This document shows positions 1-64,000 of a stretch of DNA of 64,000 nt, in pieces. Under the pieces are notes generated by a model. It did no database searches and was not told the DNA's origin. It saw nothing but the letters and a program-made list of their open reading frames with translations. Source of the DNA: Gelidibacter algens (lineage in GTDB: Bacteria; Bacteroidota; Bacteroidia; Flavobacteriales; Flavobacteriaceae); contig NZ_LZRN01000001.1 of NCBI RefSeq assembly GCF_001678675.1, positions 124,001 to 188,000 of the forward strand. The letters are read 5' to 3'. Each line of letters starts with the position of its first letter. The first letter of the stretch is position 1. The position numbers and the translations under genes are program-made.

Positions 1-3000
1 TAAGTAAGGAGTCTTCAGAAGATAGAGAAAAACACAAAATTGAAACCCTGTTATCAGATGCAACGCGTCCTTTCAATTTGGCCGAATTTCCACTCATAAG
101 AACTACCTTAATAAAACTAAGCGTATCTCAGCATGTCTTTTTGATGACCATGCACCATATTATCTTTGATAAATGGTCTATGGATTTATTTTTAAAAGCT
201 TTGGGTAATGAGTATCGTGCGTTTGTTTCAAACGATAGTAGTGTGAAGGAAGAGAACGAGCTTCAATTTTCCGATTATGCGTTTTGGCAGAGGAATAAAG
301 CATTGGATCCCGGCCAAGTTGCCTATTGGAAAGTGAAATTGGGTGGTGAGATTCCAACCTTAGATCTGCCAACAGACTACCCTCAACCACCAAGACCAAC
401 GTATAAAGGCACCTCATATAGGTCAAAATTTTCAGATGACTTATCCAAACGTGTACTGGATTTATCTAAAACTTTGGAGACCACACCGTATGTTTTGTTA
501 CTGGCGGTTTATTATCTGTTACTTCATAAATACAGTGGACAGAAAGATATTTTGATTGGTTCACCAATTTCGCATAGGATAAACAAGGCCTTGGAGAACA
601 TCATTGGCTTTTTTGATGAAACAATTGTTCTGCGCACCACTGTGATGCCGGAAATGACTTTTGCGGATGTTGTAAAAAGCGTAAGGGAGACAACATTGTA
701 CGCTTTTGCTAACAAAGATGTACCGTTTGAAGTATTGGTCAAAGAACTCAGCCCACAAAGGTCCTTGAGCGTCAATCCTTTTTTTCGTGTGATGTTTATT
801 TATCATGCTGTGCAAAAGTCGCCTTCCTTTGGCTCTGCAATGGAGCTTTCCCATTCGTTCTTCAACCCAGGCGTATCGAAGTTTGATCTGACACTGTATG
901 TTGCAAATCAAGAAGGTAGACTCTCCTGCGGATTTGAATATGCCAGCGATATTTTTAAGGAATCAACAATTATCCAATTTCAGGAGCATCTGACACTGTT
1001 ACTGGAGGCGGTGACCACAAATCCAGATCAGAAGATTTTAGATATTGACATGTTGACGATCAAAGAAAGAAATTTCTTTTTTCAGGATCCTGATCTAGGC
1101 ATAGGCTCCTTTCAAGAATATCAGGGCATACATCACATTATTGAAGCGGTTGGGAAAACTTTTCCACACCAAACGGCCTTGACCTACAAAAACGAATCTC
1201 TAACGTATCAAACACTAAACGAGAAGGCCGATGCCTTGGCCATAGCAATACTTGAACATACAAAAAGTCGAAATGAGATTATAGGCTTGAGTGTAGACAG
1301 ATCTCTCGATATGATTATTGGCTTGCTCGGTATATTAAAGGCGGGTTGTGGTTATGTGCCACTTGACCCAAATTATCCGAAAGACCGTTTGGATTTTATT
1401 TTGAGAGATGCCGGATGCAACCTATTGATTACTCAAACACTCTTAGAGAAATATTTTGAGGGATCTGGCCAGCAAATCCTATGTATTGATGCTATTGAAG
1501 TTTCTAAAGACCGCCCTGTCCCAAGTCTCCCAATCGTAAGAGAAGATGATGTTGCTTATATCATATATACATCAGGGAGTACGGGCAGGCCGAAGGGCGT
1601 TCCAATTTCCCATAAAAACATTATTAATTCAACCGCTGGGCGTTTAGATTTTTACCCTGAAATTCCTGAGGTTTTTTTATTGATGTCTTCAATTTCTTTT
1701 GATAGTTCAAAGGCTGGTATTTTCTGGACATTATGCACGGGCGGTAATCTAGTCATTACTGAGAAACAAGCAGAACAAGATATAGCGCAAATTGAAGGTC
1801 TGATATCTAAGCATTCTGCAACACATACCCTTATGCTGCCCTCCCTATATAAGTTGATTCTTGAACATGGTTCGGTTTCTAATTTGACCAGCTTGAAAGC
1901 GGTGATTGTAGCGGGTGAGACCTGTTTGCCTTCGTTACGCAACTTACATTTTGAGAAACTGGCCCTACTGAGGGGACCGTGTGGTGTACCGCTTATCATA
2001 TAAAAAAGAGTGATGCTAAAGTGGTCCCAATTGGAAAGCCTGTGGCCAATGCGAAAATATATGTATTAAATGAAAATTTGGGTTTAGTGCCTTTTGGAGC
2101 CATAGGCGATATGTATATTGGAGGCCCTGGCATTACCAGTGGTTATATTAATAGGCCTGAGTTAAATGAGAAGGCCTTTGTAAATAACCCGTTTAGCAAC
2201 GTTACTAATGACCAGTTGTATAAAACGGGTGACCGTGGACGTTATGACCAGCATGGGAATATCGAATTTTTGGGTCGTGTTGATGAACAAGTCAAAATAC
2301 GCGGCTTCAGGATTGAACTTGATGAGGTTGAAAAAGCAATACTTAAAAACAAAGCCGTCAATAATGTGGTGGTATTGGTAGAAGAAAAGAGTTCGACTAC
2401 AAGACTGATTGCATTTGTAGAGACTGCAGAAGAACTGAATATGATGGAGCTTAAAGCGGATTTGAAGAAGATGCTTCCTGACTTTATGATTCCATCTGCC
2501 ATTTTCACTATAGCAGAATTGCCATTACTGCCGAATGGCAAAATCGACAAAAAATCTCTCTTGCTCCTTGAACGACCTTCATCACAAGGTGTTGTGAATG
2601 ATCATGATTTGCCTACAAGTGACATTGGGAGAAAATTGACGGAAATCTGGCAGGACGTACTTGGTCTCACCGCTGTAGGTGTTAACGATAATTTCTTTGA
2701 AATCGGTGGCGATTCCATCCAAAGCATACAAATGCTCGCCATGGCCAGAAAGGAAGGTGTTATTCTATCTCCCAACCAGATTTTTGAATACCAAACAATT
2801 AGAGAGCTTGAGAATTTTGTCTTAGAAAATGAGGGGCAGGATGAGCTATGGGATTATTTGGTGCCCTTTCGTAAAACGGGCAACAAAAAACCCTTGTTCT
2901 GTCTTCATGCAGGTGGAGGAAATGTATTTTTTTATAAAGGATTGGCGGATTATATTGATCCTGATAGACCATTGTATGGTATTCAGGCGTCAGGTATGTA

Positions 3001-3619
3001 CGGTAAAAAACATAAGATGCATGCTACGATATCTGAAATGGCAAATGATTATATCAAGGCAATAAAATCTGTTCAAGCTGAAGGACCCTATAATATTATG
3101 GTGTACTGCTTTAGTGCTTCGGTAGGGCATGAAATGGCGATGAAATTTAAACGCTCAGGTGAAAAATGTAATTTGATAGTCATGGATACCATGGCAAAAC
3201 CTTGGTCATTGAATACGCCACATCGCATTAAGGTTCGAATGGTTGTATTTGTGAATAGACTTTTGAAAAGTCCATTTTCCTCACTTAAAAATATGATTAC
3301 AATACGTTTGAATAACGCTTCACGTCGGATGAAAAATTATGGAGGAAATAAGGAAAACACATTGGAGGAATTGCAAACCAACCTAGAAAGATTGTCCTTA
3401 ACCTACCAATGGGAAGTATTCGATGGAGAAATTTCATTGATTCTTACGGAAAAAGCCCATGAAAGTCTAAACAGGGAAACTATCAACTCTTGGCATGAAT
3501 TTGCTAGTGGCGGTGTTCGCTTACTGAAAACAAAAGGCAGTCATAGTAATTTGTTCAATGGAAATAACTTGGCATACGTAGCTGAAGATATTGAACAGTG
3601 CATGTTGGATAAAACATAA
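1..3619 (+). pseudogene. Nonribosomal peptide synthetase terminal module (C-A-T-TE), partial and frameshifted
   Basis: The frame is open from base 3, so the gene continues beyond the left edge. It holds the C-terminal part of a condensation domain (catalytic HHxxxD as HHIIFD near base 155). An adenylation domain follows, with core motifs A2 (GYVPLDPNYP), A3 (YTSGSTGRPKG), A6, A7/A8 (YKTGDRGRY, RGFRIELDE) and A10 (PNGKIDKKSL). Then come a carrier domain (FFEIGGDSIQS, Ser is the phosphopantetheine site) and a type I thioesterase that would release the peptide. The first frame ends at 2003. The A5 motif and the rest of the protein lie in the next frame (GPTEGTVW from about 1966). About 28 nt that should encode roughly nine residues, including the NxY half of A5, are missing at about 1964, so the adenylation domain is split. 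The thioesterase elbow reads VYCFS, not GxSxG. Product and substrate cannot be read from the sequence. This is either a true pseudogene or a local assembly error. Confidence 0.85.
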
Positions 3620-4158
3620 AAAATGCTCCTGCTCAACAAAGATAATGAGTTGATGCAAACAGTTTGTAGTGTTTCAGAAGAATGGAATTAACAGAAAAAG
3701 CAGCTTGTTTTTGGTTTTTTCAATCTTGACCAGACCCCAAGAAAACGGCATATTTAGAAGTTCGTTTCATGACTAATAGAAGAGGTAAATATATCTGCAG
3801 CAGTCTTGTTATGAAAGCTATATTCAGGCGAAAGAGCATCCCAAAGTTTGTGTGCTACCTATTTTGAATTCATACAGATCATTTGGGAATTAATTTATCG
3901 GACCTAATCTTCGTTAGTTTTAGACATATAGAGTGCTTTTTTATTGGATTATCTGCATATGCCAAAAAAAGATAAGCCTCATACCAATACACCTAGGAGC
4001 ATAGCATAGAAAATTAAGCTTAGTCAAAAGAATAAAAAATCAAATCCATAAATTTGCTCTTACTGACGAAGATCTTAGATCTTTAAACACTTATATTTGA
4101 GTTAATATATAGTTGAGATCAATAGCTGCAAACTGAACACACATTCGAAAAGTATACA
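3620..4158. other. Intergenic region without recognisable gene
   Basis: These 539 bp after the NRPS have stops in all frames and no recognisable RNA or transposon end. I looked for a phosphopantetheinyl transferase or thioesterase remnant, as often follows NRPS genes, and could not support one. Confidence 0.6.
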
Positions 4159-5353
4159 TTGAAATACATAACAAAAACAGTTTGGATTTTATCATTGGTA
4201 AGTTTGTTTACAGATACAGCCAGTGAAATGTTGTATCCTATTATGCCGATTTACTTAAAATCAATCGGTTTTTCCATTGTGCTTATTGGAATACTTGAAG
4301 GAGTTGCAGAAGCGACAGCAGGTTTGAGTAAAGGCTATTTCGGCAAACTTTCAGACAATTCAGGAAAAAGAGTGCCATTTGTTCAAATTGGTTATGCGTT
4401 TAGTGCGATTTCAAAACCAATGATGGCCATTTTTATTTATCCACTTTGGATTTTCTTTGCTAGAACAATTGACCGTTTCGGAAAAGGAATTAGAACAGGA
4501 GCAAGAGACGCTATACTTTCAGACGAAGCAACGCCAGAAGCCAAAGGCAAGGTTTTTGGCTTTCACCGTTCAATGGACACCTTGGGTGCGGTTATTGGTC
4601 CTTCTTTGGCTTTGGTTTATCTGTATTATTTTCCAGAGAATTACAAAACACTTTTTTTTATTCGCCTTTATACCTGGACTACTTGCAGTTTTGGCTTCAT
4701 TTTTATTGAAGGACAAAAGGACAAAAGAGATGAAACCAAAAGTTTCTACACCATTTTTCTCGTTTCTAAACTATTGGAAAGTAAGCCCAATAGCATATAA
4801 AAAATTAGGTCGTTGGACTTCTTGCTTTTACTACTTTTTAATAGTTCTGACGTTTTTTTACTTTTTAAAAGCAAAACAATCAGGACTTGATGACACTATG
4901 GTCATTGGTGTTTATATTTTTTACAATCTTATTTATGCAATGTTTGCTTTTCCAATAGGCATCATTGCCGACAAAGTGGGATTGAAAAAGATCTTTATAA
5001 TTGGGCTTGTGTTATTTTCTGTGGTCTATTTTGGGATGTCAGCCAACACAAATCTGTATTTATTTTTTGGACTGTTTTTTCTTTATGGCATTTATGCCTC
5101 TGCAACAGAAGGAATTTCAAAAGCGTGGATTTCAAATATTACAGACAAAAAAGATACCGCCACCGCTATCGGCACATTTTCAGGATTCCAAAGCATCTGC
5201 ACAATGTTGGCAAGTACATTTGCAGGACTTATTTGGTTTCAATTTGGAGCAACAATGACTTTTTTAATAACTGCAATTGCCACCCTAATTATTGTGCTAT
5301 ACTTCTGGACAATTCCTAAGCCTGACAACTTTAGAAACCAAGTAAAGAAATAA
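4159..5353 (+). pseudogene. MFS transporter interrupted by a +1 frameshift in a T8 run
   Basis: This is a 12-helix major facilitator protein in two overlapping frames. The N-terminal half (start MKYITKTVW, with the loop GYFGKLSDNSGKR typical of the MFS helix 2-3 loop) is in one frame and the C-terminal half in another. The junction is the run of eight T at 4652-4659. With seven T the protein reads through KTLFLFAFIPG into the second half, giving one 397-residue chain, a normal MFS length. The substrate is unknown; neighbours give no clue. The family resembles uncharacterised flavobacterial MFS exporters. A sequencing error or homopolymer slippage would both explain the break, and the real cell may make an intact protein. 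Confidence 0.8.
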
Positions 5354-5465
5354 TGGGAAAGGAAAATTCCAGTAAGATTTTGTTCAAAATATTACAAATT
5401 CATATAAGACACCTTTTCCCAAACCGTCCATCAATTATCCTATCTTTGCCCCTCTAAATATCAAG
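5354..5465 (+). promoter_or_regulatory. Bacteroidota-type promoter before dus
   Basis: TATCTTTG at 5441-5448 matches the Bacteroidota -7 consensus TAnnTTTG and sits 18 bp before the ATG at 5466, giving a very short leader. Confidence 0.5.
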
Positions 5466-6433
5466 ATGGCTTTTACACTACTTTCATCACCTTTACAGGG
5501 TTTTACAGATTATAGGTTTCGCAATGCCTTCAACCATTATTTTGGTGGCATCGATACGTTTTATGCGCCATACATTAGGCTTAATGGAAAGCTAAAAATT
5601 AAGCAATCCTATCAAAACGATTTGTTGCCAGAAAATAACTCGACTTTAGAGGTGATTCCGCAAGTAATCACTAATGATCCCGATGAGTTTATATATGTTG
5701 CCCAATACGTGCAAAGTTTAGGCTATAAAGAATTAAATTGGAATTTGGGATGTCCTTATCCCATGGTTACTAAATCTGGTATGGGCTCTGGCTTAATTTG
5801 CAATCCTAACAAAATTAACGAGGTCTTGCACAGAGCACACAACGAAACAGATATTTTGGTTTCCATGAAAATGAGAATGGGATATGATAATGCCGAAGAA
5901 ATTCTAGATGCGTTTCCTATTTTAGATAGGTATCCGCTTAAAAATATTGCGATCCATGCCAGAATTGGAAAGCAGCTGTACACAGGGCCCGTAAATTTGG
6001 ATGCCTTTGAAAAATGCATCAGCAGTACCAAGCACAAGTTGTACTATAACGGGGATATTACTAGCGTTTCTGCTTTTAAAGCTATGGAAGAACGGTTTCC
6101 AAGCATCGATCACTTTATGATTGGTCGTGGCTTAATTGCCGATCCTTTCTTGCCAAGTATGATAAAAAATAATACTACGGAATATCCCAAAAACCGATGG
6201 TCTATTTTTTCAGAATTCCATGACACTATTTACGAACAATACGATGACTACTTGTCTGGACCAACACCCATAAAAATAGAAAATGTTAGGTTTTTGGGAG
6301 TTCTTTTCCCAATCGACATCCAACCCCCAAAAAACATATAAAGCGAATAAAAAAAGCTGCAAACCCTATTAAATATAGACAAGCAGTAAGTCAAATTTTA
6401 AATACAGAGATGAAAGTTGGGAGCTCTTTCTAA
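5466..6433 (+). pseudogene. tRNA-dihydrouridine synthase with frameshifted C-terminus
   Basis: This is an FMN-dependent enzyme that reduces uridine to dihydrouridine in tRNA D-loops. The TIM-barrel family signatures are clear: start MAFTLLSSPLQGFTD, the NWNLGCPYPMV motif with the catalytic Cys, and VSMKMRMGYD. HARIGKQLYTGPVN and the phosphate-binding IGRGLIADPF follow. The uninterrupted frame stops at 6341 with an aberrant tail. Removing one G near 6276 restores LGFWEFFSQSTSNPQKTYKA. Removing one A near 6345 then restores KKAANPIKYRQAVSQILN, ending at the stop 6431-6433 for 321 residues. The helical tail that recognises tRNA is therefore broken only by two single-base insertions. Most similar to the DusC-like Bacteroidota group. 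Confidence 0.85.
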
Positions 6434-6519
6434 AAAACTATCTTTATCGAATAGGCCAAACTTTTTTTATTGATAAAACCGAATACTTAATGATTGTGCT
6501 CTGTAGTTTAATGTTCTTT

Positions 6520-6918
6520 TTACCGTAGCCTTTCTATAACAAGAGATTGGTCATCTAAGGTTTTAATTTTCCAATTAATAGCTTCCAAACCATTCATTCC
6601 GTTATCAATGGTGATGGTGATAATTGAGTCATTTCTTTTCCAAGAGCCTTGAAAATCTGCAAAGATGAGTGGTGGCGTACCACACCAGCCAGAACTTCTT
6701 TCAATACAATTGCTTTCTGTTAAAAAAGATATGCCATATGCATCTTTTTTTAATGCGTTAGCGCGGTCTAATTTCAGCTCGGTATCATTGGCAACAGGCT
6801 TTATCCAATGGCCAACCAATTTGTCGGATTCATTAATTTGTAGTGATTCAACATCGGTATCACATCCAATATGGATAACCATTAAGAGTAATAGAAGGAT
6901 TTTGATTCGTGGTTTCAT
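6520..6918 (-). CDS. Small lipocalin-like lipoprotein, function unknown
   Basis: A 132-residue protein with a lipoprotein signal peptide; the lipobox VIHIGC puts the lipidated Cys at residue 19. The mature part (VGHWIKPV, then alternating beta-strand-like segments ending in KTLDDQSLVIERL) resembles short lipocalin-like or heat-shock-type lipoproteins of Bacteroidota, with two further Cys (NCIERSSGWCG) that could form a disulfide. I do not recognise a specific function. It lies just downstream of the cupredoxin gene on the same strand (41-bp gap), so the two may be cotranscribed. Confidence 0.6.
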   Translation of the reverse strand: MKPRIKILLLLLMVIHIGCDTDVESLQINESDKLVGHWIKPVANDTELKLDRANALKKDAYGISFLTESNCIERSSGWCGTPPLIFADFQGSWKRNDSIITITIDNGMNGLEAINWKIKTLDDQSLVIERLR

Positions 6919-6959
6919 GGTCCTTGTTTTTAAATTATGGTGAGATTAATAAATTTCAC

Positions 6960-7550
6960 TTAATTCTTGATAAATCGTTGCGTTTGCTTTTGACTTCCAG
7001 ATTCTATGGATATGAGATACAAACCAACATTAAAGTCGGACACATTGATGCTAATCGATTGTTTTTCATTAAATGGGAGACTATGGATGCTTTTGCCTTG
7101 CAAATCATGGATGGACAATTGACCATTGTTGATACTTTGAGGTAACTCAATCACTAGCATATCAGTAGCGGGATTGGAAACGATATTAAAAATCTTCAGT
7201 TCACTTTCGTCAACTCCCAAATTGCTGGTCACAGTTATCGTTCCAGACATACTTGCAGTACCATGGATACTACATAAATAATCGTTTGCGCCTATTACTG
7301 TAAACGTATGTGAAAAGGTAGAACCAACTGGACCTAAAAAGCCACTACTGAAGGTCTCCACAGAATTTCCGGGGTTATTTTCCACGGTGTGGTTAGGGTT
7401 GGTCCAAGTCCAGATGACTGTGTCGCCAGTTTCAATGGTCAAATCTACATTCGGACCGATCCCAGTAAACCAGTTTAGATTGTAAGTTGTTTGTGCATTT
7501 GCGCATAATACTCCGAAGAATGTTAGCATGGTAAGTAATTTTGTTCTCAT
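6960..7550 (-). CDS. Secreted plastocyanin-like cupredoxin with T9SS sorting domain
   Basis: A 196-residue protein with a Sec signal peptide ending about residue 19 (CANAQ). Residues about 20-110 form a cupredoxin fold with the type 1 copper ligand set: His in PNHTVE, then Cys, His and Met in DYLCSIHGTASMSG. Residues about 120-196 form a T9SS type A sorting domain (IVSNPATDMLVIELP, LYLISIESGSQKQTQRFIKN). The protein should be exported, then passed by the type IX system to the surface or medium as a small electron carrier or copper binder. A stand-alone cupredoxin sent through T9SS is notable, because most plastocyanin-type carriers are periplasmic. Confidence 0.85.
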   Translation of the reverse strand: MRTKLLTMLTFFGVLCANAQTTYNLNWFTGIGPNVDLTIETGDTVIWTWTNPNHTVENNPGNSVETFSSGFLGPVGSTFSHTFTVIGANDYLCSIHGTASMSGTITVTSNLGVDESELKIFNIVSNPATDMLVIELPQSINNGQLSIHDLQGKSIHSLPFNEKQSISINVSDFNVGLYLISIESGSQKQTQRFIKN

Positions 7551-7974
7551 GATTTAATTGTTTAATAATGATTAATTAATAATTGTATGTGCGCTCTAAT
7601 TTAATTCTTAAAATCCACATTTTCAATAGAGTTACAAACTAAATCACTATGGACTAAAGTGCCATAGATTTTTTAAAACAGACTGAAAGTCTGTTGCATT
7701 CGTGAAATTTACAGTAAATGATTTACGACTGTATTTTCAATGAACCAATGAACCAATGAATTCGTGAAAATTCGTGAAATTCGTGTCAAAATTTTTAGAA
7801 GCTAAAGCGAGCACTAAAGTACAGAGTTTTAACTAAATCTGAGACCAATAAAATACGATGAAACCGAGTAACGCAATAACATTTATGCCTACAAGAATCC
7901 ATAATATTCTATGCATTTTTTACTTTATTTTATTTATCGATTTTTTATTAATTAAGCATCTTGTATTCAAGTCA
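7551..7974. repeat. Intergenic region with short degenerate repeats
   Basis: AT-rich non-coding DNA. It carries a small palindrome ACAGACTgaaAGTCTGT near 7672 and a run of short tandem units around 7738-7790 (AATGAACC repeated, then ATTCGTGAAA-type units). Such low-complexity repeats are common between genes in Bacteroidota. I find no open frame with coding character here. Confidence 0.5.
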
Positions 7975-8527
7975 TTACTTGTTTGTTTTTCTGTTTTTCA
8001 AAATGAAAATTGTTACAATATAAAGTATCACAATTGCAAAAGGAATGTATATAAATCTGTCTTCTGGAAATACATACCAAAGTGTCAATACAGAGAAGGT
8101 TCTCGTTAGTGTATGAAATAAACCAACCCAATGGTCAATAATCCATGTCACGGGAAGCCACATCAATCCGGTCAAAATTCCAACAGTTAACGGAAGTGAA
8201 GTATAATCTTGTAAAAAAAAATGGGATAGCTATGGCGTAAACCAAAATTGACTGTGCGACAGTCAGAAAAAATAGTTTGTCGAACGTATTTTTAGGTCTG
8301 CTTTTATCGAGAAAATCTTCTCCTGTCAGTTTTGATATTGCCATGGCTAAATAGACAATTGATCCTGTAGCAATAAATAGAACCCATACTGATATCGTGT
8401 CTGAAAAAAATAGGCCCGAAATCCCTACTGCAAGCCAAGCAAATAACCCTGCTAATGGCGAAGCCAAAAGTTTTCGTTGCTTAAACTCCTGTTTCTGTTT
8501 TTCTAGAGTCTCAATGATTTCTTTCAT
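7975..8527 (-). pseudogene. Four- to five-helix membrane protein, +1 frameshift in an A9 run
   Basis: The protein starts at MKEIIETLEKQKQEFKQRK (ATG at 8525-8527) and has several hydrophobic helices (SPLAGLFAWLAVGISGLFF, then WVLFIATGSIVYLAMAI). The frame is lost at nine A (8213-8221 on the plus strand). With eight, it reads AIPFFLQDYTSLPLTVGILTG straight into the second half (WLPVTWIIDHWVGLFHTL, then WYVFPEDRFIYIPFAIVI), giving 183 residues. The layout resembles uncharacterised DUF7010-type membrane proteins; that assignment is from memory and weak. Function unknown. Confidence 0.65.
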
Positions 8528-8572
8528 TTTATAGTTACAGTTAATTGGTTTATATAATTTTTTATCAATCAA

Positions 8573-8967
8573 AACGTACAGTGTTCCCCGGTTAAAGCTT
8601 TGTCTGATTCTTACTAAAGTTAATTAGAATTCTCAAAACTTTACTTTTGTACAAAGAATTTAAAATAATGCAGGTTTTCTTATGAAAATTCAGAGATAAC
8701 ATTTCTGAGATCTAGGTATTCAGAACGATATGATGCTTGGGAATATGGGAAATTAAGCTATTTTGATTACCTTTTCTTATCATTTGCTCTGGCAATTGAA
8801 ATACTCAAAGCGCACCAAAATCTTCCTACTGATTTTTAAGATAAATATTGAAGTCAACAATCAACATTGAGCAGTTTTAATTTCTTCATAGGCGTTGCAA
8901 GTTACAAACCATTCATAAACTTTTTTTATGTAATAGATATAAGATATTAATAAAAATTTATGGGTCA
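8573..8967. other. Intergenic region with an open 56-codon stretch
   Basis: Mostly AT-rich spacer. On the plus strand an open frame of 56 codons (8669-8839) without an ATG reads with protein-like composition (ERYDAWEYGKLSYFDY, then FALAIEILKAHQNLPTDF). It could be a C-terminal remnant of a lost gene. No promoter or ribosome site is convincing. Confidence 0.35.
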
Positions 8968-8974
8968 ATGTATC

Positions 8975-8982
8975 TAATTTTG
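8975..8982 (+). promoter_or_regulatory. -7 box upstream of isocitrate dehydrogenase
   Basis: TAATTTTG fits TAnnTTTG and lies 27 bp before the ATG at 9010. Its position inside the longer possible reading frame (from 8968) argues that translation starts at 9010. Confidence 0.5.
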
Positions 8983-9009
8983 TCTGTTGAACTAATAAAT
9001 CAACAAATT

Positions 9010-10458
9010 ATGACGAAAATAACGGTTGCCAAAGGGGACGGGATAGGTCCGGAAATTATGGATGCTACTCTCAAAATTTTGCAAGCAGCAGGGGCTAAGT
9101 TGGAAATTGAGCCTATTGAAATAGGCGAAAAGGTGTATTTGGATGGCCATAAGTCAGGGATTGCTCCAGAATCTTGGGAATCGTTGCGACGGACCAAAGT
9201 ATTTTTAAAGGCACCTATTACAACTCCTCAGGGAGGCGGTTTTAAAAGTCTCAATGTAACTACCAGGAAAACCCTCGGTCTCTACGCCAACGTCAGGCCC
9301 TGCAAGTCTTACCATCCCTATGTGGCTACAAAACACCCAGTCATGGATGTGGTAATAATTAGGGAAAATGAAGAAGATCTCTACGCAGGTATAGAACACC
9401 AGCAAACCGATGAAGTGACCCAATGTCTTAAGCTGATTACCAAACCGGGAACAGAAAAGATTATCCGTTTTGCTTTTGAATATGCCAAAGCTTACGGGCG
9501 AAAGAAAGTTGCTTGCTTTACCAAAGACAATATTATGAAGTTGACCGATGGCTTGTTTCATAAAATGTTTGATGAAATTGCCAAGGAATACCCAGAGTTC
9601 GAGAGCGAACATTGGATAGTAGATATCGGGGCCGCCAAGCTAGCCGATACTCCTGAAAACTTTGATCTGATTGTGATGCCCAATTTATACGGGGATATCC
9701 TTTCAGACGTTGCCGCCCAAATCACCGGATCGGTTGGACTAGGGGGAAGTGCCAATATTGGAGCTGAATATGCCATGTTTGAGGCCATTCACGGCTCTGC
9801 TCCTAAAAGGGCTGGACAGGATTTGGCCAATCCGTCGGGATTGTTGCTTGGTGCTATCCAAATGCTGGTCTATATCAATCAGCCCAAAGTAGCTGAAAGA
9901 GTGCATAATGCTTGGTTAAAGACTCTCGAAGACGGGGTACATACCTACGATCTTTATAAAGAAAACGTAAGTAAGGAAAAAGTTGGCACTTCTGGTTTTG
10001 CTGACGCAGTGATCTCTAGATTGGGCCAAAGACCACAAAAATTAGAGGCAGTACATTATGATGAAGGCTTAAACCATCAGGTACAAGGCAGTTACTCAAA
10101 AGCAGTGCCTGCCAAGAAAGATTTGGTAGGTGTGGATATTTTTTTACATTGGAATGGGGAAGATAGGGATCCAAACGTATTGGGCGAAATTTTAAGCAAG
10201 ATCACCTCAGGGCCGTTTAAAAATAACCTGATAACCAACAGGGGCGTTAAGGTTTATCCTGATGGGTTACCGGAAACGTTCTGCACTGACCATTGGCGTT
10301 GCCGTTTTACGTCTGAAAATATGGATCTTCCCGGCGACTATAAAAATGTCATTGCGCTAAGTCAGCGTATCTCTGATTTGGGGTTGGACATTATCAAAAC
10401 AGAAAACCTATGCCGCTTTGATGGCGAGCGTGCCTTTTCACTCGGACAGGGACAATAG
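9010..10458 (+). CDS. icd: NADP-dependent isocitrate dehydrogenase (long, TIGR02924-like form)
   Basis: Oxidative decarboxylation of isocitrate to 2-oxoglutarate in the TCA cycle, cytosolic. The N-terminal GDGIGPEIMDATL, the substrate-binding stretch TTRKTLGLYANVRPCK, and IIRENEEDLYAGIEH belong to the isocitrate/isopropylmalate dehydrogenase family, as do the metal-binding MPNLYGDILSDVAAQ and the HGSAPKRAGQDLANPSG signature. At 482 residues it is longer than the E. coli type because of a C-terminal extension of about 140 residues (from DLVGVDIFLHWNGEDRDP), as in the alpha-proteobacterial/Bacteroidota subgroup. I chose ATG 9010 (MTKITVAKGDG), not the upstream TTG-type start, because it begins the conserved fold and a promoter box lies between. 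Confidence 0.92.
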   Translation: MTKITVAKGDGIGPEIMDATLKILQAAGAKLEIEPIEIGEKVYLDGHKSGIAPESWESLRRTKVFLKAPITTPQGGGFKSLNVTTRKTLGLYANVRPCKSYHPYVATKHPVMDVVIIRENEEDLYAGIEHQQTDEVTQCLKLITKPGTEKIIRFAFEYAKAYGRKKVACFTKDNIMKLTDGLFHKMFDEIAKEYPEFESEHWIVDIGAAKLADTPENFDLIVMPNLYGDILSDVAAQITGSVGLGGSANIGAEYAMFEAIHGSAPKRAGQDLANPSGLLLGAIQMLVYINQPKVAERVHNAWLKTLEDGVHTYDLYKENVSKEKVGTSGFADAVISRLGQRPQKLEAVHYDEGLNHQVQGSYSKAVPAKKDLVGVDIFLHWNGEDRDPNVLGEILSKITSGPFKNNLITNRGVKVYPDGLPETFCTDHWRCRFTSENMDLPGDYKNVIALSQRISDLGLDIIKTENLCRFDGERAFSLGQGQ

Positions 10459-10542
10459 GAGCCTCAAAAGTTTAGTGTATATTGTTCGTAATTATTAAAC
10501 ACTGAATTGGGTACTGCACGTTTTCATTAAGCAAAAAAAACG

Positions 10543-10601
10543 GAGGGACTAGTATAGACATATGGCGAATTGCTTAAACCATATCCCACCATTAGTCCCT
10601 C
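10543..10601 (+). ncRNA. Nested hairpin element in the dihydroorotase leader
   Basis: GAGGGACTAGT (10543-10553) pairs with ATTAGTCCCTC (10591-10601): 11 bp with one G-U. Inside it ATATGG (10560-10565) pairs with CCATAT (10579-10584), separated from the outer stem by a symmetric 6/6 internal loop. It ends 22 bp before the dihydroorotase ATG and has no T-tail, so it looks like a leader structure, not a terminator. The function is inferred only. Confidence 0.4.
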
Positions 10602-10623
10602 TTACCAACCCAGTAAATAGAAC

Positions 10624-11967
10624 ATGGCCCAAATAATAGTAGTACAACATACAACCGTAGTAAATGAAGGAACATCTTTTATTGCAGATGTACTTTTAGT
10701 TGATGGACGCATTGAAAAAATTGGAACTATACCAATTAATCCGGGCTATCAAGTCGTTGATGGAACGGGAAAACATTTATTGCCAGGTATTATTGACGGT
10801 CAAGTTCATTTTCGGGATCCAGGGCTAACTCATAAGGGAGACCTATATACTGAAAGTAAAGCTGCCATTGCAGGCGGGGTGACTTCCTTTATCGATATGC
10901 CCAATACCGTACCCAACGTCTTGACAGTTGAAATGCTTGCTGACAAATACGAACTGGCATCACATAAATCGTTGGCCAACTATGCCTTCTTTTTGGGTGT
11001 CAATGGCGACACTATTGATGAAGTAATCAAAACCGATACGTCAAAATTAATTGGGGTTTCTGATGATGGCCTTTACTTCACTAAAAAAGGAAATTTGCTT
11101 GCCGATAATCCTGAAACAATGGAAAAACTCTTTACCCATTGTAAAGCTATCATCGCCATTCATTCTGAAAAGGAACAGTTGATAGAAAAAAACGAAAATG
11201 CTTATAGGCAAAAATATGGCGACAATGTTCCCGTCAAATTTCACCCAGTCATTAGAAGTACCAAAGCCTGTTACGAAGCCACAAAACGAGCTATCAGTTT
11301 GGCAAAAAAACACAATGCAAGACTGCACATTTTGCACTTAACGACCGAAGCGGAAACCCATTTATTTGAAAACGATATCCCGCTTCGAGAGAAAAAAATA
11401 ACCACTGAAGTTTCTGTCCACCATCTTTGGTTTTCGGATAAAGACTACGAAAGGTTGGGAACGCTCATTAAATGGAATCCTGCAATAAAAACAGAACAAG
11501 ACAAACAGGGCTTGCTACGGGCATTACTTGATGACAGAATAGATATCATTACCACTGACCACGCTCCGCATACCCTGGAAGAAAAACAAAAACCTTACTT
11601 TCAGTCTATGTCGGGGGCACCAATGGTGCAGCATTCCCTCAATTGTATGTTAGAGTTTTACAAGAATGGATTTATCTCTTTGGAGAAAATTGTCGAGAAA
11701 ATGTGCCACAACCCAGCAATCCTTTATCGCATAGAAAAAAGGGGCTTTATCAAAGCGGGCTATTACGCAGACTTGACTCTGGTGGATTTGAACAATCCTT
11801 GGACGGTTACCAAAGAAAACCTTCTTTATAAATGTGGCTGGTCACCATTGGAAGGAACAACGTTTAGCACCAAAATAGAAAAAACGGTCGTTAATGGAAA
11901 TTTAATTTATGACAATGGGCAGTTCCAGGAGGGTATATTCGGAATGCCCTTAGTTTGCAACAAGTAA
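10624..11967 (+). CDS. Dihydroorotase
   Basis: A cyclic amidohydrolase, 447 residues, that closes carbamoyl-aspartate to dihydroorotate in de novo pyrimidine synthesis. The metal-binding signature DGQVHFRDPGLTHKG replaces the usual D-x-H-x-H-F-R-x-P with Gln-Val before the second His (HV-type spacing kept: H and FRDPG). It is followed by MPNTVPN, the later metal-site His (IHSEKE, LHILHLTT) and the catalytic Asp in ITTDHAPHT. The length and motifs fit the class I/allantoinase-like dihydroorotases of Bacteroidota. It is the first gene of a tight cluster: the Sua5-like gene starts 12 bp downstream. A structured leader precedes it. Confidence 0.88.
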   Translation: MAQIIVVQHTTVVNEGTSFIADVLLVDGRIEKIGTIPINPGYQVVDGTGKHLLPGIIDGQVHFRDPGLTHKGDLYTESKAAIAGGVTSFIDMPNTVPNVLTVEMLADKYELASHKSLANYAFFLGVNGDTIDEVIKTDTSKLIGVSDDGLYFTKKGNLLADNPETMEKLFTHCKAIIAIHSEKEQLIEKNENAYRQKYGDNVPVKFHPVIRSTKACYEATKRAISLAKKHNARLHILHLTTEAETHLFENDIPLREKKITTEVSVHHLWFSDKDYERLGTLIKWNPAIKTEQDKQGLLRALLDDRIDIITTDHAPHTLEEKQKPYFQSMSGAPMVQHSLNCMLEFYKNGFISLEKIVEKMCHNPAILYRIEKRGFIKAGYYADLTLVDLNNPWTVTKENLLYKCGWSPLEGTTFSTKIEKTVVNGNLIYDNGQFQEGIFGMPLVCNK

Positions 11968-11979
11968 TAAAATGAGTGT

Positions 11980-12942
11980 ATGACTATTATTTCAAAAGAT
12001 ATAGCGAAAGCTGTTGAAATCCTAAACAATCAAGACGTGGTTGCGATACCTACCGAGACGGTTTATGGTCTGGCGGGAAATATGTATAGCGAAAAAGCGA
12101 TCCGTAAGATATTCGAGATAAAACAAAGACCTTTGTTCAACCCGCTGATTGTCCACATTCATTCAATAGCGCAGATAGATGACATAGCGCGCGAATTTCC
12201 GGATAAGGCAAAAGTACTTGCAAAGGCATTTTGGCCAGGTCCTTTAACCTTGGTTTTGAAGAAAAAAAAGAGCGTGCCAGATGTTATTACAGCAGGTAGA
12301 GATACCGTCGCGATTAGAATTCCAAACCACCCTGTGACCTTAAGCTTATTAAAAAACCTATCTTTTCCCTTAGCCGCACCTAGCGCAAATCCGTTTGGTA
12401 GTATCAGTCCAACAAGTGCCATGCATGTAGAAGGCTATTTTAAGAATACACTATCAATGATATTGGAAGGCGGGGATTGTAAAAACGGGATAGAATCAAC
12501 AATTATTGGATTTGAAAATGATGAAGCGGTACTATATCGGCTTGGTTCTATTCCAATAGAAGATATCAAACATGTTATTGGCGAGGTTAAAGTTAAAAAC
12601 AAGAAGGAAAGTGCGCCAAATGCACCTGGTATGTTAGCGAGACACTACGCCCCCAAGACAAAAACCTATCTCGTAGAAGATGCAGAACATTTTGTAAAGG
12701 CGTACTCCGATAAGAAAATTGGGGTATTACGATTTGATAAAGAAATGAAGTCTTCAAATATTGAACACGTAGAAGTATTGTCAAAAAAAGGTGACTTAAC
12801 AGAAGCTGCATCAAACTTATACAATGCCCTACACAAACTGGATACCTTACATTTAGACATGATCGTGGCTGAAAAGTTTCCGGATTTTGGGTTGGGTGCC
12901 TCCATTAACGACAGATTGGAACGCGCTACAAAAACTAAATAA
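11980..12942 (+). CDS. L-threonylcarbamoyladenylate synthase (Sua5/YrdC type)
   Basis: Makes threonylcarbamoyl-AMP from threonine, bicarbonate and ATP, the first step of the t6A37 tRNA modification. Residues about 1-195 form the YrdC fold (VVAIPTETVYGLAGNMYSE, KQRPLFNPLIVHI, then FPLAAPSANPFGSISPT). The 320-residue length and the second domain after a linker (LRKxAxP-like ..APNAPGMLARHYAPKT) show the full-length Sua5 form, not the short TsaC. The linker segment PNAPGMLARHYAP is the conserved lid element of Sua5. It sits between dihydroorotase and the DUF6671 gene with 12- and 14-bp gaps, so the three probably form an operon. Confidence 0.9.
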   Translation: MTIISKDIAKAVEILNNQDVVAIPTETVYGLAGNMYSEKAIRKIFEIKQRPLFNPLIVHIHSIAQIDDIAREFPDKAKVLAKAFWPGPLTLVLKKKKSVPDVITAGRDTVAIRIPNHPVTLSLLKNLSFPLAAPSANPFGSISPTSAMHVEGYFKNTLSMILEGGDCKNGIESTIIGFENDEAVLYRLGSIPIEDIKHVIGEVKVKNKKESAPNAPGMLARHYAPKTKTYLVEDAEHFVKAYSDKKIGVLRFDKEMKSSNIEHVEVLSKKGDLTEAASNLYNALHKLDTLHLDMIVAEKFPDFGLGASINDRLERATKTK

Positions 12943-12956
12943 CGACAACGGATAAC

Positions 12957-13805
12957 ATGAATAATGACTTATTTAGAAACAGGAAACTCATAATTGCCAC
13001 AAAACATGAAAAAGAAAAAGTAATCGCACCACTTTTGGAAGCGGCCTTGGGTGTCATTTGCTATGTAAAAGAAGATTTTGATACAGATGCTTTAGGCACC
13101 TTTACAGGGGAGGTTGAAAGAAAGCTAGACCCAATTGCTACCGCACGGCAGAAATGCTTGATGGCAATGGAGGCTGGAAATTGCGATTTAGGAGTCGCCA
13201 GTGAAGGTTCTTTCGGTCCTCATCCTTCATTCTTCTTTGTAAGTGCTGACGATGAGTTTCTAATACTCATTGATAAAAAAAATAACCTAGAGATCATTGT
13301 ACGTGAATTGAGTATGGCAACCAATTTTAACGGTATGGAAATTAAGAACGAACAGGAACTTCTGGATTTTGCTAATACGGTAAAGTTTCCCTCCCACGGA
13401 CTAATACTTCGTAAATCGAAGTCTGACACTGAAAGCATCATTAAAGGCATTACAGACAAACAGAATTTGATGAAAGCTTATGAAACGCTGTATGAAAAAT
13501 TCCATATGGTCTATGCCGAGACCGATATGAGGGCAATGTATAACCCCAGCCGAATGGCGGTGATTGAAAGTGCTGCCCAAAAATTAGTTGCTAGGGTAAA
13601 ATCTTGCTGCCCCCACTGCAATATGCCGGGTTTTGGGATCACGGAAGCAAAAAAAGGACTGGAATGCAGTTTGTGTGGTTTGCCAACAAATGCTACTCTA
13701 AGTTATATTTATGTTTGTCAGCAGTGTCAATTCCAAAAAGAAGACATGTATCCACATCATAGAACAACCGAAGATCCTGATTTTTGCAATTATTGTAATC
13801 CATAA
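12957..13805 (+). CDS. DUF6671-type protein with C-terminal zinc ribbons
   Basis: A cytosolic protein of 282 residues. The N-terminal domain (KLIIATKHEKEKVIAPLLE, then FTGEVERKLDPIATARQKC and ASEGSFGPHPSFFFVSADDE) matches what I know as the DUF6671 family. The C-terminal 75 residues carry four Cys pairs: CCPHC, CSLC, CQQC and CNYC, arranged as two zinc ribbons. No enzymatic function is established. Coupling to a t6A-synthesis gene and a pyrimidine gene, plus zinc ribbons, would suit a nucleic acid or tRNA-related role, but that is only inference. Confidence 0.75.
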   Translation: MNNDLFRNRKLIIATKHEKEKVIAPLLEAALGVICYVKEDFDTDALGTFTGEVERKLDPIATARQKCLMAMEAGNCDLGVASEGSFGPHPSFFFVSADDEFLILIDKKNNLEIIVRELSMATNFNGMEIKNEQELLDFANTVKFPSHGLILRKSKSDTESIIKGITDKQNLMKAYETLYEKFHMVYAETDMRAMYNPSRMAVIESAAQKLVARVKSCCPHCNMPGFGITEAKKGLECSLCGLPTNATLSYIYVCQQCQFQKEDMYPHHRTTEDPDFCNYCNP

Positions 13806-14126
13806 CATCATAAGGGATTGACACCCGAGCTTTAAATTCAAACAGTTACATTGATAACAATCAAATTTGCCGAGAGCCAGATACTTAAAGGTCTACAGGA
13901 AAATGAACAAGGCTGAAGTTTAGGGGAGGAGTCAAGATCACGCACGGGTATCGACAAGAATACTTCAGATGCGACGCTGTATATAAGCCACTGCTGGGTC
14001 TGGGATTATCTGAAAAATTCTTAGGAATTTACCAGCGGAGTTTTGTATTTTTAGTGTTGCTTTGACACGCGGCTATTTCATCTTAACCTTGGTAGTCTTT
14101 AAGCGAACCGACTTACAAATAGTGAA
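13806..14126. other. Intergenic region, nothing recognised
   Basis: 321 bp between DUF6671 and the AraC gene. No open frame, terminator with T-tail or RNA gene is apparent. The base composition is slightly richer in GC than other spacers, so it may be remnant coding DNA. Confidence 0.4.
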
Positions 14127-15029
14127 ATGAACGACGAATATATTAAACGAATAAACAAGGTCTTGAAATATATTGACGATAATTTAGACAAAGATTTATC
14201 GTTGGAAAAATTATCTGCCATTGCATGCTATTCGCCATTTCACTTGCATAGACTTTTTAAGGCATACACCAATGAAACACTGAACTCATTCATAACTCGC
14301 AAACGAATTGAAAAAACTGCGTCAGTATTAATTCACAAAAAAGAGATAACTATAACGGAGCTTGCATTGAGTTACGGATTTAATAGTAATTCTTCATTTA
14401 CAAGAGCTTTCAAAAAATCCTATGGCGTAAGTCCTTCAGAATTTAAAAGGTTAAGCATAAATACTTATAGCAAGATTGGTAAAGTGCAAAGCAAGAATGG
14501 GCAAGTTCGACCAACATTTGAAGATTACATTTGCAACATGAATCATCATAACCGTTGGATTGAAATGAATGCAAAAATCGAAATAAAAGAAATAGAGAAG
14601 TTAGATCTTGCTTTTCTTACTCAAATTGGCGTAAGTGGTTTGCACAATGCCTTTGATAAGCTCGTCAAATGGGCGAAACCAAAAGGACTGTTTGAAAATC
14701 CTAATGTGAAAATGGCGAGAATTTATCACGACAGTTTTAAAATTACTGAACCCGAAAAAGTTAGAATGAGCGCTTGCGTGGTTCTGAACGAGCCGATTGA
14801 AGTGAGTGGAGAAATTGGTCTTACAGTCATCGAAAAAGGAAAATGTATAGTTGGACATTTTGAAATTGAACCGAAGGATTTTGGCAAATCCTGGAAGGCA
14901 CTTTTTGTTTGGATGAATGAAAATGGCTTTAAAAAAGCTGATAAAAACCCTTTTGAAATATTTCACAACAATTTCAGGGAACATCCCGAAAATAAATCTA
15001 TCGTTGACTTTTACATTCCGGTACTATGA
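14127..15029 (+). CDS. AraC family regulator with GyrI-like effector domain
   Basis: A 300-residue transcription factor. Residues about 8-105 hold the two helix-turn-helix motifs of AraC/XylS proteins (LSLEKLSAIACYSPFHLHRLFK, ITELALSYGFNSNSSFTRAFKKSYGVSPSEFK). Residues about 145-300 form a GyrI-like/effector-binding domain (KIEIKEIEKLDLAFLTQIG through IVDFYIPVL), as in Rob, SoxS-linked and BmrR-type drug sensors. This order (DNA-binding first, ligand domain last) is typical of regulators answering small hydrophobic toxins. The VOC gene 31 bp downstream could be its target. Confidence 0.85.
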   Translation: MNDEYIKRINKVLKYIDDNLDKDLSLEKLSAIACYSPFHLHRLFKAYTNETLNSFITRKRIEKTASVLIHKKEITITELALSYGFNSNSSFTRAFKKSYGVSPSEFKRLSINTYSKIGKVQSKNGQVRPTFEDYICNMNHHNRWIEMNAKIEIKEIEKLDLAFLTQIGVSGLHNAFDKLVKWAKPKGLFENPNVKMARIYHDSFKITEPEKVRMSACVVLNEPIEVSGEIGLTVIEKGKCIVGHFEIEPKDFGKSWKALFVWMNENGFKKADKNPFEIFHNNFREHPENKSIVDFYIPVL

Positions 15030-15060
15030 TAAGTAACAGAATCACTCAAAATTTAAAACA

Positions 15061-15411
15061 ATGTTGACAACCATAAGTCCAAAATTACCAATGCGCAATA
15101 AATCCGCAACACAAGATTATTACATAAATCAATTGGGTTTTAAAGAAATAGGCGACTTTGAAGGGTATGTAATGGTCCAAAAAGAAGGTATAGAAATACA
15201 CTTTTTTGAATTTAAAGAACTTGATCCAAAAGAAAATTATGGGCAAGTATATATCCGAACCGACAACATTGAAAGTTTATATTCGGCTTTACTTGCCAAT
15301 AAAACAACAATTCATCCCAACGGAACATTGCAGACCAAACCTTGGGGGCAAAAAGAATTTTCATTGCTTGACCCTGACAATAATTTACTGACTTTCGGAC
15401 AAAGTATTTGA
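15061..15411 (+). CDS. VOC family (bleomycin-resistance/glyoxalase fold) protein
   Basis: A 116-residue single VOC unit with the paired beta-alpha-beta-beta-beta modules: PKLPMRNKSATQDYYINQLGF, EGIEIHFFEFKE, then KPWGQKEFSLLDPDNNLLTF. Proteins of this size act as dimers that sequester bleomycin-type compounds or bind small ligands. It follows the AraC/GyrI-like regulator by 31 bp on the same strand and is probably cotranscribed. A catalytic role is not indicated. Confidence 0.75.
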   Translation: MLTTISPKLPMRNKSATQDYYINQLGFKEIGDFEGYVMVQKEGIEIHFFEFKELDPKENYGQVYIRTDNIESLYSALLANKTTIHPNGTLQTKPWGQKEFSLLDPDNNLLTFGQSI

Positions 15412-15531
15412 AATCTACAATTGGGCATTTGGAGAAGCGCATGTCAACATAACAACGAAGAGGTTATGCCATTAGATGAAACTTTTGAGAGGATTTTACG
15501 GTCGGAAGAATGTCAGGAAAATAGTGTTTAC

Positions 15532-16362
15532 TCAGCGCTCTAACTCCAGCAATTTTATATTTTTAAACTCTACCGGATGGCTCTCGCTTTGCAAAGAGAT
15601 ATAACCTCCTTTTATGGTTTCGCCTATTCTTTCTTTATATGCTTCAGTGTAAGCATCCATATCTGCCCCGCCGTATTGCGGTTTTGAATATCTCATTACT
15701 TCCTTCGTGTTGATTTTATGGATGATTAAAGAATCGTTGTAGACTTCAACTTCTAAATTGACTCACTGCTCATCGTAATACGTTTTGGAAGTTGAATTTG
15801 TACAATGCTCCGTAATCAGCTTGCCATCAATAACTACGTTGGTACCTGGTGTACATAAATTTGCTGTTGGCCTGCTTTCACCTTGGGTAATTCCTCCTAA
15901 CATTTGCACCTCAATGCTCAATGGAAAACTTTGGTCTTTAGCCATTTCTTTGGGGTCTTGACAATGAATCATGACACCACTATTTTTGGTAGCCCACCCA
16001 GAACCATCTTCAATTTGATCTCCGGTAAAACGGTATTGCAATCTTAATCTATAATTGGAAAATGGAGTTTTATAGAAGAGATGTCCAAAGGCATCATTGA
16101 ACTTTCCGTCATAGCCATCATAAACCACTTTAATTGCGCCATCTTCTACCCGAAAAGTGTTGTGAAGATTGTCGCCTAGATTGTAGCCTCTAATTTTTGG
16201 CGTCCATCCGTCTAAGTTCTTACCATTAAATAAGGAGATCCAATGTTCTGAAACTTTTTCTTCAATAGTGGCGTCGGGATTTTCAGTTTCGGGTTCTGAT
16301 CTGCAGCTAACGATTAAAAATGTAACCAAAGCGATTAAAAGGGAGCTGGTTGTTTTGTACAT
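15532..16362 (-). pseudogene. DUF1080 (3-keto-disaccharide hydrolase) lipoprotein with in-frame TGA
   Basis: A 276-residue reading if the internal stop is read through. A lipoprotein signal (FLIVSC, lipidated Cys20) precedes a DUF1080 jelly-roll domain: HWISLFNGKNLDGWTPKI, YRLRLQYRFTGDQ, NSGVMIHCQDP, IEVQMLGG. At 15763-15765 a TGA falls where the family has Trp (YYDEQ-stop-VNLEVEVYND). The frame then continues cleanly through GGYISLQSESHPVEFKNIKLLEL to the true stop at 15532, so one TGG to TGA change explains the break. Start ATG at 16360-16362 begins the signal peptide. Family members act on 3-oxidised sugars. It is the last gene of the minus-strand set with the GMC oxidoreductase, 16 bp from its neighbour. 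Confidence 0.85.
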
Positions 16363-16378
16363 AATGATGGGAATATTT

Positions 16379-16966
16379 TTAGAGCGACCAAGCTTTACCA
16401 CCTGTAGCTTCTTCTACAGAGATACATCCTTTTTGCTGCCCCGGAATGGGGTTATAAGCTAACACATTCTCGCCAATCTCCTTGCTCGTAATGTAGGCAA
16501 AAACCGTCTGATCACGTATGGTTGTTAAAGTCTGAAATACTAAATCTTCTTCTAAGATATATGCTAATCTTTGCGCTCGTGTAATCCTTAAATATTTTGA
16601 TAATAGCGATTCAAAATGTTCTGTTTTTAAAGCGAGTGGTTCATCGTTTAAAATCCCCAACTCTTCCATAACAGCATCTAAGCCCGTTTTATAGATTTCT
16701 TTTTCTTCGTCGGATATTGTTTTTGAGACAAATAGATCAATAAACTGTGGTACGTTAACATCTAAGGCTCCTGCAGTGTCCTTTGTTTTTGGCAAAATTA
16801 AGTCCACTAATTTTTGTAGGATATGCCCTTGTTTATTTGAAAAAAATAATGGTGTCCACTGTTCTGCATGCGATGTACAACTTTGAAGCATACTTAAGAT
16901 GGTAGGCGTGGCAATAACATACCCTAAAGATAAACCCAAACCTTTTAGTGCGTCTCTTCTATTCAT
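16379..16966 (-). CDS. Gluconate 2-dehydrogenase subunit 3 family protein (small subunit of GMC dehydrogenase)
   Basis: 195 residues, starting MNRRDALKGLGLSLGY with a twin-arginine pair and a hydrophobic stretch ending in a lipobox-like LSMLQSC. The rest is the all-helical hitch-hiker subunit of the gluconate 2-dehydrogenase subunit 3 family (VDLILPKTKDTAGALDVNVP, QFIDLFVSKTISDEEK). In FAD-dependent glucoside 3-dehydrogenases such a small subunit carries the Tat signal and escorts the folded GMC subunit across the membrane. Its start lies immediately after the end of the GMC gene (2-bp gap), which fits a two-subunit complex. Confidence 0.85.
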   Translation of the reverse strand: MNRRDALKGLGLSLGYVIATPTILSMLQSCTSHAEQWTPLFFSNKQGHILQKLVDLILPKTKDTAGALDVNVPQFIDLFVSKTISDEEKEIYKTGLDAVMEELGILNDEPLALKTEHFESLLSKYLRITRAQRLAYILEEDLVFQTLTTIRDQTVFAYITSKEIGENVLAYNPIPGQQKGCISVEEATGGKAWSL

Positions 16967-16968
16967 GA

Positions 16969-18660
16969 TTATGTGTTGCTTGATTTGAATTGTTCCACGG
17001 CATGCTGTGCAGCTCTGGCCGTTAACGCCATATAAGTCAATGACGGATTTTGGCAACCTGCTGAGGTCATACAAGCACCATCAGTAACATATACATTAGG
17101 TACGCCATGCACCTGATTATGGGCATTAAGCACTGAAGTTTTTGGATCCCTCCCCATACGTGCGGTGCCCATTTCATGAATGCCTATGCCGGGTGCGTAT
17201 CTCACATCAAAAGTGGTGACCTCTTTAAAACCTGCCTTTTCCAACATCTCGGCGGCCTGCTGTTTGATGTCTTCACGCATGATCAATTCATTTTCTTTCC
17301 ATTCGGCATCAAAGGTAATTGTCGGCAGGCCCCAATCATCCAGCTTATCATAATCCATGGTCATTTTATTGTCATGATAAGGTAAACACTCACCAAAGCC
17401 CATAATGCCCATACTCCAAGGTCCTGGTTTTAAAATCGCCTCCTTAAATTTTTCGCCATAACCTATTTCCGCAACGTGCTCTGAAATTCCGTTTCTGCCA
17501 CCGCCACCTTGATACCCATAGCCTCGCAAAAAGTCTTTACGTTCAGTGGCTTTATCACCTAAATTTCTAAATCGTGGAATGTAAATGCCGTTTGGGCGTC
17601 GTCCTTTGTAATAGTAATCCTCGTAGCCATCTACGATAGCGTTGGCACCTGCCCCTAAATGGTGGTCCATAATGTTATGTCCCAATTCACCGGAATCATT
17701 GCCCAAACCATTTGGAAATCGCTCTGATTTAGACTGCATTAATATGGAAGCCGAGGCTATTGCAGAAGCACAACAGAAAATAATATCAGCGCTAAAAACA
17801 TGAGTTTCCTTGGTTTCAGCATCGATCACCTTAACACCTGTTGCTTTTTTTTGGGAGTCGTCATAGATGATTTCATGAACAATGGAATGTGGTCTTAACG
17901 TCATGTTGCCGGTGGCATCCGCAGCTGGCAAGGTTGAAGCATTACTGCTAAAATAGGCGCCGTAAGGACAACCTCTAATACATCTATTTCTATACTGACA
18001 ATTACTTCTTCCTTTATGTTGATGATCACCAGTAATATGAGCAACTCTTCCTATAGTTAACAGCCGATCCTGGTAGTTACTGGCAAGTTGGGTTTTAAAT
18101 TCTTCTTCTACACAATACAACTCCATTGGCGGAGAAAAAATGCCATCTGGCAAATGCGGAATTCCGAGCGCTTCACCACTGATTCCAATATATTTTTCTA
18201 CATAATCATACCATGGGGCGATGTCATTGTAACGTATGGGCCAATCAACACCGTGGCCATCTTTAATATTAGCTGTAAAGTCTAAATCGCTTAAACGGTA
18301 ACTCTGACGCCCCCAAGTTAGAGAACGTCCGCCCACGTGATACCCTCTCACCCAATCGAAACGCTTGGTTTCATTATATGGATGTTTAATATCATCCACA
18401 AACCAATGTTTACTTTCTGCAGCGGTGGCGTAGCCTGTTCTGGCTTGTTTTTCTTGTCTTTTTTGCGCTGCTATTGTGATGCCGCCACGCAATTCCATAT
18501 CCCAAGGATCATCATGCATGGTAGGATAATCTCCATGTTTCACCATTCTTCCTCTTTCGAGTACCAAGGTTTTTAATCCATTCTCACATAGTTCTTTCGC
18601 CGCCCAGCCACCGCTAATCCCAGTGCCAATTACTATAGCGTCGTAATGTTCTTTTATCAT
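16969..18660 (-). CDS. GMC family FAD oxidoreductase (glucoside 3-dehydrogenase-like)
   Basis: 563 residues without a signal peptide. The N-terminal Rossmann motif (VIGTGISGGWAAKEL) and GMC active-site region (GIHEMGTARMG, then NPSLTYMALTARAA) define the family. Three Cys spaced C-x5-C-x3-C at residues 221, 227 and 231 (NCQYRNRCIRGCPYG) are typical of glucoside 3-dehydrogenase-like members and may hold an Fe-S cluster. The expected reaction is oxidation of sugar C3-OH to a 3-keto sugar, with electrons passed to a cytochrome not found in this window. It is translated just ahead of its likely Tat-escort subunit and faces the isomerase/Gfo-Idh operon across a 189-bp divergent promoter region. 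Confidence 0.85.
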   Translation of the reverse strand: MIKEHYDAIVIGTGISGGWAAKELCENGLKTLVLERGRMVKHGDYPTMHDDPWDMELRGGITIAAQKRQEKQARTGYATAAESKHWFVDDIKHPYNETKRFDWVRGYHVGGRSLTWGRQSYRLSDLDFTANIKDGHGVDWPIRYNDIAPWYDYVEKYIGISGEALGIPHLPDGIFSPPMELYCVEEEFKTQLASNYQDRLLTIGRVAHITGDHQHKGRSNCQYRNRCIRGCPYGAYFSSNASTLPAADATGNMTLRPHSIVHEIIYDDSQKKATGVKVIDAETKETHVFSADIIFCCASAIASASILMQSKSERFPNGLGNDSGELGHNIMDHHLGAGANAIVDGYEDYYYKGRRPNGIYIPRFRNLGDKATERKDFLRGYGYQGGGGRNGISEHVAEIGYGEKFKEAILKPGPWSMGIMGFGECLPYHDNKMTMDYDKLDDWGLPTITFDAEWKENELIMREDIKQQAAEMLEKAGFKEVTTFDVRYAPGIGIHEMGTARMGRDPKTSVLNAHNQVHGVPNVYVTDGACMTSAGCQNPSLTYMALTARAAQHAVEQFKSSNT

Positions 18661-18849
18661 AGTGTACTTTCCTTTTCAAACTATTATGGTCTACTAACGT
18701 AGAAGGAATAATCATAATTAATTAGGTGGTTGATACTTTTAAAGGCTAAACTTAATCAAATTAGTAGTAATCTGATAAAACTTTAGTATTTTCATGATAC
18801 TTTATTTTTTTAAAAATATTACTATGAAACCAATTAAATCAAGATCAAT
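18661..18849. promoter_or_regulatory. Divergent control region of the sugar-oxidation locus
   Basis: 189 bp between two divergently read operons; both sets probably start here. It is AT-rich. I could not identify a convincing -7 box or operator. Confidence 0.35.
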
Positions 18850-19821
18850 ATGACCAATAAGATTTTTAGAACTTTCTGTTTAACTTTTCTTGTAACAACA
18901 CTCTTAGTAGGATGTAAAGAAACTGCAGCAAAGTCTGACCAAGCGCAAGTTATGGTTGGAGACAAGGCGCCATTTTTTAAGTTGTCACTAGCACAATGGT
19001 CTCTACACAGAGCCATTCAAAATAATGAGCTGGATCCGATGGATTTTGCTGAAAAAGCTAAAGAAATGGGTTTTGAGGGGATTGAATACGTCTCGGGTCT
19101 TTATACAAAAAAGTTGGAATCTATGGGGATGGAAGCGCTTCTGGATTCTTTAAAAGCAGAAAGTAAGGCACATGGTATTGAAAATGTATTGATTATGATA
19201 GATGGCGAAGGTGATTTGGCAGCATCCGATGAAAAAGAAAGAAATATGGCCGTGGAAAATCATAAAAAATGGGTTGATGCTGCGCAATTTTTGGGTTGTC
19301 ATTCTATACGTGTCAATTTATTTGGCTCTAACAATGAGGATGAATGGACTTCAAATGCTACCAAAGGTTTGAAGCAATTGGCGGAATACGGTAAATCTAA
19401 AGACATTAATATCATCGTTGAAAATCATGGAGGTTTTTCTTCAAATGCCGAACTCTTGTCTAGTGTCATCAGAAATATAGATATGGATAATTGCGGAACG
19501 TTGCCTGATTTTGGTAATTTTTGTATGAAACGCGAAAGTGGGGGAAATTGGGACGGAAAATGCATTGATACATATGATAATTATAAAGGTATAGAAGAAA
19601 TGATGCCTTACGCAAAAGGGGTTAGTGCCAAGTCTTATGATTTTGATGCTGAGGGTAATGAAACCACATTGGACTATCCTCGGCTTTTAAAAATTGTCAA
19701 GGATGCGGGGTATACTGGTTTTGTGGGCGTAGAATTTGAAGGAAGCAACGTAAGTGAAGAAAAGGGGATTGAATTGACACGGAATTTATTATTGAAAATA
19801 GGTAAAGACCTCTCTAAATAA
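18850..19821 (+). CDS. Sugar phosphate isomerase/epimerase-like TIM-barrel lipoprotein
   Basis: 323 residues with a lipoprotein signal (TTLLVGC, Cys22). The mature part is a xylose-isomerase-like AP-endonuclease-2 TIM barrel: KLSLAQWSLHRAI, MGFEGIEYVSG, then IIVENHGGFSSN and VGVEFEGSN. Conserved Glu, Asp and His suit a divalent metal site. In Bacteroidota, exported versions sit with Gfo/Idh and DUF1080 genes in the oxidation-elimination-hydration route of glycoside breakdown, acting on 3-keto sugar intermediates. It leads the plus-strand operon (32-bp gap to the next gene). Confidence 0.82.
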   Translation: MTNKIFRTFCLTFLVTTLLVGCKETAAKSDQAQVMVGDKAPFFKLSLAQWSLHRAIQNNELDPMDFAEKAKEMGFEGIEYVSGLYTKKLESMGMEALLDSLKAESKAHGIENVLIMIDGEGDLAASDEKERNMAVENHKKWVDAAQFLGCHSIRVNLFGSNNEDEWTSNATKGLKQLAEYGKSKDINIIVENHGGFSSNAELLSSVIRNIDMDNCGTLPDFGNFCMKRESGGNWDGKCIDTYDNYKGIEEMMPYAKGVSAKSYDFDAEGNETTLDYPRLLKIVKDAGYTGFVGVEFEGSNVSEEKGIELTRNLLLKIGKDLSK

Positions 19822-19853
19822 ACACATATTAACTCATTTAAATCGTACAAATT

Positions 19854-21365
19854 ATGAGCAAAACTAATTATGATCATACAATTTCCAGGAGGAAATTTGT
19901 AGGAATGTCAATGGCTGCAACGGCGGCTTTTACCATTGTACCTTCTTTTGCGGTGAGCGGATTAGGTCATGTCCCACCTAGTGACAAGTTGAATATTGCC
20001 GGCATTGGCGTTGGCGGGATGGGTCTTGCCAATCTCAAACACCTGTCTTCACAGAACATTGTAGCACTGTGTGATGTGGATTGGAAATATGCAAGCGGTG
20101 CAGCTGCCACATTCCCCAATGCCAAAAAATACTGGGATTGGCGTAAGATGTTTGACGAAATGGGGAAAGACATTGATGCTGTTGTTATCGCCACTGCTGA
20201 CCATACCCACGCCATCATTGCGGCACATGCCATGACTATGGGCAAACATGTTTTTCTACAAAAGCCCTTAACCCATTCTGTCTATGAGTCGCGGTTATTG
20301 ACAAAATTGGCAAAAGAACATAAAGTGGCTACGCAAATGGGCAATCAAGGGGCGTCTGGAGAAGGCGTTGCAAAAACTTGCGAAATACTCTGGAGTGGTG
20401 CCATTGGTGATGTCAAAAGAGTGGAATCTTTTACAGATCGACCAATCTGGCCTCAAGGCTTAAATACGCCTGAAAGAGGAGATTGGGTTCCGCAGACTTT
20501 AGATTGGGACTTATTTACAGGTCCTGCTAAGATGAGACCTTATAACGAAGTCTACCACCCATGGAACTGGCGTGGTTGGTGGGATTATGGAACTGGAGCC
20601 TTGGGCGATATGGCCTGCCACGTTTTACATCCTGTATTTGAGGGCCTTCAATTGGGGTATCCAAGTAAAGTGCAAGCCAGTTCATCGTTGTTGTTAACTG
20701 ATTCTGCTCCGGTGTCTCAGGCCGTAAAATTAACGTTTCCTTCAAGAGGAACAAAAGGTAAAATAAAATTAGGCGAAGTAGATGTCCATTGGTATGATGG
20801 CGGTATCCAACCCATGTTGCCAGACAATTGGCCAGCAGGAAAAAATCCGAATAAATCTGGTGGAGGTACATTTTTCTATGGCACTAAAGACATACTTCAT
20901 GTGGGCTGTTATGGCATTGAGCCTGAATTATTGTCGGGCAAAACAATAGCTGCCCCTAAAACTGAACGACGCGTTGAAGAAGAACTCGGGTTATCTTGGA
21001 AAGACGGTGCACACGAAATGGATTGGGTGCGCGCATGTAAGGAAAACCCAGAAAGTAGAAAACCTACAACTTCTGATTTTGCTGAGGCAGGACCTTTTAA
21101 TGAAATGGTCGTTATGGGTGTCCTAGCGGTAAGACTTCAGGCATTAAATAAAGTTTTGGAATGGGATGGAGAGAATATGAGGTTCACAAACATTGGCGCC
21201 AATGAAGAAATTAGAACGGTCATCAAGGACGGATTTAAGATTGAAGAGGGACATCCAACTTTTAATAAAGATTGGACGGAGCCTATGAATGCCATTGCAT
21301 ATTCGCAAGAGCTTATTAAACACACCTATAGAGAGGGCTGGACCTTACCAGATATGCCGTCGTAA
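19854..21365 (+). CDS. Tat-exported Gfo/Idh/MocA family oxidoreductase
   Basis: 503 residues. The N-terminus has a twin-arginine signal (ISRRKFVGMSMAATAAFTIV). The NAD(P)-binding motif is IAGIGVGGMGLANL, followed by VVIATADHTHAIIA and GKHVFLQKPLTHS, where the usual EKP becomes QKP, common in this exported subgroup. The large C-terminal beta-sheet domain follows. Tat export implies folding with bound nicotinamide cofactor in the cytoplasm. In related loci such enzymes oxidise sugar C3 or work on keto-glycosides with the cofactor bound and recycled. Positioned between the TIM-barrel and DUF1080 genes, 55 bp ahead of the latter. Confidence 0.88.
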   Translation: MSKTNYDHTISRRKFVGMSMAATAAFTIVPSFAVSGLGHVPPSDKLNIAGIGVGGMGLANLKHLSSQNIVALCDVDWKYASGAAATFPNAKKYWDWRKMFDEMGKDIDAVVIATADHTHAIIAAHAMTMGKHVFLQKPLTHSVYESRLLTKLAKEHKVATQMGNQGASGEGVAKTCEILWSGAIGDVKRVESFTDRPIWPQGLNTPERGDWVPQTLDWDLFTGPAKMRPYNEVYHPWNWRGWWDYGTGALGDMACHVLHPVFEGLQLGYPSKVQASSSLLLTDSAPVSQAVKLTFPSRGTKGKIKLGEVDVHWYDGGIQPMLPDNWPAGKNPNKSGGGTFFYGTKDILHVGCYGIEPELLSGKTIAAPKTERRVEEELGLSWKDGAHEMDWVRACKENPESRKPTTSDFAEAGPFNEMVVMGVLAVRLQALNKVLEWDGENMRFTNIGANEEIRTVIKDGFKIEEGHPTFNKDWTEPMNAIAYSQELIKHTYREGWTLPDMPS

Positions 21366-21420
21366 TAAAAATAAGTGTTGGATTTTAAAAATTAATAATT
21401 CAATCTAAAATAGCAAACCA

Positions 21421-22194
21421 ATGAAAAAATTAAGTGCGATTGTAGTTTTTAGTTTAGCGTTGATGCCTTTGGTATCTAGCTGCAAAGACGAGAAAGAACA
21501 GACCAAAGAAGCAACCGAAACAGAAACCATCACTATGGATAAAAGTGAAGATGGTAAGGACTGGGTAGTTCTTTTTGACGGCACCTCATCAGAAGGCTGG
21601 CGAGGTTACAAAAAAGATCACTTTCCTGAAGCATGGAAAGTAGTGGATGGGACCATACATTGCGAAGGATCAGGACGGGGTGAAGCGGGCAATAAAGATG
21701 GAGGCGATATTATTTATGATAAAAAATTCAAAAATTTCACATTGAGTTTAGAATGGAAAATTTCTGAGGGAGGTAATTCGGGCATCTTTTATCTTGGGCA
21801 AGAGGAAGATCTAGATTATATCTGGAAAACGGCGCCGGAGATGCAAGTGTTAGACAATGACAAGCATCCTGATGCAAAATTAGGTATAGACAATAACAGG
21901 CAAGCGGGATCATTATATGATTTAATTGCTGCAAAACCACAAAATGCAAAACCTGTGGGCGAATGGAACCAAGTGGAAATTACCGTTTATGACGGCACTG
22001 TTGTCCACAAACAAAATGGTGTCAATGTGGTGGAGTATCACCTATGGACTCCTGAATGGAACGAATTGGTTGCAGGAAGTAAATTCCCGAAACTCAATGA
22101 AGATTGGGCAGACGTTGCCAACGAAGGTTATATCGGTTTGCAAGATCACGGCGATGACGTTTGGTTCAGAAATATTAAGATAAAAGAATTGTAG
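21421..22194 (+). CDS. DUF1080 (3-keto-disaccharide hydrolase) lipoprotein
   Basis: 257 residues with signal peptide and lipobox (LVSSC, Cys21), an acidic linker, then the DUF1080 concanavalin-like domain: WVVLFDGTSSEGWRGYK, LEWKISEGGNSGIFYLG, MQVLDNDKHPDAK, GEWNQVEITVYDG, and the ending GYIGLQDHGDDVWFRNIKI. The last signature is almost universal in this family. The intact partner of the TGA-interrupted copy on the other strand; the two belong to different subgroups. Last gene of the plus-strand operon, followed by a strong terminator. Confidence 0.88.
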   Translation: MKKLSAIVVFSLALMPLVSSCKDEKEQTKEATETETITMDKSEDGKDWVVLFDGTSSEGWRGYKKDHFPEAWKVVDGTIHCEGSGRGEAGNKDGGDIIYDKKFKNFTLSLEWKISEGGNSGIFYLGQEEDLDYIWKTAPEMQVLDNDKHPDAKLGIDNNRQAGSLYDLIAAKPQNAKPVGEWNQVEITVYDGTVVHKQNGVNVVEYHLWTPEWNELVAGSKFPKLNEDWADVANEGYIGLQDHGDDVWFRNIKIKEL

Positions 22195-22560
22195 AATCCT
22201 CCACGTGGCTGCTCCCAAGGAGGGTTGTGCGTACTAAAGACCAAGGCAGCTATTAGTGATAACCTATAAGGTTGTGGTGAAAATGTGAGTTGTGGCTATA
22301 GACAATCACGCGAAAATCTTTTTACATTCAATCCAATTACTTCAAATAAAAAAGCTCAATCAAGGAAACTTGTTGAGCTTTTTTATGTTTAAATCCGCAA
22401 CAAGGTTGCGCTTAATTGTGGAGCCGGAGACAACGACCATATTTTCAACTTCCCTCTGTTTATAAGGCTTTCAAAAGGTGCTATTTTTAGAGGTCACCGA
22501 ATTGGTCTCGATTTAACAAACTTTAACGTTTTTGTTTTTGAAAGGATGTGAATTTATTAT
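22195..22560. other. Spacer between the sugar locus and the IS element
   Basis: Contains the terminator at 22348-22384 and about 175 bp of further AT-rich DNA up to the IS end. No gene is recognised. Confidence 0.5.
22348..22384 (+). terminator. Intrinsic terminator of the sugar-oxidation operon
   Basis: AAAAAAGCTCAA pairs with TTGAGCTTTTTT around a 13-nt loop, with A- and T-runs at the ends, so it can work in both directions. Confidence 0.85.
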
Positions 22561-23965
22561 GTTCTAAATCATTAATGTCCGATAAAAATTAAACCGGCTT
22601 GATTTTATTTTTTATCTATATGATTTTCAGTGCTTTGATTTATATCTTTCGTTTTTTTTGAAAAACAGGTCACAGATTAAATACTAGTTGTTCTGATTCA
22701 GCTTTGTCAATTATCCAATCCTTTTCGGGGTTTTCCAGAAATCTCATCAAATTGATGTAATTGAAAAGGTGGATTTTGCAGAAGCTGACCAAATTTGAAA
22801 ATGCCCAACTGCGCTTCAATCTCTTTTTAACCACTGCCAATAGCAGATTGACTATCAGAACACAATAAATTTGTATTTTAATTGCATTTTCATTATCTCC
22901 CAAGAAATATTTCAATGGAAAATTCTGTTTCAGCTGTTTAAACAGTATTTCTATTTGCCATCTTATTTTGTACAGGGCAGCAATTAAATCGGCGCGCAAG
23001 TCAAACAAATTAGTTAAAAATTCAAATTCTCGTTTGTTTACGCGGTCATAAAACGTCACTTTCCTCAATCTTAATTTCGATATTTCCTTGCCTTTTTTTA
23101 CATCAACTTCAATAATTTCATCTTCTAAAACTCCGTTATGGATCCGTTCCCCAATATCTAATTTTTCGATACTTAGATACGATGCGTTGTCTTTTATGCG
23201 AGTTACAAATCCTGTTTTATGGGCTGTAAAATGCTCAAAAGCCTTGTAATCATTATATGCCTTATCAAAAACATAAATGGTGTTCTCATCGCATTTTAGC
23301 TTTTCTAAAAATTTATGATCGTGTGTTTTGGCTTCACTGAACCAGACCAAGCTCGGTACGATTTCATCTGCGTTGATAACAGAATGTACTTTTATTCCCC
23401 CTTTTCTTTTTCCGCTTTTTGGATTTCTGCCAACGCAACCCATAATGTCCCTAAAAAGGCTAATTGTTGAACTGTCGAAAATTTTGACCTGCTTTATTAT
23501 GACATCTTTAATGCGGCTGTCCGATAAGAAACCACCATACTGTTTGAGCAATTGATGATAGATATTTTCAAAGACCAAAACATCCCTTTTCTTGTTTGCA
23601 TCAGATAAAGTACTCCTTTTGGGAATATGGTTTAGCTGAAAACTACTCGTTTTTCCCGATAGACCCAGCATTGCTCCAGATATTTCACGCAATGACGTGC
23701 ACTTTGAGAACGAACAGAAAAGCATACTTATCAAATGGTCCTTTGTGGTAAATCGCTTGGTGTAACGGTCTGAATCACATTTCTTGACCTCTCTTCTTAT
23801 CAAAGAATCATCTATTAAAGAAATCAGCTGTCCGAAAACAGATTTACTGGAAAAATAATTACTTTTACTCATCGTATTTTAGTTTTTTGCAACTCCAAAT
23901 TACGATTTTTTAAGAAGCCATTCATTTGGCTTCTTTTTTTATCGGACAACAATCTTATTTAGAAC
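22560..23965 (-). mobile_element. IS4-family insertion sequence
   Basis: One transposase gene between imperfect terminal inverted repeats. Left, reading inward, has GTTCTAAAT, a 6-nt spacer, then TGTCCGATAAAAA; right has GTTCTAAAT, an 8-nt spacer, then TGTCCGATAAAAA. About 1.4 kb in all. I see no direct target duplication at the two ends, so the insertion is old or its ends are altered by the adjoining palindromic element. Confidence 0.75.
22670..23872 (-). CDS. IS4 family transposase (DUF4372 N-terminus)
   Basis: A 400-residue DDE transposase. The N-terminal DUF4372-like region (SVFGQLISLIDDSLIRREV, then MLFCSFSKCTSLREISGAM) leads to the catalytic core: first Asp in KIFDSSTISLF, second Asp in YVFDKAYNDYKAF, and the IS4 Y-x2-R-x3-E-x6-K signature YKIRWQIEILFKQLKQ carrying the Glu. 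All three acidic residues and full length are present, so it may be active. It moves the element by cut and paste. Confidence 0.9.
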   Translation of the reverse strand: MSKSNYFSSKSVFGQLISLIDDSLIRREVKKCDSDRYTKRFTTKDHLISMLFCSFSKCTSLREISGAMLGLSGKTSSFQLNHIPKRSTLSDANKKRDVLVFENIYHQLLKQYGGFLSDSRIKDVIIKQVKIFDSSTISLFRDIMGCVGRNPKSGKRKGGIKVHSVINADEIVPSLVWFSEAKTHDHKFLEKLKCDENTIYVFDKAYNDYKAFEHFTAHKTGFVTRIKDNASYLSIEKLDIGERIHNGVLEDEIIEVDVKKGKEISKLRLRKVTFYDRVNKREFEFLTNLFDLRADLIAALYKIRWQIEILFKQLKQNFPLKYFLGDNENAIKIQIYCVLIVNLLLAVVKKRLKRSWAFSNLVSFCKIHLFNYINLMRFLENPEKDWIIDKAESEQLVFNL

Positions 23966-24181
23966 AGACTGAGTATTTAGTTGTTACTTTACAAAATGCG
24001 CTGTAATTTATTTAGTGGAGGCGACTAATTTTTTTTAATGAAGATGAACAGCATCTAAAACGAATTAAGTATCAAACATACTGTAAAATCATATTATAGT
24101 TTTTTTTAAAATTTATAATTTCTGGATTATATATTGAATCCGCATTTTGAAAGTACAACTAAATCTCAGTCTGTTCTAAAT
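23957..24181. repeat. 225-bp palindromic element with 41-44-bp inverted repeats
   Basis: The left arm (23957-24000) starts ATTTAGAACAGACTGAG and ends CAAAATGCG. The right arm (24141-24181) is its reverse complement over 41 bp, the left arm having three extra single bases. The central 140 bp is AT-rich and non-coding. The outer nine bases are shared with the right end of the IS. A MITE-like element or a partial IS remnant are both possible. Confidence 0.7.
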
Positions 24182-24183
24182 AG

Positions 24184-24219
24184 AAAAAAGCTGTCTCTAA
24201 TTTCTTAGACAGCTTTTTT
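24184..24219. terminator. Bidirectional terminator downstream of the galactose-oxidase-like gene
   Basis: AAAAAAGCTGTCT pairs with AGACAGCTTTTTT around a 10-nt loop, 25 bp past the stop codon of the minus-strand gene. Confidence 0.8.
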
Positions 24220-24243
24220 TTTAATTATAATCGTCACTAATTG

Positions 24244-27200
24244 CTATTTGATGATAACCTTTTGTGTTTTAAATTGATTATCAGTAGTAACTTTTACCAC
24301 ATACACACCAGTACTTACACGCGATATATCCACCGTATTCTCAGTATTGTAAGGATTTAAAACGGTGCTTAGTACCAATCGGCCTTGTATATCATATAGA
24401 TTTGCTGTTGTTGCAGAAGTCAATGGGCCTCTAATTACTAAAGCTCTGGGCACTACCGTTGTATAGATCCGTAAGTTGTCATTGGACTGCATATCATCTA
24501 CTGACAGGGTTTTAGACGAATAGTGTACATTGAACCGCTCGGCACTATTTAAATTTGTAGTCGTATCAAATGTATACGCGTTAGCATTCAATAAAGTAAA
24601 CATATTATTTTGAATATCTTCCAAATAAACATTGATGTTGGATGGTATTGTAGAACCCTCATCAATACTGATGCTTAATTCAGTCCCCGCTTTCGCCTTG
24701 ATTCCCAATGGTATAATCACATCGTTAAAATCGTCATAGGGCAAAGACTGGATAGCCATATCAAGACCTGTATTGTCTTCTAGTAAACTGGTAGCTATTG
24801 AAAAATCGACTCTTGCCCCTGAAAAAGTAGCAGCATCATAGCCAGAATCCAATCCTTTTGTAGAGCCTTCAATAAAATAGATACTAGTAGAGGTATCCTT
24901 GGAACCGCTGCGCAGTTTGAGCTTGCTTAAAGCAACATTTCTCTTAACTTGCCTCCCAAGAATAAAGTCATCTGAAGTTCCTGTGGTTCTCATTTCTGGC
25001 ATAAACTTAACAATTCCTCCACCTAATTTAGATTTCACAAAAAAGCCCTGTCCAGGTGCAATCAATTGTGGCACTTCCGTAGCAATAGCACCGGCTAGAG
25101 TAGCAGAATTCCAAACTGTCCATCCATTTGAGAGACCAGTATAACCATATATGGCTTGATAGGCATCTCGGGAATCAAATTCAGCGGCATTGGCAGAAAA
25201 GAATGCATTAAAATCGATATATGAAGGATAGGGATTTCCAACAAGATTCCAAGCCTTGCCAAGAGGAGCATCAGAAATGACGATATCTACAGGGTTTCTA
25301 GTTGTCCGTCCTTTAAAGATCACAGAGTCGCCATTTAGGGTAGCAGCTCTATACCCCAAACCAGAAATAATCGGAATTTTTCCGCTATAATCGCTACCAA
25401 TATTAAAATTCTCATAAGCACCACTAGATACATTGTAGGGCGCAAATGCAAATTCTCCACGATTATTAATATTTTCAGCTAGCTTAGGATTTATAGTCAC
25501 GAAAGTCTGGTCAAAATTTGCCCCTTCTATAGGAGAAGAAATAAGATCATTGCCACCACCTGCTGAGGTTCCAATAACATTTACATGACGATTATAGTTA
25601 ACTTCGCCAGTTAACCATCCTTTATCAATTAAACTAGCAAAAGACATTGATGTCGAATTTAAGGTAAGCCCACTCTTTACGGTTAATATAACAGAGGTAT
25701 TCCCAATGGCATCTTCAATGGACAATGATGCACCTGGATTAATTGTCACACTTTGACATATCGTGTTTTCGGAAATTACGGCATTACCTGAATCAATTAT
25801 AATCTCATCAAATTGACCCGATACACCACTTGGATCCCCGGAAGACCAGGCACCATTGAAGGTATAGGTTTTTGGAATCTCTACATTTATCTGCAAGGTC
25901 TTTTCGCATGGAATGTAGTCTGTTTTTATAATTCTAATCTCTGCAGCGGAGGCTCCTTTCTCCTGATTTGAAATCGCTACCAGGCGCACGTATCTTCCTT
26001 GTTTTTCAGGGAAATTGACGGTCTTTAAATCTCGGTCAAAAGTCCATGTTCCATAAGCATCAGGCTCGGTATCCCAAATTGTAGATGAATCACTTACATA
26101 AATTTGATAATTGGTAATTGTACCGTTTATTACATTATCTTGGCGGGGTAGATACTCAAGACCTGACACAAATGAGCTCACACCTAAATCAATATGAATC
26201 TCATGAGGGGGTGCTGCTTTTGGCAGAGGACTCCATTTTGTATGCCAGAAGGTTTTACCGTCGCGATCAACTGCTTTGAAACGTTCGGCTTTTTGACCAG
26301 TCTCCTGCTCACTACTCGCATAAATTGCCACTAAATTCTGCGCCAAAGAAAATTTCTTTACTGCAAAATTTACTGTATAGAGCCCAGACTGCGTGATATT
26401 TTCAATGACATTATCAGAGAGCTGGACCTCGAAAGGATCAGACACCGTATAATCAATACCTTCCACGTCAAGGAAGAAGCCTACAGTATCACCTTCACGA
26501 ACTGTAATTTCTTTTCGACGACCGTCTCTGACCCCATTCAATTCAAATTCTAAAGCCACCTCATCACATGGCCCCTCAACATTGACAACATCTCTTTCCT
26601 TATTGTAAATGCTGCTAATCTCTTGAGCTGTAAGGGCAATGTTATATAATTTAAATTTATCCATACGCCCATCAAGTTCATCAGAAATACCACTACCGTT
26701 TGAACCTGTTGGTAGTGCACTGCGAAGACGTCTTTCATAAAAACCAGAAACTGTGAAGGTATTAAAGAATTCATCTGAAGTATTCATTCTTAGGTCACCT
26801 GACATTGGTTGATCACAAATCTTCTCACCATTAACATAAAGCTTCGCCCTCGCACCATCATACGTAGCTACAACATGCTCCCACACGAGAGGAGTGAAGC
26901 GTTCGTTTGTATAACAACTGAATATACCGTTAGTTGCATTATAGAATTCCAACTTGTATTGGGAACCATGATACCCAATAAAAAAAGAAGGATAGTCATG
27001 GGCAAAAATGGACACATTGGGTATATTATCAGCTTCATTTCTATTGACCCATGCCATCACTGTAATTTTATTCGTTAAGCCTTGTAATGCTGGTGATGGT
27101 GGAATTTCGAGGATCGAATTACTATTATGCTCCTTGCCATCCATTTCCAAAGCGTTTCCTGACAGTCCATTGGTACTCCAATAATTTTTGGTTAAAGCTA

Positions 27201-28875
27201 TTGGAATGCCATTATCATCACGTTCCTTCATGGTACCGTGGTTATCTTTCCCTGAGGTATCCATAACCAAAGCGCCACTGCCTTCAAAAAAATCATACTC
27301 TACCAGTAAGTTGTTTTCTTTAATTTTTAAATCAGGAGGGCTTACCAATACGGCCTCAGAAATACTTGGCACACCATCAGCATTTAGTGCGAACAGCATA
27401 TAATATCCCGGAGGCATCGTATTTGCATTAGGCATATTCAAATGATAATAGCCGTCAATTATTGAAAAAGTTACAGGAATGCGACGTTGTTCATTATTGA
27501 TACTGTGAGTTGCCGTAGACATTCTCAAAAAAGCAAATTCAGTAACGTCTGCCGATGCAATAACTGGGAATGCTCTCTCGTAAAAAGCATTATCAGGGGC
27601 ATTTAAACTAGGACGATCGGCCAACTCTCCAAGAGAATTAAATAAATAAGGTGGGCTATAAATTTCAGCATCTTTATGATTCGCAGGACAATGATCACCG
27701 CATAGGCCTCCTCCACCCATAAAGACGCGGCCATCAGCTAAAAGAATGCCGGCACTATGATAAGTTCTTGGGACTAGCATACTGGCCAACGGTATGAATA
27801 AATTTGTGGTAGGGTCAAACATTTCAGCAATTAAATGCGCACCTTCATCTGAAAAAACCACGGCATTTTCCATGCCTCCTAAAACCAAAACCTCTCCATT
27901 AGGGAGCACCACACTAGTAACATATATTCTGGCGTTTTGCATATCATTTAAGGTACGGGTTACGATAACATTGGCATCATCATTTATATCTATTACATAA
28001 GCCTTTTCATTACTTACGCTTCCAGAAGAATAAGATCCACTACCACCCACCTTTAAAATTTTGCCTATATCAAACATGACGGTGTTGCCATTCATCGATG
28101 AGGTGTCATCGCCTCTTGGACCAATTTCTACGAATGATCCTTTGATTGTCTCATTGCCGCCGTTAACATCAAACCAATGCATCGTCTCTCCTGGGCCTGC
28201 ATGAAAAATTTTTCCATTAGGAGCAGCGAATAGCCAAGCATGATTATCCAACCTATAAGTACCCTCTGGTTCTAAGGCAGCATCGTTAGCATTCCAAAGT
28301 AGTTCACCTTTTAAACCCTTAAGCTCAATCCATCCAGTCGCCTCCGTCCAAATTTCTGCATCTCTCCCACCATATGGACCACCACTCCACGAACCGCCAA
28401 TAGTAAAAGCAGAGCCATCAGATAAGGTTACGGCACCCTGATAGCCCCTCGGTATATTCAAGTTACCGGCATTAGTCCATTGTTCTGTTCTAGGATCATA
28501 AATACTGGACTTTTCATCAGAACTTCCTCCTGACACTAAGATTCTTCCATCTGCTAAGTTATTAATCCCAGGACAGAACATATCATGGTTGGTATCTGTA
28601 ACCGTTCTTGGCAACACGCCTCCTAAGCTATCTAAACCGCCTAAAGGATCAAATATTTGGGTGAACGTGAAGCCGTCATCACCTCCAAAATCGTGATGGT
28701 ATTTTGAAGACCATGTCACCAATCTACCATCTGGCAAATTAGCTACAGCGACAGGCACGATATCGAATTCAATTTTAGGACTCCATTGACCAACTTGCTG
28801 AGGGTCTTGAGAAAACCCTTTGAAACCTATAAATACTAACAGAAAAAAAACAGCGGAAAAATTTGAGGTTTTCAT
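24244..28875 (-). CDS. T9SS-secreted galactose-oxidase-like copper radical oxidase, multidomain
   Basis: 1543 residues from ATG 28873-28875, chosen because it begins a Sec signal (MKTSNFSAVFFLLVFIGFKG); an ATG at 28944 would add 23 residues. Residues about 30-515 are an AA5/galactose-oxidase kelch propeller plus DUF1929 domain. All radical-copper residues are present: Cys101 (DMFCPG), Tyr145 (RGYQGA), Trp163 (GGSWSGG), Tyr372-His373 (RTYHSA) and His457 (TATHS). The spacing matches fungal galactose oxidase (C228, Y272, W290, Y495, H496, H581). Then follow a LamG-type domain (about 525-760), a discoidin/F5-8C domain (about 860-1000), beta-rich repeats, and a T9SS type A sorting domain (LYDIQGRLVLS, GVYVVKVTTDNQFKTQKVIIK). 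It should oxidise a primary alcohol of a sugar or glycan to the aldehyde with release of H2O2 at the cell surface. Substrate not deducible. Confidence 0.88.
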   Translation of the reverse strand: MKTSNFSAVFFLLVFIGFKGFSQDPQQVGQWSPKIEFDIVPVAVANLPDGRLVTWSSKYHHDFGGDDGFTFTQIFDPLGGLDSLGGVLPRTVTDTNHDMFCPGINNLADGRILVSGGSSDEKSSIYDPRTEQWTNAGNLNIPRGYQGAVTLSDGSAFTIGGSWSGGPYGGRDAEIWTEATGWIELKGLKGELLWNANDAALEPEGTYRLDNHAWLFAAPNGKIFHAGPGETMHWFDVNGGNETIKGSFVEIGPRGDDTSSMNGNTVMFDIGKILKVGGSGSYSSGSVSNEKAYVIDINDDANVIVTRTLNDMQNARIYVTSVVLPNGEVLVLGGMENAVVFSDEGAHLIAEMFDPTTNLFIPLASMLVPRTYHSAGILLADGRVFMGGGGLCGDHCPANHKDAEIYSPPYLFNSLGELADRPSLNAPDNAFYERAFPVIASADVTEFAFLRMSTATHSINNEQRRIPVTFSIIDGYYHLNMPNANTMPPGYYMLFALNADGVPSISEAVLVSPPDLKIKENNLLVEYDFFEGSGALVMDTSGKDNHGTMKERDDNGIPIALTKNYWSTNGLSGNALEMDGKEHNSNSILEIPPSPALQGLTNKITVMAWVNRNEADNIPNVSIFAHDYPSFFIGYHGSQYKLEFYNATNGIFSCYTNERFTPLVWEHVVATYDGARAKLYVNGEKICDQPMSGDLRMNTSDEFFNTFTVSGFYERRLRSALPTGSNGSGISDELDGRMDKFKLYNIALTAQEISSIYNKERDVVNVEGPCDEVALEFELNGVRDGRRKEITVREGDTVGFFLDVEGIDYTVSDPFEVQLSDNVIENITQSGLYTVNFAVKKFSLAQNLVAIYASSEQETGQKAERFKAVDRDGKTFWHTKWSPLPKAAPPHEIHIDLGVSSFVSGLEYLPRQDNVINGTITNYQIYVSDSSTIWDTEPDAYGTWTFDRDLKTVNFPEKQGRYVRLVAISNQEKGASAAEIRIIKTDYIPCEKTLQINVEIPKTYTFNGAWSSGDPSGVSGQFDEIIIDSGNAVISENTICQSVTINPGASLSIEDAIGNTSVILTVKSGLTLNSTSMSFASLIDKGWLTGEVNYNRHVNVIGTSAGGGNDLISSPIEGANFDQTFVTINPKLAENINNRGEFAFAPYNVSSGAYENFNIGSDYSGKIPIISGLGYRAATLNGDSVIFKGRTTRNPVDIVISDAPLGKAWNLVGNPYPSYIDFNAFFSANAAEFDSRDAYQAIYGYTGLSNGWTVWNSATLAGAIATEVPQLIAPGQGFFVKSKLGGGIVKFMPEMRTTGTSDDFILGRQVKRNVALSKLKLRSGSKDTSTSIYFIEGSTKGLDSGYDAATFSGARVDFSIATSLLEDNTGLDMAIQSLPYDDFNDVIIPLGIKAKAGTELSISIDEGSTIPSNINVYLEDIQNNMFTLLNANAYTFDTTTNLNSAERFNVHYSSKTLSVDDMQSNDNLRIYTTVVPRALVIRGPLTSATTANLYDIQGRLVLSTVLNPYNTENTVDISRVSTGVYVVKVTTDNQFKTQKVIIK

Positions 28876-29280
28876 AATAGCAGGCATAATAGTTAGTAAA
28901 AAAGGGAGAGAAAAGTTGAAATAGTCTTGTCGACTTTTTTTCAACTCACGTTACAATAATTCATTTAAGAATAAATTAAATGGATTAGGGGCCCTTTAAC
29001 TTCCAAATAAACACACTTATTTTGACAATAAACTTTATTCAAGGTGAACAGCTAATATTATCGACAAACTATCTCAAAATCTTTAGTTTTAATAGTCCAA
29101 TGTCCTAGCTTTAAATTGTTTACGGATTGTTTCTATTTATAACGAAAATCTATCGGACACCATAATATTTTCGCATTATATAAAACAATTGAGAAGGAGA
29201 ATAACACTCTTGAAAACACTTTATAAGCTGTGATTCCAGTTAAATTTTCAGATCGCAATTTTGATTAAAATAGTACTAAT
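28876..29280. other. Intergenic region upstream of the oxidase gene
   Basis: AT-rich spacer between two minus-strand genes, expected to hold the oxidase promoter. No clear -7 box, RNA or terminator with a T-tail was found. Confidence 0.4.
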
Positions 29281-30660
29281 TTAAATCATCGTATCTAAAA
29301 TCATTTCAATATCCTTTTCTGTAGTATCAGGATTAATAAAACAAAAGCGTGAAACGGTTTCAAATGCATCTCCATTTTTCCATTTGGTGGGTGTAACCAA
29401 AGCAAAACCCTTGCGGTGGTTTTCATAGGTCCAATGAGTATAATCTTCTGGTTGCCACCCTTTTCTTCTGTACAACACACAAGATAAACTAGGCTCTCTT
29501 ACCAACTCTAAATCAGGATGTGCTTCAATCATTCTGCCCGCAATTTGCGCTAGTTCAATACCACGCTCTACGGCTTCCTTGTAACGATCTGTACCATGTG
29601 TGGCCAAAGAAAACCACAAAGGCAATCCGCGTACGCGACGTGTTAATTGGATTTGATAATCCGTCGGATTAAAACCATGTGCGCCTTCGTCCTTAAAAAT
29701 ATCTAAATAAGACCCTTGTTGGGAATGTGCATTTTTTGCCAATTCTGGTTCCTTGTAAAGTACAGCGCCACAATCATAGGGTGAAAACATCCATTTGTGT
29801 GGATCAATGGTAATGCTATCTGCTTTTTCAATCCCATTAAACAAATGTCGCACGGAATCAGCCACTAAAGCGCCTCCACCATAAGCGGCATCCACATGGA
29901 ACCATAAGTTTTCTTGTTCACAAACTGCAGCTACACCTTCCAAATCATCAATAATTCCAGCGTTTGTTGTTCCTCCTGTAGCAACTACCGCAAAAAGCCG
30001 TTTGCGCTGATGCTCGGTCAGATGTTGAATGGTGGTCATTAAATCTTCGCCGGTTAAGCGTTCTTCAGAATCGACCAAAAGAATATCCACATCCGCCACT
30101 TTGGCCATCGCTTTGATGGATGAATGTGCACCAATAGAGGTGATGATCAAGCCTTTTTCGCGTTCATACTCCGGGTTTTCGCGCCAGTGTTCTCTTGCCG
30201 TTACAATAGCAGAAAGATTTGCCGCCGTTCCACCACTGGTAAACACACCAAAGGCGCCATTTGGCATGCCAGTGAGAGACACCATCCATTTCATAGCTTC
30301 GTTTTCACAAAAGATGCCACCGGCGCCTTCCATCCAATAGGCACCGTGAATACTGGACGCCGACGTGACCAAGTCAAACATAATAGCCGCCTTGGTTGGA
30401 GACGCTGGTACAAAAGCTAGATTACGCGGATGATCTACTGGCACATTGGCTTTTGCCAAATGTTCTTTCCACAAATTAAACGCATATTCGCCACCAATTC
30501 CTTTTGCGGTAATGGTTTCGCCCACCAGAGCTTTGAGTTCTTCTTCTTTTTTGGGCTTGCCAATAAGATGCTCAGTTGCTGAAATACGCCCAATGGCATA
30601 TTTCATGACATCCAAAGTCATCTCAATTAAGTCCAAATCAATTTTATGCATACTCTTCAT
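29281..30660 (-). CDS. PLP-dependent group II decarboxylase
   Basis: 459 residues, fold type I. Lys289 in SITIDPHKWMFSP is the Schiff-base lysine; HVDAAYGGGALVADS carries the Asp that pairs with the pyridine nitrogen; TSGGTAANLSAI binds phosphate. This is the aromatic amino acid/glutamate/2,4-diaminobutyrate decarboxylase superfamily; the exact substrate cannot be read off. The short N-terminus and the C-terminal CVLYRRKGW suit the aromatic/diaminobutyrate branch more than glutamate decarboxylase. Probably cytosolic. No partner gene suggests a pathway. Confidence 0.85.
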   Translation of the reverse strand: MKSMHKIDLDLIEMTLDVMKYAIGRISATEHLIGKPKKEEELKALVGETITAKGIGGEYAFNLWKEHLAKANVPVDHPRNLAFVPASPTKAAIMFDLVTSASSIHGAYWMEGAGGIFCENEAMKWMVSLTGMPNGAFGVFTSGGTAANLSAIVTAREHWRENPEYEREKGLIITSIGAHSSIKAMAKVADVDILLVDSEERLTGEDLMTTIQHLTEHQRKRLFAVVATGGTTNAGIIDDLEGVAAVCEQENLWFHVDAAYGGGALVADSVRHLFNGIEKADSITIDPHKWMFSPYDCGAVLYKEPELAKNAHSQQGSYLDIFKDEGAHGFNPTDYQIQLTRRVRGLPLWFSLATHGTDRYKEAVERGIELAQIAGRMIEAHPDLELVREPSLSCVLYRRKGWQPEDYTHWTYENHRKGFALVTPTKWKNGDAFETVSRFCFINPDTTEKDIEMILDTMI

Positions 30661-30701
30661 AGGTCGCTATAGTTTGTAGAAATTAGAACTCTTTCTAAAA
30701 T

Positions 30702-32304
30702 TTAGAGTTCTAAGATTAAAAATTCGGAATGTAAGGGATCAAGGTTTTGAACTAATTTTTGAATGATCTCTTCGCCATATTCCAAATAGAATTCTGAAAT
30801 ATTCATGTTTCGTTCCTGAAGGCTTTGGCCCGGAAATAATTCATCCTGTAACAGTCTAACGCGATCTAAAATATCATCTAATTTTCGCTTTTGGGCTTTC
30901 AACAATCGGTGCTCAAGGTTTTCAAGACCTTTAATTTGCTTCACTTCCTGAGCAGCAACAGCGCCCTTAAAAGATTTATCAGTTTGTTCTGCCAATAGGT
31001 ATAGGTCATCAAATTGTTTTTGGAGCTGATCTTTTTGCGGACTGAAATCAATGTTGATGTCTGAGATGGACTTGGTAACCTTAGTCATTAAATCATCCTG
31101 ATTCAAAAAAAGGTCGCCGACTGAGACATTCATTTTAGCAAGTTTTTCCTTTTGCTTTTCTGTGATGAGCAATACAGAGTTTCGCAAAAGAAGCATAGGA
31201 AACGTCACATTGTGAGATTCAAAATTAGACTTCAATTGCAACCAATACGCCAATTCTCCACCGCCGCCAATATAGCAAAGGTTAGGCAGAATAATTTCTT
31301 GATAGAGCGGGCGTGAGATCACATTAGGACTAAAACGTTTTGGATGTTTTTTAACCTCAGCAAGCAACTCCTCCTTAGTCCAACGGATGTCAGTATCCAG
31401 AACACCGTATACGCCATCAGTTTCTAAAATACGTTCTCTTAAGTTGTGGTTGATGTAAAACAGATTAATTGCTCTGGGGTTGACCTGTATTTTATAGTTT
31501 GAGGGTAGGGCATTAATATCTTCATTGGTTTTTGACACCACTTTAAAGGATGTTTGCTGGATCAATTCTTCCTCAATGTAGGGCGTGTAAAGCTTTTTCA
31601 ATAGGGCATCATTGCCATCCAAAATAACCAACCCATAAATTGAAAATAGTTTATTGACCAAAAATACGGGTGGCTTCTGTTAAGGTCGTATGTTCCAAAT
31701 AGGCTTGATGGAACAGTTTTTTTAATGATTTTGCAGTTTCGCTAGAATCGAGTTGTGCAGCAAACACATCATACACCTGATCTAGACCTTCTAAATTGAA
31801 TTCACCAACAGCACCAGAAGCCGCTCTGTTCCATTGTACTTTTTTCCCTTTAAAATTAAAAAAATTGATTTCTTCAAAATCATGATCCTCTGTAGCCATC
31901 CAATAAACAGGTACAAAATTATAATGGGGATAGGTCTCTTTCAAGGTTCTACACAAATTAATTGTGGAAATAATCTTGTAGAAAAAATACAGCGGTCCTG
32001 TAAATAAATTCAGCTGGTGTCCCGTGGTGACGGTAAAGGTTGAATTGTGTTTTAAGAGATCAATATTAGTGAGCGTCATTGAAGAAATACTCAAACCTTC
32101 ATACTGAATCATCAACGCCCTCACCAAATCGGCTCTGTAGTCATTATTAAAAGAGCGTTGTTTTTCTTCAATCTGCTTTTCAAAATTTTCAAGTTTTGGA
32201 AAGCGGTTATAAAATGGTTTTAAGCCATCTTTTTCATCCAAATAATCGATGATCAATGAAGAAAAATAATTTGTGTCTTTAAATGGGATACAATCGGTTG
32301 GCAT
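30702..32304 (-). pseudogene. bshC: Bacillithiol biosynthesis cysteine-adding enzyme BshC, split by a +1 frameshift
   Basis: BshC adds cysteine to GlcN-malate in the last step of bacillithiol synthesis. The N-terminal part (DCIPFKDTNYFSSLIIDYL, VTTGHQLNLFTGPLYFFYK, PVYWMATEDHDFEEIN) stops at 31651. The second part (LFSIYGLVILDGNDALLKK, LPNLCYIGGGGELAYWLQLK) is in the next frame, including the C-terminal coiled coil. Removing one base from the TTTTTGG run near 31664 joins them as ATRIFVNKLF and gives 533 residues, the usual length. ATG 32302-32304 is used as start; a TTG two codons upstream is possible. Start of the gene faces the M14 peptidase across a divergent promoter. Confidence 0.88.
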
Positions 32305-32326
32305 ATTCAAATTTAAAAATGAATTG

Positions 32327-32334
32327 TAAAGATA
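32327..32334 (-). promoter_or_regulatory. bshC: -7 box of bshC
   Basis: TATCTTTA on the minus strand, 22 bp ahead of the bshC ATG, close to the TAnnTTTG consensus. Confidence 0.45.
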
Positions 32335-32387
32335 GCGCTCTTGACTTTTTTTGAGTCCTAAATTTGAGTTAATTCACTTTGGCTTGC

Positions 32388-32395
32388 TATCTTTA
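32388..32395 (+). promoter_or_regulatory. -7 box of the M14 peptidase gene
   Basis: TATCTTTA with TTTG at 32363-32366 as a -33 element (21-bp spacing), diverging from the bshC promoter. Confidence 0.5.
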
Positions 32396-32425
32396 CTGAA
32401 CTAAACTATTCCACACCCTTTCATT

Positions 32426-34915
32426 ATGCAAAAATTATCCGTATTCCTTTTTGTTCTTATGGGCAGCATTTTTGTCTCAAAAGCGCAAAGCCTTCAATCG
32501 CCATCAGATTTTCTTGGTTATCCCTTAGGTACAGAGTTTTCAAGACACCATCAGGTCATCGATTATTTCAAAATGGTGGCTTCCCAATTGCCCGATCAGG
32601 TTAAACTTGAAAACTATGGAGAAACCAATGAAAGGCGCCCACTATACACGGCTATTATTTCCTCTGAAGAGAATATAAAAAACTTAGAGAACATTAGACA
32701 AAACCATCTCATGAACGCAGGAATAGGTGAAGGAACTGCAACCTCAAATGACATTGCTGTGGTATGGTTGAGTTATAACGTTCATGGCAACGAGGCTTCC
32801 AGTACTGAAGCGTCCATGAAAACCATCTACACCTTGTTGACAGAAAAACAAGAGTGGCTAAAGAACACTGTAGTTATCATTGATCCGAGTCTCAACCCAG
32901 ATGGCCGCGACAGATACGTGAATTGGTATAATGAGACTAAAAGCACACCTTACGATATTGACCAGCAAGCCAGTGAACAAAATGAACCATGGCCAAGAGG
33001 AAGGGCCAACCATTATTTATTTGACCTCAATAGAGACTGGGTTTGGGCCACACAAAAAGAAACGCAAGCACGCTTAAAACTCTATAACAAGTGGATGCCA
33101 CAAATTCATGTTGATTTTCACGAACAAGGCATAAATGAACCGTATTATTTTGCCCCTGCAGCGGAACCATTTCATGAAATTATCACCGATTGGCAGCGTG
33201 ATTTTCAAACGCAAATTGGAGAAAACCATGCCAAATACTTTGATGCCAATGGTTGGTTGTATTTTACACGTGAGCGTTTTGATTTGCTCTACCCTAGTTA
33301 TGGTGACACCTACCCTACTTATTTAGGAGCTATTGGGATGACTTACGAACAAGGTGGTCAATCAGGACTTGGAATTCTCAATGATGAAGGTGAAGTTTTA
33401 ACTTTGGTAGACCGTGTGGAACACCATTACATTACTGGATTATCAACAGTTGAGATGGCCTCTAAAAATGCTGAAAAATTAAACACCGAATTCAAGAAGT
33501 ACTTTGCCAATAAAAATTTCAAATATAAGAGTTATGTGTTGCGTGGCTCTACTGATAAAATTGAGGGCTTAAAATCGTTGTTAGACAAACATGAGATCCG
33601 TTATGATGATGCTGCTTCTGGAAAAATTTCAGGTTTCAATTACAGTGATAGCAAAAACGGAAATCTCAATGCCACTTCTGAAGATTTGGTAGTGAGCACC
33701 AATCAGCCAAAAGGACAAATGGTTCAAGTGTTGTTTGAACCTAACACCGTACTAGCAGATTCCATCACCTATGATATTACCGCTTGGAGTTTGCCCTATG
33801 CTTACGGTTTGGATGCTGTTGCCAGTAACGACATGGCAAAAACAACCAATGTAGAGGACACTTTTCAATTGAATTCTAAAAACACCAATGCTACGGGATA
33901 TATTCTGAAATGGGACCATATGAAAGATGCTGAGTTTTTAGCAGAATTATTAAAAAAAAATGTCAAAGTCCGATTTACTGAGAAACCCTTCACCACCAAA
34001 AATCCTGAGCAAGACTTTGATAGAGGAGCCTTGATTATTGTAAGGGGCGACAATAAAAAAATTGCAAATTTTGATGCTGTCGTGATTGCTGCTGCGGATA
34101 AATTTAGAAGAAAAGCAGTGGCCGTTTCTAGCGGATTTTCAAAATCGGGACCAGATTTTGGTTCGCCTGATGTTAAGTTGGTCAACAAACAACATATAGC
34201 GTTGCTGTCAGGAAATTATACTTCTTCTTTGGGATATGGCGAAATATGGCATTTCTTTGAGCAGCAACTGCATTATCCAGTAACCTCTTTAAATACCGAT
34301 GATTTTGCAAAAATTAATCTTGATAAGTATAGCGTATTGGTAATTCCTAATGGCTATTATGGCGTATTTTTTAATGACGCCAATTTAGAAAAACTTAAAA
34401 CTTGGGTCAAAAAGGGCGGTAAGGTAATAGCTATTGATGGCGCTCTTGACATTTTTGCGGATCAGAAAGATTTTGGTCTGAAAAGAAACATATCCAAAGA
34501 CACCACCACAGTAAAACCAAACCTTACTCCTTATGCCGAACGCGAACGTGAAGACACGAATGACTTGATTACAGGAGCAATTTTTAAAACCGAAGTAGAC
34601 AACACACATCCTATGGCATTTGGTTATGGCGACAATTATTTTACCTTGAAATCAGGATCTACGGCGTACGGGCTTCTTGAAGATGGTTACAATGTGGCAT
34701 ATTTGGGGAAAAAACCTAAAAACGTATCCGGATTTGCGGGAAAAAACACTTTGAAAAATCTTGAAGACTCACTTATTTTTGGTGAAGAGCGTTTGGGCAA
34801 TGGCAGCATCGTTTATATGGCTGATAACACACTATTCAGAAATTTTTGGGAAAATGGCAAACTGTTTTTCGTCAATGCCGTTTTCTTGGTGAACACCAAT
34901 GCCTTTGAATTATAG
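32426..34915 (+). CDS. M14 family zinc carboxypeptidase, exported
   Basis: 829 residues with a Sec signal peptide (FVLMGSIFVSKAQ). The metallocarboxypeptidase domain covers about residues 40-330. Zinc ligands are H120 and E123 (NVHGNEASS), with H232 (HVDFHEQG) as the third. E308 in MTYEQGG is the candidate catalytic Glu. The rest is a long C-terminal region (about 500 residues) with a DJ-1/GATase-like sandwich (VLVIPNGYYGVFFND, VKKGGKVIAIDGA), a layout seen in large periplasmic M14 proteins of Bacteroidota. Likely degrades or trims peptides taken up from outside. Confidence 0.88.
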   Translation: MQKLSVFLFVLMGSIFVSKAQSLQSPSDFLGYPLGTEFSRHHQVIDYFKMVASQLPDQVKLENYGETNERRPLYTAIISSEENIKNLENIRQNHLMNAGIGEGTATSNDIAVVWLSYNVHGNEASSTEASMKTIYTLLTEKQEWLKNTVVIIDPSLNPDGRDRYVNWYNETKSTPYDIDQQASEQNEPWPRGRANHYLFDLNRDWVWATQKETQARLKLYNKWMPQIHVDFHEQGINEPYYFAPAAEPFHEIITDWQRDFQTQIGENHAKYFDANGWLYFTRERFDLLYPSYGDTYPTYLGAIGMTYEQGGQSGLGILNDEGEVLTLVDRVEHHYITGLSTVEMASKNAEKLNTEFKKYFANKNFKYKSYVLRGSTDKIEGLKSLLDKHEIRYDDAASGKISGFNYSDSKNGNLNATSEDLVVSTNQPKGQMVQVLFEPNTVLADSITYDITAWSLPYAYGLDAVASNDMAKTTNVEDTFQLNSKNTNATGYILKWDHMKDAEFLAELLKKNVKVRFTEKPFTTKNPEQDFDRGALIIVRGDNKKIANFDAVVIAAADKFRRKAVAVSSGFSKSGPDFGSPDVKLVNKQHIALLSGNYTSSLGYGEIWHFFEQQLHYPVTSLNTDDFAKINLDKYSVLVIPNGYYGVFFNDANLEKLKTWVKKGGKVIAIDGALDIFADQKDFGLKRNISKDTTTVKPNLTPYAEREREDTNDLITGAIFKTEVDNTHPMAFGYGDNYFTLKSGSTAYGLLEDGYNVAYLGKKPKNVSGFAGKNTLKNLEDSLIFGEERLGNGSIVYMADNTLFRNFWENGKLFFVNAVFLVNTNAFEL

Positions 34916-34992
34916 ATTGCTTAATATTAATAGTTAAAACAATTTACAGCGTCTATATTTTTAGTAATTTATACAATAAAAAATAGCACCTG

Positions 34993-36306
34993 ATGAAAAT
35001 TAAAAACAATTTTGCGCAAGCACCAATCCAACTACGCATGATGTGCGTTGCATTTTTATTACTTTCTGGAACTCAATTGTTTTCAAACACAATGTTCCAG
35101 AAACAAACAGTCGTACAGGCTTTTAAAGAATATCGAGGCACGGTCATTGATAGCAAATCAAAAAGTGCACTGGCTTTTGCAACCTTAAATGTCAATGACA
35201 CCAATATCAGTACCGTTACCAATTCTGATGGTGAGTTTTTACTTAAGGTACCCAGTGATCTCATCAATAATGAAATGACCATCTCTTTTTTAGGATACCA
35301 GACGAAGATCATTCCGCTTTCAAATCTCAATGGAGAAGATATTCAAATTCTGTTGGAAGAATCCGTCATGCAACTTTCAGAAGTGAAAATAAACGCTCAT
35401 AAGGATGCCCGAAGCTTAGTGAAATTGGCACTTGCAAAAAAAAGCGAAAATTACCTCGATAAAGAAACTGTTATGACTGCGTTTTATAGAGAAACTATAA
35501 AGAAAAGACGCAGAAACGCTTCCCTATCTGAAGCCATCGTAGAAATTTACAGACACCCCTACAGTTCTTCTAAAACAGACAAAGTAAAACTTATTAAAGC
35601 ACGAAAAAGCACAGATTACAATAGGCTGGATACCTTGGCCATCAAACTTCAGGGTGGTCCTTTCAGTGCGCTTTATGCTGATGTCATCAAATACCCGCAG
35701 TATATTTTTAATGACGTCAATCTTTTCAATTATGATTTTTCTTTCGATAAAGCGACAGAAATTAACAACCGCGCTGTGTATGTCGTCAAATTTAAACAGC
35801 GACCAGACATTGTTGAACCTATGCATTATGGCAAGCTTTATATTGATGTTGAAAACTATTCGCTTATCAGCGCCATCTACAATTTGAATGTTGAAAATGG
35901 AGAAATGGCTGCGGAATTGTTTGTCAAGAAAAAGCCCATCGGCGTCACGGTTTACCCAACAGAAGCAGCATACCGGGTGGACTACAGACTTAAAGATGAC
36001 CAATGGTATTATGGCTATAGCAATATCCAATTGACCTTTAAAGTGAATTGGAGGGGACGTTTATTTAATAGTGTGTATACCTTAAGCAGCGAGATGGCTA
36101 TAACCGATTGGCAGAAGAGTTTGGATGATGGCTTTACACGGAAAGAAACGTTGCGACCTTCAGTAATTTTAAGTGATGAAGCCTCCGGATTCTCTGATCC
36201 GAGATTTTGGGGAGAATATAATATTATTGAACCTGAAAAATCAATTGAATCTGCTATTGAAAAGATCAACAAGCAATTGGAGAAACGAAAAGTGGATAAC
36301 CAATGA
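34993..36306 (+). CDS. Carboxypeptidase-regulatory-like domain protein, exported
   Basis: 437 residues. A signal-like N-terminus (MMCVAFLLLSGTQLFSN) precedes a CarboxypepD_reg-like/TonB-linked beta-sandwich (EYRGTVIDSKSKSALAFAT, GEFLLKVPSDL, ISFLGYQT), as found at the N-terminus of SusC-type receptors. The rest (VKLALAKKSENYLDKETVM to the end) is a beta-rich domain without recognised catalytic residues. It has no TonB barrel. Such proteins are common and uncharacterised in Bacteroidota. It follows the M14 peptidase on the same strand with a 77-bp gap. Confidence 0.75.
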   Translation: MKIKNNFAQAPIQLRMMCVAFLLLSGTQLFSNTMFQKQTVVQAFKEYRGTVIDSKSKSALAFATLNVNDTNISTVTNSDGEFLLKVPSDLINNEMTISFLGYQTKIIPLSNLNGEDIQILLEESVMQLSEVKINAHKDARSLVKLALAKKSENYLDKETVMTAFYRETIKKRRRNASLSEAIVEIYRHPYSSSKTDKVKLIKARKSTDYNRLDTLAIKLQGGPFSALYADVIKYPQYIFNDVNLFNYDFSFDKATEINNRAVYVVKFKQRPDIVEPMHYGKLYIDVENYSLISAIYNLNVENGEMAAELFVKKKPIGVTVYPTEAAYRVDYRLKDDQWYYGYSNIQLTFKVNWRGRLFNSVYTLSSEMAITDWQKSLDDGFTRKETLRPSVILSDEASGFSDPRFWGEYNIIEPEKSIESAIEKINKQLEKRKVDNQ

Positions 36307-36312
36307 TATAAG

Positions 36313-36355
36313 TAATCTTCTAAACTGATTGGTTTTCAACCGGTTTAGAAGATTA
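36313..36355. terminator. 15-bp hairpin between convergent genes
   Basis: TAATCTTCTAAACTG pairs with CGGTTTAGAAGATTA (one G-U) around a 13-nt loop that can itself fold (GGTT/AACC). It lies 6 bp past the stop of the plus-strand gene, between convergent genes. No long T-tail, so termination efficiency is uncertain. Confidence 0.6.
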
Positions 36356-36486
36356 AGTGGTTATAACGTGAATCGTTTTGAACTACCAAAAAAATAAAGG
36401 TTGTTAGAAAAACGATGCCTTATTTGGAAAGCCCTCTTATTTCCAATAAATAGTAATGAATAGTAACGGCAGGATAATAAGGATTT

Positions 36487-37794
36487 CTAGAAAGAAACCA
36501 CGTCTCCATACAAATCAAAATCCTCAGCTTCGGTGATCTTTACAGTTGTAAATTCACCTGTCTTTAAATAGTATTTGGAAGCGTCAATACGTACTTCATT
36601 ATCTACATCTGGCGAGTCAAATTCTGTACGGCCCACAAAGTAATTGCCTTCTTTTCTATCGATCACCACTTTAAGAATCTGTCCTATTTTGGTTTGGTTC
36701 AACTCCCAGGAAATTTGGGACTGGATTTCCATAATCTCGTTTGCTCGCTGCATTTTTACATCAGCAGGAACGTCATCTTCTAGATTAAATGCGTGGGTAT
36801 TCTCTTCATGAGAATAGGTAAAACAGCCCAAACGCTCAAAGCGCATGTCTGTAACCCATTGTTTTAATTCTTGAAAGTTTTCCTCTGTTTCTCCTGGATA
36901 CCCAACAATTAAAGTAGTCCTAATCGTCATCTCTGGAACCGTTTTTCTGAACTCCTTTAAAAGCTTGGTTGTTTTTTCTTTGGTAGTACCACGACGCATA
37001 CTTTTAAGAATGTTATCAGAAATATGTTGTAACGGGATGTCTAGATAATTACAGACTTTTGCCTCCCTATTCATCACCTCCAAAACATCCATCGGGAAAC
37101 CTGTTGGAAAGGCATAATGTAATCGGATCCATTCAATACCGTCAACTTTTACCAAGGCTTCCAATAATTCGGCCAAATTGCGTTTTTTGTAGATATCAAG
37201 TCCGTAATAAGTTAAATCTTGGGCAATTAAGATCAGCTCCTTAACGCCATTAGCGGCCAATTTTTCTGCCTCTATAACCAGGTTTTCAATAGGCGTGCTT
37301 TTGTGTTTACCGCGCATTAAGGGGATGGCACAAAAACTGCACGGTCTGTCACAACCTTCAGCAATTTTTAAATAGGCATAATTTTTTGGTGTGGTTGTTA
37401 AACGTTCACCAATAAGTTCATGTTTATAATCGGCACCAAGCGCTTTCAACAAACCTGGTAATTCTGTCGTTCCAAAATACTGATCTACATTTGGGATTTC
37501 CTTTTGTAAGTCTGGTTTGTAACGTTCACTTAAACATCCGGTCACGAAAACTTTATCAACTTCGCCATCTTCCTTTTTCTGCATAAAATCAAGAATGGTA
37601 TTGATGCTCTCCTCCTTCGCATTATTGATAAATCCGCAGGTATTGATTACCACAATGTTGCCTTCCTCTTCATGCACCACATCCTTACCGCTCGCTTTGA
37701 GTTGCCCCATAAGGACCTCACTGTCGTAGACGTTTTTGCTACAACCAAGGGTTACCACGTTAATGCGGTTCTTTTTAAGTGACTTCGTTCTCAT
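36487..37794 (-). CDS. rimO: Ribosomal protein S12 methylthiotransferase RimO
   Basis: A radical SAM enzyme of 435 residues that methylthiolates Asp of ribosomal protein S12. The N-terminal UPF0004 domain has three Cys (TLGCSKNVYDSE, NTCGFINNAKEES, VTGCLSERYK) for the second Fe-S cluster. The radical SAM triad is in EGCDRPCSFCAIPLMRG. The C-terminal TRAM domain ends with FDLYGDVVSF. RimO, not MiaB: the GKHKSTPIE stretch after the SAM Cys and absence of the MiaB start fit RimO. Divergent from the serine hydrolase gene. Confidence 0.93.
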   Translation of the reverse strand: MRTKSLKKNRINVVTLGCSKNVYDSEVLMGQLKASGKDVVHEEEGNIVVINTCGFINNAKEESINTILDFMQKKEDGEVDKVFVTGCLSERYKPDLQKEIPNVDQYFGTTELPGLLKALGADYKHELIGERLTTTPKNYAYLKIAEGCDRPCSFCAIPLMRGKHKSTPIENLVIEAEKLAANGVKELILIAQDLTYYGLDIYKKRNLAELLEALVKVDGIEWIRLHYAFPTGFPMDVLEVMNREAKVCNYLDIPLQHISDNILKSMRRGTTKEKTTKLLKEFRKTVPEMTIRTTLIVGYPGETEENFQELKQWVTDMRFERLGCFTYSHEENTHAFNLEDDVPADVKMQRANEIMEIQSQISWELNQTKIGQILKVVIDRKEGNYFVGRTEFDSPDVDNEVRIDASKYYLKTGEFTTVKITEAEDFDLYGDVVSF

Positions 37795-37814
37795 ATCCTA
37801 AAAAATTAAGTGTG

Positions 37815-37822
37815 CAAAGATA
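37815..37822 (-). promoter_or_regulatory. rimO: -7 box of rimO
   Basis: TATCTTTG on the minus strand, 20 bp before the rimO start; exact match to TAnnTTTG. Confidence 0.5.
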
Positions 37823-37945
37823 CATAATGATTTATGATATATGCATATTGATACATGCAATGTAAAAGGCAGGATCTGTTACTTTACACATTCTGTATTT
37901 AAACTTTTTCTGAATATCTTGGTCTTATAAACAAACGTCTCACTT

Positions 37946-39022
37946 ATGAAAACTTTTTGGCTTTGTATTGCCATTTTGTGTTTTGGATTATCAAGTTGCT
38001 CCTCTGAGACTGCTGAAATTGAACAACCGCAAGATGAAGCGATTTATTTTCCTCCATTAACTTCAGAAACATGGGAAATGGTTTCCATTTCGGAATTGGG
38101 TTGGAACGCAAGCCAGCTTCAACCGCTTTTAGAGTATTTGGCGTTGAAGCATTCAAAAGGTTTCCTAATGCTCTATAATGGGAAAATTGTAGAAGGCACG
38201 GAAAGTTACATGAATGGACATAGTGCCAATACACTTTGGTATTGGGCGAGTGCAGGAAAAACATTGACGTCAACCATGGCCGGAATTGCGCAAGATAAAG
38301 GTTTGATCAAAATCAACACTAAGGTCTCTGATTATTTGGGAACTGGCTGGACGAGCGCGCCTTTAGAAAAGGAAAATTTGATAACTTGTAAGAACCTATT
38401 AACAATGACTTCAGGTTTGGACGATGGTTTAGGTGATGGCGTTTTGGCTGAAAACCTCCACTATACTGCCGATGCTGGAACACGTTGGGCCTACCATAAT
38501 GTGTATGTCAAAATGCAGGATGTTATCTCAAAAGCGAGCAACCAAACTTGGAACGCTTATTTTAACTCACAATTGAGAGACCCAATTGGTATGGATGGTA
38601 ATTGGTTTACTTTTGAAAACTCTAACGTTTATGCCAGCACCACAAGAAGTATGGCACGTTTTGGTTTAATGATCTATGCCAAAGGCAAGTGGGGAAATAC
38701 TCAGATTGTGTCAGAAAACTTTTTAACTCAAGCTACAACTACCTCCCAAAACATCAATGAAGCTTATGGCTATTTATGGTGGCTCAACGGAAAACCAACC
38801 TACCACTTACCACAAACACAACTGGAGTTTCCAGGAAGTTTGATCCCTACTGCGCCATCAGATATGTATGCGGCCTTGGGTAAAAATGATCAGAAGTTAT
38901 ATGTTGTGCCCAGCAAAAAATTAGTGATTATCAGAATGGGAGAAGCAGCTGATGCCCAAAATTTTGGCCTATCAGATTTTGATAAGGTACTATGGTCTAA
39001 AATTAATGCTTTGATCAATTAA
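37946..39022 (+). CDS. Class C beta-lactamase-like serine hydrolase, lipoprotein
   Basis: 358 residues. The signal peptide ends in a lipobox (FGLSSC, Cys18). The serine hydrolase core has SxxK as SAGK (YWASAGKTLTSTM) and YxN as YHN (WAYHNVYVKMQD). A typical KTG triad is replaced by the C-terminal VPSKKLVIIRMG region. The family includes esterases, D-aminopeptidases and penicillin-binding relatives; this lipid-anchored protein is a general hydrolase rather than a proven beta-lactamase. Its stop overlaps that of the convergent amidase gene by four bases. Confidence 0.85.
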   Translation: MKTFWLCIAILCFGLSSCSSETAEIEQPQDEAIYFPPLTSETWEMVSISELGWNASQLQPLLEYLALKHSKGFLMLYNGKIVEGTESYMNGHSANTLWYWASAGKTLTSTMAGIAQDKGLIKINTKVSDYLGTGWTSAPLEKENLITCKNLLTMTSGLDDGLGDGVLAENLHYTADAGTRWAYHNVYVKMQDVISKASNQTWNAYFNSQLRDPIGMDGNWFTFENSNVYASTTRSMARFGLMIYAKGKWGNTQIVSENFLTQATTTSQNINEAYGYLWWLNGKPTYHLPQTQLEFPGSLIPTAPSDMYAALGKNDQKLYVVPSKKLVIIRMGEAADAQNFGLSDFDKVLWSKINALIN

Positions 39023-40659
39023 TTATAGTTTTCTGGTGAAAGACGTCTTTTTGATTCTTGTTCATATTGATAAGCCCAACCCAACAACTGTTTTTCAGAG
39101 AATGGCTTTCCTATTAATGTCAAGCCCTTTGGTGCTCCATTTTCAGCATAACCCATAGGCACAGTAATTGCCGGATATTCGGCCACCGCAGCAAAACCAG
39201 CATGATAATTGTTTATAGAGAGAAAACCATCCAAATTGTTAACTTTCATGGGCGTATCAAAAAATAGTCGCCCGTTGGTTTTAAGCGTATTTTTCAGCGT
39301 CTCAAATTCGTCATCTGTAGCAGCATCTGCAACAACACCTGCAAACAGTTTTTGTCCATAAGGCATGGTTTTCAATGAATCTTTTAAATTAAAAGCCATG
39401 ACATCTTCTACAGATTTAATGTTCAAGGATGAATCTCCTGAAGTTGAAATATAAACTGGTAAATCGGTTTTCATATCCAAATTCAAAAGTCTCAGAAAAT
39501 CTGGGAGCTCAACTTTTTCTTCTTCAATTTCAACAATCACAGCACCTTTCGATTTTAAATTGGCAATAGCTCTGACATATAAAGAATCTTCCATCAAACC
39601 TTTAAATGCTCCGAAACGTTTTCCTTTTAAATTAAAGCCTTTAAAATCAACATCATTGGCATTTCCATTTTCTGAGATTGTATTGATGGATTTTGAGTCG
39701 TTCGCGTCATACCCAGTCATGGCATCCAAGACAATGGCGGTATCCGTGACATTCCTAGTGATTGGTCCAGGGGTATCCAAAGTTGATGAAATTGGCACAA
39801 TGCCACTTCTGCTCAACAATCCAATGGTTGGTTTTAATCCGACCACAGAATTTTGGCTTGAAGGCGATAATATAGAACCTGAAGTCTCGCTCCCCACTGC
39901 TGCAACGCAAAAATTGGCGGCTACGGCAACGCCGCTTCCAGAACTGGAGCCTCCAGTATCCATGATTTTTCGACCATACGGATTTAAGGTCTGTCCGCCA
40001 ATGGCACTATACCCACTTGGGCAATCGCCACAAAAGAAATAGGCCCATTCACTTAAGTTTGCTTTTCCCAGAATGAGCGCCCCTTGTTCCTTTAAACGCT
40101 CAACAATAAAAGCATCCTTAGTTCTATTGTTTTGAAACGCGACAGCGCCTGCTGTTGTTGGCATTTCAACAGTATTAATATTATCTTTTAAAAGAATTGG
40201 CATTCCGAAAATGGGATGCTTTAGCATTTTATTCTTAAAATCGATATCTTTTTGCTTGGCTTCAGAAATAATGTTTGGGTTCAGGGCGATCACTGAATTT
40301 AAGGACAACTCATTTTCTCTGTCAAACTTTCTGATGCGATAGAGATAGAATTTTGTCAAGTTCTCATAGGATAAGTTCCCATCCTGAATATGTTGTTGCA
40401 AGGTTGGAATGTCCTGCTCTAAAACTAGAGGTTTTAATGAGGCATATAGTTCTTCTGTAAAATTTTCAAGATCTGTATTGAAATTTTGCCAAAGCTCATC
40501 TTTGTTGATGTATTTAGAATCCAAGACCTTAAACTCCGTAAAGTTTTTAGTAGAAATGGCACTGATATCTGTAGAAGGCTTTTTCCCTACTTCTGTTGTG
40601 TCAGAATTTTTACAGGAAAAAATGAATAGAAATGTAAAGAAGAGTAGAAATAATTTCAT
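39019..40659 (-). CDS. Amidase signature family lipoprotein
   Basis: 546 residues from ATG 40657-40659 (MKLFLLFFTFLFIFSC, lipidated Cys16). A much longer frame runs through the hairpin repeats upstream but encodes only repeats, so it is not used. Amidase signature residues are clear: Lys in PILLKDNINTVEMP, cis-Ser in GGSSSGSGVAVA, and the nucleophile Ser in VGSETSGSILSP. Such exported amidases cleave amide bonds of small molecules or peptide amides. Not GatA: no GatB/C nearby and a lipoprotein signal is present. Confidence 0.85.
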   Translation of the reverse strand: MKLFLLFFTFLFIFSCKNSDTTEVGKKPSTDISAISTKNFTEFKVLDSKYINKDELWQNFNTDLENFTEELYASLKPLVLEQDIPTLQQHIQDGNLSYENLTKFYLYRIRKFDRENELSLNSVIALNPNIISEAKQKDIDFKNKMLKHPIFGMPILLKDNINTVEMPTTAGAVAFQNNRTKDAFIVERLKEQGALILGKANLSEWAYFFCGDCPSGYSAIGGQTLNPYGRKIMDTGGSSSGSGVAVAANFCVAAVGSETSGSILSPSSQNSVVGLKPTIGLLSRSGIVPISSTLDTPGPITRNVTDTAIVLDAMTGYDANDSKSINTISENGNANDVDFKGFNLKGKRFGAFKGLMEDSLYVRAIANLKSKGAVIVEIEEEKVELPDFLRLLNLDMKTDLPVYISTSGDSSLNIKSVEDVMAFNLKDSLKTMPYGQKLFAGVVADAATDDEFETLKNTLKTNGRLFFDTPMKVNNLDGFLSINNYHAGFAAVAEYPAITVPMGYAENGAPKGLTLIGKPFSEKQLLGWAYQYEQESKRRLSPENYN

Positions 40660-40998
40660 AGGTATATTTTCAATAAAAATAATGAAAAACCATGCTACTG
40701 TTACAAGGTCTTTAAAAAAAGATGATTTCTTAGTACTGGACTTATGGTGAAAATTTTGGAAATAAAAGAAATGTGGAAAATGTTGTTGGTGGAAAATACC
40801 AACAACGGCAAAAATATTGTTGGTGGAAAACACCAACAATGGCATAAAACACCAACAATGGCATAAAAAGAAATGTGGAAAATGTTGTTGGTGGAAAACA
40901 CCAACAACGGCATAAACCAGCAACGGCATAGCTGTTATTTGAACAGTACAAAATGAATTTAGCTTGACAGAAAGAGATTCTGGCTATTTAGGAATTGG
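40660..40998. repeat. Hairpin repeat array between amidase and ftsY
   Basis: Within a 339-bp spacer there are three near-identical hairpins: GTTGTTGGT/ACCAACAAC (40782-40806), ATTGTTGGTG/CACCAACAAT (40816-40840) and GTTGTTGGTG/CACCAACAAC (40884-40908), each with a short GAAAA-type loop. Copies of ACACCAACAAYGGCATAAA follow in tandem, the last one degenerate (CCAGCAACGGCATAG). The flank AAGAAATGTGGAAAATGTTG is itself duplicated. No T-tail. Not CRISPR: the repeats are palindromic, adjacent and have no constant spacers. Confidence 0.75.
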
Positions 40999-41952
40999 CT
41001 ACTTAAAAAACGAATCTACAAATTCAAATTTGTTAAAAACCTGTAAATCGTCAATACCTTCTCCAACACCAATATATCTAACTGGTATTTTAAATTGGTC
41101 AGAAATACCAATAACGACGCCACCTTTGGCGGTTCCATCGAGTTTGGTGACTGCTAAGGAAGTGACTTCTGTGGCTGCGGTAAAATGCTTGGCCTGTTCA
41201 AAAGCATTTTGACCTGTAGAACCGTCCAACACTAAAAGAACATCATGAGGTGCATCAGGGAGTACCTTTTGCATGACACGCTTTATTTTGGTCAACTCAT
41301 TCATTAAATTGACTTTGTTATGCAAACGCCCGGCAGTGTCAATAATCACAACATCTGCATTTTGGGTGACCCCGCTTTTCAGCGAATCAAACGCCACAGA
41401 TGCTGGGTCGCTACCAAAGTTTTGTCGTACCATGGGCACATCTACCCGGTCTGCCCAAATTTGTAATTGATCTATGGCTGCAGCTCTAAAAGTATCGGCA
41501 GCACCAAGAACAACGTTCAGGCCTTGTTTTTTAAATTGCGATGCCAATTTACCAATGGTAGTGGTTTTTCCAACGCCATTGACACCCACAACCATAATGA
41601 CATAAGGTTTCTTATCTTTTGGGACGGTAAATTCCGTGGCATTGCCACTGTCAACTTCAGAAAGTAATCCTGCTATTTCCTCACGCAAGATTTGATTGAG
41701 CTCTGAAGTCCCTAAGTATTTATCTTTCGAAACACGCTCCTCAATTCTTCCAATAATTTTTAGAGTGGTATTGACACCAACATCACTTGAAACAAGAATT
41801 TCTTCAAGATTGTCAAGGACATCTTCATCAACTTTTGATTTTCCGGCAACGGCTTTATTGAGCTTGGTGAAAAAAGTGGTTTTTGATTTCTCTAAACCTT
41901 TATCTAATGTTTCCTTTTTTTCTGAAGAGAATATTTTTTTAAAAAAACTCAT
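40999..41952 (-). CDS. ftsY: Signal recognition particle receptor FtsY
   Basis: 317 residues, the GTPase that docks SRP-ribosome complexes at the membrane. The short N-terminus lacks the acidic A domain of E. coli. The N domain (LDNLEEILVSSDVGVNTTLKII) is followed by the NG GTPase motifs: P-loop VGVNGVGKTTTIGKLA, DTFRAAAIDQL insertion box, DTAGRLHN, TKLDGTAKGG, and the C-terminal GVGEGIDDLQVF. These distinguish it from Ffh, which has an M domain. Confidence 0.95.
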   Translation of the reverse strand: MSFFKKIFSSEKKETLDKGLEKSKTTFFTKLNKAVAGKSKVDEDVLDNLEEILVSSDVGVNTTLKIIGRIEERVSKDKYLGTSELNQILREEIAGLLSEVDSGNATEFTVPKDKKPYVIMVVGVNGVGKTTTIGKLASQFKKQGLNVVLGAADTFRAAAIDQLQIWADRVDVPMVRQNFGSDPASVAFDSLKSGVTQNADVVIIDTAGRLHNKVNLMNELTKIKRVMQKVLPDAPHDVLLVLDGSTGQNAFEQAKHFTAATEVTSLAVTKLDGTAKGGVVIGISDQFKIPVRYIGVGEGIDDLQVFNKFEFVDSFFK

Positions 41953-42012
41953 GTGTCTTTAAGTTGTATATCGTTTGTTGTGAAGTCGAATATGCCTTTC
42001 GACGACGGATTT

Positions 42013-42115
42013 GCGTTAGGGATTGAAGCGGCATCCTTTTTTTATGATGGATTGAGCTTGCGAAATCCGTCATAAAAAAAGATATAGCGGAAAGCCCGAC
42101 CTTTAGGTAACGCCC
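42013..42115 (+). ncRNA. Candidate Flavo-1-like structured RNA
   Basis: The ends GCGTTA (42013-42018) and TAACGC (42108-42113) pair. The conserved-looking cores GGGATTGAAGCGG and AGCGGAAAGCCCGACC flank a long arm in which ATCCTTTTTTTATGATGGAT pairs with ATCCGTCATAAAAAAAGAT over about 19 bp. From memory this resembles the Flavo-1 RNA motif of Flavobacteria, but I could not check the model. It lies in the spacer between ftsY and the DUF4295 gene. Confidence 0.5.
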
Positions 42116-42169
42116 AAAAAAAAATTATCCACCAACTACTTCTAACATTCAATCAAATATAGACATAAA

Positions 42170-42197
42170 AAAACTGCTTTCAAATGAAAGCAGTTTT
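42170..42197 (-). terminator. Terminator of the rpmB-rpmG-DUF4295 operon
   Basis: AAAACTGCTTTCA pairs with TGAAAGCAGTTTT around a 2-nt core loop, giving a T-run on the minus strand 20 bp past the DUF4295 stop. Confidence 0.85.
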
Positions 42198-42217
42198 AAA
42201 AAATATAGGGTATATAT

Positions 42218-42370
42218 TTATTTTTTCTTCAAAAAGTCGTCTACAAACTCAGGTGCCATAACCGATTCAACGAACATGTAAGCTCCTGTTTTTTGAGATC
42301 TAACCATTTTAACAGCTTTGGTTAATCTCTTAGATCCTGTTTGTAACGATGCTACTGATTTCTTTGCCAT
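42218..42370 (-). CDS. DUF4295 small basic protein
   Basis: A 50-residue protein: starts MAKKSVASLQTGSKRLTKAV and ends VDDFLKKK. In Bacteroidota, DUF4295 proteins are encoded directly after ribosomal L28 and L33, exactly as here (8-bp gap to rpmG). Small size, basic ends and operon suggest ribosome association; no direct function is known to me. Start ATG 42368-42370. Confidence 0.88.
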   Translation of the reverse strand: MAKKSVASLQTGSKRLTKAVKMVRSQKTGAYMFVESVMAPEFVDDFLKKK

Positions 42371-42377
42371 GACTTAC

Positions 42378-42560
42378 TTATTTTATCTCTTTATGAACTG
42401 TCATACGCTTAAGGATAGGATTAAATTTCTTAATCTCCATTCTGTCTGGCGTATTCTTTTTATTTTTTGTAGTAATGTAACGAGAAGTTCCTGGTTGTCC
42501 AGACTCTTTATGCTCAGTACACTCTAATATAACTTGTATTCTATTCCCTTTTTTTGCCAT
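42378..42560 (-). CDS. rpmG: 50S ribosomal protein L33
   Basis: 60 residues: [17 protein letters not shown] then [22 protein letters not shown], the L33 signature. Only one Cys remains (ECTEH), so this is the zinc-free (C-minus) form. Part of the L28-L33-DUF4295 operon; 26 bp after rpmB. Confidence 0.95.
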
Positions 42561-42586
42561 TATCTTAACTTTTTAGCTTGTGGCTA

Positions 42587-42823
42587 TTATTTTAAAAATC
42601 CTTTAGATTTTGCTTCTTTGAGTGCAGCAGCAATTCCAATTTTGTTGATGGTTTTTAACGCTGATGTAGAAACTTTTAAAGTAACCCATTTATCCTCCTC
42701 AGGAATATAGAAACGTTTTTTGATCAAATTTGCATCAAATTTACGTTTCGTTTTATTCATCGCATGAGATACGTTGTTTCCAACCATCGCTTTTTTACCA
42801 GTAAGTTCACAAACTCTTGACAT
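42587..42823 (-). CDS. rpmB: 50S ribosomal protein L28
   Basis: 78 residues: CELTGKKAMVGNNVSHAMN, then KFDANLIKKRFYIPEE and ALKTINKIGIAAALKEAK. Standard L28 of the large subunit. First gene of the small ribosomal operon, preceded by a clear promoter. Confidence 0.95.
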   Translation of the reverse strand: MSRVCELTGKKAMVGNNVSHAMNKTKRKFDANLIKKRFYIPEEDKWVTLKVSTSALKTINKIGIAAALKEAKSKGFLK

Positions 42824-42860
42824 TCTTTCTAACTTTAATGATGTTATTTAAAACAGTTTG

Positions 42861-42892
42861 CAAATTTAGTAAAACTTTACAATATCAACAAA
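42861..42892 (-). promoter_or_regulatory. rpmB: Promoter of the rpmB operon
   Basis: On the minus strand, TTTG (42889-42892) and TAAATTTG (42861-42868) are spaced by 20 bp: both Bacteroidota promoter elements at canonical distance, 37 bp before rpmB. Confidence 0.7.
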
Positions 42893-42901
42893 CTAAAATT
42901 G

Positions 42902-44149
42902 TTACTTTTTTGAAATTTCTTTCTGAAGCATTTCAAAGGCCTTATTTGCCGCTCGATTAATGACTTTATGACGGTGGTTTCCAAACGTAAATTGTTCTGA
43001 AAACACCTTGTCTTTTGTGGCAAGTGCAATAAATACCGTCCCCACTTCAGCATCTGAATCGCCCTTATCAGGTCCTGCATTTCCTGTTGTGGCAATCGCA
43101 TAATCCGTATCAAAAAGTTTTAGGGCTGATGCAGCCATAGCTTCTGCTACCTGACTACTAACCACTGAAAACTCGGCAATTAAGTGTGCATCAATTTTCA
43201 AAAGATCTACTTTGGCTTGGGTATCATAACTGACCACACTGCCTTTAAAATAATGTGATGCACCTGCATTTGCGGTAAATGACTCGGCAATTTTTCCGCC
43301 AGTACAACTCTCTGCAGTAGACACTGTTTTGCCCAAAGCAATCAATTGTTGTCCGATAACGGCTTCTATAGATTCATCACGTTCGTAGCCCACAAAAATA
43401 TCTTCAATTTGTGGCAACAACAACGCAATTTGATGTTTTATTTCGACCTGAATCAACTGTTTGTCCATGGATTTACCCGAAAGGCGCAAACGCACCCTCC
43501 CCAAACTTGGCAGATAGGCCAATTTTATATAAGAAGGCAAATGATCTTCCCAAGCTTCTATACGTTCTGCCAAAGCGCTTTCGCCCAGACCATAGGTCAA
43601 TAGGGTTTCATGTTGAATGTAAGGGAATTTAAACTGTTGTCTTAACTTTGGGATTACCTCATCATCAATCAAGCCTTTCATCTCATAAGGCACTCCAGGA
43701 AGCGATATAAATACTTTCCCGTCTTTCTCGAGCCACATCCCAGGAGCACTCCCATGTAAATTCATGAGCACTTGCGCTTTTGAAGGTACCAGAGCTTGAT
43801 CGAGATTGACTTGTGTGGGGATTTTATTGATGAAATCTGACCAGATGCGTTGAATATTTGCGGTTACCGCCTCGTTTCTGACCAAGGTGTCGTCAAAATA
43901 TTCTGCAATGGTTTTTTTTGTAATATCGTCTTTGGTTGGACCTAATCCGCCAGTAATAATGATAATTTTGGCGTTCTCTTCAGCTTCTTTTAAAGATTTC
44001 AGGATGTGCGACTTATCATCCTGCACAGAGGTGATCTGATAAACGGACACTCCAATTTTATTGAGCTGCTTGGCGATAAAGGCTGAGTTGGTATCGATAA
44101 TCTGACCAATGAGAATTTCATCTCCAATAGTTATAATTTCTGCTAACAT
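42902..44149 (-). CDS. cinA: CinA family protein (NMN deamidase-related)
   Basis: 415 residues in two domains: an N-terminal molybdopterin-binding-like (MoCF_BD) domain (IGDEILIGQIIDTNSAF, TGGLGPTKDDITKK, SLPGVPYEMKGL) and a C-terminal CinA/PncC deamidase domain (STAESCTGGKIAESF, TGNAGPDKGDSDAEVGTVF). The C-terminal part recycles nicotinamide mononucleotide to nicotinate mononucleotide; the N-terminal part is associated with ADP-ribose pyrophosphatase activity in some homologues. Its ATG shares one base with the stop of the Hpt gene (TAATG), implying coupled translation. Confidence 0.93.
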   Translation of the reverse strand: MLAEIITIGDEILIGQIIDTNSAFIAKQLNKIGVSVYQITSVQDDKSHILKSLKEAEENAKIIIITGGLGPTKDDITKKTIAEYFDDTLVRNEAVTANIQRIWSDFINKIPTQVNLDQALVPSKAQVLMNLHGSAPGMWLEKDGKVFISLPGVPYEMKGLIDDEVIPKLRQQFKFPYIQHETLLTYGLGESALAERIEAWEDHLPSYIKLAYLPSLGRVRLRLSGKSMDKQLIQVEIKHQIALLLPQIEDIFVGYERDESIEAVIGQQLIALGKTVSTAESCTGGKIAESFTANAGASHYFKGSVVSYDTQAKVDLLKIDAHLIAEFSVVSSQVAEAMAASALKLFDTDYAIATTGNAGPDKGDSDAEVGTVFIALATKDKVFSEQFTFGNHRHKVINRAANKAFEMLQKEISKK

Positions 44150-44490
44150 TAGAGGTTAAAATCGTTTTTGATTTCTTCAGTAGTTCTTTCTACTGCCTCC
44201 AACACCAATTGTAATTGCGCCGAAACATCTTCGTCTTTCTTTTCAAATTTACCCCAATCCTGCACAGTAATCAACTCTTGCAAAACCCCAAGTTCAAACA
44301 GATCAATGGTAGGTTTCATTTTATGGGCCGCTTGATAGGTGGTATAATAATCTGCTTCAGCCACTGCCTTTTTGAGGCGTGCAGCATCCTCAGGAACTTC
44401 TTCCAAAAACGCCGCAGCAATTGCCATAATAAAATCCTCATCGCCATCAGCCAATTCACGAACGCGATAAAGCTTATAATTGTTTTCCAT
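44149..44490 (-). CDS. Hpt (histidine phosphotransfer) domain protein
   Basis: 113 residues, all helical. The phospho-accepting site is His56 in YQAAHKMKPTIDLF, preceded by DEDFIMAIAAAFLEEVPED, the standard Hpt helix. A stand-alone Hpt relays phosphate from a hybrid kinase to a response regulator; neither partner is in this window. It lies between a fumarylacetoacetate-hydrolase family gene (next start 1 bp away) and cinA (1-nt overlap), so is transcribed with metabolic genes rather than a kinase. Confidence 0.88.
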   Translation of the reverse strand: MENNYKLYRVRELADGDEDFIMAIAAAFLEEVPEDAARLKKAVAEADYYTTYQAAHKMKPTIDLFELGVLQELITVQDWGKFEKKDEDVSAQLQLVLEAVERTTEEIKNDFNL

Positions 44491-45102
44491 TTACTTGACT
44501 ATTACTTTAAACATTTCGTTGTTTTCAATCCATCCCATAAGTTCATCATGAGCTTCTACTTTAGCAACTCCTGATGGTGTGCCGGTAAAGATAATATCTC
44601 CGATCTTCAAAGTGAAATATTTCGACACATATTCTATAAGCTCGTCAATTTTCCAGAGCATGTGACTCGTATTGCCCTCTTGCACAACTACTCCGTTTTT
44701 TTTCAATGAAAAATTAAGCGCGTCTACAGACTCAAACTGTGATTTCGGCAACCATTTGCCTACAACTGCTGCGCCATCAAATGCTTTGGCTTTCTCCCAG
44801 GGCAAGCCTTTTTCTTTTAATTGCTGTTGTACGTCTCGCGCTGTGAAATCAATACCAAGACCAATTTCATCATAATATTTATGCGCAAATTTTTTAGCGA
44901 TATATTTTCCAACCTTAGAAATTTTCACTAAAACTTCCACTTCATGATGCACATCATTTGAGAAATCTGGAATAAAAAAGGGCTGCTTATTTAACAAAAT
45001 AGCGGTGTCCGGTTTCAGAAACACTACTGGATCCGTTGGTTTTTCATTGGCCAATTCCTTTATATGCTCAGTGTAATTGCGGCCTATGCAGATGATTTTC
45101 AT
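44491..45102 (-). CDS. Fumarylacetoacetate hydrolase family protein
   Basis: 203 residues from ATG 45100-45102 (MKIICIGRNYTEHIKEL); an upstream ATG would add an unrelated tail. The FAH fold is clear: DPVVFLKPDTAIL, HHEVEVLVKISKVGK with the first metal Glu, IGLDFTARDVQQQLKEK, and the end FTGTPSGVAKVEAHD. Size and motif suit oxaloacetate decarboxylase/fumarylpyruvate hydrolase or acylpyruvase (FAHD1-like) activity. Mg- or Mn-dependent, cytosolic. Heads the three-gene unit with Hpt and cinA. Confidence 0.87.
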   Translation of the reverse strand: MKIICIGRNYTEHIKELANEKPTDPVVFLKPDTAILLNKQPFFIPDFSNDVHHEVEVLVKISKVGKYIAKKFAHKYYDEIGLGIDFTARDVQQQLKEKGLPWEKAKAFDGAAVVGKWLPKSQFESVDALNFSLKKNGVVVQEGNTSHMLWKIDELIEYVSKYFTLKIGDIIFTGTPSGVAKVEAHDELMGWIENNEMFKVIVK

Positions 45103-45380
45103 GGGTGTTCTTTGTAAAGTTGTTTGTTGTTTTTGTGTTGTGTTGCCACGAATGCCCGAATAGTTTTCAATTGTCAAAATTATAAAAAAAACAGAATGCC
45201 GTTGGTTAAAATTGTTGTCGAAATATTACACAGAGCTGCGCAGAGAGCCACAGAGTTACACAGAGCAAAACTGAAAGCTGACAATGTCACACTGCCAACT
45301 GCTGACTGTTGCCAGAGAAATTAGGAAAATAAGGAATGAATATCTCATAAAAAATTACTCAGAACGTGAGACCAAGAGAT

Positions 45381-45401
45381 TCCTGCCTTCGCAGGAATTT
45401 A
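45381..45401. repeat. ATTCCTGC palindrome, copy 1
   Basis: GATTCCTGCCTTCGCAGGAAT: a 7-bp inverted repeat, found again in variant form at 54587-54607 and partly at 60470. Just upstream (about 45228-45270) is a run of degenerate CACAGAG units, another common Bacteroidota spacer repeat. Confidence 0.55.
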
Positions 45402-46175
45402 TGCCAATTTATTATTAAAAGCCCTCAACTTTATGGCGGTCAATACTTTTTTGGTATACAGCGGAAAATCGGCATTGAGCAACCAACCAAAATAACCAGG
45501 CTCTTCATTCAGGACGTCTTCTACCCTTTTGGTTTTATGTTTCCCAAATGAGAAGCACTCTTCGTTATATTTATTGTAGACAATGAAACCCGCAAAATCG
45601 GCAAACTTTTTACGCGAACTGAATTCGGCCAAAAATTTGGTGTCATTTTCCAATTCTTCATATCTGCCCAGTTGCGCCTTTAAAACTTCATAGGTAGCAT
45701 CAGTATCTGCAGCGGCGCTATGTGCGTCTTCCAAATTCTTATCACAATAAAATTTGTAGGCTGCAGAAAGCGTCCGTTGTTCCATTTTATGAAAAATGGT
45801 TTGTACATCAACGGCTACGCGACCTTTCATATCAAAATCAACATCAGAACGCAGCATTTCTTCCGCCAATAATGGAATATCAAACCGATTGGAGTTGAAT
45901 CCTGCCAAATCTGAATCTTTGACCATGGTATTGATCTCTTTCGCTAACTCCTTAAAAATGGGCTTATCAGCAACATCGGCGTCAGAAATTCCATGAATCG
46001 CCGTAACCTCAGCAGGAATAGGCATTTCTGGGTTTACCAACCATGTTTTTCGTTCTTCCTTGCCATCAGGAAAGACCTTCAAAATAGCAATTTCTACAAT
46101 TCTGTCAGTGGTGATGTTAATGCCTGTGGTTTCAAGGTCGAAAAAACAAATGGGTTTGGTAAGATTGAGTGTCAT
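45399..46175 (-). CDS. DnaQ-like 3'-5' exonuclease
   Basis: 258 residues from ATG 46173-46175 (MTLNLTKPICFFDLETTG). DEDDh exonuclease residues: Asp and Glu in FFDLETTG, Asp in NSNRFDIPLLAEE, and the His/Asp pair in EDAHSAAADTDATYE. The remaining part (KFADFAGFIVYNKYNEECF, GYFGWLLNADFPLYTKK) is a small C-terminal domain common to Bacteroidota homologues. The protein lacks polymerase or helicase domains, so it is a free-standing exonuclease. A seven-copy heptanucleotide repeat lies directly upstream of its start. Confidence 0.88.
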   Translation of the reverse strand: MTLNLTKPICFFDLETTGINITTDRIVEIAILKVFPDGKEERKTWLVNPEMPIPAEVTAIHGISDADVADKPIFKELAKEINTMVKDSDLAGFNSNRFDIPLLAEEMLRSDVDFDMKGRVAVDVQTIFHKMEQRTLSAAYKFYCDKNLEDAHSAAADTDATYEVLKAQLGRYEELENDTKFLAEFSSRKKFADFAGFIVYNKYNEECFSFGKHKTKRVEDVLNEEPGYFGWLLNADFPLYTKKVLTAIKLRAFNNKLA

Positions 46176-46180
46176 CTTTG

Positions 46181-46229
46181 TTTGTTGTTTGTTGTTTGTT
46201 GTTTGTTGTTTGTTGTTTGTTGTTTGTTG
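46181..46229. repeat. Heptanucleotide tandem repeat TTTGTTG x7
   Basis: Seven perfect 7-bp units plus partial units at both ends, starting 6 bp upstream of the exonuclease ATG (CAACAAA on the coding strand). Slippage here would alter leader spacing and the frame of a 26-codon upstream extension beginning at ATG 46251-46253. Confidence 0.85.
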
Positions 46230-46298
46230 TTGCGTAAAAATAGAGAAACCCAACTGCTTTAAGGTTAGGTTTATGAATTGTTTAAGTTTTGCTTTGAG

Positions 46299-46332
46299 AC
46301 CTGACAGCCCCGAAGCTTCGGGACTGTCAGGT
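46299..46332. terminator. Strong hairpin downstream of the E2 gene
   Basis: ACCTGACAG pairs with CTGTCAGGT, and inside CCCGAA with TTCGGG; a nearly perfect 34-bp palindrome, 13 bp past the stop of the E2 gene. It lacks a long T-run. Confidence 0.75.
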
Positions 46333-46344
46333 TTGATCTATATT

Positions 46345-47700
46345 TTAAATTTCTCGATTCACATCCCAAGCTTCCAAATAGTCTTTGACCGCTTTTACAA
46401 ATTGTCCACCAAGAGCACCATTGACGACGCGGTGGTCATAAGAATGGGATAAGAACATTCTATATCGGATTCCAATAAAGTCACCTTGAGGAGTCTCAAC
46501 AACCGCCGGTACTTTTCTGATAGCCCCCAAGGCCAAAATACCAACTTGTGGCTGATTGATAATTGGTGTGCCCATGATGCTTCCAAAAGTACCCACATTT
46601 GTAACGGTATAGGTTCCGCCTTGAATATCGTCTGGTTTCAATTGGTTTAAACGGGCTCTATTTGCCAAATCGTTAACACGTTTGGTCATCCCAATTAGGT
46701 TCAACTGGTCTGCATCTCTAATAACAGGCACAATAAGATTCCCGTCAGGAAGCGCAGCGGCCATACCTAAATTTATATGTTTCTTTTTTATGATTTTATC
46801 ATCTTGAAGCGAAATATTCAACATTGGGAACTCACGAAGTGCCTTCGCAACAGCTTCCATAAATATTGGAGTGAAGGTCAAACTTTCGCCTTCGCGTTTC
46901 GCAAAATCGTTTTTGACTTTATTACGCCAGTTCCAGATATTGGTCACATCAGCTTCAATAAAACTTTGTACGTGTGCCGATTTCTGTACAGACTCCACCA
47001 TATGATGCGCAATGAGTTTGCCCATTCTGGTCATCTCAATAATCTCATCCCCGTTATCAGCAACTACTGACGTGGTTTTCGATTTTTCAGATGATTTCTC
47101 TTGCGCTGCAGGCTGCTGTGTTTGTGCTGTTTCTTTTACCGAGTCGGTAGAACTTTGCGACGTTGTGGTTGCATCAGATTTTCTATTTTCAATGTGCTCC
47201 AAAATATCATTTTTGGTGACACGTCCTTCTTTTCCGGTTCCAGAAATAGTATCCAATTCAGATTGGGAGATGCCTTCTTGTTTGGCTATATTTTTAACCA
47301 AAGGTGAATAAAAACGATCTTCAGTAGAGGTTACAGGCGCTGCTACCGCAGTTTTGGCTGCCTCAACGGTTTGGCTAACTTCAGCAACTTCAGGAGCTTC
47401 ATTTACCGGCGCTTGCGCTGGTTCTTCTTTTGGAGCACTAGACGCATCGTCTGAACTGCCTTCCGTTTCAATAATAGCAATAGTTTGACCTACTTTTACA
47501 ACATCATCCACCTTAAAGAGAATCTCTGTCAACACCCCATCTACTTCACTTGGCACCTCGCTGTCCACTTTATCTGTTGCAATTTCCAATACTGCTTCAT
47601 CAGCTTCAATAGTGTCGCCCACATTTTTCAACCAAGAGGTAATGGTTGCTTCTGCTACACTCTCTCCCATTTTAGGAAGTTTCAATTCAAACTTTGCCAT
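46345..47700 (-). CDS. 2-oxo acid dehydrogenase E2 (dihydrolipoyl acyltransferase)
   Basis: 451 residues. Lipoyl domain with Lys44 in EIATDKVDSEVPSEV, an Ala/Pro-rich linker, a peripheral-subunit binding domain (YSPLVKNIAKQEGISQSELDTI), a second linker, and the catalytic CoA acyltransferase core ending SHSYDHRVVNGALGG, where the usual HRxxDG is HRVVNG. The single lipoyl domain and sequence style suit a branched-chain 2-oxo acid or 2-oxoglutarate complex; E1 and E3 genes are not in this window, so the substrate is not decided. Confidence 0.88.
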   Translation of the reverse strand: MAKFELKLPKMGESVAEATITSWLKNVGDTIEADEAVLEIATDKVDSEVPSEVDGVLTEILFKVDDVVKVGQTIAIIETEGSSDDASSAPKEEPAQAPVNEAPEVAEVSQTVEAAKTAVAAPVTSTEDRFYSPLVKNIAKQEGISQSELDTISGTGKEGRVTKNDILEHIENRKSDATTTSQSSTDSVKETAQTQQPAAQEKSSEKSKTTSVVADNGDEIIEMTRMGKLIAHHMVESVQKSAHVQSFIEADVTNIWNWRNKVKNDFAKREGESLTFTPIFMEAVAKALREFPMLNISLQDDKIIKKKHINLGMAAALPDGNLIVPVIRDADQLNLIGMTKRVNDLANRARLNQLKPDDIQGGTYTVTNVGTFGSIMGTPIINQPQVGILALGAIRKVPAVVETPQGDFIGIRYRMFLSHSYDHRVVNGALGGQFVKAVKDYLEAWDVNREI

Positions 47701-47737
47701 ATTACTATTCTAATGCTAAAATATTTATTTGCTCTTG

Positions 47738-47745
47738 CAAAATTA
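47738..47745 (-). promoter_or_regulatory. -7 box of the E2 gene
   Basis: TAATTTTG on the minus strand, 37 bp before the ATG. Confidence 0.45.
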
Positions 47746-47807
47746 GTTAAAAATGCCATACTTCATTACATAATCCTCTATAATTTCCGAATCCGTTGTG
47801 CATATGC

Positions 47808-48911
47808 TCACTGGAGTTTTGGCAGCACAATGACTTCTCCTTGTTGCTGTGAACTATCGCTACCAATGATAAACTGAGCATTTTTAGGTAAAATCCTAAA
47901 AGTTAAAAACTTCTTCTTATCTGAGGATATCATGTCATCAATAATCTGCTTGTAGCTCATGGTATTGCCATCAAAAATAACCTGAGAATTGACTGCCACG
48001 GTTTTTAAATTTTCTGCCATCTCAAATTTAAACGGAAACTTGATATTGACGTCCAGATGTTCAGATAATAGGATGCGACCACTTGTTTTTTTATCGACCT
48101 TTTTAGGTGTTTTTAAAACTAATCGAGACCCCCTTATGCCAAACCATACCATCATGTCAAAAGCCCAATTTGATTTGAAATGCTTATTATAAAAAATCTG
48201 CATGGCGCCATAAAAGCGTTTGGCATATGTTTTATCTTTTAAAGTGCTCTCTCCCTTATAATGTATAATGCTGGCTTCTCCAAAATAAAAATTCTGAAAT
48301 CCCGCCTTTAAAACTTTGTAGGAAAGATCGATATCTTCACCATACATAAAATAATCTTCATCAAAGCCTTTTACGTGTTGATAAACAGTTTTTTTCAGAA
48401 TCATAAAAGCGCCCACAAGAACGTCAACTTCACCAATATCAGATGGCGATACATGTTTAGCATAGTAACCGCTTGAAAAGCCCAACACTTTTTTAATTGA
48501 TATGATTGGTGTAGGAATATTTCGTTTGCTTTCAGGCAGAAATTGACCGCGTCCATCAATAAGTTGACAGCCTAAGATCCCCATTTTTGGAATCACCTCA
48601 GCAAATGCCAAAGTTTTTTTAAACGTATCTTCAGCAACAACCGTATCAGGATTTAGAAGGCAGATATATTCGCCATTTGCTTGGGTAACGCCAATGTTAT
48701 TCCCTTTGGAAAAGCCAAGATTCTGTTTGTTCTCAATGAGTGTAATCTCTGGAAAGAGCGTCTTTACCATTTGGCAACTGGCATCTGAAGAATGGTTATC
48801 AACAACAATAACTTCAGCATCCAAGTCTGCTATTGCGGCCTGGACACTCTTAATGCACAACTCTAAAAAGTAGCGCACATTATAGCTCAATATGACAACA
48901 GACAATTTCAA
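47808..48911 (-). CDS. Family 2 glycosyltransferase
   Basis: 367 residues. GT-A fold with KLSVVILSYNVRYFLEL, VIVVDNHSSDASC, NLGFSKGNNIGV and CLLNPDTVVA, the usual nucleotide-sugar motifs; then DEDYFMYGEDIDLSYKV with the acidic catalytic residues. This is the rhamnosyltransferase/WcaA-like branch that adds sugars to surface polysaccharide or lipid carriers. A C-terminal hydrophobic segment (WAFDMMVWFGIRGSRLVL) may touch the membrane. 7 bp after recR on the same strand. Confidence 0.87.
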   Translation of the reverse strand: MKLSVVILSYNVRYFLELCIKSVQAAIADLDAEVIVVDNHSSDASCQMVKTLFPEITLIENKQNLGFSKGNNIGVTQANGEYICLLNPDTVVAEDTFKKTLAFAEVIPKMGILGCQLIDGRGQFLPESKRNIPTPIISIKKVLGFSSGYYAKHVSPSDIGEVDVLVGAFMILKKTVYQHVKGFDEDYFMYGEDIDLSYKVLKAGFQNFYFGEASIIHYKGESTLKDKTYAKRFYGAMQIFYNKHFKSNWAFDMMVWFGIRGSRLVLKTPKKVDKKTSGRILLSEHLDVNIKFPFKFEMAENLKTVAVNSQVIFDGNTMSYKQIIDDMISSDKKKFLTFRILPKNAQFIIGSDSSQQQGEVIVLPKLQ

Positions 48912-48918
48912 ATAAACA

Positions 48919-49536
48919 TCAAGATTTTAAGGACGCTTCAAAAGGGATTCTGTTTAAAATGCTCCTTCCTAGGGTCACCTCATCTGTATATTCCAGCTCA
49001 TTACCTACGGAGATGCCTCTAGCAATAGTAGAGGTAACAATATCACAATCTTGGATTTGCTTGAAAATATAAAAGTTGGTCGTATCGCCCTCCATTGTAG
49101 AACTCAAGGCGAAAATCAGTTCTTTTACATGGCCTTCTTTCACTTTAGTGACTAAGGTTGAAATGTTGAGATCGTTTGGCCCAATGCCATCCATCGGGGA
49201 AATTTTTCCGCCCAAAACATGGTATAGACCTTTAAAGGAACTCGTATTCTCAATGGCCATGACATCTCTAATATCTTCCACTACACAAATGATTTCATCT
49301 GTTCTGCGTGGGTTTGCACATATCTCGCAAAGCTGAGTATCACTGATATTGTGGCAACTTTTACAAAATTTAATATCATTTCTCATATGCTGTAATGCCG
49401 AAGCCAAATGTAAGGTTTGCTCATTGGGCTGCCTTAGTAAATGCAACACCAAACGCAATGCCGTCCGTTTCCCTATCCCTGGGAGTTGTGACATTTCATA
49501 TACCGCTTTTTCGAGTAGTTTTGAAGAAAATTCCAT
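48919..49536 (-). CDS. recR: Recombination mediator protein RecR
   Basis: 205 residues. Helix-hairpin-helix ([20 protein letters not shown]), four-Cys zinc finger ([17 protein letters not shown]), and a Toprim domain ([31 protein letters not shown]). It loads RecA on gapped DNA with RecO/RecF. Standard length. The start codon region is followed on the + side by the promoter of this gene. Confidence 0.95.
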
Positions 49537-49541
49537 GGGTT

Positions 49542-49549
49542 CAAAATTA
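49542..49549 (-). promoter_or_regulatory. recR: -7 box of recR
   Basis: TAATTTTG on the minus strand only 5 bp before the recR ATG, suggesting a very short or leaderless transcript. Confidence 0.4.
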
Positions 49550-49658
49550 CAATTTTAGTGCACATTTATAGTGTTTTGCGAAATTCTTATTTTATACTGA
49601 AAGGTGAAATTTGGAATTTGCATATTTTAATAAGTTATTTGCGCCTTATTTTAAATGC

Positions 49659-51101
49659 ATGAATTCTATAACAATTATCCTGCTTATCCTATCCTATTTT
49701 GGAGTTCTTGTTTTAATATCTTATCTCACAGGAAATAAGTCAGACAATAATACCTTTTTTAAAGCGAACAAACAAGCCCCGTGGTATGTGGTTGCCTTTG
49801 GCATGATTGGCGCATCGCTATCTGGCGTGACTTTTATTTCGGTTCCAGGTTGGGTTGAAGCCTCGCAATTTAGCTATATGCAAGTAGTTTTAGGATATAT
49901 TGTAGGCTATCTCGTGATTGGGACGGTGCTTCTTCCACTCTATTACAAACTCAATTTAACGTCTATTTACACCTATCTTGATGAACGTTTTGGAAACGCA
50001 TCCTATAAAACTGGTGCTTCCTTTTTCTTGATCTCAAGGGTTGTTGGATCTAGTTTCAGACTGTTTTTGGTGGCGAATGTATTGCAAGTGATCCTGTTTG
50101 ATGAGTTGGGCATTAGTTTTTGGCAAACTGTAACTATTACCGTGTTTTTAATTTGGTTATACACTTTTAAATCTGGGATTAAAACCATTGTGTGGACCGA
50201 TACTTTACAGACCTTATTTATGCTGATTGCCATTGGAGTGGCCATTTATTCTGTAAGTAGCGACTTAGGCATCAGTGGCGGCAACCTTTTAGGATATGTA
50301 TTGGACAGCGACATGTCTAAAACCTTCTTTTTTGACGATTTCAAATCTGGTGACTATTTCTGGAACCAGTTCATCTCCGGAGCTTTTATTGCCATTGTTA
50401 TGACAGGATTGGACCAAGACATGATGCAAAAAAACCTCACCTGTAAAAGTTTAAAAGATGCCCAAAAGAATATGTTCTGGTTTACCATTGTTCTAACCAT
50501 TGTGAATTTTGTCATTTTAAGCTTAGGATTACTTCTAACCGTCTACGCGCAACAAAACGGGATTGACGCCCAGAAAGATGACCTTTTCCCGATTCTGGCA
50601 AAAGAGCATTTGGGTATTGGCGTCTTCGTATTTTTCCTTATCGGATTAATTGCTGCAGCGTTTAGTAGCGCTGATAGTACACTGACTGCCTTGACCACTT
50701 CTTTTAGTATAGATATTTTGGATATTGAAAAAAAGTACGATGTTGCCAAGCAAATCGCTATCAGAAAGCGCATTCACATTATGATTTCTTTCGTTTTGAT
50801 CTTAGTGATCATCGCTTTCAAATATGTCATTAAGGATGAAAGTGTCATTGCCCAGCTCTTTATTTTTGCAGGATACACCTACGGTCCCTTGCTTGGTTTA
50901 TACACATTTGGCATGTTTACCAAATGGGAGATAAAGGACAAATTAGTACCAATTATAGCAATCTTATCTCCAGTTCTATCTTATGTCATCAGCGTCAACA
51001 GCTTGAAATGGATAGGCTTTGAATTTGGATTTTTTATTCTAATCTTAAACGGCCTATTGACATTTACAGGACTAATATTGATTCGTACCAAGCATCACTA
51101 G
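49659..51101 (+). CDS. Sodium:solute symporter family protein
   Basis: 480 residues from ATG 49659 (MNSITIILLILSYFGVLVL), preferred over an earlier alternative start since it begins the first membrane helix. About 13 hydrophobic helices. The SSS fold appears in GMIGASLSGVTFISVPGWV (sodium-site helix), TVFLIWLYTFKSGIKTIVWTD and DQDMMQKNLTCK, then SSADSTLTALTTSFSID. The substrate (sugar, sialic acid or amino acid) is not decided by sequence. Its end overlaps the convergent CoA-binding gene by 30 bp. Confidence 0.88.
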   Translation: MNSITIILLILSYFGVLVLISYLTGNKSDNNTFFKANKQAPWYVVAFGMIGASLSGVTFISVPGWVEASQFSYMQVVLGYIVGYLVIGTVLLPLYYKLNLTSIYTYLDERFGNASYKTGASFFLISRVVGSSFRLFLVANVLQVILFDELGISFWQTVTITVFLIWLYTFKSGIKTIVWTDTLQTLFMLIAIGVAIYSVSSDLGISGGNLLGYVLDSDMSKTFFFDDFKSGDYFWNQFISGAFIAIVMTGLDQDMMQKNLTCKSLKDAQKNMFWFTIVLTIVNFVILSLGLLLTVYAQQNGIDAQKDDLFPILAKEHLGIGVFVFFLIGLIAAAFSSADSTLTALTTSFSIDILDIEKKYDVAKQIAIRKRIHIMISFVLILVIIAFKYVIKDESVIAQLFIFAGYTYGPLLGLYTFGMFTKWEIKDKLVPIIAILSPVLSYVISVNSLKWIGFEFGFFILILNGLLTFTGLILIRTKHH

Positions 51102-51443
51102 GGTACATGACATTTCAAATTCAATATGTTTCTCTTTCAACAACTTAAAGAATTGAGGATTTTCTGTCCCAGGATTAAAAATCACACGATTAGGTTTTAA
51201 ACCTATCAGATATTCATAAAATGGCTCCTGTCTTCCGGCATTCATATATAAGGTGACGGTATCAATGCCGGTATAGGGCAGCAATTCTGTATCAATCTCA
51301 ACGCCCGCAACCACACCTTTCCTTAATCCAAAAGCTAGTACCTGATGACCATGAGCTACCAGTTTGTACATGGCTAAATTGGAATATCGGCTCGGATTTA
51401 AAGAAGCACCAAATACCAAGGTTTTTTTATTTTTCTTCATCAT
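51072..51443 (-). CDS. CoA-binding domain protein (YccU-like)
   Basis: 123 residues of Rossmann-like CoA-binding fold: KTLVFGASLNPSRYSNLAM, VLAFGLRKGVVAGVEID, TLYMNAGRQEPFYEYL, then VIFNPGTENPQFF. Single-domain proteins of this type bind CoA-like ligands; no reaction is established. The 3' end overlaps the sodium symporter gene on the opposite strand. Confidence 0.85.
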   Translation of the reverse strand: MMKKNKKTLVFGASLNPSRYSNLAMYKLVAHGHQVLAFGLRKGVVAGVEIDTELLPYTGIDTVTLYMNAGRQEPFYEYLIGLKPNRVIFNPGTENPQFFKLLKEKHIEFEMSCTLVMLGTNQY

Positions 51444-51491
51444 ATCAAATGTTAAAATTTGTTAAGAAATGCTAAATAGAGTAACAGCTTA

Positions 51492-51499
51492 CAAATGTA
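51492..51499 (-). promoter_or_regulatory. -7 box of the CoA-binding protein gene
   Basis: TACATTTG on the minus strand, 48 bp before the start; fits TAnnTTTG. Confidence 0.4.
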
Positions 51500-51561
51500 C
51501 TCGTCTGTAAAAGTAACAATCAATTCAAAATTCATCAATCAAATCAAAAAATTAATTACAA

Positions 51562-54021
51562 ATGAAATCAATCTTGCTTTTATGCATTTTAATGTGTTCT
51601 ACATTGTATGCACAACCATCGGCTACCCACGAATTGAAAGAAGGTTCTATTTCCGGAACCATCATAGATGCAAATCTTAATGAACCCTTACCTTACGTTA
51701 CCATTGTTATTAAAAACAGTAGCAATGAAACTATTACTGGCGCCATCACACAAGACGATGGAACTTTCAAAATTGCCAAACTACCTGAAGGTAAACTTAC
51801 AGCAACCATTCAGTATATTGGTTACAAAACTGTTGCACAACCTTTTCAAATTGGCGAAGACACCTACAATGTAGACTTAGGCAACATCCTTTTAGAAGAA
51901 GATATTGCAAGTTTAGACGAAGTGACGGTTGTGGCAGAAGTCTCAACCATTCAACAAAAAGTGGACAGAAAGGTAATTACAGTCGGAAAAGATCTGACTA
52001 CGGCTGGTGCCACAGCTTCTGACATTATGAACAATATTCCCTCTGTGAGTATTGATCAGCAAACAGGCAATTTGAGCTTACGCGGTAACGAAAATGTACG
52101 CGTTATGGTGGATGGCAAATTATCCAATGTTCCTGTGGACCAATTGCTCAAACAAATTCCATCAACGTCTATCAAACAAATTGAACTGATCACAAATCCT
52201 TCTGCAAAATATAATCCGGAAGGTATGAGCGGCATCATCAATATCATTCTTCACAAAAACACCAATATTGGTTTTAACGGAAATCTTAATGTGGGATTGA
52301 CCAAGGAAATTAATGCGAGATTTAACAGTTCTATCGATTTAAATTACAGAAACGGAAAATTCAATCTGTATGGAAATTATGGGAACAACATTGGCAACAG
52401 CACCAATTATGGTACTATTGAAAGACCTGACGATAACTCACAACAGATTTTCAATTTTTTCAACAATAATAAATCACATCTTTATAAGTTTGGAATTGAT
52501 TTTTATGCAGATGACAACAATACCATTTCTGTATTTACAAACCAAAATACCTATGACGGCACAGGCATAGGCACTACGAGTATTTTAGCTCCCAACACAG
52601 CAGATAGAGGACAAGTATTTAACACTGTTTCAGATAATATTTCATCGCAATACAATGTAGTCTATAAACACAATTTTAAAAAGGAAGGAGAAAAAATCGA
52701 TCTCGAAGTTGATTACAATGCCTTTGATCAAGGTGAAATCTCAGGTTTTAATTCCTTTAATATTCCATTCCCTCCAAATTATATAGATTTTGTAAATACC
52801 AAGCGCGACCAAACCACTATCAATATAGATTATGTCAATCCGTTGAGTGAAAAGGCAAAATTAGAAGTAGGCCTTGAAGCACGCCTGTTCAATACAGATG
52901 TCAATTATGATTCTACAGGACAATCTTTTGATGCAACAGGACTTATTGTCGATACGCCAAGTACAGACTTTAATTATCAAAGAGATATTTACTCAGCTTA
53001 TGCAACATATGGCAAAACTTTTGAAAAATGGAGTTATCAAGTTGGTGCACGAGCAGAAGCTGTTACAGATGATGCCAAAGCCATCAGTATTTCAGAAAGT
53101 TCAAGTGAGACGACACCGTTTAAAAATGAATATTTTCAAGTATATCCTTCTGCATTTTTGACCTATACACCAAATGAAAAAAATTCTTATCAGGCAAGTG
53201 TGAGCCGTCGTGTAGACAGACCAGGTTTGCAACAAGTCAACCCAATTAGAGAATGGAGTACACCGCTAATTTCGTCGTTCGGGAATACAGAATTACAGCC
53301 TCAGTTTACCAATTCAGTTGAAGTGAACTATACCAGAAAACTAGAAAAAGGGTCCATCACAGGAGGTGTTTTCTATAGAATGATTGAAGACGAAATTAAC
53401 CAAGCCGTTTTTATTGACCGATTGGATTTGAACAAAGTAATCCTCACCTATGACAATTTTGACAATACATCGGCGTATGGTATTGAACTGTCAAGTAATT
53501 ATAAGCCTACCAAATGGTGGAATTTTAATGCCAGTGCTGATCTTTTTGCACAAACCCAAAAAGGTATTTCTGAAGTTTTAAATACACCGTTGGGGCAAGA
53601 ACCAACCATAAATGATATTGCACTCACTGAAATTAAGGTAAACAATGTCGCGTACAACTTTAGAATGAACAATACATTTAAAGCCACCAAAAATTTAACC
53701 CTTTCTGTTTTTGGGATGTATAGATCAGAACAAGAAGGTTTGCAGTTTACCAACAAGCCCATGTATTTTGTAAATACAGGTTTAAGGTATTCATTTTTGG
53801 ATGATGCTGCTACGTTTAGTTTTAACTACAATGATATCTTTAATACCATGAAGGCAAGATTTGAGAGCAATAGACCTTATCCACAAATTGGGCAGTTCAA
53901 TTGGGAAAGCAACACTTGGAGCATTGGTCTTTCCTATCGTTTTGGAGGAGGAAAATATAGTGCATTACAAAGAAAAAATAGAGACGACAATGAAAAATCA
54001 GGAAGCGGCGGATTTATGTAA
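51562..54021 (+). CDS. TonB-dependent receptor-like outer membrane beta-barrel protein
   Basis: 819 residues with a Sec signal (LLLCILMCSTLYAQ). Order: carboxypeptidase-regulatory-like beta-sandwich (about 28-110, GSISGTIIDANLNEPLPYVT), plug domain (about 130-225, NLSLRGNENVRVMVDGKLSN), then a 22-strand-type barrel (OMP_b-brl_3 family) ending in SIGLSYRFGGGKYSAL. It should import or export a ligand across the outer membrane with TonB energy. No SusD partner or enzyme gene is adjacent, so the ligand is unknown. Confidence 0.88.
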   Translation: MKSILLLCILMCSTLYAQPSATHELKEGSISGTIIDANLNEPLPYVTIVIKNSSNETITGAITQDDGTFKIAKLPEGKLTATIQYIGYKTVAQPFQIGEDTYNVDLGNILLEEDIASLDEVTVVAEVSTIQQKVDRKVITVGKDLTTAGATASDIMNNIPSVSIDQQTGNLSLRGNENVRVMVDGKLSNVPVDQLLKQIPSTSIKQIELITNPSAKYNPEGMSGIINIILHKNTNIGFNGNLNVGLTKEINARFNSSIDLNYRNGKFNLYGNYGNNIGNSTNYGTIERPDDNSQQIFNFFNNNKSHLYKFGIDFYADDNNTISVFTNQNTYDGTGIGTTSILAPNTADRGQVFNTVSDNISSQYNVVYKHNFKKEGEKIDLEVDYNAFDQGEISGFNSFNIPFPPNYIDFVNTKRDQTTINIDYVNPLSEKAKLEVGLEARLFNTDVNYDSTGQSFDATGLIVDTPSTDFNYQRDIYSAYATYGKTFEKWSYQVGARAEAVTDDAKAISISESSSETTPFKNEYFQVYPSAFLTYTPNEKNSYQASVSRRVDRPGLQQVNPIREWSTPLISSFGNTELQPQFTNSVEVNYTRKLEKGSITGGVFYRMIEDEINQAVFIDRLDLNKVILTYDNFDNTSAYGIELSSNYKPTKWWNFNASADLFAQTQKGISEVLNTPLGQEPTINDIALTEIKVNNVAYNFRMNNTFKATKNLTLSVFGMYRSEQEGLQFTNKPMYFVNTGLRYSFLDDAATFSFNYNDIFNTMKARFESNRPYPQIGQFNWESNTWSIGLSYRFGGGKYSALQRKNRDDNEKSGSGGFM

Positions 54022-54076
54022 AATAACGACCTACATAATAGTTGATGGTTAATGTTAGGTAAGGTTGTTAATTGAG

Positions 54077-54108
54077 AAAGCCCAAAACAATTTAAATTTT
54101 GGGCTTTT
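54077..54108 (+). terminator. Terminator of the TonB-dependent receptor gene
   Basis: AAAGCCCAAAA pairs with TTTTGGGCTTT, with a T-run, 55 bp past the receptor stop. Confidence 0.85.
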
Positions 54109-54147
54109 GTTGAGTTAAAATTTTGTAAAAATATCGTAATTCACAGC

Positions 54148-54155
54148 TAAATTTG
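54148..54155 (+). promoter_or_regulatory. -7 box of candidate small RNA 1
   Basis: TAAATTTG with TTTTG at 54121-54125 at about the canonical distance. No coding frame follows before the terminator at 54267. Confidence 0.4.
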
Positions 54156-54161
54156 CAATTA

Positions 54162-54294
54162 AATTACGATTTTTGAGCACCTAACAAGCTATAGTCCTTT
54201 TTTTAAATTGATTTGAATTAGCCTTCTGATATTTGGAAAAGGTTATAAATAACTTAGGTTCATGTCAAATCCGGAGTTTTTACTTCGGATTTTT
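54162..54294 (+). ncRNA. Candidate small RNA 1
   Basis: About 130 nt from just after the TAAATTTG box to a terminator hairpin (AAATCCGGAGT with ACTTCGGATTT, then T-rich). It holds a further stem TCGTAATT/AATTACGA around the start. No open frame. Inferred only from signals. Confidence 0.35.
54267..54294 (+). terminator. Intrinsic terminator, no upstream gene
   Basis: 11-bp stem with one mismatch-type pair, 4-nt loop and a T-rich tail. Confidence 0.7.
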
Positions 54295-54394
54295 CTTTTC
54301 TTGTTATATGATATTTTATGTAGGTTTTAATCTCAGAATTCCATTTGGAGAAACCCACGGTTTTAAATCATCTCCCATTTCCATCGTAATACGT

Positions 54395-54402
54395 TAAATT
54401 TG
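54395..54402 (+). promoter_or_regulatory. -7 box of candidate small RNA 2
   Basis: TAAATTTG preceded by ATCGTAAT, as in the first unit, suggesting related promoters. Confidence 0.35.
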
Positions 54403-54408
54403 AAAGAT

Positions 54409-54585
54409 TATGCTTTCAAAAGCCAGGACAATATGTTAATTGATTGTTAAATTTTAATTATAACAAAATAAAACACAAGATTTTACGTCTAACATAACGT
54501 GATTATTCTAATAAATTAATCACAGTGTTAGTTAATGTTGGTTAATAGTAGAAAGCCCGAAACAGATTTATGTTTCGGGTTTTTT
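54409..54585 (+). ncRNA. Candidate small RNA 2
   Basis: About 175 nt from the second TAAATTTG box to the terminator at 54552-54585. AT-rich, no open frame. Inferred only from signals. Confidence 0.35.
54552..54585 (+). terminator. Intrinsic terminator
   Basis: AAAGCCCGAAAC pairs with GTTTCGGGTTTTT around 8 nt, T-tail on the plus side. Confidence 0.8.
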
Positions 54586-54586
54586 A

Positions 54587-54607
54587 ATTCCTGCTTAGGC
54601 AGGAATC
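54587..54607. repeat. ATTCCTGC palindrome, copy 2
   Basis: AATTCCTGCTTAGGCAGGAAT, close to the copy at 45381. Confidence 0.5.
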
Positions 54608-54741
54608 CTATAAGTTCACTGAAGTTAATCCTTATCATTCATAAAAAGTGTTGACATATCAGCGCAATTACATCAGCTTAAACAATACGCTCTAGGGCAG
54701 TTATTTTTCTTTATATGATTTCTGCCTTCATAAAAATTGGA

Positions 54742-55752
54742 TTACCATTTAATAATCACACTCCCCCAAGTAAAGCCACTACCAAAAGCGGCCAATACCA
54801 CCACATCTCCTTCTTTTACTTTACCTTTTTCCCAAGCTTCTGTAAGGGCAATAGGAATAGATGCCGCCGTCGTATTGCCATATTTTTGGATATTGTTGAA
54901 GACTTGATCATCATCCAAACCAAATTTCTTTTGTATAAATTGCGAGATTCTTAAATTGGCTTGGTGCGGAATGAGCATGTCAATGTCTTCTTTTTGAAGA
55001 TTGTTTTTCATCAACCCTTCCATAATCACTTCACTAAATCTGACCACAGCATTTTTGAAAACAAACTGCCCATTCATATGTGGAAAATAGCTTTCGTCAT
55101 TTGGATCATTATCTTTAAGAATATCGTTGACCCAGCGTTTTCCCATTCCTGGGGCTACCAATACCAATTCCTCGGCATGTTCTCCCTGTGAATGTAAGTG
55201 GGTGGACAAGATACCTTTTGAATTGTCTTCTTCTCTCGTTAAAATTGCAGCTCCTGCCCCATCGCCAAAAATAACTGTAACCCCACGACCTCGTGTGGTT
55301 TTATCCAATCCATGGGAATGGAGTTCGCTACCAATGACCAAAACCGTTTTATACATTCCGGTTTTTATATATTGATCAGCAACCGATATGGCATAGATAA
55401 AGCCCGAACACTGATTCCGAACGTCCAATGCGCCAACGGTTTTTATATCTAAAGCATGCTGTACCTGCACACCCGGACCAGGAAAATACATATCAGGACT
55501 TAAGGTGGCGAACACAATAAAATCGATATCGTCCTTATCAATTCCGGCACGTTCAATGGCCACCTTGGCGGCTTTTACACCCATTGCAGATGTTGTGTCT
55601 CCAGAACCTTCAATTGCCCATCGGCGCTCCTTTATTCCCGTGCGCTCTTGAATCCATGCGTCATTGGTATCCATCATCTGAGACAGATCCTCGTTAGTCA
55701 CTACATTATCAGGCACATAATGTCCTAAACCAATTATTTTGGAATTATACAT
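54742..55752 (-). CDS. 3-oxoacyl-ACP synthase III family protein (FabH-like)
   Basis: 336 residues. The catalytic triad is Cys115 (ALDVRNQCSGFIYA), His263 (LIPHQANLRI) and Asn293 (KYGNTTAASIP), with the C-terminal GSGFTWGSVIIKW. It condenses an acyl-CoA with malonyl-ACP to start fatty acid synthesis. Bacteroidota often carry more than one FabH; no other fab gene flanks this one, so it may be the secondary copy. Start ATG shows MYNSKIIGLGHYVP, as usual. Confidence 0.88.
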   Translation of the reverse strand: MYNSKIIGLGHYVPDNVVTNEDLSQMMDTNDAWIQERTGIKERRWAIEGSGDTTSAMGVKAAKVAIERAGIDKDDIDFIVFATLSPDMYFPGPGVQVQHALDIKTVGALDVRNQCSGFIYAISVADQYIKTGMYKTVLVIGSELHSHGLDKTTRGRGVTVIFGDGAGAAILTREEDNSKGILSTHLHSQGEHAEELVLVAPGMGKRWVNDILKDNDPNDESYFPHMNGQFVFKNAVVRFSEVIMEGLMKNNLQKEDIDMLIPHQANLRISQFIQKKFGLDDDQVFNNIQKYGNTTAASIPIALTEAWEKGKVKEGDVVVLAAFGSGFTWGSVIIKW

Positions 55753-55929
55753 AAGTCAATTTGTTAAGTATTAAAAAGTATCGCAATTTAAACAATATTC
55801 ATAGTATCCGTAAAATTACCTGTTTTAAATGCGTATTTCTGAAAATTACCCCGCTTTTTAACATTATTATAATGATGCGCTACGCCAGTTTTAATTATTT
55901 TTAGGACTTTAACTAAAAAACCCTTCATA

Positions 55930-58380
55930 ATGAGAACACTATTATTAAGTTTCTTTTTGACATTGGCCGCAATTAGCTTTGGGCAAGTCAATTTATCCTA
56001 TCAAAAACCCGATCAAAGCATCCTCACTCTTGCAGAAGCGCCGCTGGCGCCACGCATCAGTATGGACAACAACGGTGAAAATATTATTTTCCTTTACAGA
56101 AGCAATTACAAAACCATTGATGAGCTTTCTGAAACTGAAATGCGCCTTGGCGGACTGAGAATAAACCCAGTGACGAACATTGGCAGCAGAACTACCTTTT
56201 ATACAGATATCAAAATGAGAAAAGGTCAAGAAGGCGACCCTCAAGATATTAAAGGATTGCCAGAAAACGGACGTTTTGCCTACGTGTCTTGGTCACCAAA
56301 TCAAAAGTATGCCACTTTTACCAATACAACAGCTCAGGGCGTAGAATTATGGTATGTTGACATTAATACTGCACAAGCAAAAAAATTGACACAAGATAAC
56401 CTGAATGCCAATATGGGCAGTCCTTATACCTGGTTTAAAGACAGTAATTCTCTATTGGTGCAAACACTTCCCTCATCAAAAAAAGAATTGATTGACCCGA
56501 AAGAATCTGTTCCTGAAGGCCCAACAATCTCAGTAAGTGAAGCCGGGGTAAAAGCTCAAAACAGAACCTATCAAGATTTACTCAAAAACCCAAATGACGA
56601 ATATAATTTTGAGCAATTAGCCTTGTCTGACATTCAAAAAGTGAATTTGGACGGAACGTCTTCAAATTGGAAATCTACAGACATCTACCAAAGCATGAAT
56701 TTTTCTCCTGACGGAAATTATGTGATGGTCACCACCATTAGCAAACCTTTTTCCTATTTGGTCCCTTATAGTAGATTTCCTTCTACCACCACCATTTATG
56801 ATGCTAAAGGCAAATTGGTAAAGAAAATGTTAGAAGTCCCACTTATTGAAGATTTACCACAGGGGTTTATGGCTGAACGTACGGGCATGCGCGACTTAAA
56901 TTGGCGTAACGACCACCCTGCAACCTTAGTATGGACTGAAGCTTTAGACGGAGGTGACCCTGCCAATGAAGTACCTTTTAGAGATGAAGTATTTCAGCAA
57001 ACCGCACCTTTTACTGCTAAAAAACAATCCCTTTTAAAAACTAAGGACCGTTTTGCAGGCATCCGATGGGGGAATGAAAATACCGCCATTGCTTATGACA
57101 ATTGGTGGAACACCAGAAATACACGAACTTACTTGTTTGATCCTTCCAACGCAAACAAAACACCAAAAGTTCTTTCGGATAGAAATTATCAAGATGTATA
57201 CAGTGATCCAGGTAACTTTGTGACCACCTTAAATGCCTATGATGAATCTGTTTTAGACCTCCATGATGGGAAAGCGTATTTAATTGGAGACGGTTATAGT
57301 GATAAAGGCCAATTTCCTTTTATTGATGAAATCAACCTAAAATCACAAAAAACAGAACGTTTATACCAATCGCAATTGACTGATAAAGTAGAAAATATAG
57401 CGTTCGCCTTAGATGCAAAGGCAGGTGAGTTTGTAGTTCAAATTGAATCTAAAAATGAATATCCAAATTACTATATCAGAAATATCAAAAAACGCATCGG
57501 CCTTCAGCCTCTGACCCAATTTGAAAATCCGTTCAAAAGCATTCAAGATGTTCACAAAGAAGTCATCACCTACAAACGTGATGATGGATTGCCACTTACA
57601 GGAACCTTGTATCTGCCAACAGATTATAAAGAAGGTGAAAAATACCCGATGATCATGTGGGCGTATCCTCGGGAATACAAAGATAAAAACAGTGCAGCCC
57701 AAAACACGTCAAATTCCAATGAGTTCACCTATCCGTCTTATGGATCACCTTTATATTGGGTGACCAGAGGTTACGTGGTTTTGGATGACGCTGCATTCCC
57801 AATTGTTGGTGAAGGTGACGAGCAACCCAATGATTCTTTTGTAAAACAGTTGGTAGGCAATGCCAAAGCAGCCATTGATGCCGTTGATGCCATGGGCTAT
57901 ATTGATCGAGACCGTGTGGCGGTTGGCGGACATTCCTACGGTGCGTTTATGACAGCCAACCTATTATCCCATTCTAATTTATTTGCTGCAGGTATTGCAA
58001 GAAGTGGTGCGTATAACAGAACCTTGACACCTTTTGGGTTTCAAAGTGAAGAACGCAACTACTGGGAAGCTCCAGAAGTATACAATACCATGTCGCCATT
58101 TATGAATGCTGAAAAAATGAAAACACCATTATTGCTCATTCATGGAGAGGCTGATAACAACTCAGGCACTTACCCAATGCAAAGTGAGCGCTATTTCAAT
58201 GCCTTAAAAGGTTTGGGTGCGCCTGTAAGATTGGTGATGTTGCCTAAGGAAAGTCATGGCTACAGTGCTAAGGAATCTATCATGCACATGCTATGGGAAC
58301 AAGACCAATGGTTGGAAACTTATGTAAAGAATAAAAAGATAGAACAACCGATCAATAAAAAAGAAACAATTAAAAACTAG
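55930..58380 (+). CDS. Prolyl oligopeptidase family (S9) serine peptidase, exported
   Basis: 816 residues with a Sec signal (LLLSFFLTLAAISFGQ). An N-terminal beta-propeller-like region with WD/TolB-type repeats (KYATFTNTTAQGVELWYVD) precedes a C-terminal alpha/beta hydrolase: nucleophile Ser in VGGHSYGAFMTANLL, Asp in HGEADNNSG, His in KESHGYSAKE. Cleaves short peptides, probably in the periplasm. Divergent from the fabH-like gene. Ends before a clear terminator. Confidence 0.9.
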   Translation: MRTLLLSFFLTLAAISFGQVNLSYQKPDQSILTLAEAPLAPRISMDNNGENIIFLYRSNYKTIDELSETEMRLGGLRINPVTNIGSRTTFYTDIKMRKGQEGDPQDIKGLPENGRFAYVSWSPNQKYATFTNTTAQGVELWYVDINTAQAKKLTQDNLNANMGSPYTWFKDSNSLLVQTLPSSKKELIDPKESVPEGPTISVSEAGVKAQNRTYQDLLKNPNDEYNFEQLALSDIQKVNLDGTSSNWKSTDIYQSMNFSPDGNYVMVTTISKPFSYLVPYSRFPSTTTIYDAKGKLVKKMLEVPLIEDLPQGFMAERTGMRDLNWRNDHPATLVWTEALDGGDPANEVPFRDEVFQQTAPFTAKKQSLLKTKDRFAGIRWGNENTAIAYDNWWNTRNTRTYLFDPSNANKTPKVLSDRNYQDVYSDPGNFVTTLNAYDESVLDLHDGKAYLIGDGYSDKGQFPFIDEINLKSQKTERLYQSQLTDKVENIAFALDAKAGEFVVQIESKNEYPNYYIRNIKKRIGLQPLTQFENPFKSIQDVHKEVITYKRDDGLPLTGTLYLPTDYKEGEKYPMIMWAYPREYKDKNSAAQNTSNSNEFTYPSYGSPLYWVTRGYVVLDDAAFPIVGEGDEQPNDSFVKQLVGNAKAAIDAVDAMGYIDRDRVAVGGHSYGAFMTANLLSHSNLFAAGIARSGAYNRTLTPFGFQSEERNYWEAPEVYNTMSPFMNAEKMKTPLLLIHGEADNNSGTYPMQSERYFNALKGLGAPVRLVMLPKESHGYSAKESIMHMLWEQDQWLETYVKNKKIEQPINKKETIKN

Positions 58381-58400
58381 TTTTTTCATCCTACTTTATC

Positions 58401-58433
58401 AAAAAGCCATTCTCACTCAGAATGGCTTTTTTT
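58401..58433 (+). terminator. Terminator of the S9 peptidase gene
   Basis: AAAAAGCCATTC pairs with GAATGGCTTTTT around 7 nt, followed by more T. Confidence 0.85.
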
Positions 58434-58549
58434 GTGCCATCTTGTCACAAATGGTGAATTGGCATTTTTGTTGACTAGTACATTGAAACCACAAGAAAAA
58501 TATTGTTCAACAGTTTCCCACTTCCGTGGGAACATTTAATAAATTAAAT

Positions 58550-60463
58550 ATGACAAAAGGAAATATTAATGTTTCGGTAGAAAACATCTTTCCATTAATT
58601 AAGAAGTTCCTGTACAGCGATCACGAAATCTTTTTACGTGAGTTAATCAGTAACGCTACAGATGCCACTCTAAAGTTAAAACATCTTGCCAATATTGGTG
58701 AAGCCACAGTAGAATATGGCAATCCAAAAATCGAGGTCAGAATCGATAAGGAAGGTAAAAAATTGCACATCATCGACCAAGGAATTGGAATGACTGCAGA
58801 AGAGGTTGAAAAATACATCAACCAAATTGCTTTTTCTGGAGCTGAAGAATTTTTGGATAAGTATAAAGAGGCAGGAAAAGATGCAGGCATCATCGGCCAT
58901 TTTGGATTGGGCTTCTACTCCGCTTTTATGGTGGCTGAAAAAGTTGAGCTTATTACCAAATCTTATAAAGAAGGAACTGAAGGTGTCATCTGGACCTGTG
59001 ACGGTTCTCCTGAATTCACCTTAGAACCTGTTGATAAAACAGAACGTGGTACAGAAATCATTCTTCACATTGCAGAAGATTCTACTGAGTTTTTAGAAGA
59101 ATCTAAAATCCGTGAACTATTAACCAAGTACAATAAGTTCATGCCTATTCCAATCAAATTTGGAACTAAGGAAGTCAATGATCCTGATCACAAACCAGAG
59201 ACTAAAAAGGATAAAGACGGCAAAGAAACTACTGAGCCTCAAAAGAAAACTACGGTTGATAACATCATCAATAATCCAAATCCGGCGTGGACCAAATTAC
59301 CTGCTGATTTGGAGGACAAAGATTACAAATCTTTTTACAGAGAATTGTATCCGATGCAGTTTGAGGAGCCATTGTTCCATATCCATTTGAATGTGGATTA
59401 TCCGTTCAACCTGACTGGTATTTTGTATTTCCCAAAAATGACCGGCGAATTGAACATCCAAAAGGACAAAATTCAATTGTACCAAAACCAAGTGTTTGTT
59501 ACAGATAATGTGGAAGGCATCGTCCCTGAATTCTTGACCATGTTACGTGGTGTCATTGATTCTCCAGACATTCCGTTGAACGTTTCACGTAGTTATTTGC
59601 AAGCAGACGGTAATGTGAAGAAAATCGCATCGTACATCACACGTAAAGTTGCTGACAAGTTGAAATCTTTGTTCAATGAGAACCGTGAGGACTTTGAGAA
59701 AAAATGGAACGACATTAAGATTGTGATTGAATACGGCATGCTTTCAGAAGATAAATTCTTTGACAAAGCAGATGCTTTTGCATTATACCCAACAGTGGAC
59801 GGCAAATATTACACGTATCAAGAATTATTTGATAAAATTAAAGACAACCAAACCGATAAGGATGGGAAGTTAGTCATCTTATACGCCTCCAATGAAGATG
59901 CACAACATAGCTATACTGAGGCTGCACAAGCTAAAGGCTATGAAGTGTTATTATTAGATTCGCCAATTATAAGTCACTTGATGCAAAAATTGGAGTCCAC
60001 TAAGGAAAACATTACGTTTGCCCGTGTGGATGCTGACCATGTTGATAATTTAATCAATAAAGACGATACTAAAATCTCTAAATTGACTGATGAACAACAA
60101 ACAGAGTTGGAAACCATTCTGAAAGAAGCAATTCCATCTGAAAAATTCATGGTGCAATTGGAAGCAATGGATAGTGATGCGTCTCCATTTATCATCACAC
60201 AACCAGAATTTATGCGTCGTATGAAAGAGATGCAGGCAACTGGCGGTGGCGGTATGTTTGGAATGGGCAATATGCCAGAGATGTACAATTTGGTGGTCAA
60301 TACAAACTCTGACCTGGTAGGTGAAATCTTAAGCACCAAAACCAAGAAAAAGCAAGAACGCTTAATCTCTCAAAGTTTAGATTTGGCACGTCTATCTCAA
60401 GGCCTGTTAAAAGGAAAAGAACTGAGCGATTTTATCAAACGTTCTTACGACATGATTAAATAA
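58550..60463 (+). CDS. htpG: Molecular chaperone HtpG (Hsp90)
   Basis: 637 residues from ATG 58550 (MTKGNINVSVENIFPLI); the frame opens eight codons earlier but the conserved start is here. GHKL ATPase motifs: ELISNATDA, IDQGIGMT, IGHFGLGFYSAFMVA, then middle domain (FPKMTGELNIQKDKIQLYQ) and C-terminal dimer domain. It is an ATP-dependent chaperone of the cytosol. The charged linker (PETKKDKDGKETTEPQ) between domains is shorter than in eukaryotes. Upstream is an independent terminator, so it is its own transcription unit. Confidence 0.95.
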   Translation: MTKGNINVSVENIFPLIKKFLYSDHEIFLRELISNATDATLKLKHLANIGEATVEYGNPKIEVRIDKEGKKLHIIDQGIGMTAEEVEKYINQIAFSGAEEFLDKYKEAGKDAGIIGHFGLGFYSAFMVAEKVELITKSYKEGTEGVIWTCDGSPEFTLEPVDKTERGTEIILHIAEDSTEFLEESKIRELLTKYNKFMPIPIKFGTKEVNDPDHKPETKKDKDGKETTEPQKKTTVDNIINNPNPAWTKLPADLEDKDYKSFYRELYPMQFEEPLFHIHLNVDYPFNLTGILYFPKMTGELNIQKDKIQLYQNQVFVTDNVEGIVPEFLTMLRGVIDSPDIPLNVSRSYLQADGNVKKIASYITRKVADKLKSLFNENREDFEKKWNDIKIVIEYGMLSEDKFFDKADAFALYPTVDGKYYTYQELFDKIKDNQTDKDGKLVILYASNEDAQHSYTEAAQAKGYEVLLLDSPIISHLMQKLESTKENITFARVDADHVDNLINKDDTKISKLTDEQQTELETILKEAIPSEKFMVQLEAMDSDASPFIITQPEFMRRMKEMQATGGGGMFGMGNMPEMYNLVVNTNSDLVGEILSTKTKKKQERLISQSLDLARLSQGLLKGKELSDFIKRSYDMIK

Positions 60464-60516
60464 CTAAATTCCTGCGAAGGCAGTCCCCGATACTTCGGGA
60501 TCATAACTAGAACACA

Positions 60517-60549
60517 AACCACTTCGAGAAATCGAGGTGGTTTTTTTAT
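60517..60549 (+). terminator. htpG: Terminator of htpG
   Basis: AACCACTTCGA pairs with TCGAGGTGGTT around a 4-nt loop, then a T7 run. Upstream near 60470 is a partial ATTCCTGC palindrome and a CCCGAtacTTCGGGA stem. Confidence 0.8.
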
Positions 60550-60608
60550 GGACCAATCGAAAAATAAAGAGTCCCGTTTTCAAAGTTGTCTGAAAAAACT
60601 TTTGGCAA

Positions 60609-60639
60609 TTTAATTGTTAATCGTAATATTGCAATTAAA
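60609..60639 (+). promoter_or_regulatory. Palindromic operator-like site before the arsenic genes
   Basis: TTTAATTG (60609-60616) and CAATTAAA (60632-60639) frame an imperfect palindrome ATCGTAATATTGCAAT (60620-60635). The inner core resembles ArsR/SmtB-type operators. Located about 75 bp before the arsenate reductase ATG. No arsR gene lies in the window. Confidence 0.4.
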
Positions 60640-60714
60640 CAATGAATAGAGTAATCTTTGCCACTTTGGTAAGTTACATTTTCAAATTAATCCAGTTATC
60701 GCAACAAACATGAT

Positions 60715-61338
60715 ATGAAAACAACCTTATTTACGAGAATTGTAAATGTCATCACATCATTAGACATTGACGGAATCACCGATGAACGCAAAGCAAATCT
60801 ACAACCGCTAACTGAATTTATTCAGTCAAAAGTTTCAAACCATCAGGAGGTTCGGATCAATTTTATTTGCACGCACAATTCAAGAAGAAGTCATTTATCC
60901 CAAGTATGGGCACAAACTTTAGCTTCCCATTTCAATATCCACAATGTTTTCTGTTATTCAGGCGGGACAGAGAGTACAGCACTTTTTCCAATGGTTGCAG
61001 AAACCTTGGAAAATGCAGGTTTTGAAATCAAAACGCTTTCACAAGGCCATAACCCCATTTACAGCATCAAATACGCCCAAAATGAACCTCCTATTATTGG
61101 GTTTTCAAAAACGTTGGATGATGATTTCAATCCAAAATCTGAATTTGCGGCGGTTATGACTTGCGATGCGGCCAATGAAGCATGTCCATTTATTGCAGGT
61201 GCAGAAAAACGCATACCAATACCATTTGAGGACCCAAAAGCATTTGACAATACCCCACAACAAGCTGAAAAATACAGTGAACGAAGTTTGCAAATTGCAA
61301 CCGAACTAGTATATGTTTTCTCTCAAATCAATTCTTAA
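60715..61338 (+). CDS. Low-molecular-weight tyrosine phosphatase-type arsenate reductase
   Basis: 207 residues. The phosphatase P-loop C-x5-R-S is FICTHNSRRSHLS, followed by SGGTESTALFPMVAETLE. A C-terminal helix region carries two more Cys (CDAANEACPF) that could serve as resolving cysteines, as in thioredoxin-coupled ArsC. It reduces arsenate to arsenite for the next gene, the ACR3 efflux pump, 2 bp downstream. Some databases call it protein-tyrosine-phosphatase; the neighbour makes arsenate reduction more likely. Confidence 0.85.
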   Translation: MKTTLFTRIVNVITSLDIDGITDERKANLQPLTEFIQSKVSNHQEVRINFICTHNSRRSHLSQVWAQTLASHFNIHNVFCYSGGTESTALFPMVAETLENAGFEIKTLSQGHNPIYSIKYAQNEPPIIGFSKTLDDDFNPKSEFAAVMTCDAANEACPFIAGAEKRIPIPFEDPKAFDNTPQQAEKYSERSLQIATELVYVFSQINS

Positions 61339-61340
61339 AA

Positions 61341-62388
61341 ATGGAATCAAAAAAACTAAGTTTTCTTCGATAGTTACTTAACGCTTTGGATATTTATTGC
61401 CATGCTTTTAGGTGTGGGCATTGGCTATTTTTTTCCATCCTTTCCAAACGTCATCAACTCGTTAAGTAGCGGAACCACCAACATTCCCATTGCAATTGGT
61501 TTAATTTTAATGATGTATCCACCTTTAGCAAAAGTCAATTACGCGTTGTTGCCAAAAGTTTTCCGAAACACAAAAATTCTATCCATTTCGCTAATTCTCA
61601 ATTGGATCATCGGTCCAATTTTGATGTTCATTTTGGCCATCACTTTTTTACGTGATTACCCAGAATATATGGTCGGCCTCATTTTGATTGGTTTGGCCCG
61701 ATGTATCGCCATGGTTTTAGTATGGAATGACCTTGCCGAAGGCAGCAGCGAATATGGCGCTGGTTTAGTAGCCTTGAACAGTATTTTTCAAGTTTTTGCA
61801 TATAGTTTTTATGCGTGGATTTTTATAACTGTGCTGCCACCTTATTTCGGTTTTGAAGGAGCGATTGTCGATATTTCTATCGGAACAATTGCAGAAAGTG
61901 TCGCGATTTATTTAGGAATTCCGTTTATCATGGGAGTTTTAAGCCGATTAATTTTAGTCAAACTAAAAGGTGAAGCATGGTATACCAATAAATTCATTCC
62001 TACTATTTCGCCGTTGACATTGCTTGCACTTTTGTTTACCATTATCGTGATGTTCTCGTTAAAAGGCGAAATGATTGTTGAAATCCCGATGGATGTTTTA
62101 ATTATTGCCGTTCCTCTGTTGATCTATTTTAGCTTAATGCTCATCATTGGCTTTTTCTTTACCAAAGCCATGGGTGCCGAATACGATAAAACCGCGGCGG
62201 TTGCATTTACCGCAGCAGGAAATAATTTTGAACTGGCTATTGCTGTCGCTATATCAGTTTTCGGACTAAATTCAGGTCAAGCATTTGCTGGAGTTATTGG
62301 CCCTTTGGTAGAAGTGCCCGCATTGATATTATTGGTTCGGGTTTCATTTTGGCTGCGTAAAAAATATTACGGAAAAGCTCAAGCTTAA
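61341..62388 (+). pseudogene. ACR3 family arsenite efflux transporter with +1 frameshift near the start
   Basis: ACR3 is a ten-helix arsenite-proton/efflux carrier. The conserved start MESKKLSFL (ATG 61341-61343) runs into a stop because of an extra C at about 61368. Deleting it gives [16 protein letters not shown] and a 348-residue protein, the usual ACR3 size. Family segments follow: [37 protein letters not shown] (conserved Cys), [15 protein letters not shown], and [20 protein letters not shown]. Without the correction only a start at 61402 remains, which loses part of helix 1. Confidence 0.85.
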
Positions 62389-62785
62389 ACCGATAAAACA
62401 CTGCTATTATTCACGGATTTCATTTTTTTGGAATTCCGTGAATTTTTCATATTCCACTAAATGCAAGCGTTCATCAAAAACTGAAAATAGCAGTTCCTAC
62501 TTTAGCTAAATAACAAGGTCAACACATTAGATCGGGTGGGAAACCCATGTGCAATTGCAATCACTCCACAAAAAATGCAGTAGTATTTTTTGGGGCTACT
62601 TTTTGTTTTTGAATAATTTAAAATTATCTTCGAACGAACCGTAGAAAATCTGTGGACCAAAAGCTCATTTTCAGCAAACAGTCATCGTTTCCAAGATCTT
62701 ATTTCTGGGAAGCACAACTGACATCGCTACTTAAAATTTCCATTTCAACACCACATCCACTCTCATCACATAACACGCAAATATT
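62389..62785. other. Spacer between ars genes and pyruvate carboxylase
   Basis: Contains the terminator at 62409, a weaker hairpin with T-run at 62579-62605 (AGTAG with CTACT), and presumably the pyruvate carboxylase promoter. No gene recognised. Confidence 0.45.
62409..62443 (+). terminator. Terminator of the arsenic resistance pair
   Basis: ATTCACGGA pairs with TCCGTGAAT around 17 nt, then a T-run. Confidence 0.7.
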
Positions 62786-64000
62786 ATGAAGATCAAAAAG
62801 GTACTTATTGCCAATAGAGGAGAAATTGCTATTCGCGTCATGCGCGCCTGTACAGAGTTAAATTTAGCTACCGTCGCCCTTTACACTTATGAAGACCGAT
62901 ATTCCCAACATCGGAACAAGGCAGACGAATCCTATCAAATTGGTGAGGACAATCAGCCTTTAAAGCCGTATTTGGATATGGACGAAATCATAGCTTTGGC
63001 GAAAGCGAAAAATGTTGACGCCATTCATCCAGGTTATGGTTTTCTTTCTGAAAATTCAGAGTTCGCCCGAAAATGTGCTCAAAATGGCATCGTTTTTATT
63101 GGTCCAACTCCAGAAGTTATGGATGCGCTGGGAGATAAGATAACTGCAAAAAAAATTGCCGTAAAGTGTAATGTTCCTATTATTGAGAGCAACAAAAAGA
63201 AATTAACATCTTTAAAAATAGCTTTATCTGAAGCGAAGACTATTGGTTATCCTTTAATGCTGAAAGCTGCCTCAGGTGGTGGTGGTCGCGGGATGCGCAT
63301 CATCAGAAAAGATGAAGATTTGGAACAGAATTTCGATTCTGCCAGAAACGAAGCTCTAAATTCTTTTGGTGATGATACGATGTTTCTTGAAAGATATGTG
63401 GAAGATCCAAAACATATTGAAGTACAGATAGTGGCAGATAATCACGGTAATATTCGTCATTTATTTGAACGCGATTGCTCTGTACAGCGTCGCCATCAAA
63501 AAGTGGTTGAGATTGCTCCTTCACATAACGTTTCGGAAAAAGTCAAACAAGATCTTTATAAATATGCAATTGACATTGCTACGGAAGTCAACTATAACAA
63601 TATTGGAACCGTTGAGTTTTTAGTGGATAAAGAAGACAATGTGTTTTTTATAGAAGTCAATCCGAGGATTCAGGTAGAACACACCGTTACTGAAATGGTT
63701 ACTGGCATCGATTTGGTAAAAACACAGATTTTCGTAGCTGGAGGTTACAAATTGTCAGACCAACAAATCAAAATTCACGAACAAGAATCGTTGAAGACCT
63801 ATGGTTTTGCCCTTCAATGCCGCTTGACCACTGAAGATCCTGGTAATAATTTTACACCAGATTATGGCACCATCACGACTTATAGAAGTGCCGCAGGAAT
63901 GGGCATCCGTCTTGATGCGGGAAGCATTTATCAAGGCTATAGCGTGAGTCCGTTTTTTGATTCTATGCTCGTAAAAGTCTCTGCTCATGGGCGGACTTTG
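62786..64000 (+). CDS. Pyruvate carboxylase, N-terminal part (runs off the right edge)
   Basis: 405 codons to the window edge without a stop. Biotin carboxylase domain: MKIKKVLIANRGEIAIRVM, PGYGFLSENSEFARKC, the ATP-grasp glycine loop MLKAASGGGGRGMR, FLERYVEDPKHIEVQ, HLFERDCSVQRRHQKVVE, then FFIEVNPRIQVEHTVTE with the catalytic Glu/Arg. The start MKIKKVLIANRGE and the loops after it are typical of pyruvate carboxylase, which makes oxaloacetate from pyruvate, but acetyl/propionyl-CoA carboxylase A subunits share these motifs. The absent C-terminus (carboxyltransferase and biotin domains) would decide. Confidence 0.85.
   Translation, partial: MKIKKVLIANRGEIAIRVMRACTELNLATVALYTYEDRYSQHRNKADESYQIGEDNQPLKPYLDMDEIIALAKAKNVDAIHPGYGFLSENSEFARKCAQNGIVFIGPTPEVMDALGDKITAKKIAVKCNVPIIESNKKKLTSLKIALSEAKTIGYPLMLKAASGGGGRGMRIIRKDEDLEQNFDSARNEALNSFGDDTMFLERYVEDPKHIEVQIVADNHGNIRHLFERDCSVQRRHQKVVEIAPSHNVSEKVKQDLYKYAIDIATEVNYNNIGTVEFLVDKEDNVFFIEVNPRIQVEHTVTEMVTGIDLVKTQIFVAGGYKLSDQQIKIHEQESLKTYGFALQCRLTTEDPGNNFTPDYGTITTYRSAAGMGIRLDAGSIYQGYSVSPFFDSMLVKVSAHGRTL

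Follow-up and report, generated by a model that had tools for sequence, protein, structure and literature searches.

The window, meaning the whole 64,000-nucleotide stretch of Gelidibacter algens DNA analysed here, carries a gene for a galactose-oxidase-like (GalOx) protein at 24244..28875 on the (-) strand, on which all features of this gene given below lie. The reading frame encodes 1543 residues plus a stop codon, with the ATG at 28875 and the stop at 24244, and is also open from a TTG at 28944 as an alternative start. Residues 1-23 (28807..28875) form a hydrophobic N-terminus and are a putative signal peptide, with domain matches beginning at residue 24. The galactose-oxidase catalytic part, a kelch propeller with an E-set domain, spans residues 24-512 (27340..28806) and was recognized by Pfam, phmmer, alignment and fold match; the Pfam family GO-like_E_set covers residues 421-510 (7e-15), and Kelch_6 was also matched. 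It is followed by a LamG or concanavalin-like module at residues 591-754 (26614..27105; Laminin_G_3, 591-754, 2e-19), for which the match to solved structures is weak (4qvs, 9e-6), and by a CBM32 (F5/8 type C, discoidin) at residues 851-985 (25921..26325), found by phmmer and by Pfam (F5_F8_type_C, 851-979, 7e-18, 65.5 bits against a cut-off of 28.2). A C-terminal region without a Pfam family, residues 1005-1480 (24436..25863), leads to a T9SS type A sorting domain at residues 1481-1543 (24247..24435), which was detected with both Por_Secre_tail (PF18962; 1487-1542, 3e-10, 40.7 bits against a cut-off of 27) and the NCBIfam model TIGR04183 (44.7 bits against a cut-off of 23). The LamG, discoidin and T9SS parts named in the preliminary description of this DNA are thus all present.

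The active site was compared by alignment with Fusarium galactose oxidase (1gof). Cys101 (28573..28575) corresponds to C228, the thioether partner, Tyr145 (28441..28443) to the radical tyrosine Y272, and Trp163 (28387..28389), within the motif GGSWSGG, to the stacking tryptophan W290. Tyr372-His373 (27757..27762) match Y495-H496, the axial tyrosine and a copper ligand, and His457 (27505..27507) matches the copper ligand H581. The six copper-radical residues had been said to align at nearly constant spacing, with the tryptophan placed as in the fungal enzyme, and the offsets of 127, 127, 127, 123, 123 and 124 confirm both statements. Arg208 (28252..28254) aligns with R330, the predicted galactose-binding arginine, a role given in PMC11267884. 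The AA5 residue set of Cys/Tyr cofactor pair, axial tyrosine and two histidines is complete on a kelch propeller with an E-set domain. Y207, F63, F341 and H212 are further kept in the places of Y329, F194, F464 and H334, whereas Q326, Q406, F441 and P463 of 1gof are changed to E204, S283, Y318 and V340; D324 of 1gof was aligned to N197. Neither the domain matches nor the residue match to the Fusarium enzyme are due to chance.

This residue pattern is shared by the relatives. Trp290 and Arg330 are kept in 32/32 flavobacterial rows of a first alignment (query included) and in all 23 rows of a second alignment covering three genera searched later. The two alignments together comprise 54 distinct flavobacterial genes, with L104 repeating L011, and over these genes Cys228, Tyr272, Tyr495, His496, His581, Trp290 and Arg330 are strictly conserved. 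Among the 43 genome and plasmid rows of the first alignment (query included), C228, Y272, Y495, H496 and H581 are kept throughout, and 37 rows also have both W290 and R330.

Searching the PDB with phmmer gave 9g8h and 9g43 as the best matches (9g8h, E 1e-147), together with Fusarium galactose oxidase entries (1gof, E 7e-119). Identity over the catalytic domain is 45.7% to 9g8h (466 columns) and 39.7% to 1gof (468 columns). According to the entry titles, 9g43 is a galactose oxidase of a bacterium, Pseudoarthrobacter siccitolerans, and 9g8h is a galactose oxidase to which galactose is bound; as the scores are identical, both entries presumably contain the same protein. An AlphaFold2 model built from seven sequences was of middling confidence, with a mean pLDDT of 61, and its best fold match was again 9g8h (Z 34.4, rmsd 3.1, 443 residues, 44% identity) in a VIA-align comparison that covered mainly residues 1-490 of this first model. 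A model of residues 985-1543 was poor, with a pLDDT of 52.6.

The Pseudoarthrobacter enzyme has the copper-radical set, W290, R330, F464 and the CBM32 type in common with the window protein, in addition to the catalytic identity given above. It carries a Phe where the window protein has Tyr329, and its CBM32 lies ahead of the catalytic part, whereas in the window protein this domain lies behind it and behind LamG. The 617 residues of the Pseudoarthrobacter chain are taken up by the CBM32 and the catalytic part, which leaves no room for LamG or a T9SS tail. The Fusarium galactose 6-oxidase (AA5_2) shares all catalytic residues as well as Y329, R330, F194 and F464. Its CBM32 is also located ahead of the catalytic part, while the window protein has it behind and adds a bacterial T9SS tail; the four substitutions at Q326, Q406, F441 and P463 further separate the two. 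The nearest solved relative of the window CBM32 by sequence is the N-terminal CBM32 of 9g43/9g8h, with 90.7 bits compared to 77.7 for a sialidase. A domain that is positioned behind the catalytic part, yet closest to the CBM32 of a galactose oxidase, suggests relocation. Streptomyces GlxA (4unm) has the AA5 fold and the first-shell residues in common with the window protein; PMC11022532 and PMC4736821 describe it as a copper radical oxidase tied to surface-glycan synthesis. It falls outside the galactose-oxidase clade and its Trp288 is flipped according to PMC13094651, in agreement with the earlier remark that GlxA differs at the stacking tryptophan. The window protein scored 124.8 bits with the NCBIfam GlxA model (NF052501), for which the cut-off is 800, and orthology to GlxA was ruled out by this score and by the tree position. 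Judging by a reference title alone, the AA5-CE3 fusion of Burkholderia pseudomallei is also a bacterial multi-domain AA5 alcohol oxidase.

The tree comprises 53 rows, among which fungal AA5_2 is represented by one sequence and fungal AA5_1 by none, and several outside rows are long-branched. The window protein falls in a clade of 32 flavobacterial sequences (support 100/99), which belongs to a 42-row galactose-oxidase clade (100/99) that also includes 1gof, 9g8h, two Streptomyces and six betaproteobacterial sequences. GlxA, the proteins of Nostoc, Marinobacter and Pseudonocardia and other AA5-like proteins are located outside, as are three proteins (L050-L052) that come from two further genomes of the phylum and have Gly in place of Trp290. 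The relatives outside the clade include Gly, Tyr or Ile in this column. The preliminary description had named placement in a non-catalytic kelch clade as the outcome that would speak against it; the phylogeny instead groups the protein with 1gof and 9g8h. Its characterization as a bacterial protein with a fungal-type site holds insofar as the site is of the AA5_2 type, which is the better name. Such a site is not new in bacteria, since the solved bacterial galactose oxidase 9g43 lies in the same clade, as do other bacterial members. As to a transfer between fungi and bacteria, 1gof, the single fungal sequence, nests among bacterial sequences within the clade with weak support (90/66), and bacterial monophyly without 1gof is not rejected (AU p 0.15).

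Genes on Cupriavidus, Paraburkholderia, Caballeronia, Comamonadaceae and Streptomyces plasmids also fall in the galactose-oxidase clade. The AA5_2-like proteins from the betaproteobacterial plasmids among them (L077-L079, L089, L090) are 47-49% identical to the window protein, and the three that were aligned (L077-L079) keep the Trp and Arg of the pair. Immediately upstream, a SCO copper-chaperone gene is found in Paraburkholderia and Caballeronia and a LysR regulator gene in one case (three of the five annotated); a link between Burkholderia and sco has already been published (PMC4736821). On a Haliscomenobacter plasmid (L083), a distant AA5-like gene directly follows a copper P-type ATPase gene.

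The substrate preference has to be weighed from these residues. In PMC11267884, the Trp290/Arg330 pair is described as the key indicator of galactose 6-oxidase activity, and loss of Q326 and/or Q406 generally, though not always, goes with lost galactose activity. The window protein lacks both glutamines, and so does 9g8h, which has G and D in their places. Therefore, from the kept W290/R330 pair and the precedent of 9g8h, a galactoside oxidase is expected, with an uncertain efficiency on free galactose. An alcohol oxidase with another preference, such as for aryl or aliphatic alcohols or raffinose-type sugars, would be in line with the replacements Q326 to E and Q406 to S and with two enzymes described in PMC11267884, namely AstAAO, which keeps the Trp and yet oxidises aryl alcohols, and PruAlcOx, which keeps the Trp/Arg pair and has mixed activity. 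It is nevertheless unlikely in view of the retention of W290, R330, Y329, F194 and F464 together and of a CBM32 of the galactose-oxidase type. An inactive kelch lectin that has retained the pocket solely for binding is very improbable, as the seven key residues are strictly conserved over the 54 genes and the tree position also opposes it. This reading has no direct support, the closest being large kelch/malectin proteins that were found beside Wzc in two congeners scanned and are described below.

The window protein is thus likely to be a secreted copper-radical enzyme resembling galactose 6-oxidase, of the AA5_2 kind. The copper-radical residues with W290/R330, the position in the galactose-oxidase clade, the fold match to 9g8h, the CBM32 type, the T9SS tail and a T9SS translocon component in the same genome, where SprA_N matches were found elsewhere (G000:C14), all point to such an enzyme, while the replaced Q326 and Q406 and a model pLDDT of only 61 may count against a galactose oxidase. 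The protein would be exported by Sec, then translocated by the T9SS via its C-terminal tail and attached at the cell surface. Copper would be bound by Tyr145, Tyr372, His373 and His457, and a Cys101-Tyr145 cross-link under Trp163 would serve as the radical cofactor. CBM32 and LamG may hold a glycan, so that the C6 hydroxyl group of a terminal galactose or GalNAc would be converted to an aldehyde with release of H2O2.

A sugar-oxidation set consisting of a GMC oxidoreductase, a GFO/IDH/MocA oxidoreductase, a xylose-isomerase-like protein and two 3-keto-disaccharide hydrolases is encoded at 15763-22194, and a DDE/DUF4372 transposase gene (22670-23872) lies between this set and the GalOx gene. 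The proximity to a sugar-oxidation locus pointed out in the preliminary description is therefore physically correct. Clustered homologues of the GMC, GFO and 3-keto-hydrolase genes are absent from the stretches read around Gelidibacter and Winogradskyella relatives (L008, L057-L060), and a functional link to these genes was rejected for this reason. Recent transfer of the GalOx gene, as judged by composition, was also rejected: its GC content of 40.1% and GC3 of 31.4% are inside the range of 14 window genes (GC 36-45%, GC3 31-42%) and thus give no compositional sign of it.

For the relatives, neighbour genes were clustered by BLAST and one representative per main cluster was scanned for domains. 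Three settings were found. In the Gelidibacter setting, an arrangement that resembles inherited synteny, the GalOx gene has genes for a PLP decarboxylase, bshC and an M14 peptidase as neighbours; in some relatives, a second GalOx, T9SS-tailed CBM32 proteins or a GSDH-type sugar dehydrogenase adjoin. In the window, bshC (30702-32310, (-) strand), a gene of bacillithiol synthesis, is split into two overlapping frames, one of 219 and one of 319 residues. The gene is a single intact frame of 548-554 residues in four relatives, so that the split is a frameshift, either real or made by the assembly. Directly downstream of a Winogradskyella GalOx gene, a protein is encoded (L008, 6105-10271) in which a GSDH-type sugar dehydrogenase is joined to ricin-type lectin repeats and a Big_2 domain, with an F5/8 match under the cut-off. 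The second setting consists of a divergent ECF sigma factor gene and genes for DUF2807 proteins. The third is a capsule locus with genes for a CpsB/CapC phosphatase, a Wzz/Wzc-like chain-length protein with an ATPase domain, a Wza-like export protein (Poly_export), a WbpM-like dehydratase (Polysacc_synt_2) and a DegT aminotransferase; gene names such as Wzc, Wza, WbpM and CpsB serve here as labels based on domain matches.

One explanation is that foreign galactose-rich glycans, such as algal galactans or glycoproteins, are oxidised for attachment, for nutrition or to release H2O2 against competitors. It is favoured by the LamG and CBM32 modules, by the T9SS-tailed CBM32 proteins and the GSDH-type dehydrogenase near the Gelidibacter and Winogradskyella relatives and by the ricin-type lectin fusion in Winogradskyella. 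However, a scan of 20 window ORFs between 8968 and 41952 gave no match to SusC/SusD or to a galactanase family, and the adjoining sugar-oxidation genes are not conserved beside relatives. Overall, this explanation falls a little short of an even chance.

The capsule setting leads to a different explanation. A search with the catalytic domain at a threshold of 1e-20 gave matches in 5 of 9 genus, 16 of 397 family and 5 of 395 phylum genomes; each count includes the window genome. Several genomes carry two or three GalOx copies. When the search across the family was run again around G142, it covered the same genomes and added nothing, and a contig scan with a single sequence as query returned four loci from close relatives only. 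The genus and family searches yielded 20 GalOx genomes with 25 GalOx loci, and at 9 of these loci a Wza gene is located no more than 10 kb away; with 1-3 Wza genes in each genome, 0.23 such loci would be expected. The nominal probability of 6e-13 treats the loci as independent, which is contradicted by their kinship. Two changes suffice to account for the capsule label in the tree, and a topology that unites the labelled sequences in one clade is not rejected (AU p 0.09); hence, the capsule-side loci are not independent and share one or two origins. Searching three of these genera further revealed Wza within 10 kb in 9 of 12 additional GalOx genomes (all but G780, G782 and G784), G785 being left out as the genome of L011, and all of these genera were already known for the capsule setting. 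Altogether, seven other genera contribute 19 capsule-side loci, of which that of G082 is known from its coordinates only. Two GalOx genes are present in nine of the 19, and some loci lie at contig ends and are possibly incomplete.

As a control, 17 of the 27 GalOx-less genomes of one genus (g75) were used. Wzc was found in all 17, and the order Wzc-Wza-WbpM-DegT is present in all 17 stretches, in which GalOx gave no match at 1e-5. Since these congeners keep the locus order, GalOx is an optional addition to a stable capsule locus. It is inserted in two places, either beside Wzc towards CpsB or between WbpM/DegT and an epimerase block. In 3 of the 17 controls, the place beside Wzc is held by a protein of about 2,700-2,900 residues, with CpsB outside those stretches; the two of these proteins that were scanned (L114, 190-8997; L125, 3-8216) combine kelch with malectin domains and gave no match to an E-set. 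The capsule-side GalOx genes are often accompanied by sugar 4-epimerase-like and nucleotide-sugar dehydrogenase-like genes. None of the epimerases reaches any of the curated equivalog cut-offs listed, and the one dehydrogenase scanned passes a nucleotide-sugar dehydrogenase subfamily cut-off. In G782 (L107), ECF-sigma genes on one side of GalOx and a capsule epimerase/dehydrogenase-like block on the other possibly result from recombination between GalOx copies.

It is conceivable that the family acts on a capsule or exopolysaccharide which the cell itself makes and exports, and that the window copy keeps this role from a distant genome site, a reading that is held tentatively. C6 aldehydes would be formed in galacto-configured residues as the polymer exits, which may lead to cross-links, altered adhesion or a uronic-acid step. 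The nearness to Wza in both samples, the paired GalOx genes, the intact locus order in GalOx-less congeners and the epimerase-like and dehydrogenase-like neighbours all favour it. A parallel may be seen in Streptomyces, where GlxA and CslA together make up a cellulose synthase complex (PMC11022532), and in Stigmatella, where fbfB adjoins a glycosyltransferase gene (PMC3543389). On the other hand, much of the association could be explained by inherited synteny, because the loci are not independent, and the additional genomes all came from genera already known for the setting. The ECF-sigma setting is conserved likewise, and 16 of the 25 sampled loci are not beside Wza. The window GalOx gene itself is on C1, the three Wza genes found in its genome are on C62, C16 and C11, and it is thus not capsule-linked; the same applies to all eight rows of its Gelidibacter/Winogradskyella clade. 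An action on the cell's own capsule would consequently extend to the window gene only by family resemblance.

The C-terminal region is similar to the C-terminal part of RemA (8gl6). Two other T9SS-tailed proteins encoded in the window's genome (L054, 12065-18943) share the last 540 residues at 42-43% identity; they adjoin gmd and a gene for an UpxY-like antiterminator scoring just under its cut-off, on a contig that also carries one of the Wza genes. This recurrence is a weak further hint of a link to the cell's own glycans.

What is new in the protein sequence is the CBM32 behind the catalytic part, the LamG module and the T9SS tail, to which the capsule-locus setting of the sister-genus relatives is added. 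No T9SS-exported or capsule-linked galactose oxidase is described in the titles and abstract starts listed by the literature searches, and no literature pairing galactose oxidase with the T9SS, or with capsular polysaccharide and Bacteroidota, was found there. The same literature, to which most subscription papers do not belong, contained no publication on the Pseudoarthrobacter galactose oxidase. By analogy, a flavobacterial GalOx-type enzyme exported by the T9SS might oxidise the cell's own new capsule and might have arisen apart from GlxA-CslA, with the window enzyme as a multi-lectin member; this proposal is somewhat doubtful. If it is true, copper-radical finishing of self-made glycans would be a recurring bacterial strategy, and a third phylum would have a copper radical oxidase tied to a glycan of the cell's own making. 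According to PMC11267884, it is in general not known on which substrates copper radical oxidases truly act in vivo, and a capsule-linked, optional AA5_2-like family with close relatives that lack the enzyme makes this question directly testable. In addition, the family would supply new galactose oxidases with which glycans could be labelled.

Two further loci show unusual gene structures. In G802 (L091, 7764-9911), a GalOx that is 65% identical to that of the window has an open frame of only 716 residues and is followed by a separate 1004-residue frame that clusters with GalOx/CBM proteins, as if a multi-domain protein had been split. In a genome of another family (L050, 6486-16322), a 2501-residue AA5-like frame has Gly at both the Trp290 and Arg330 positions, and the second gene upstream of it encodes a GMC oxidoreductase that is 26% identical to the window GMC protein.
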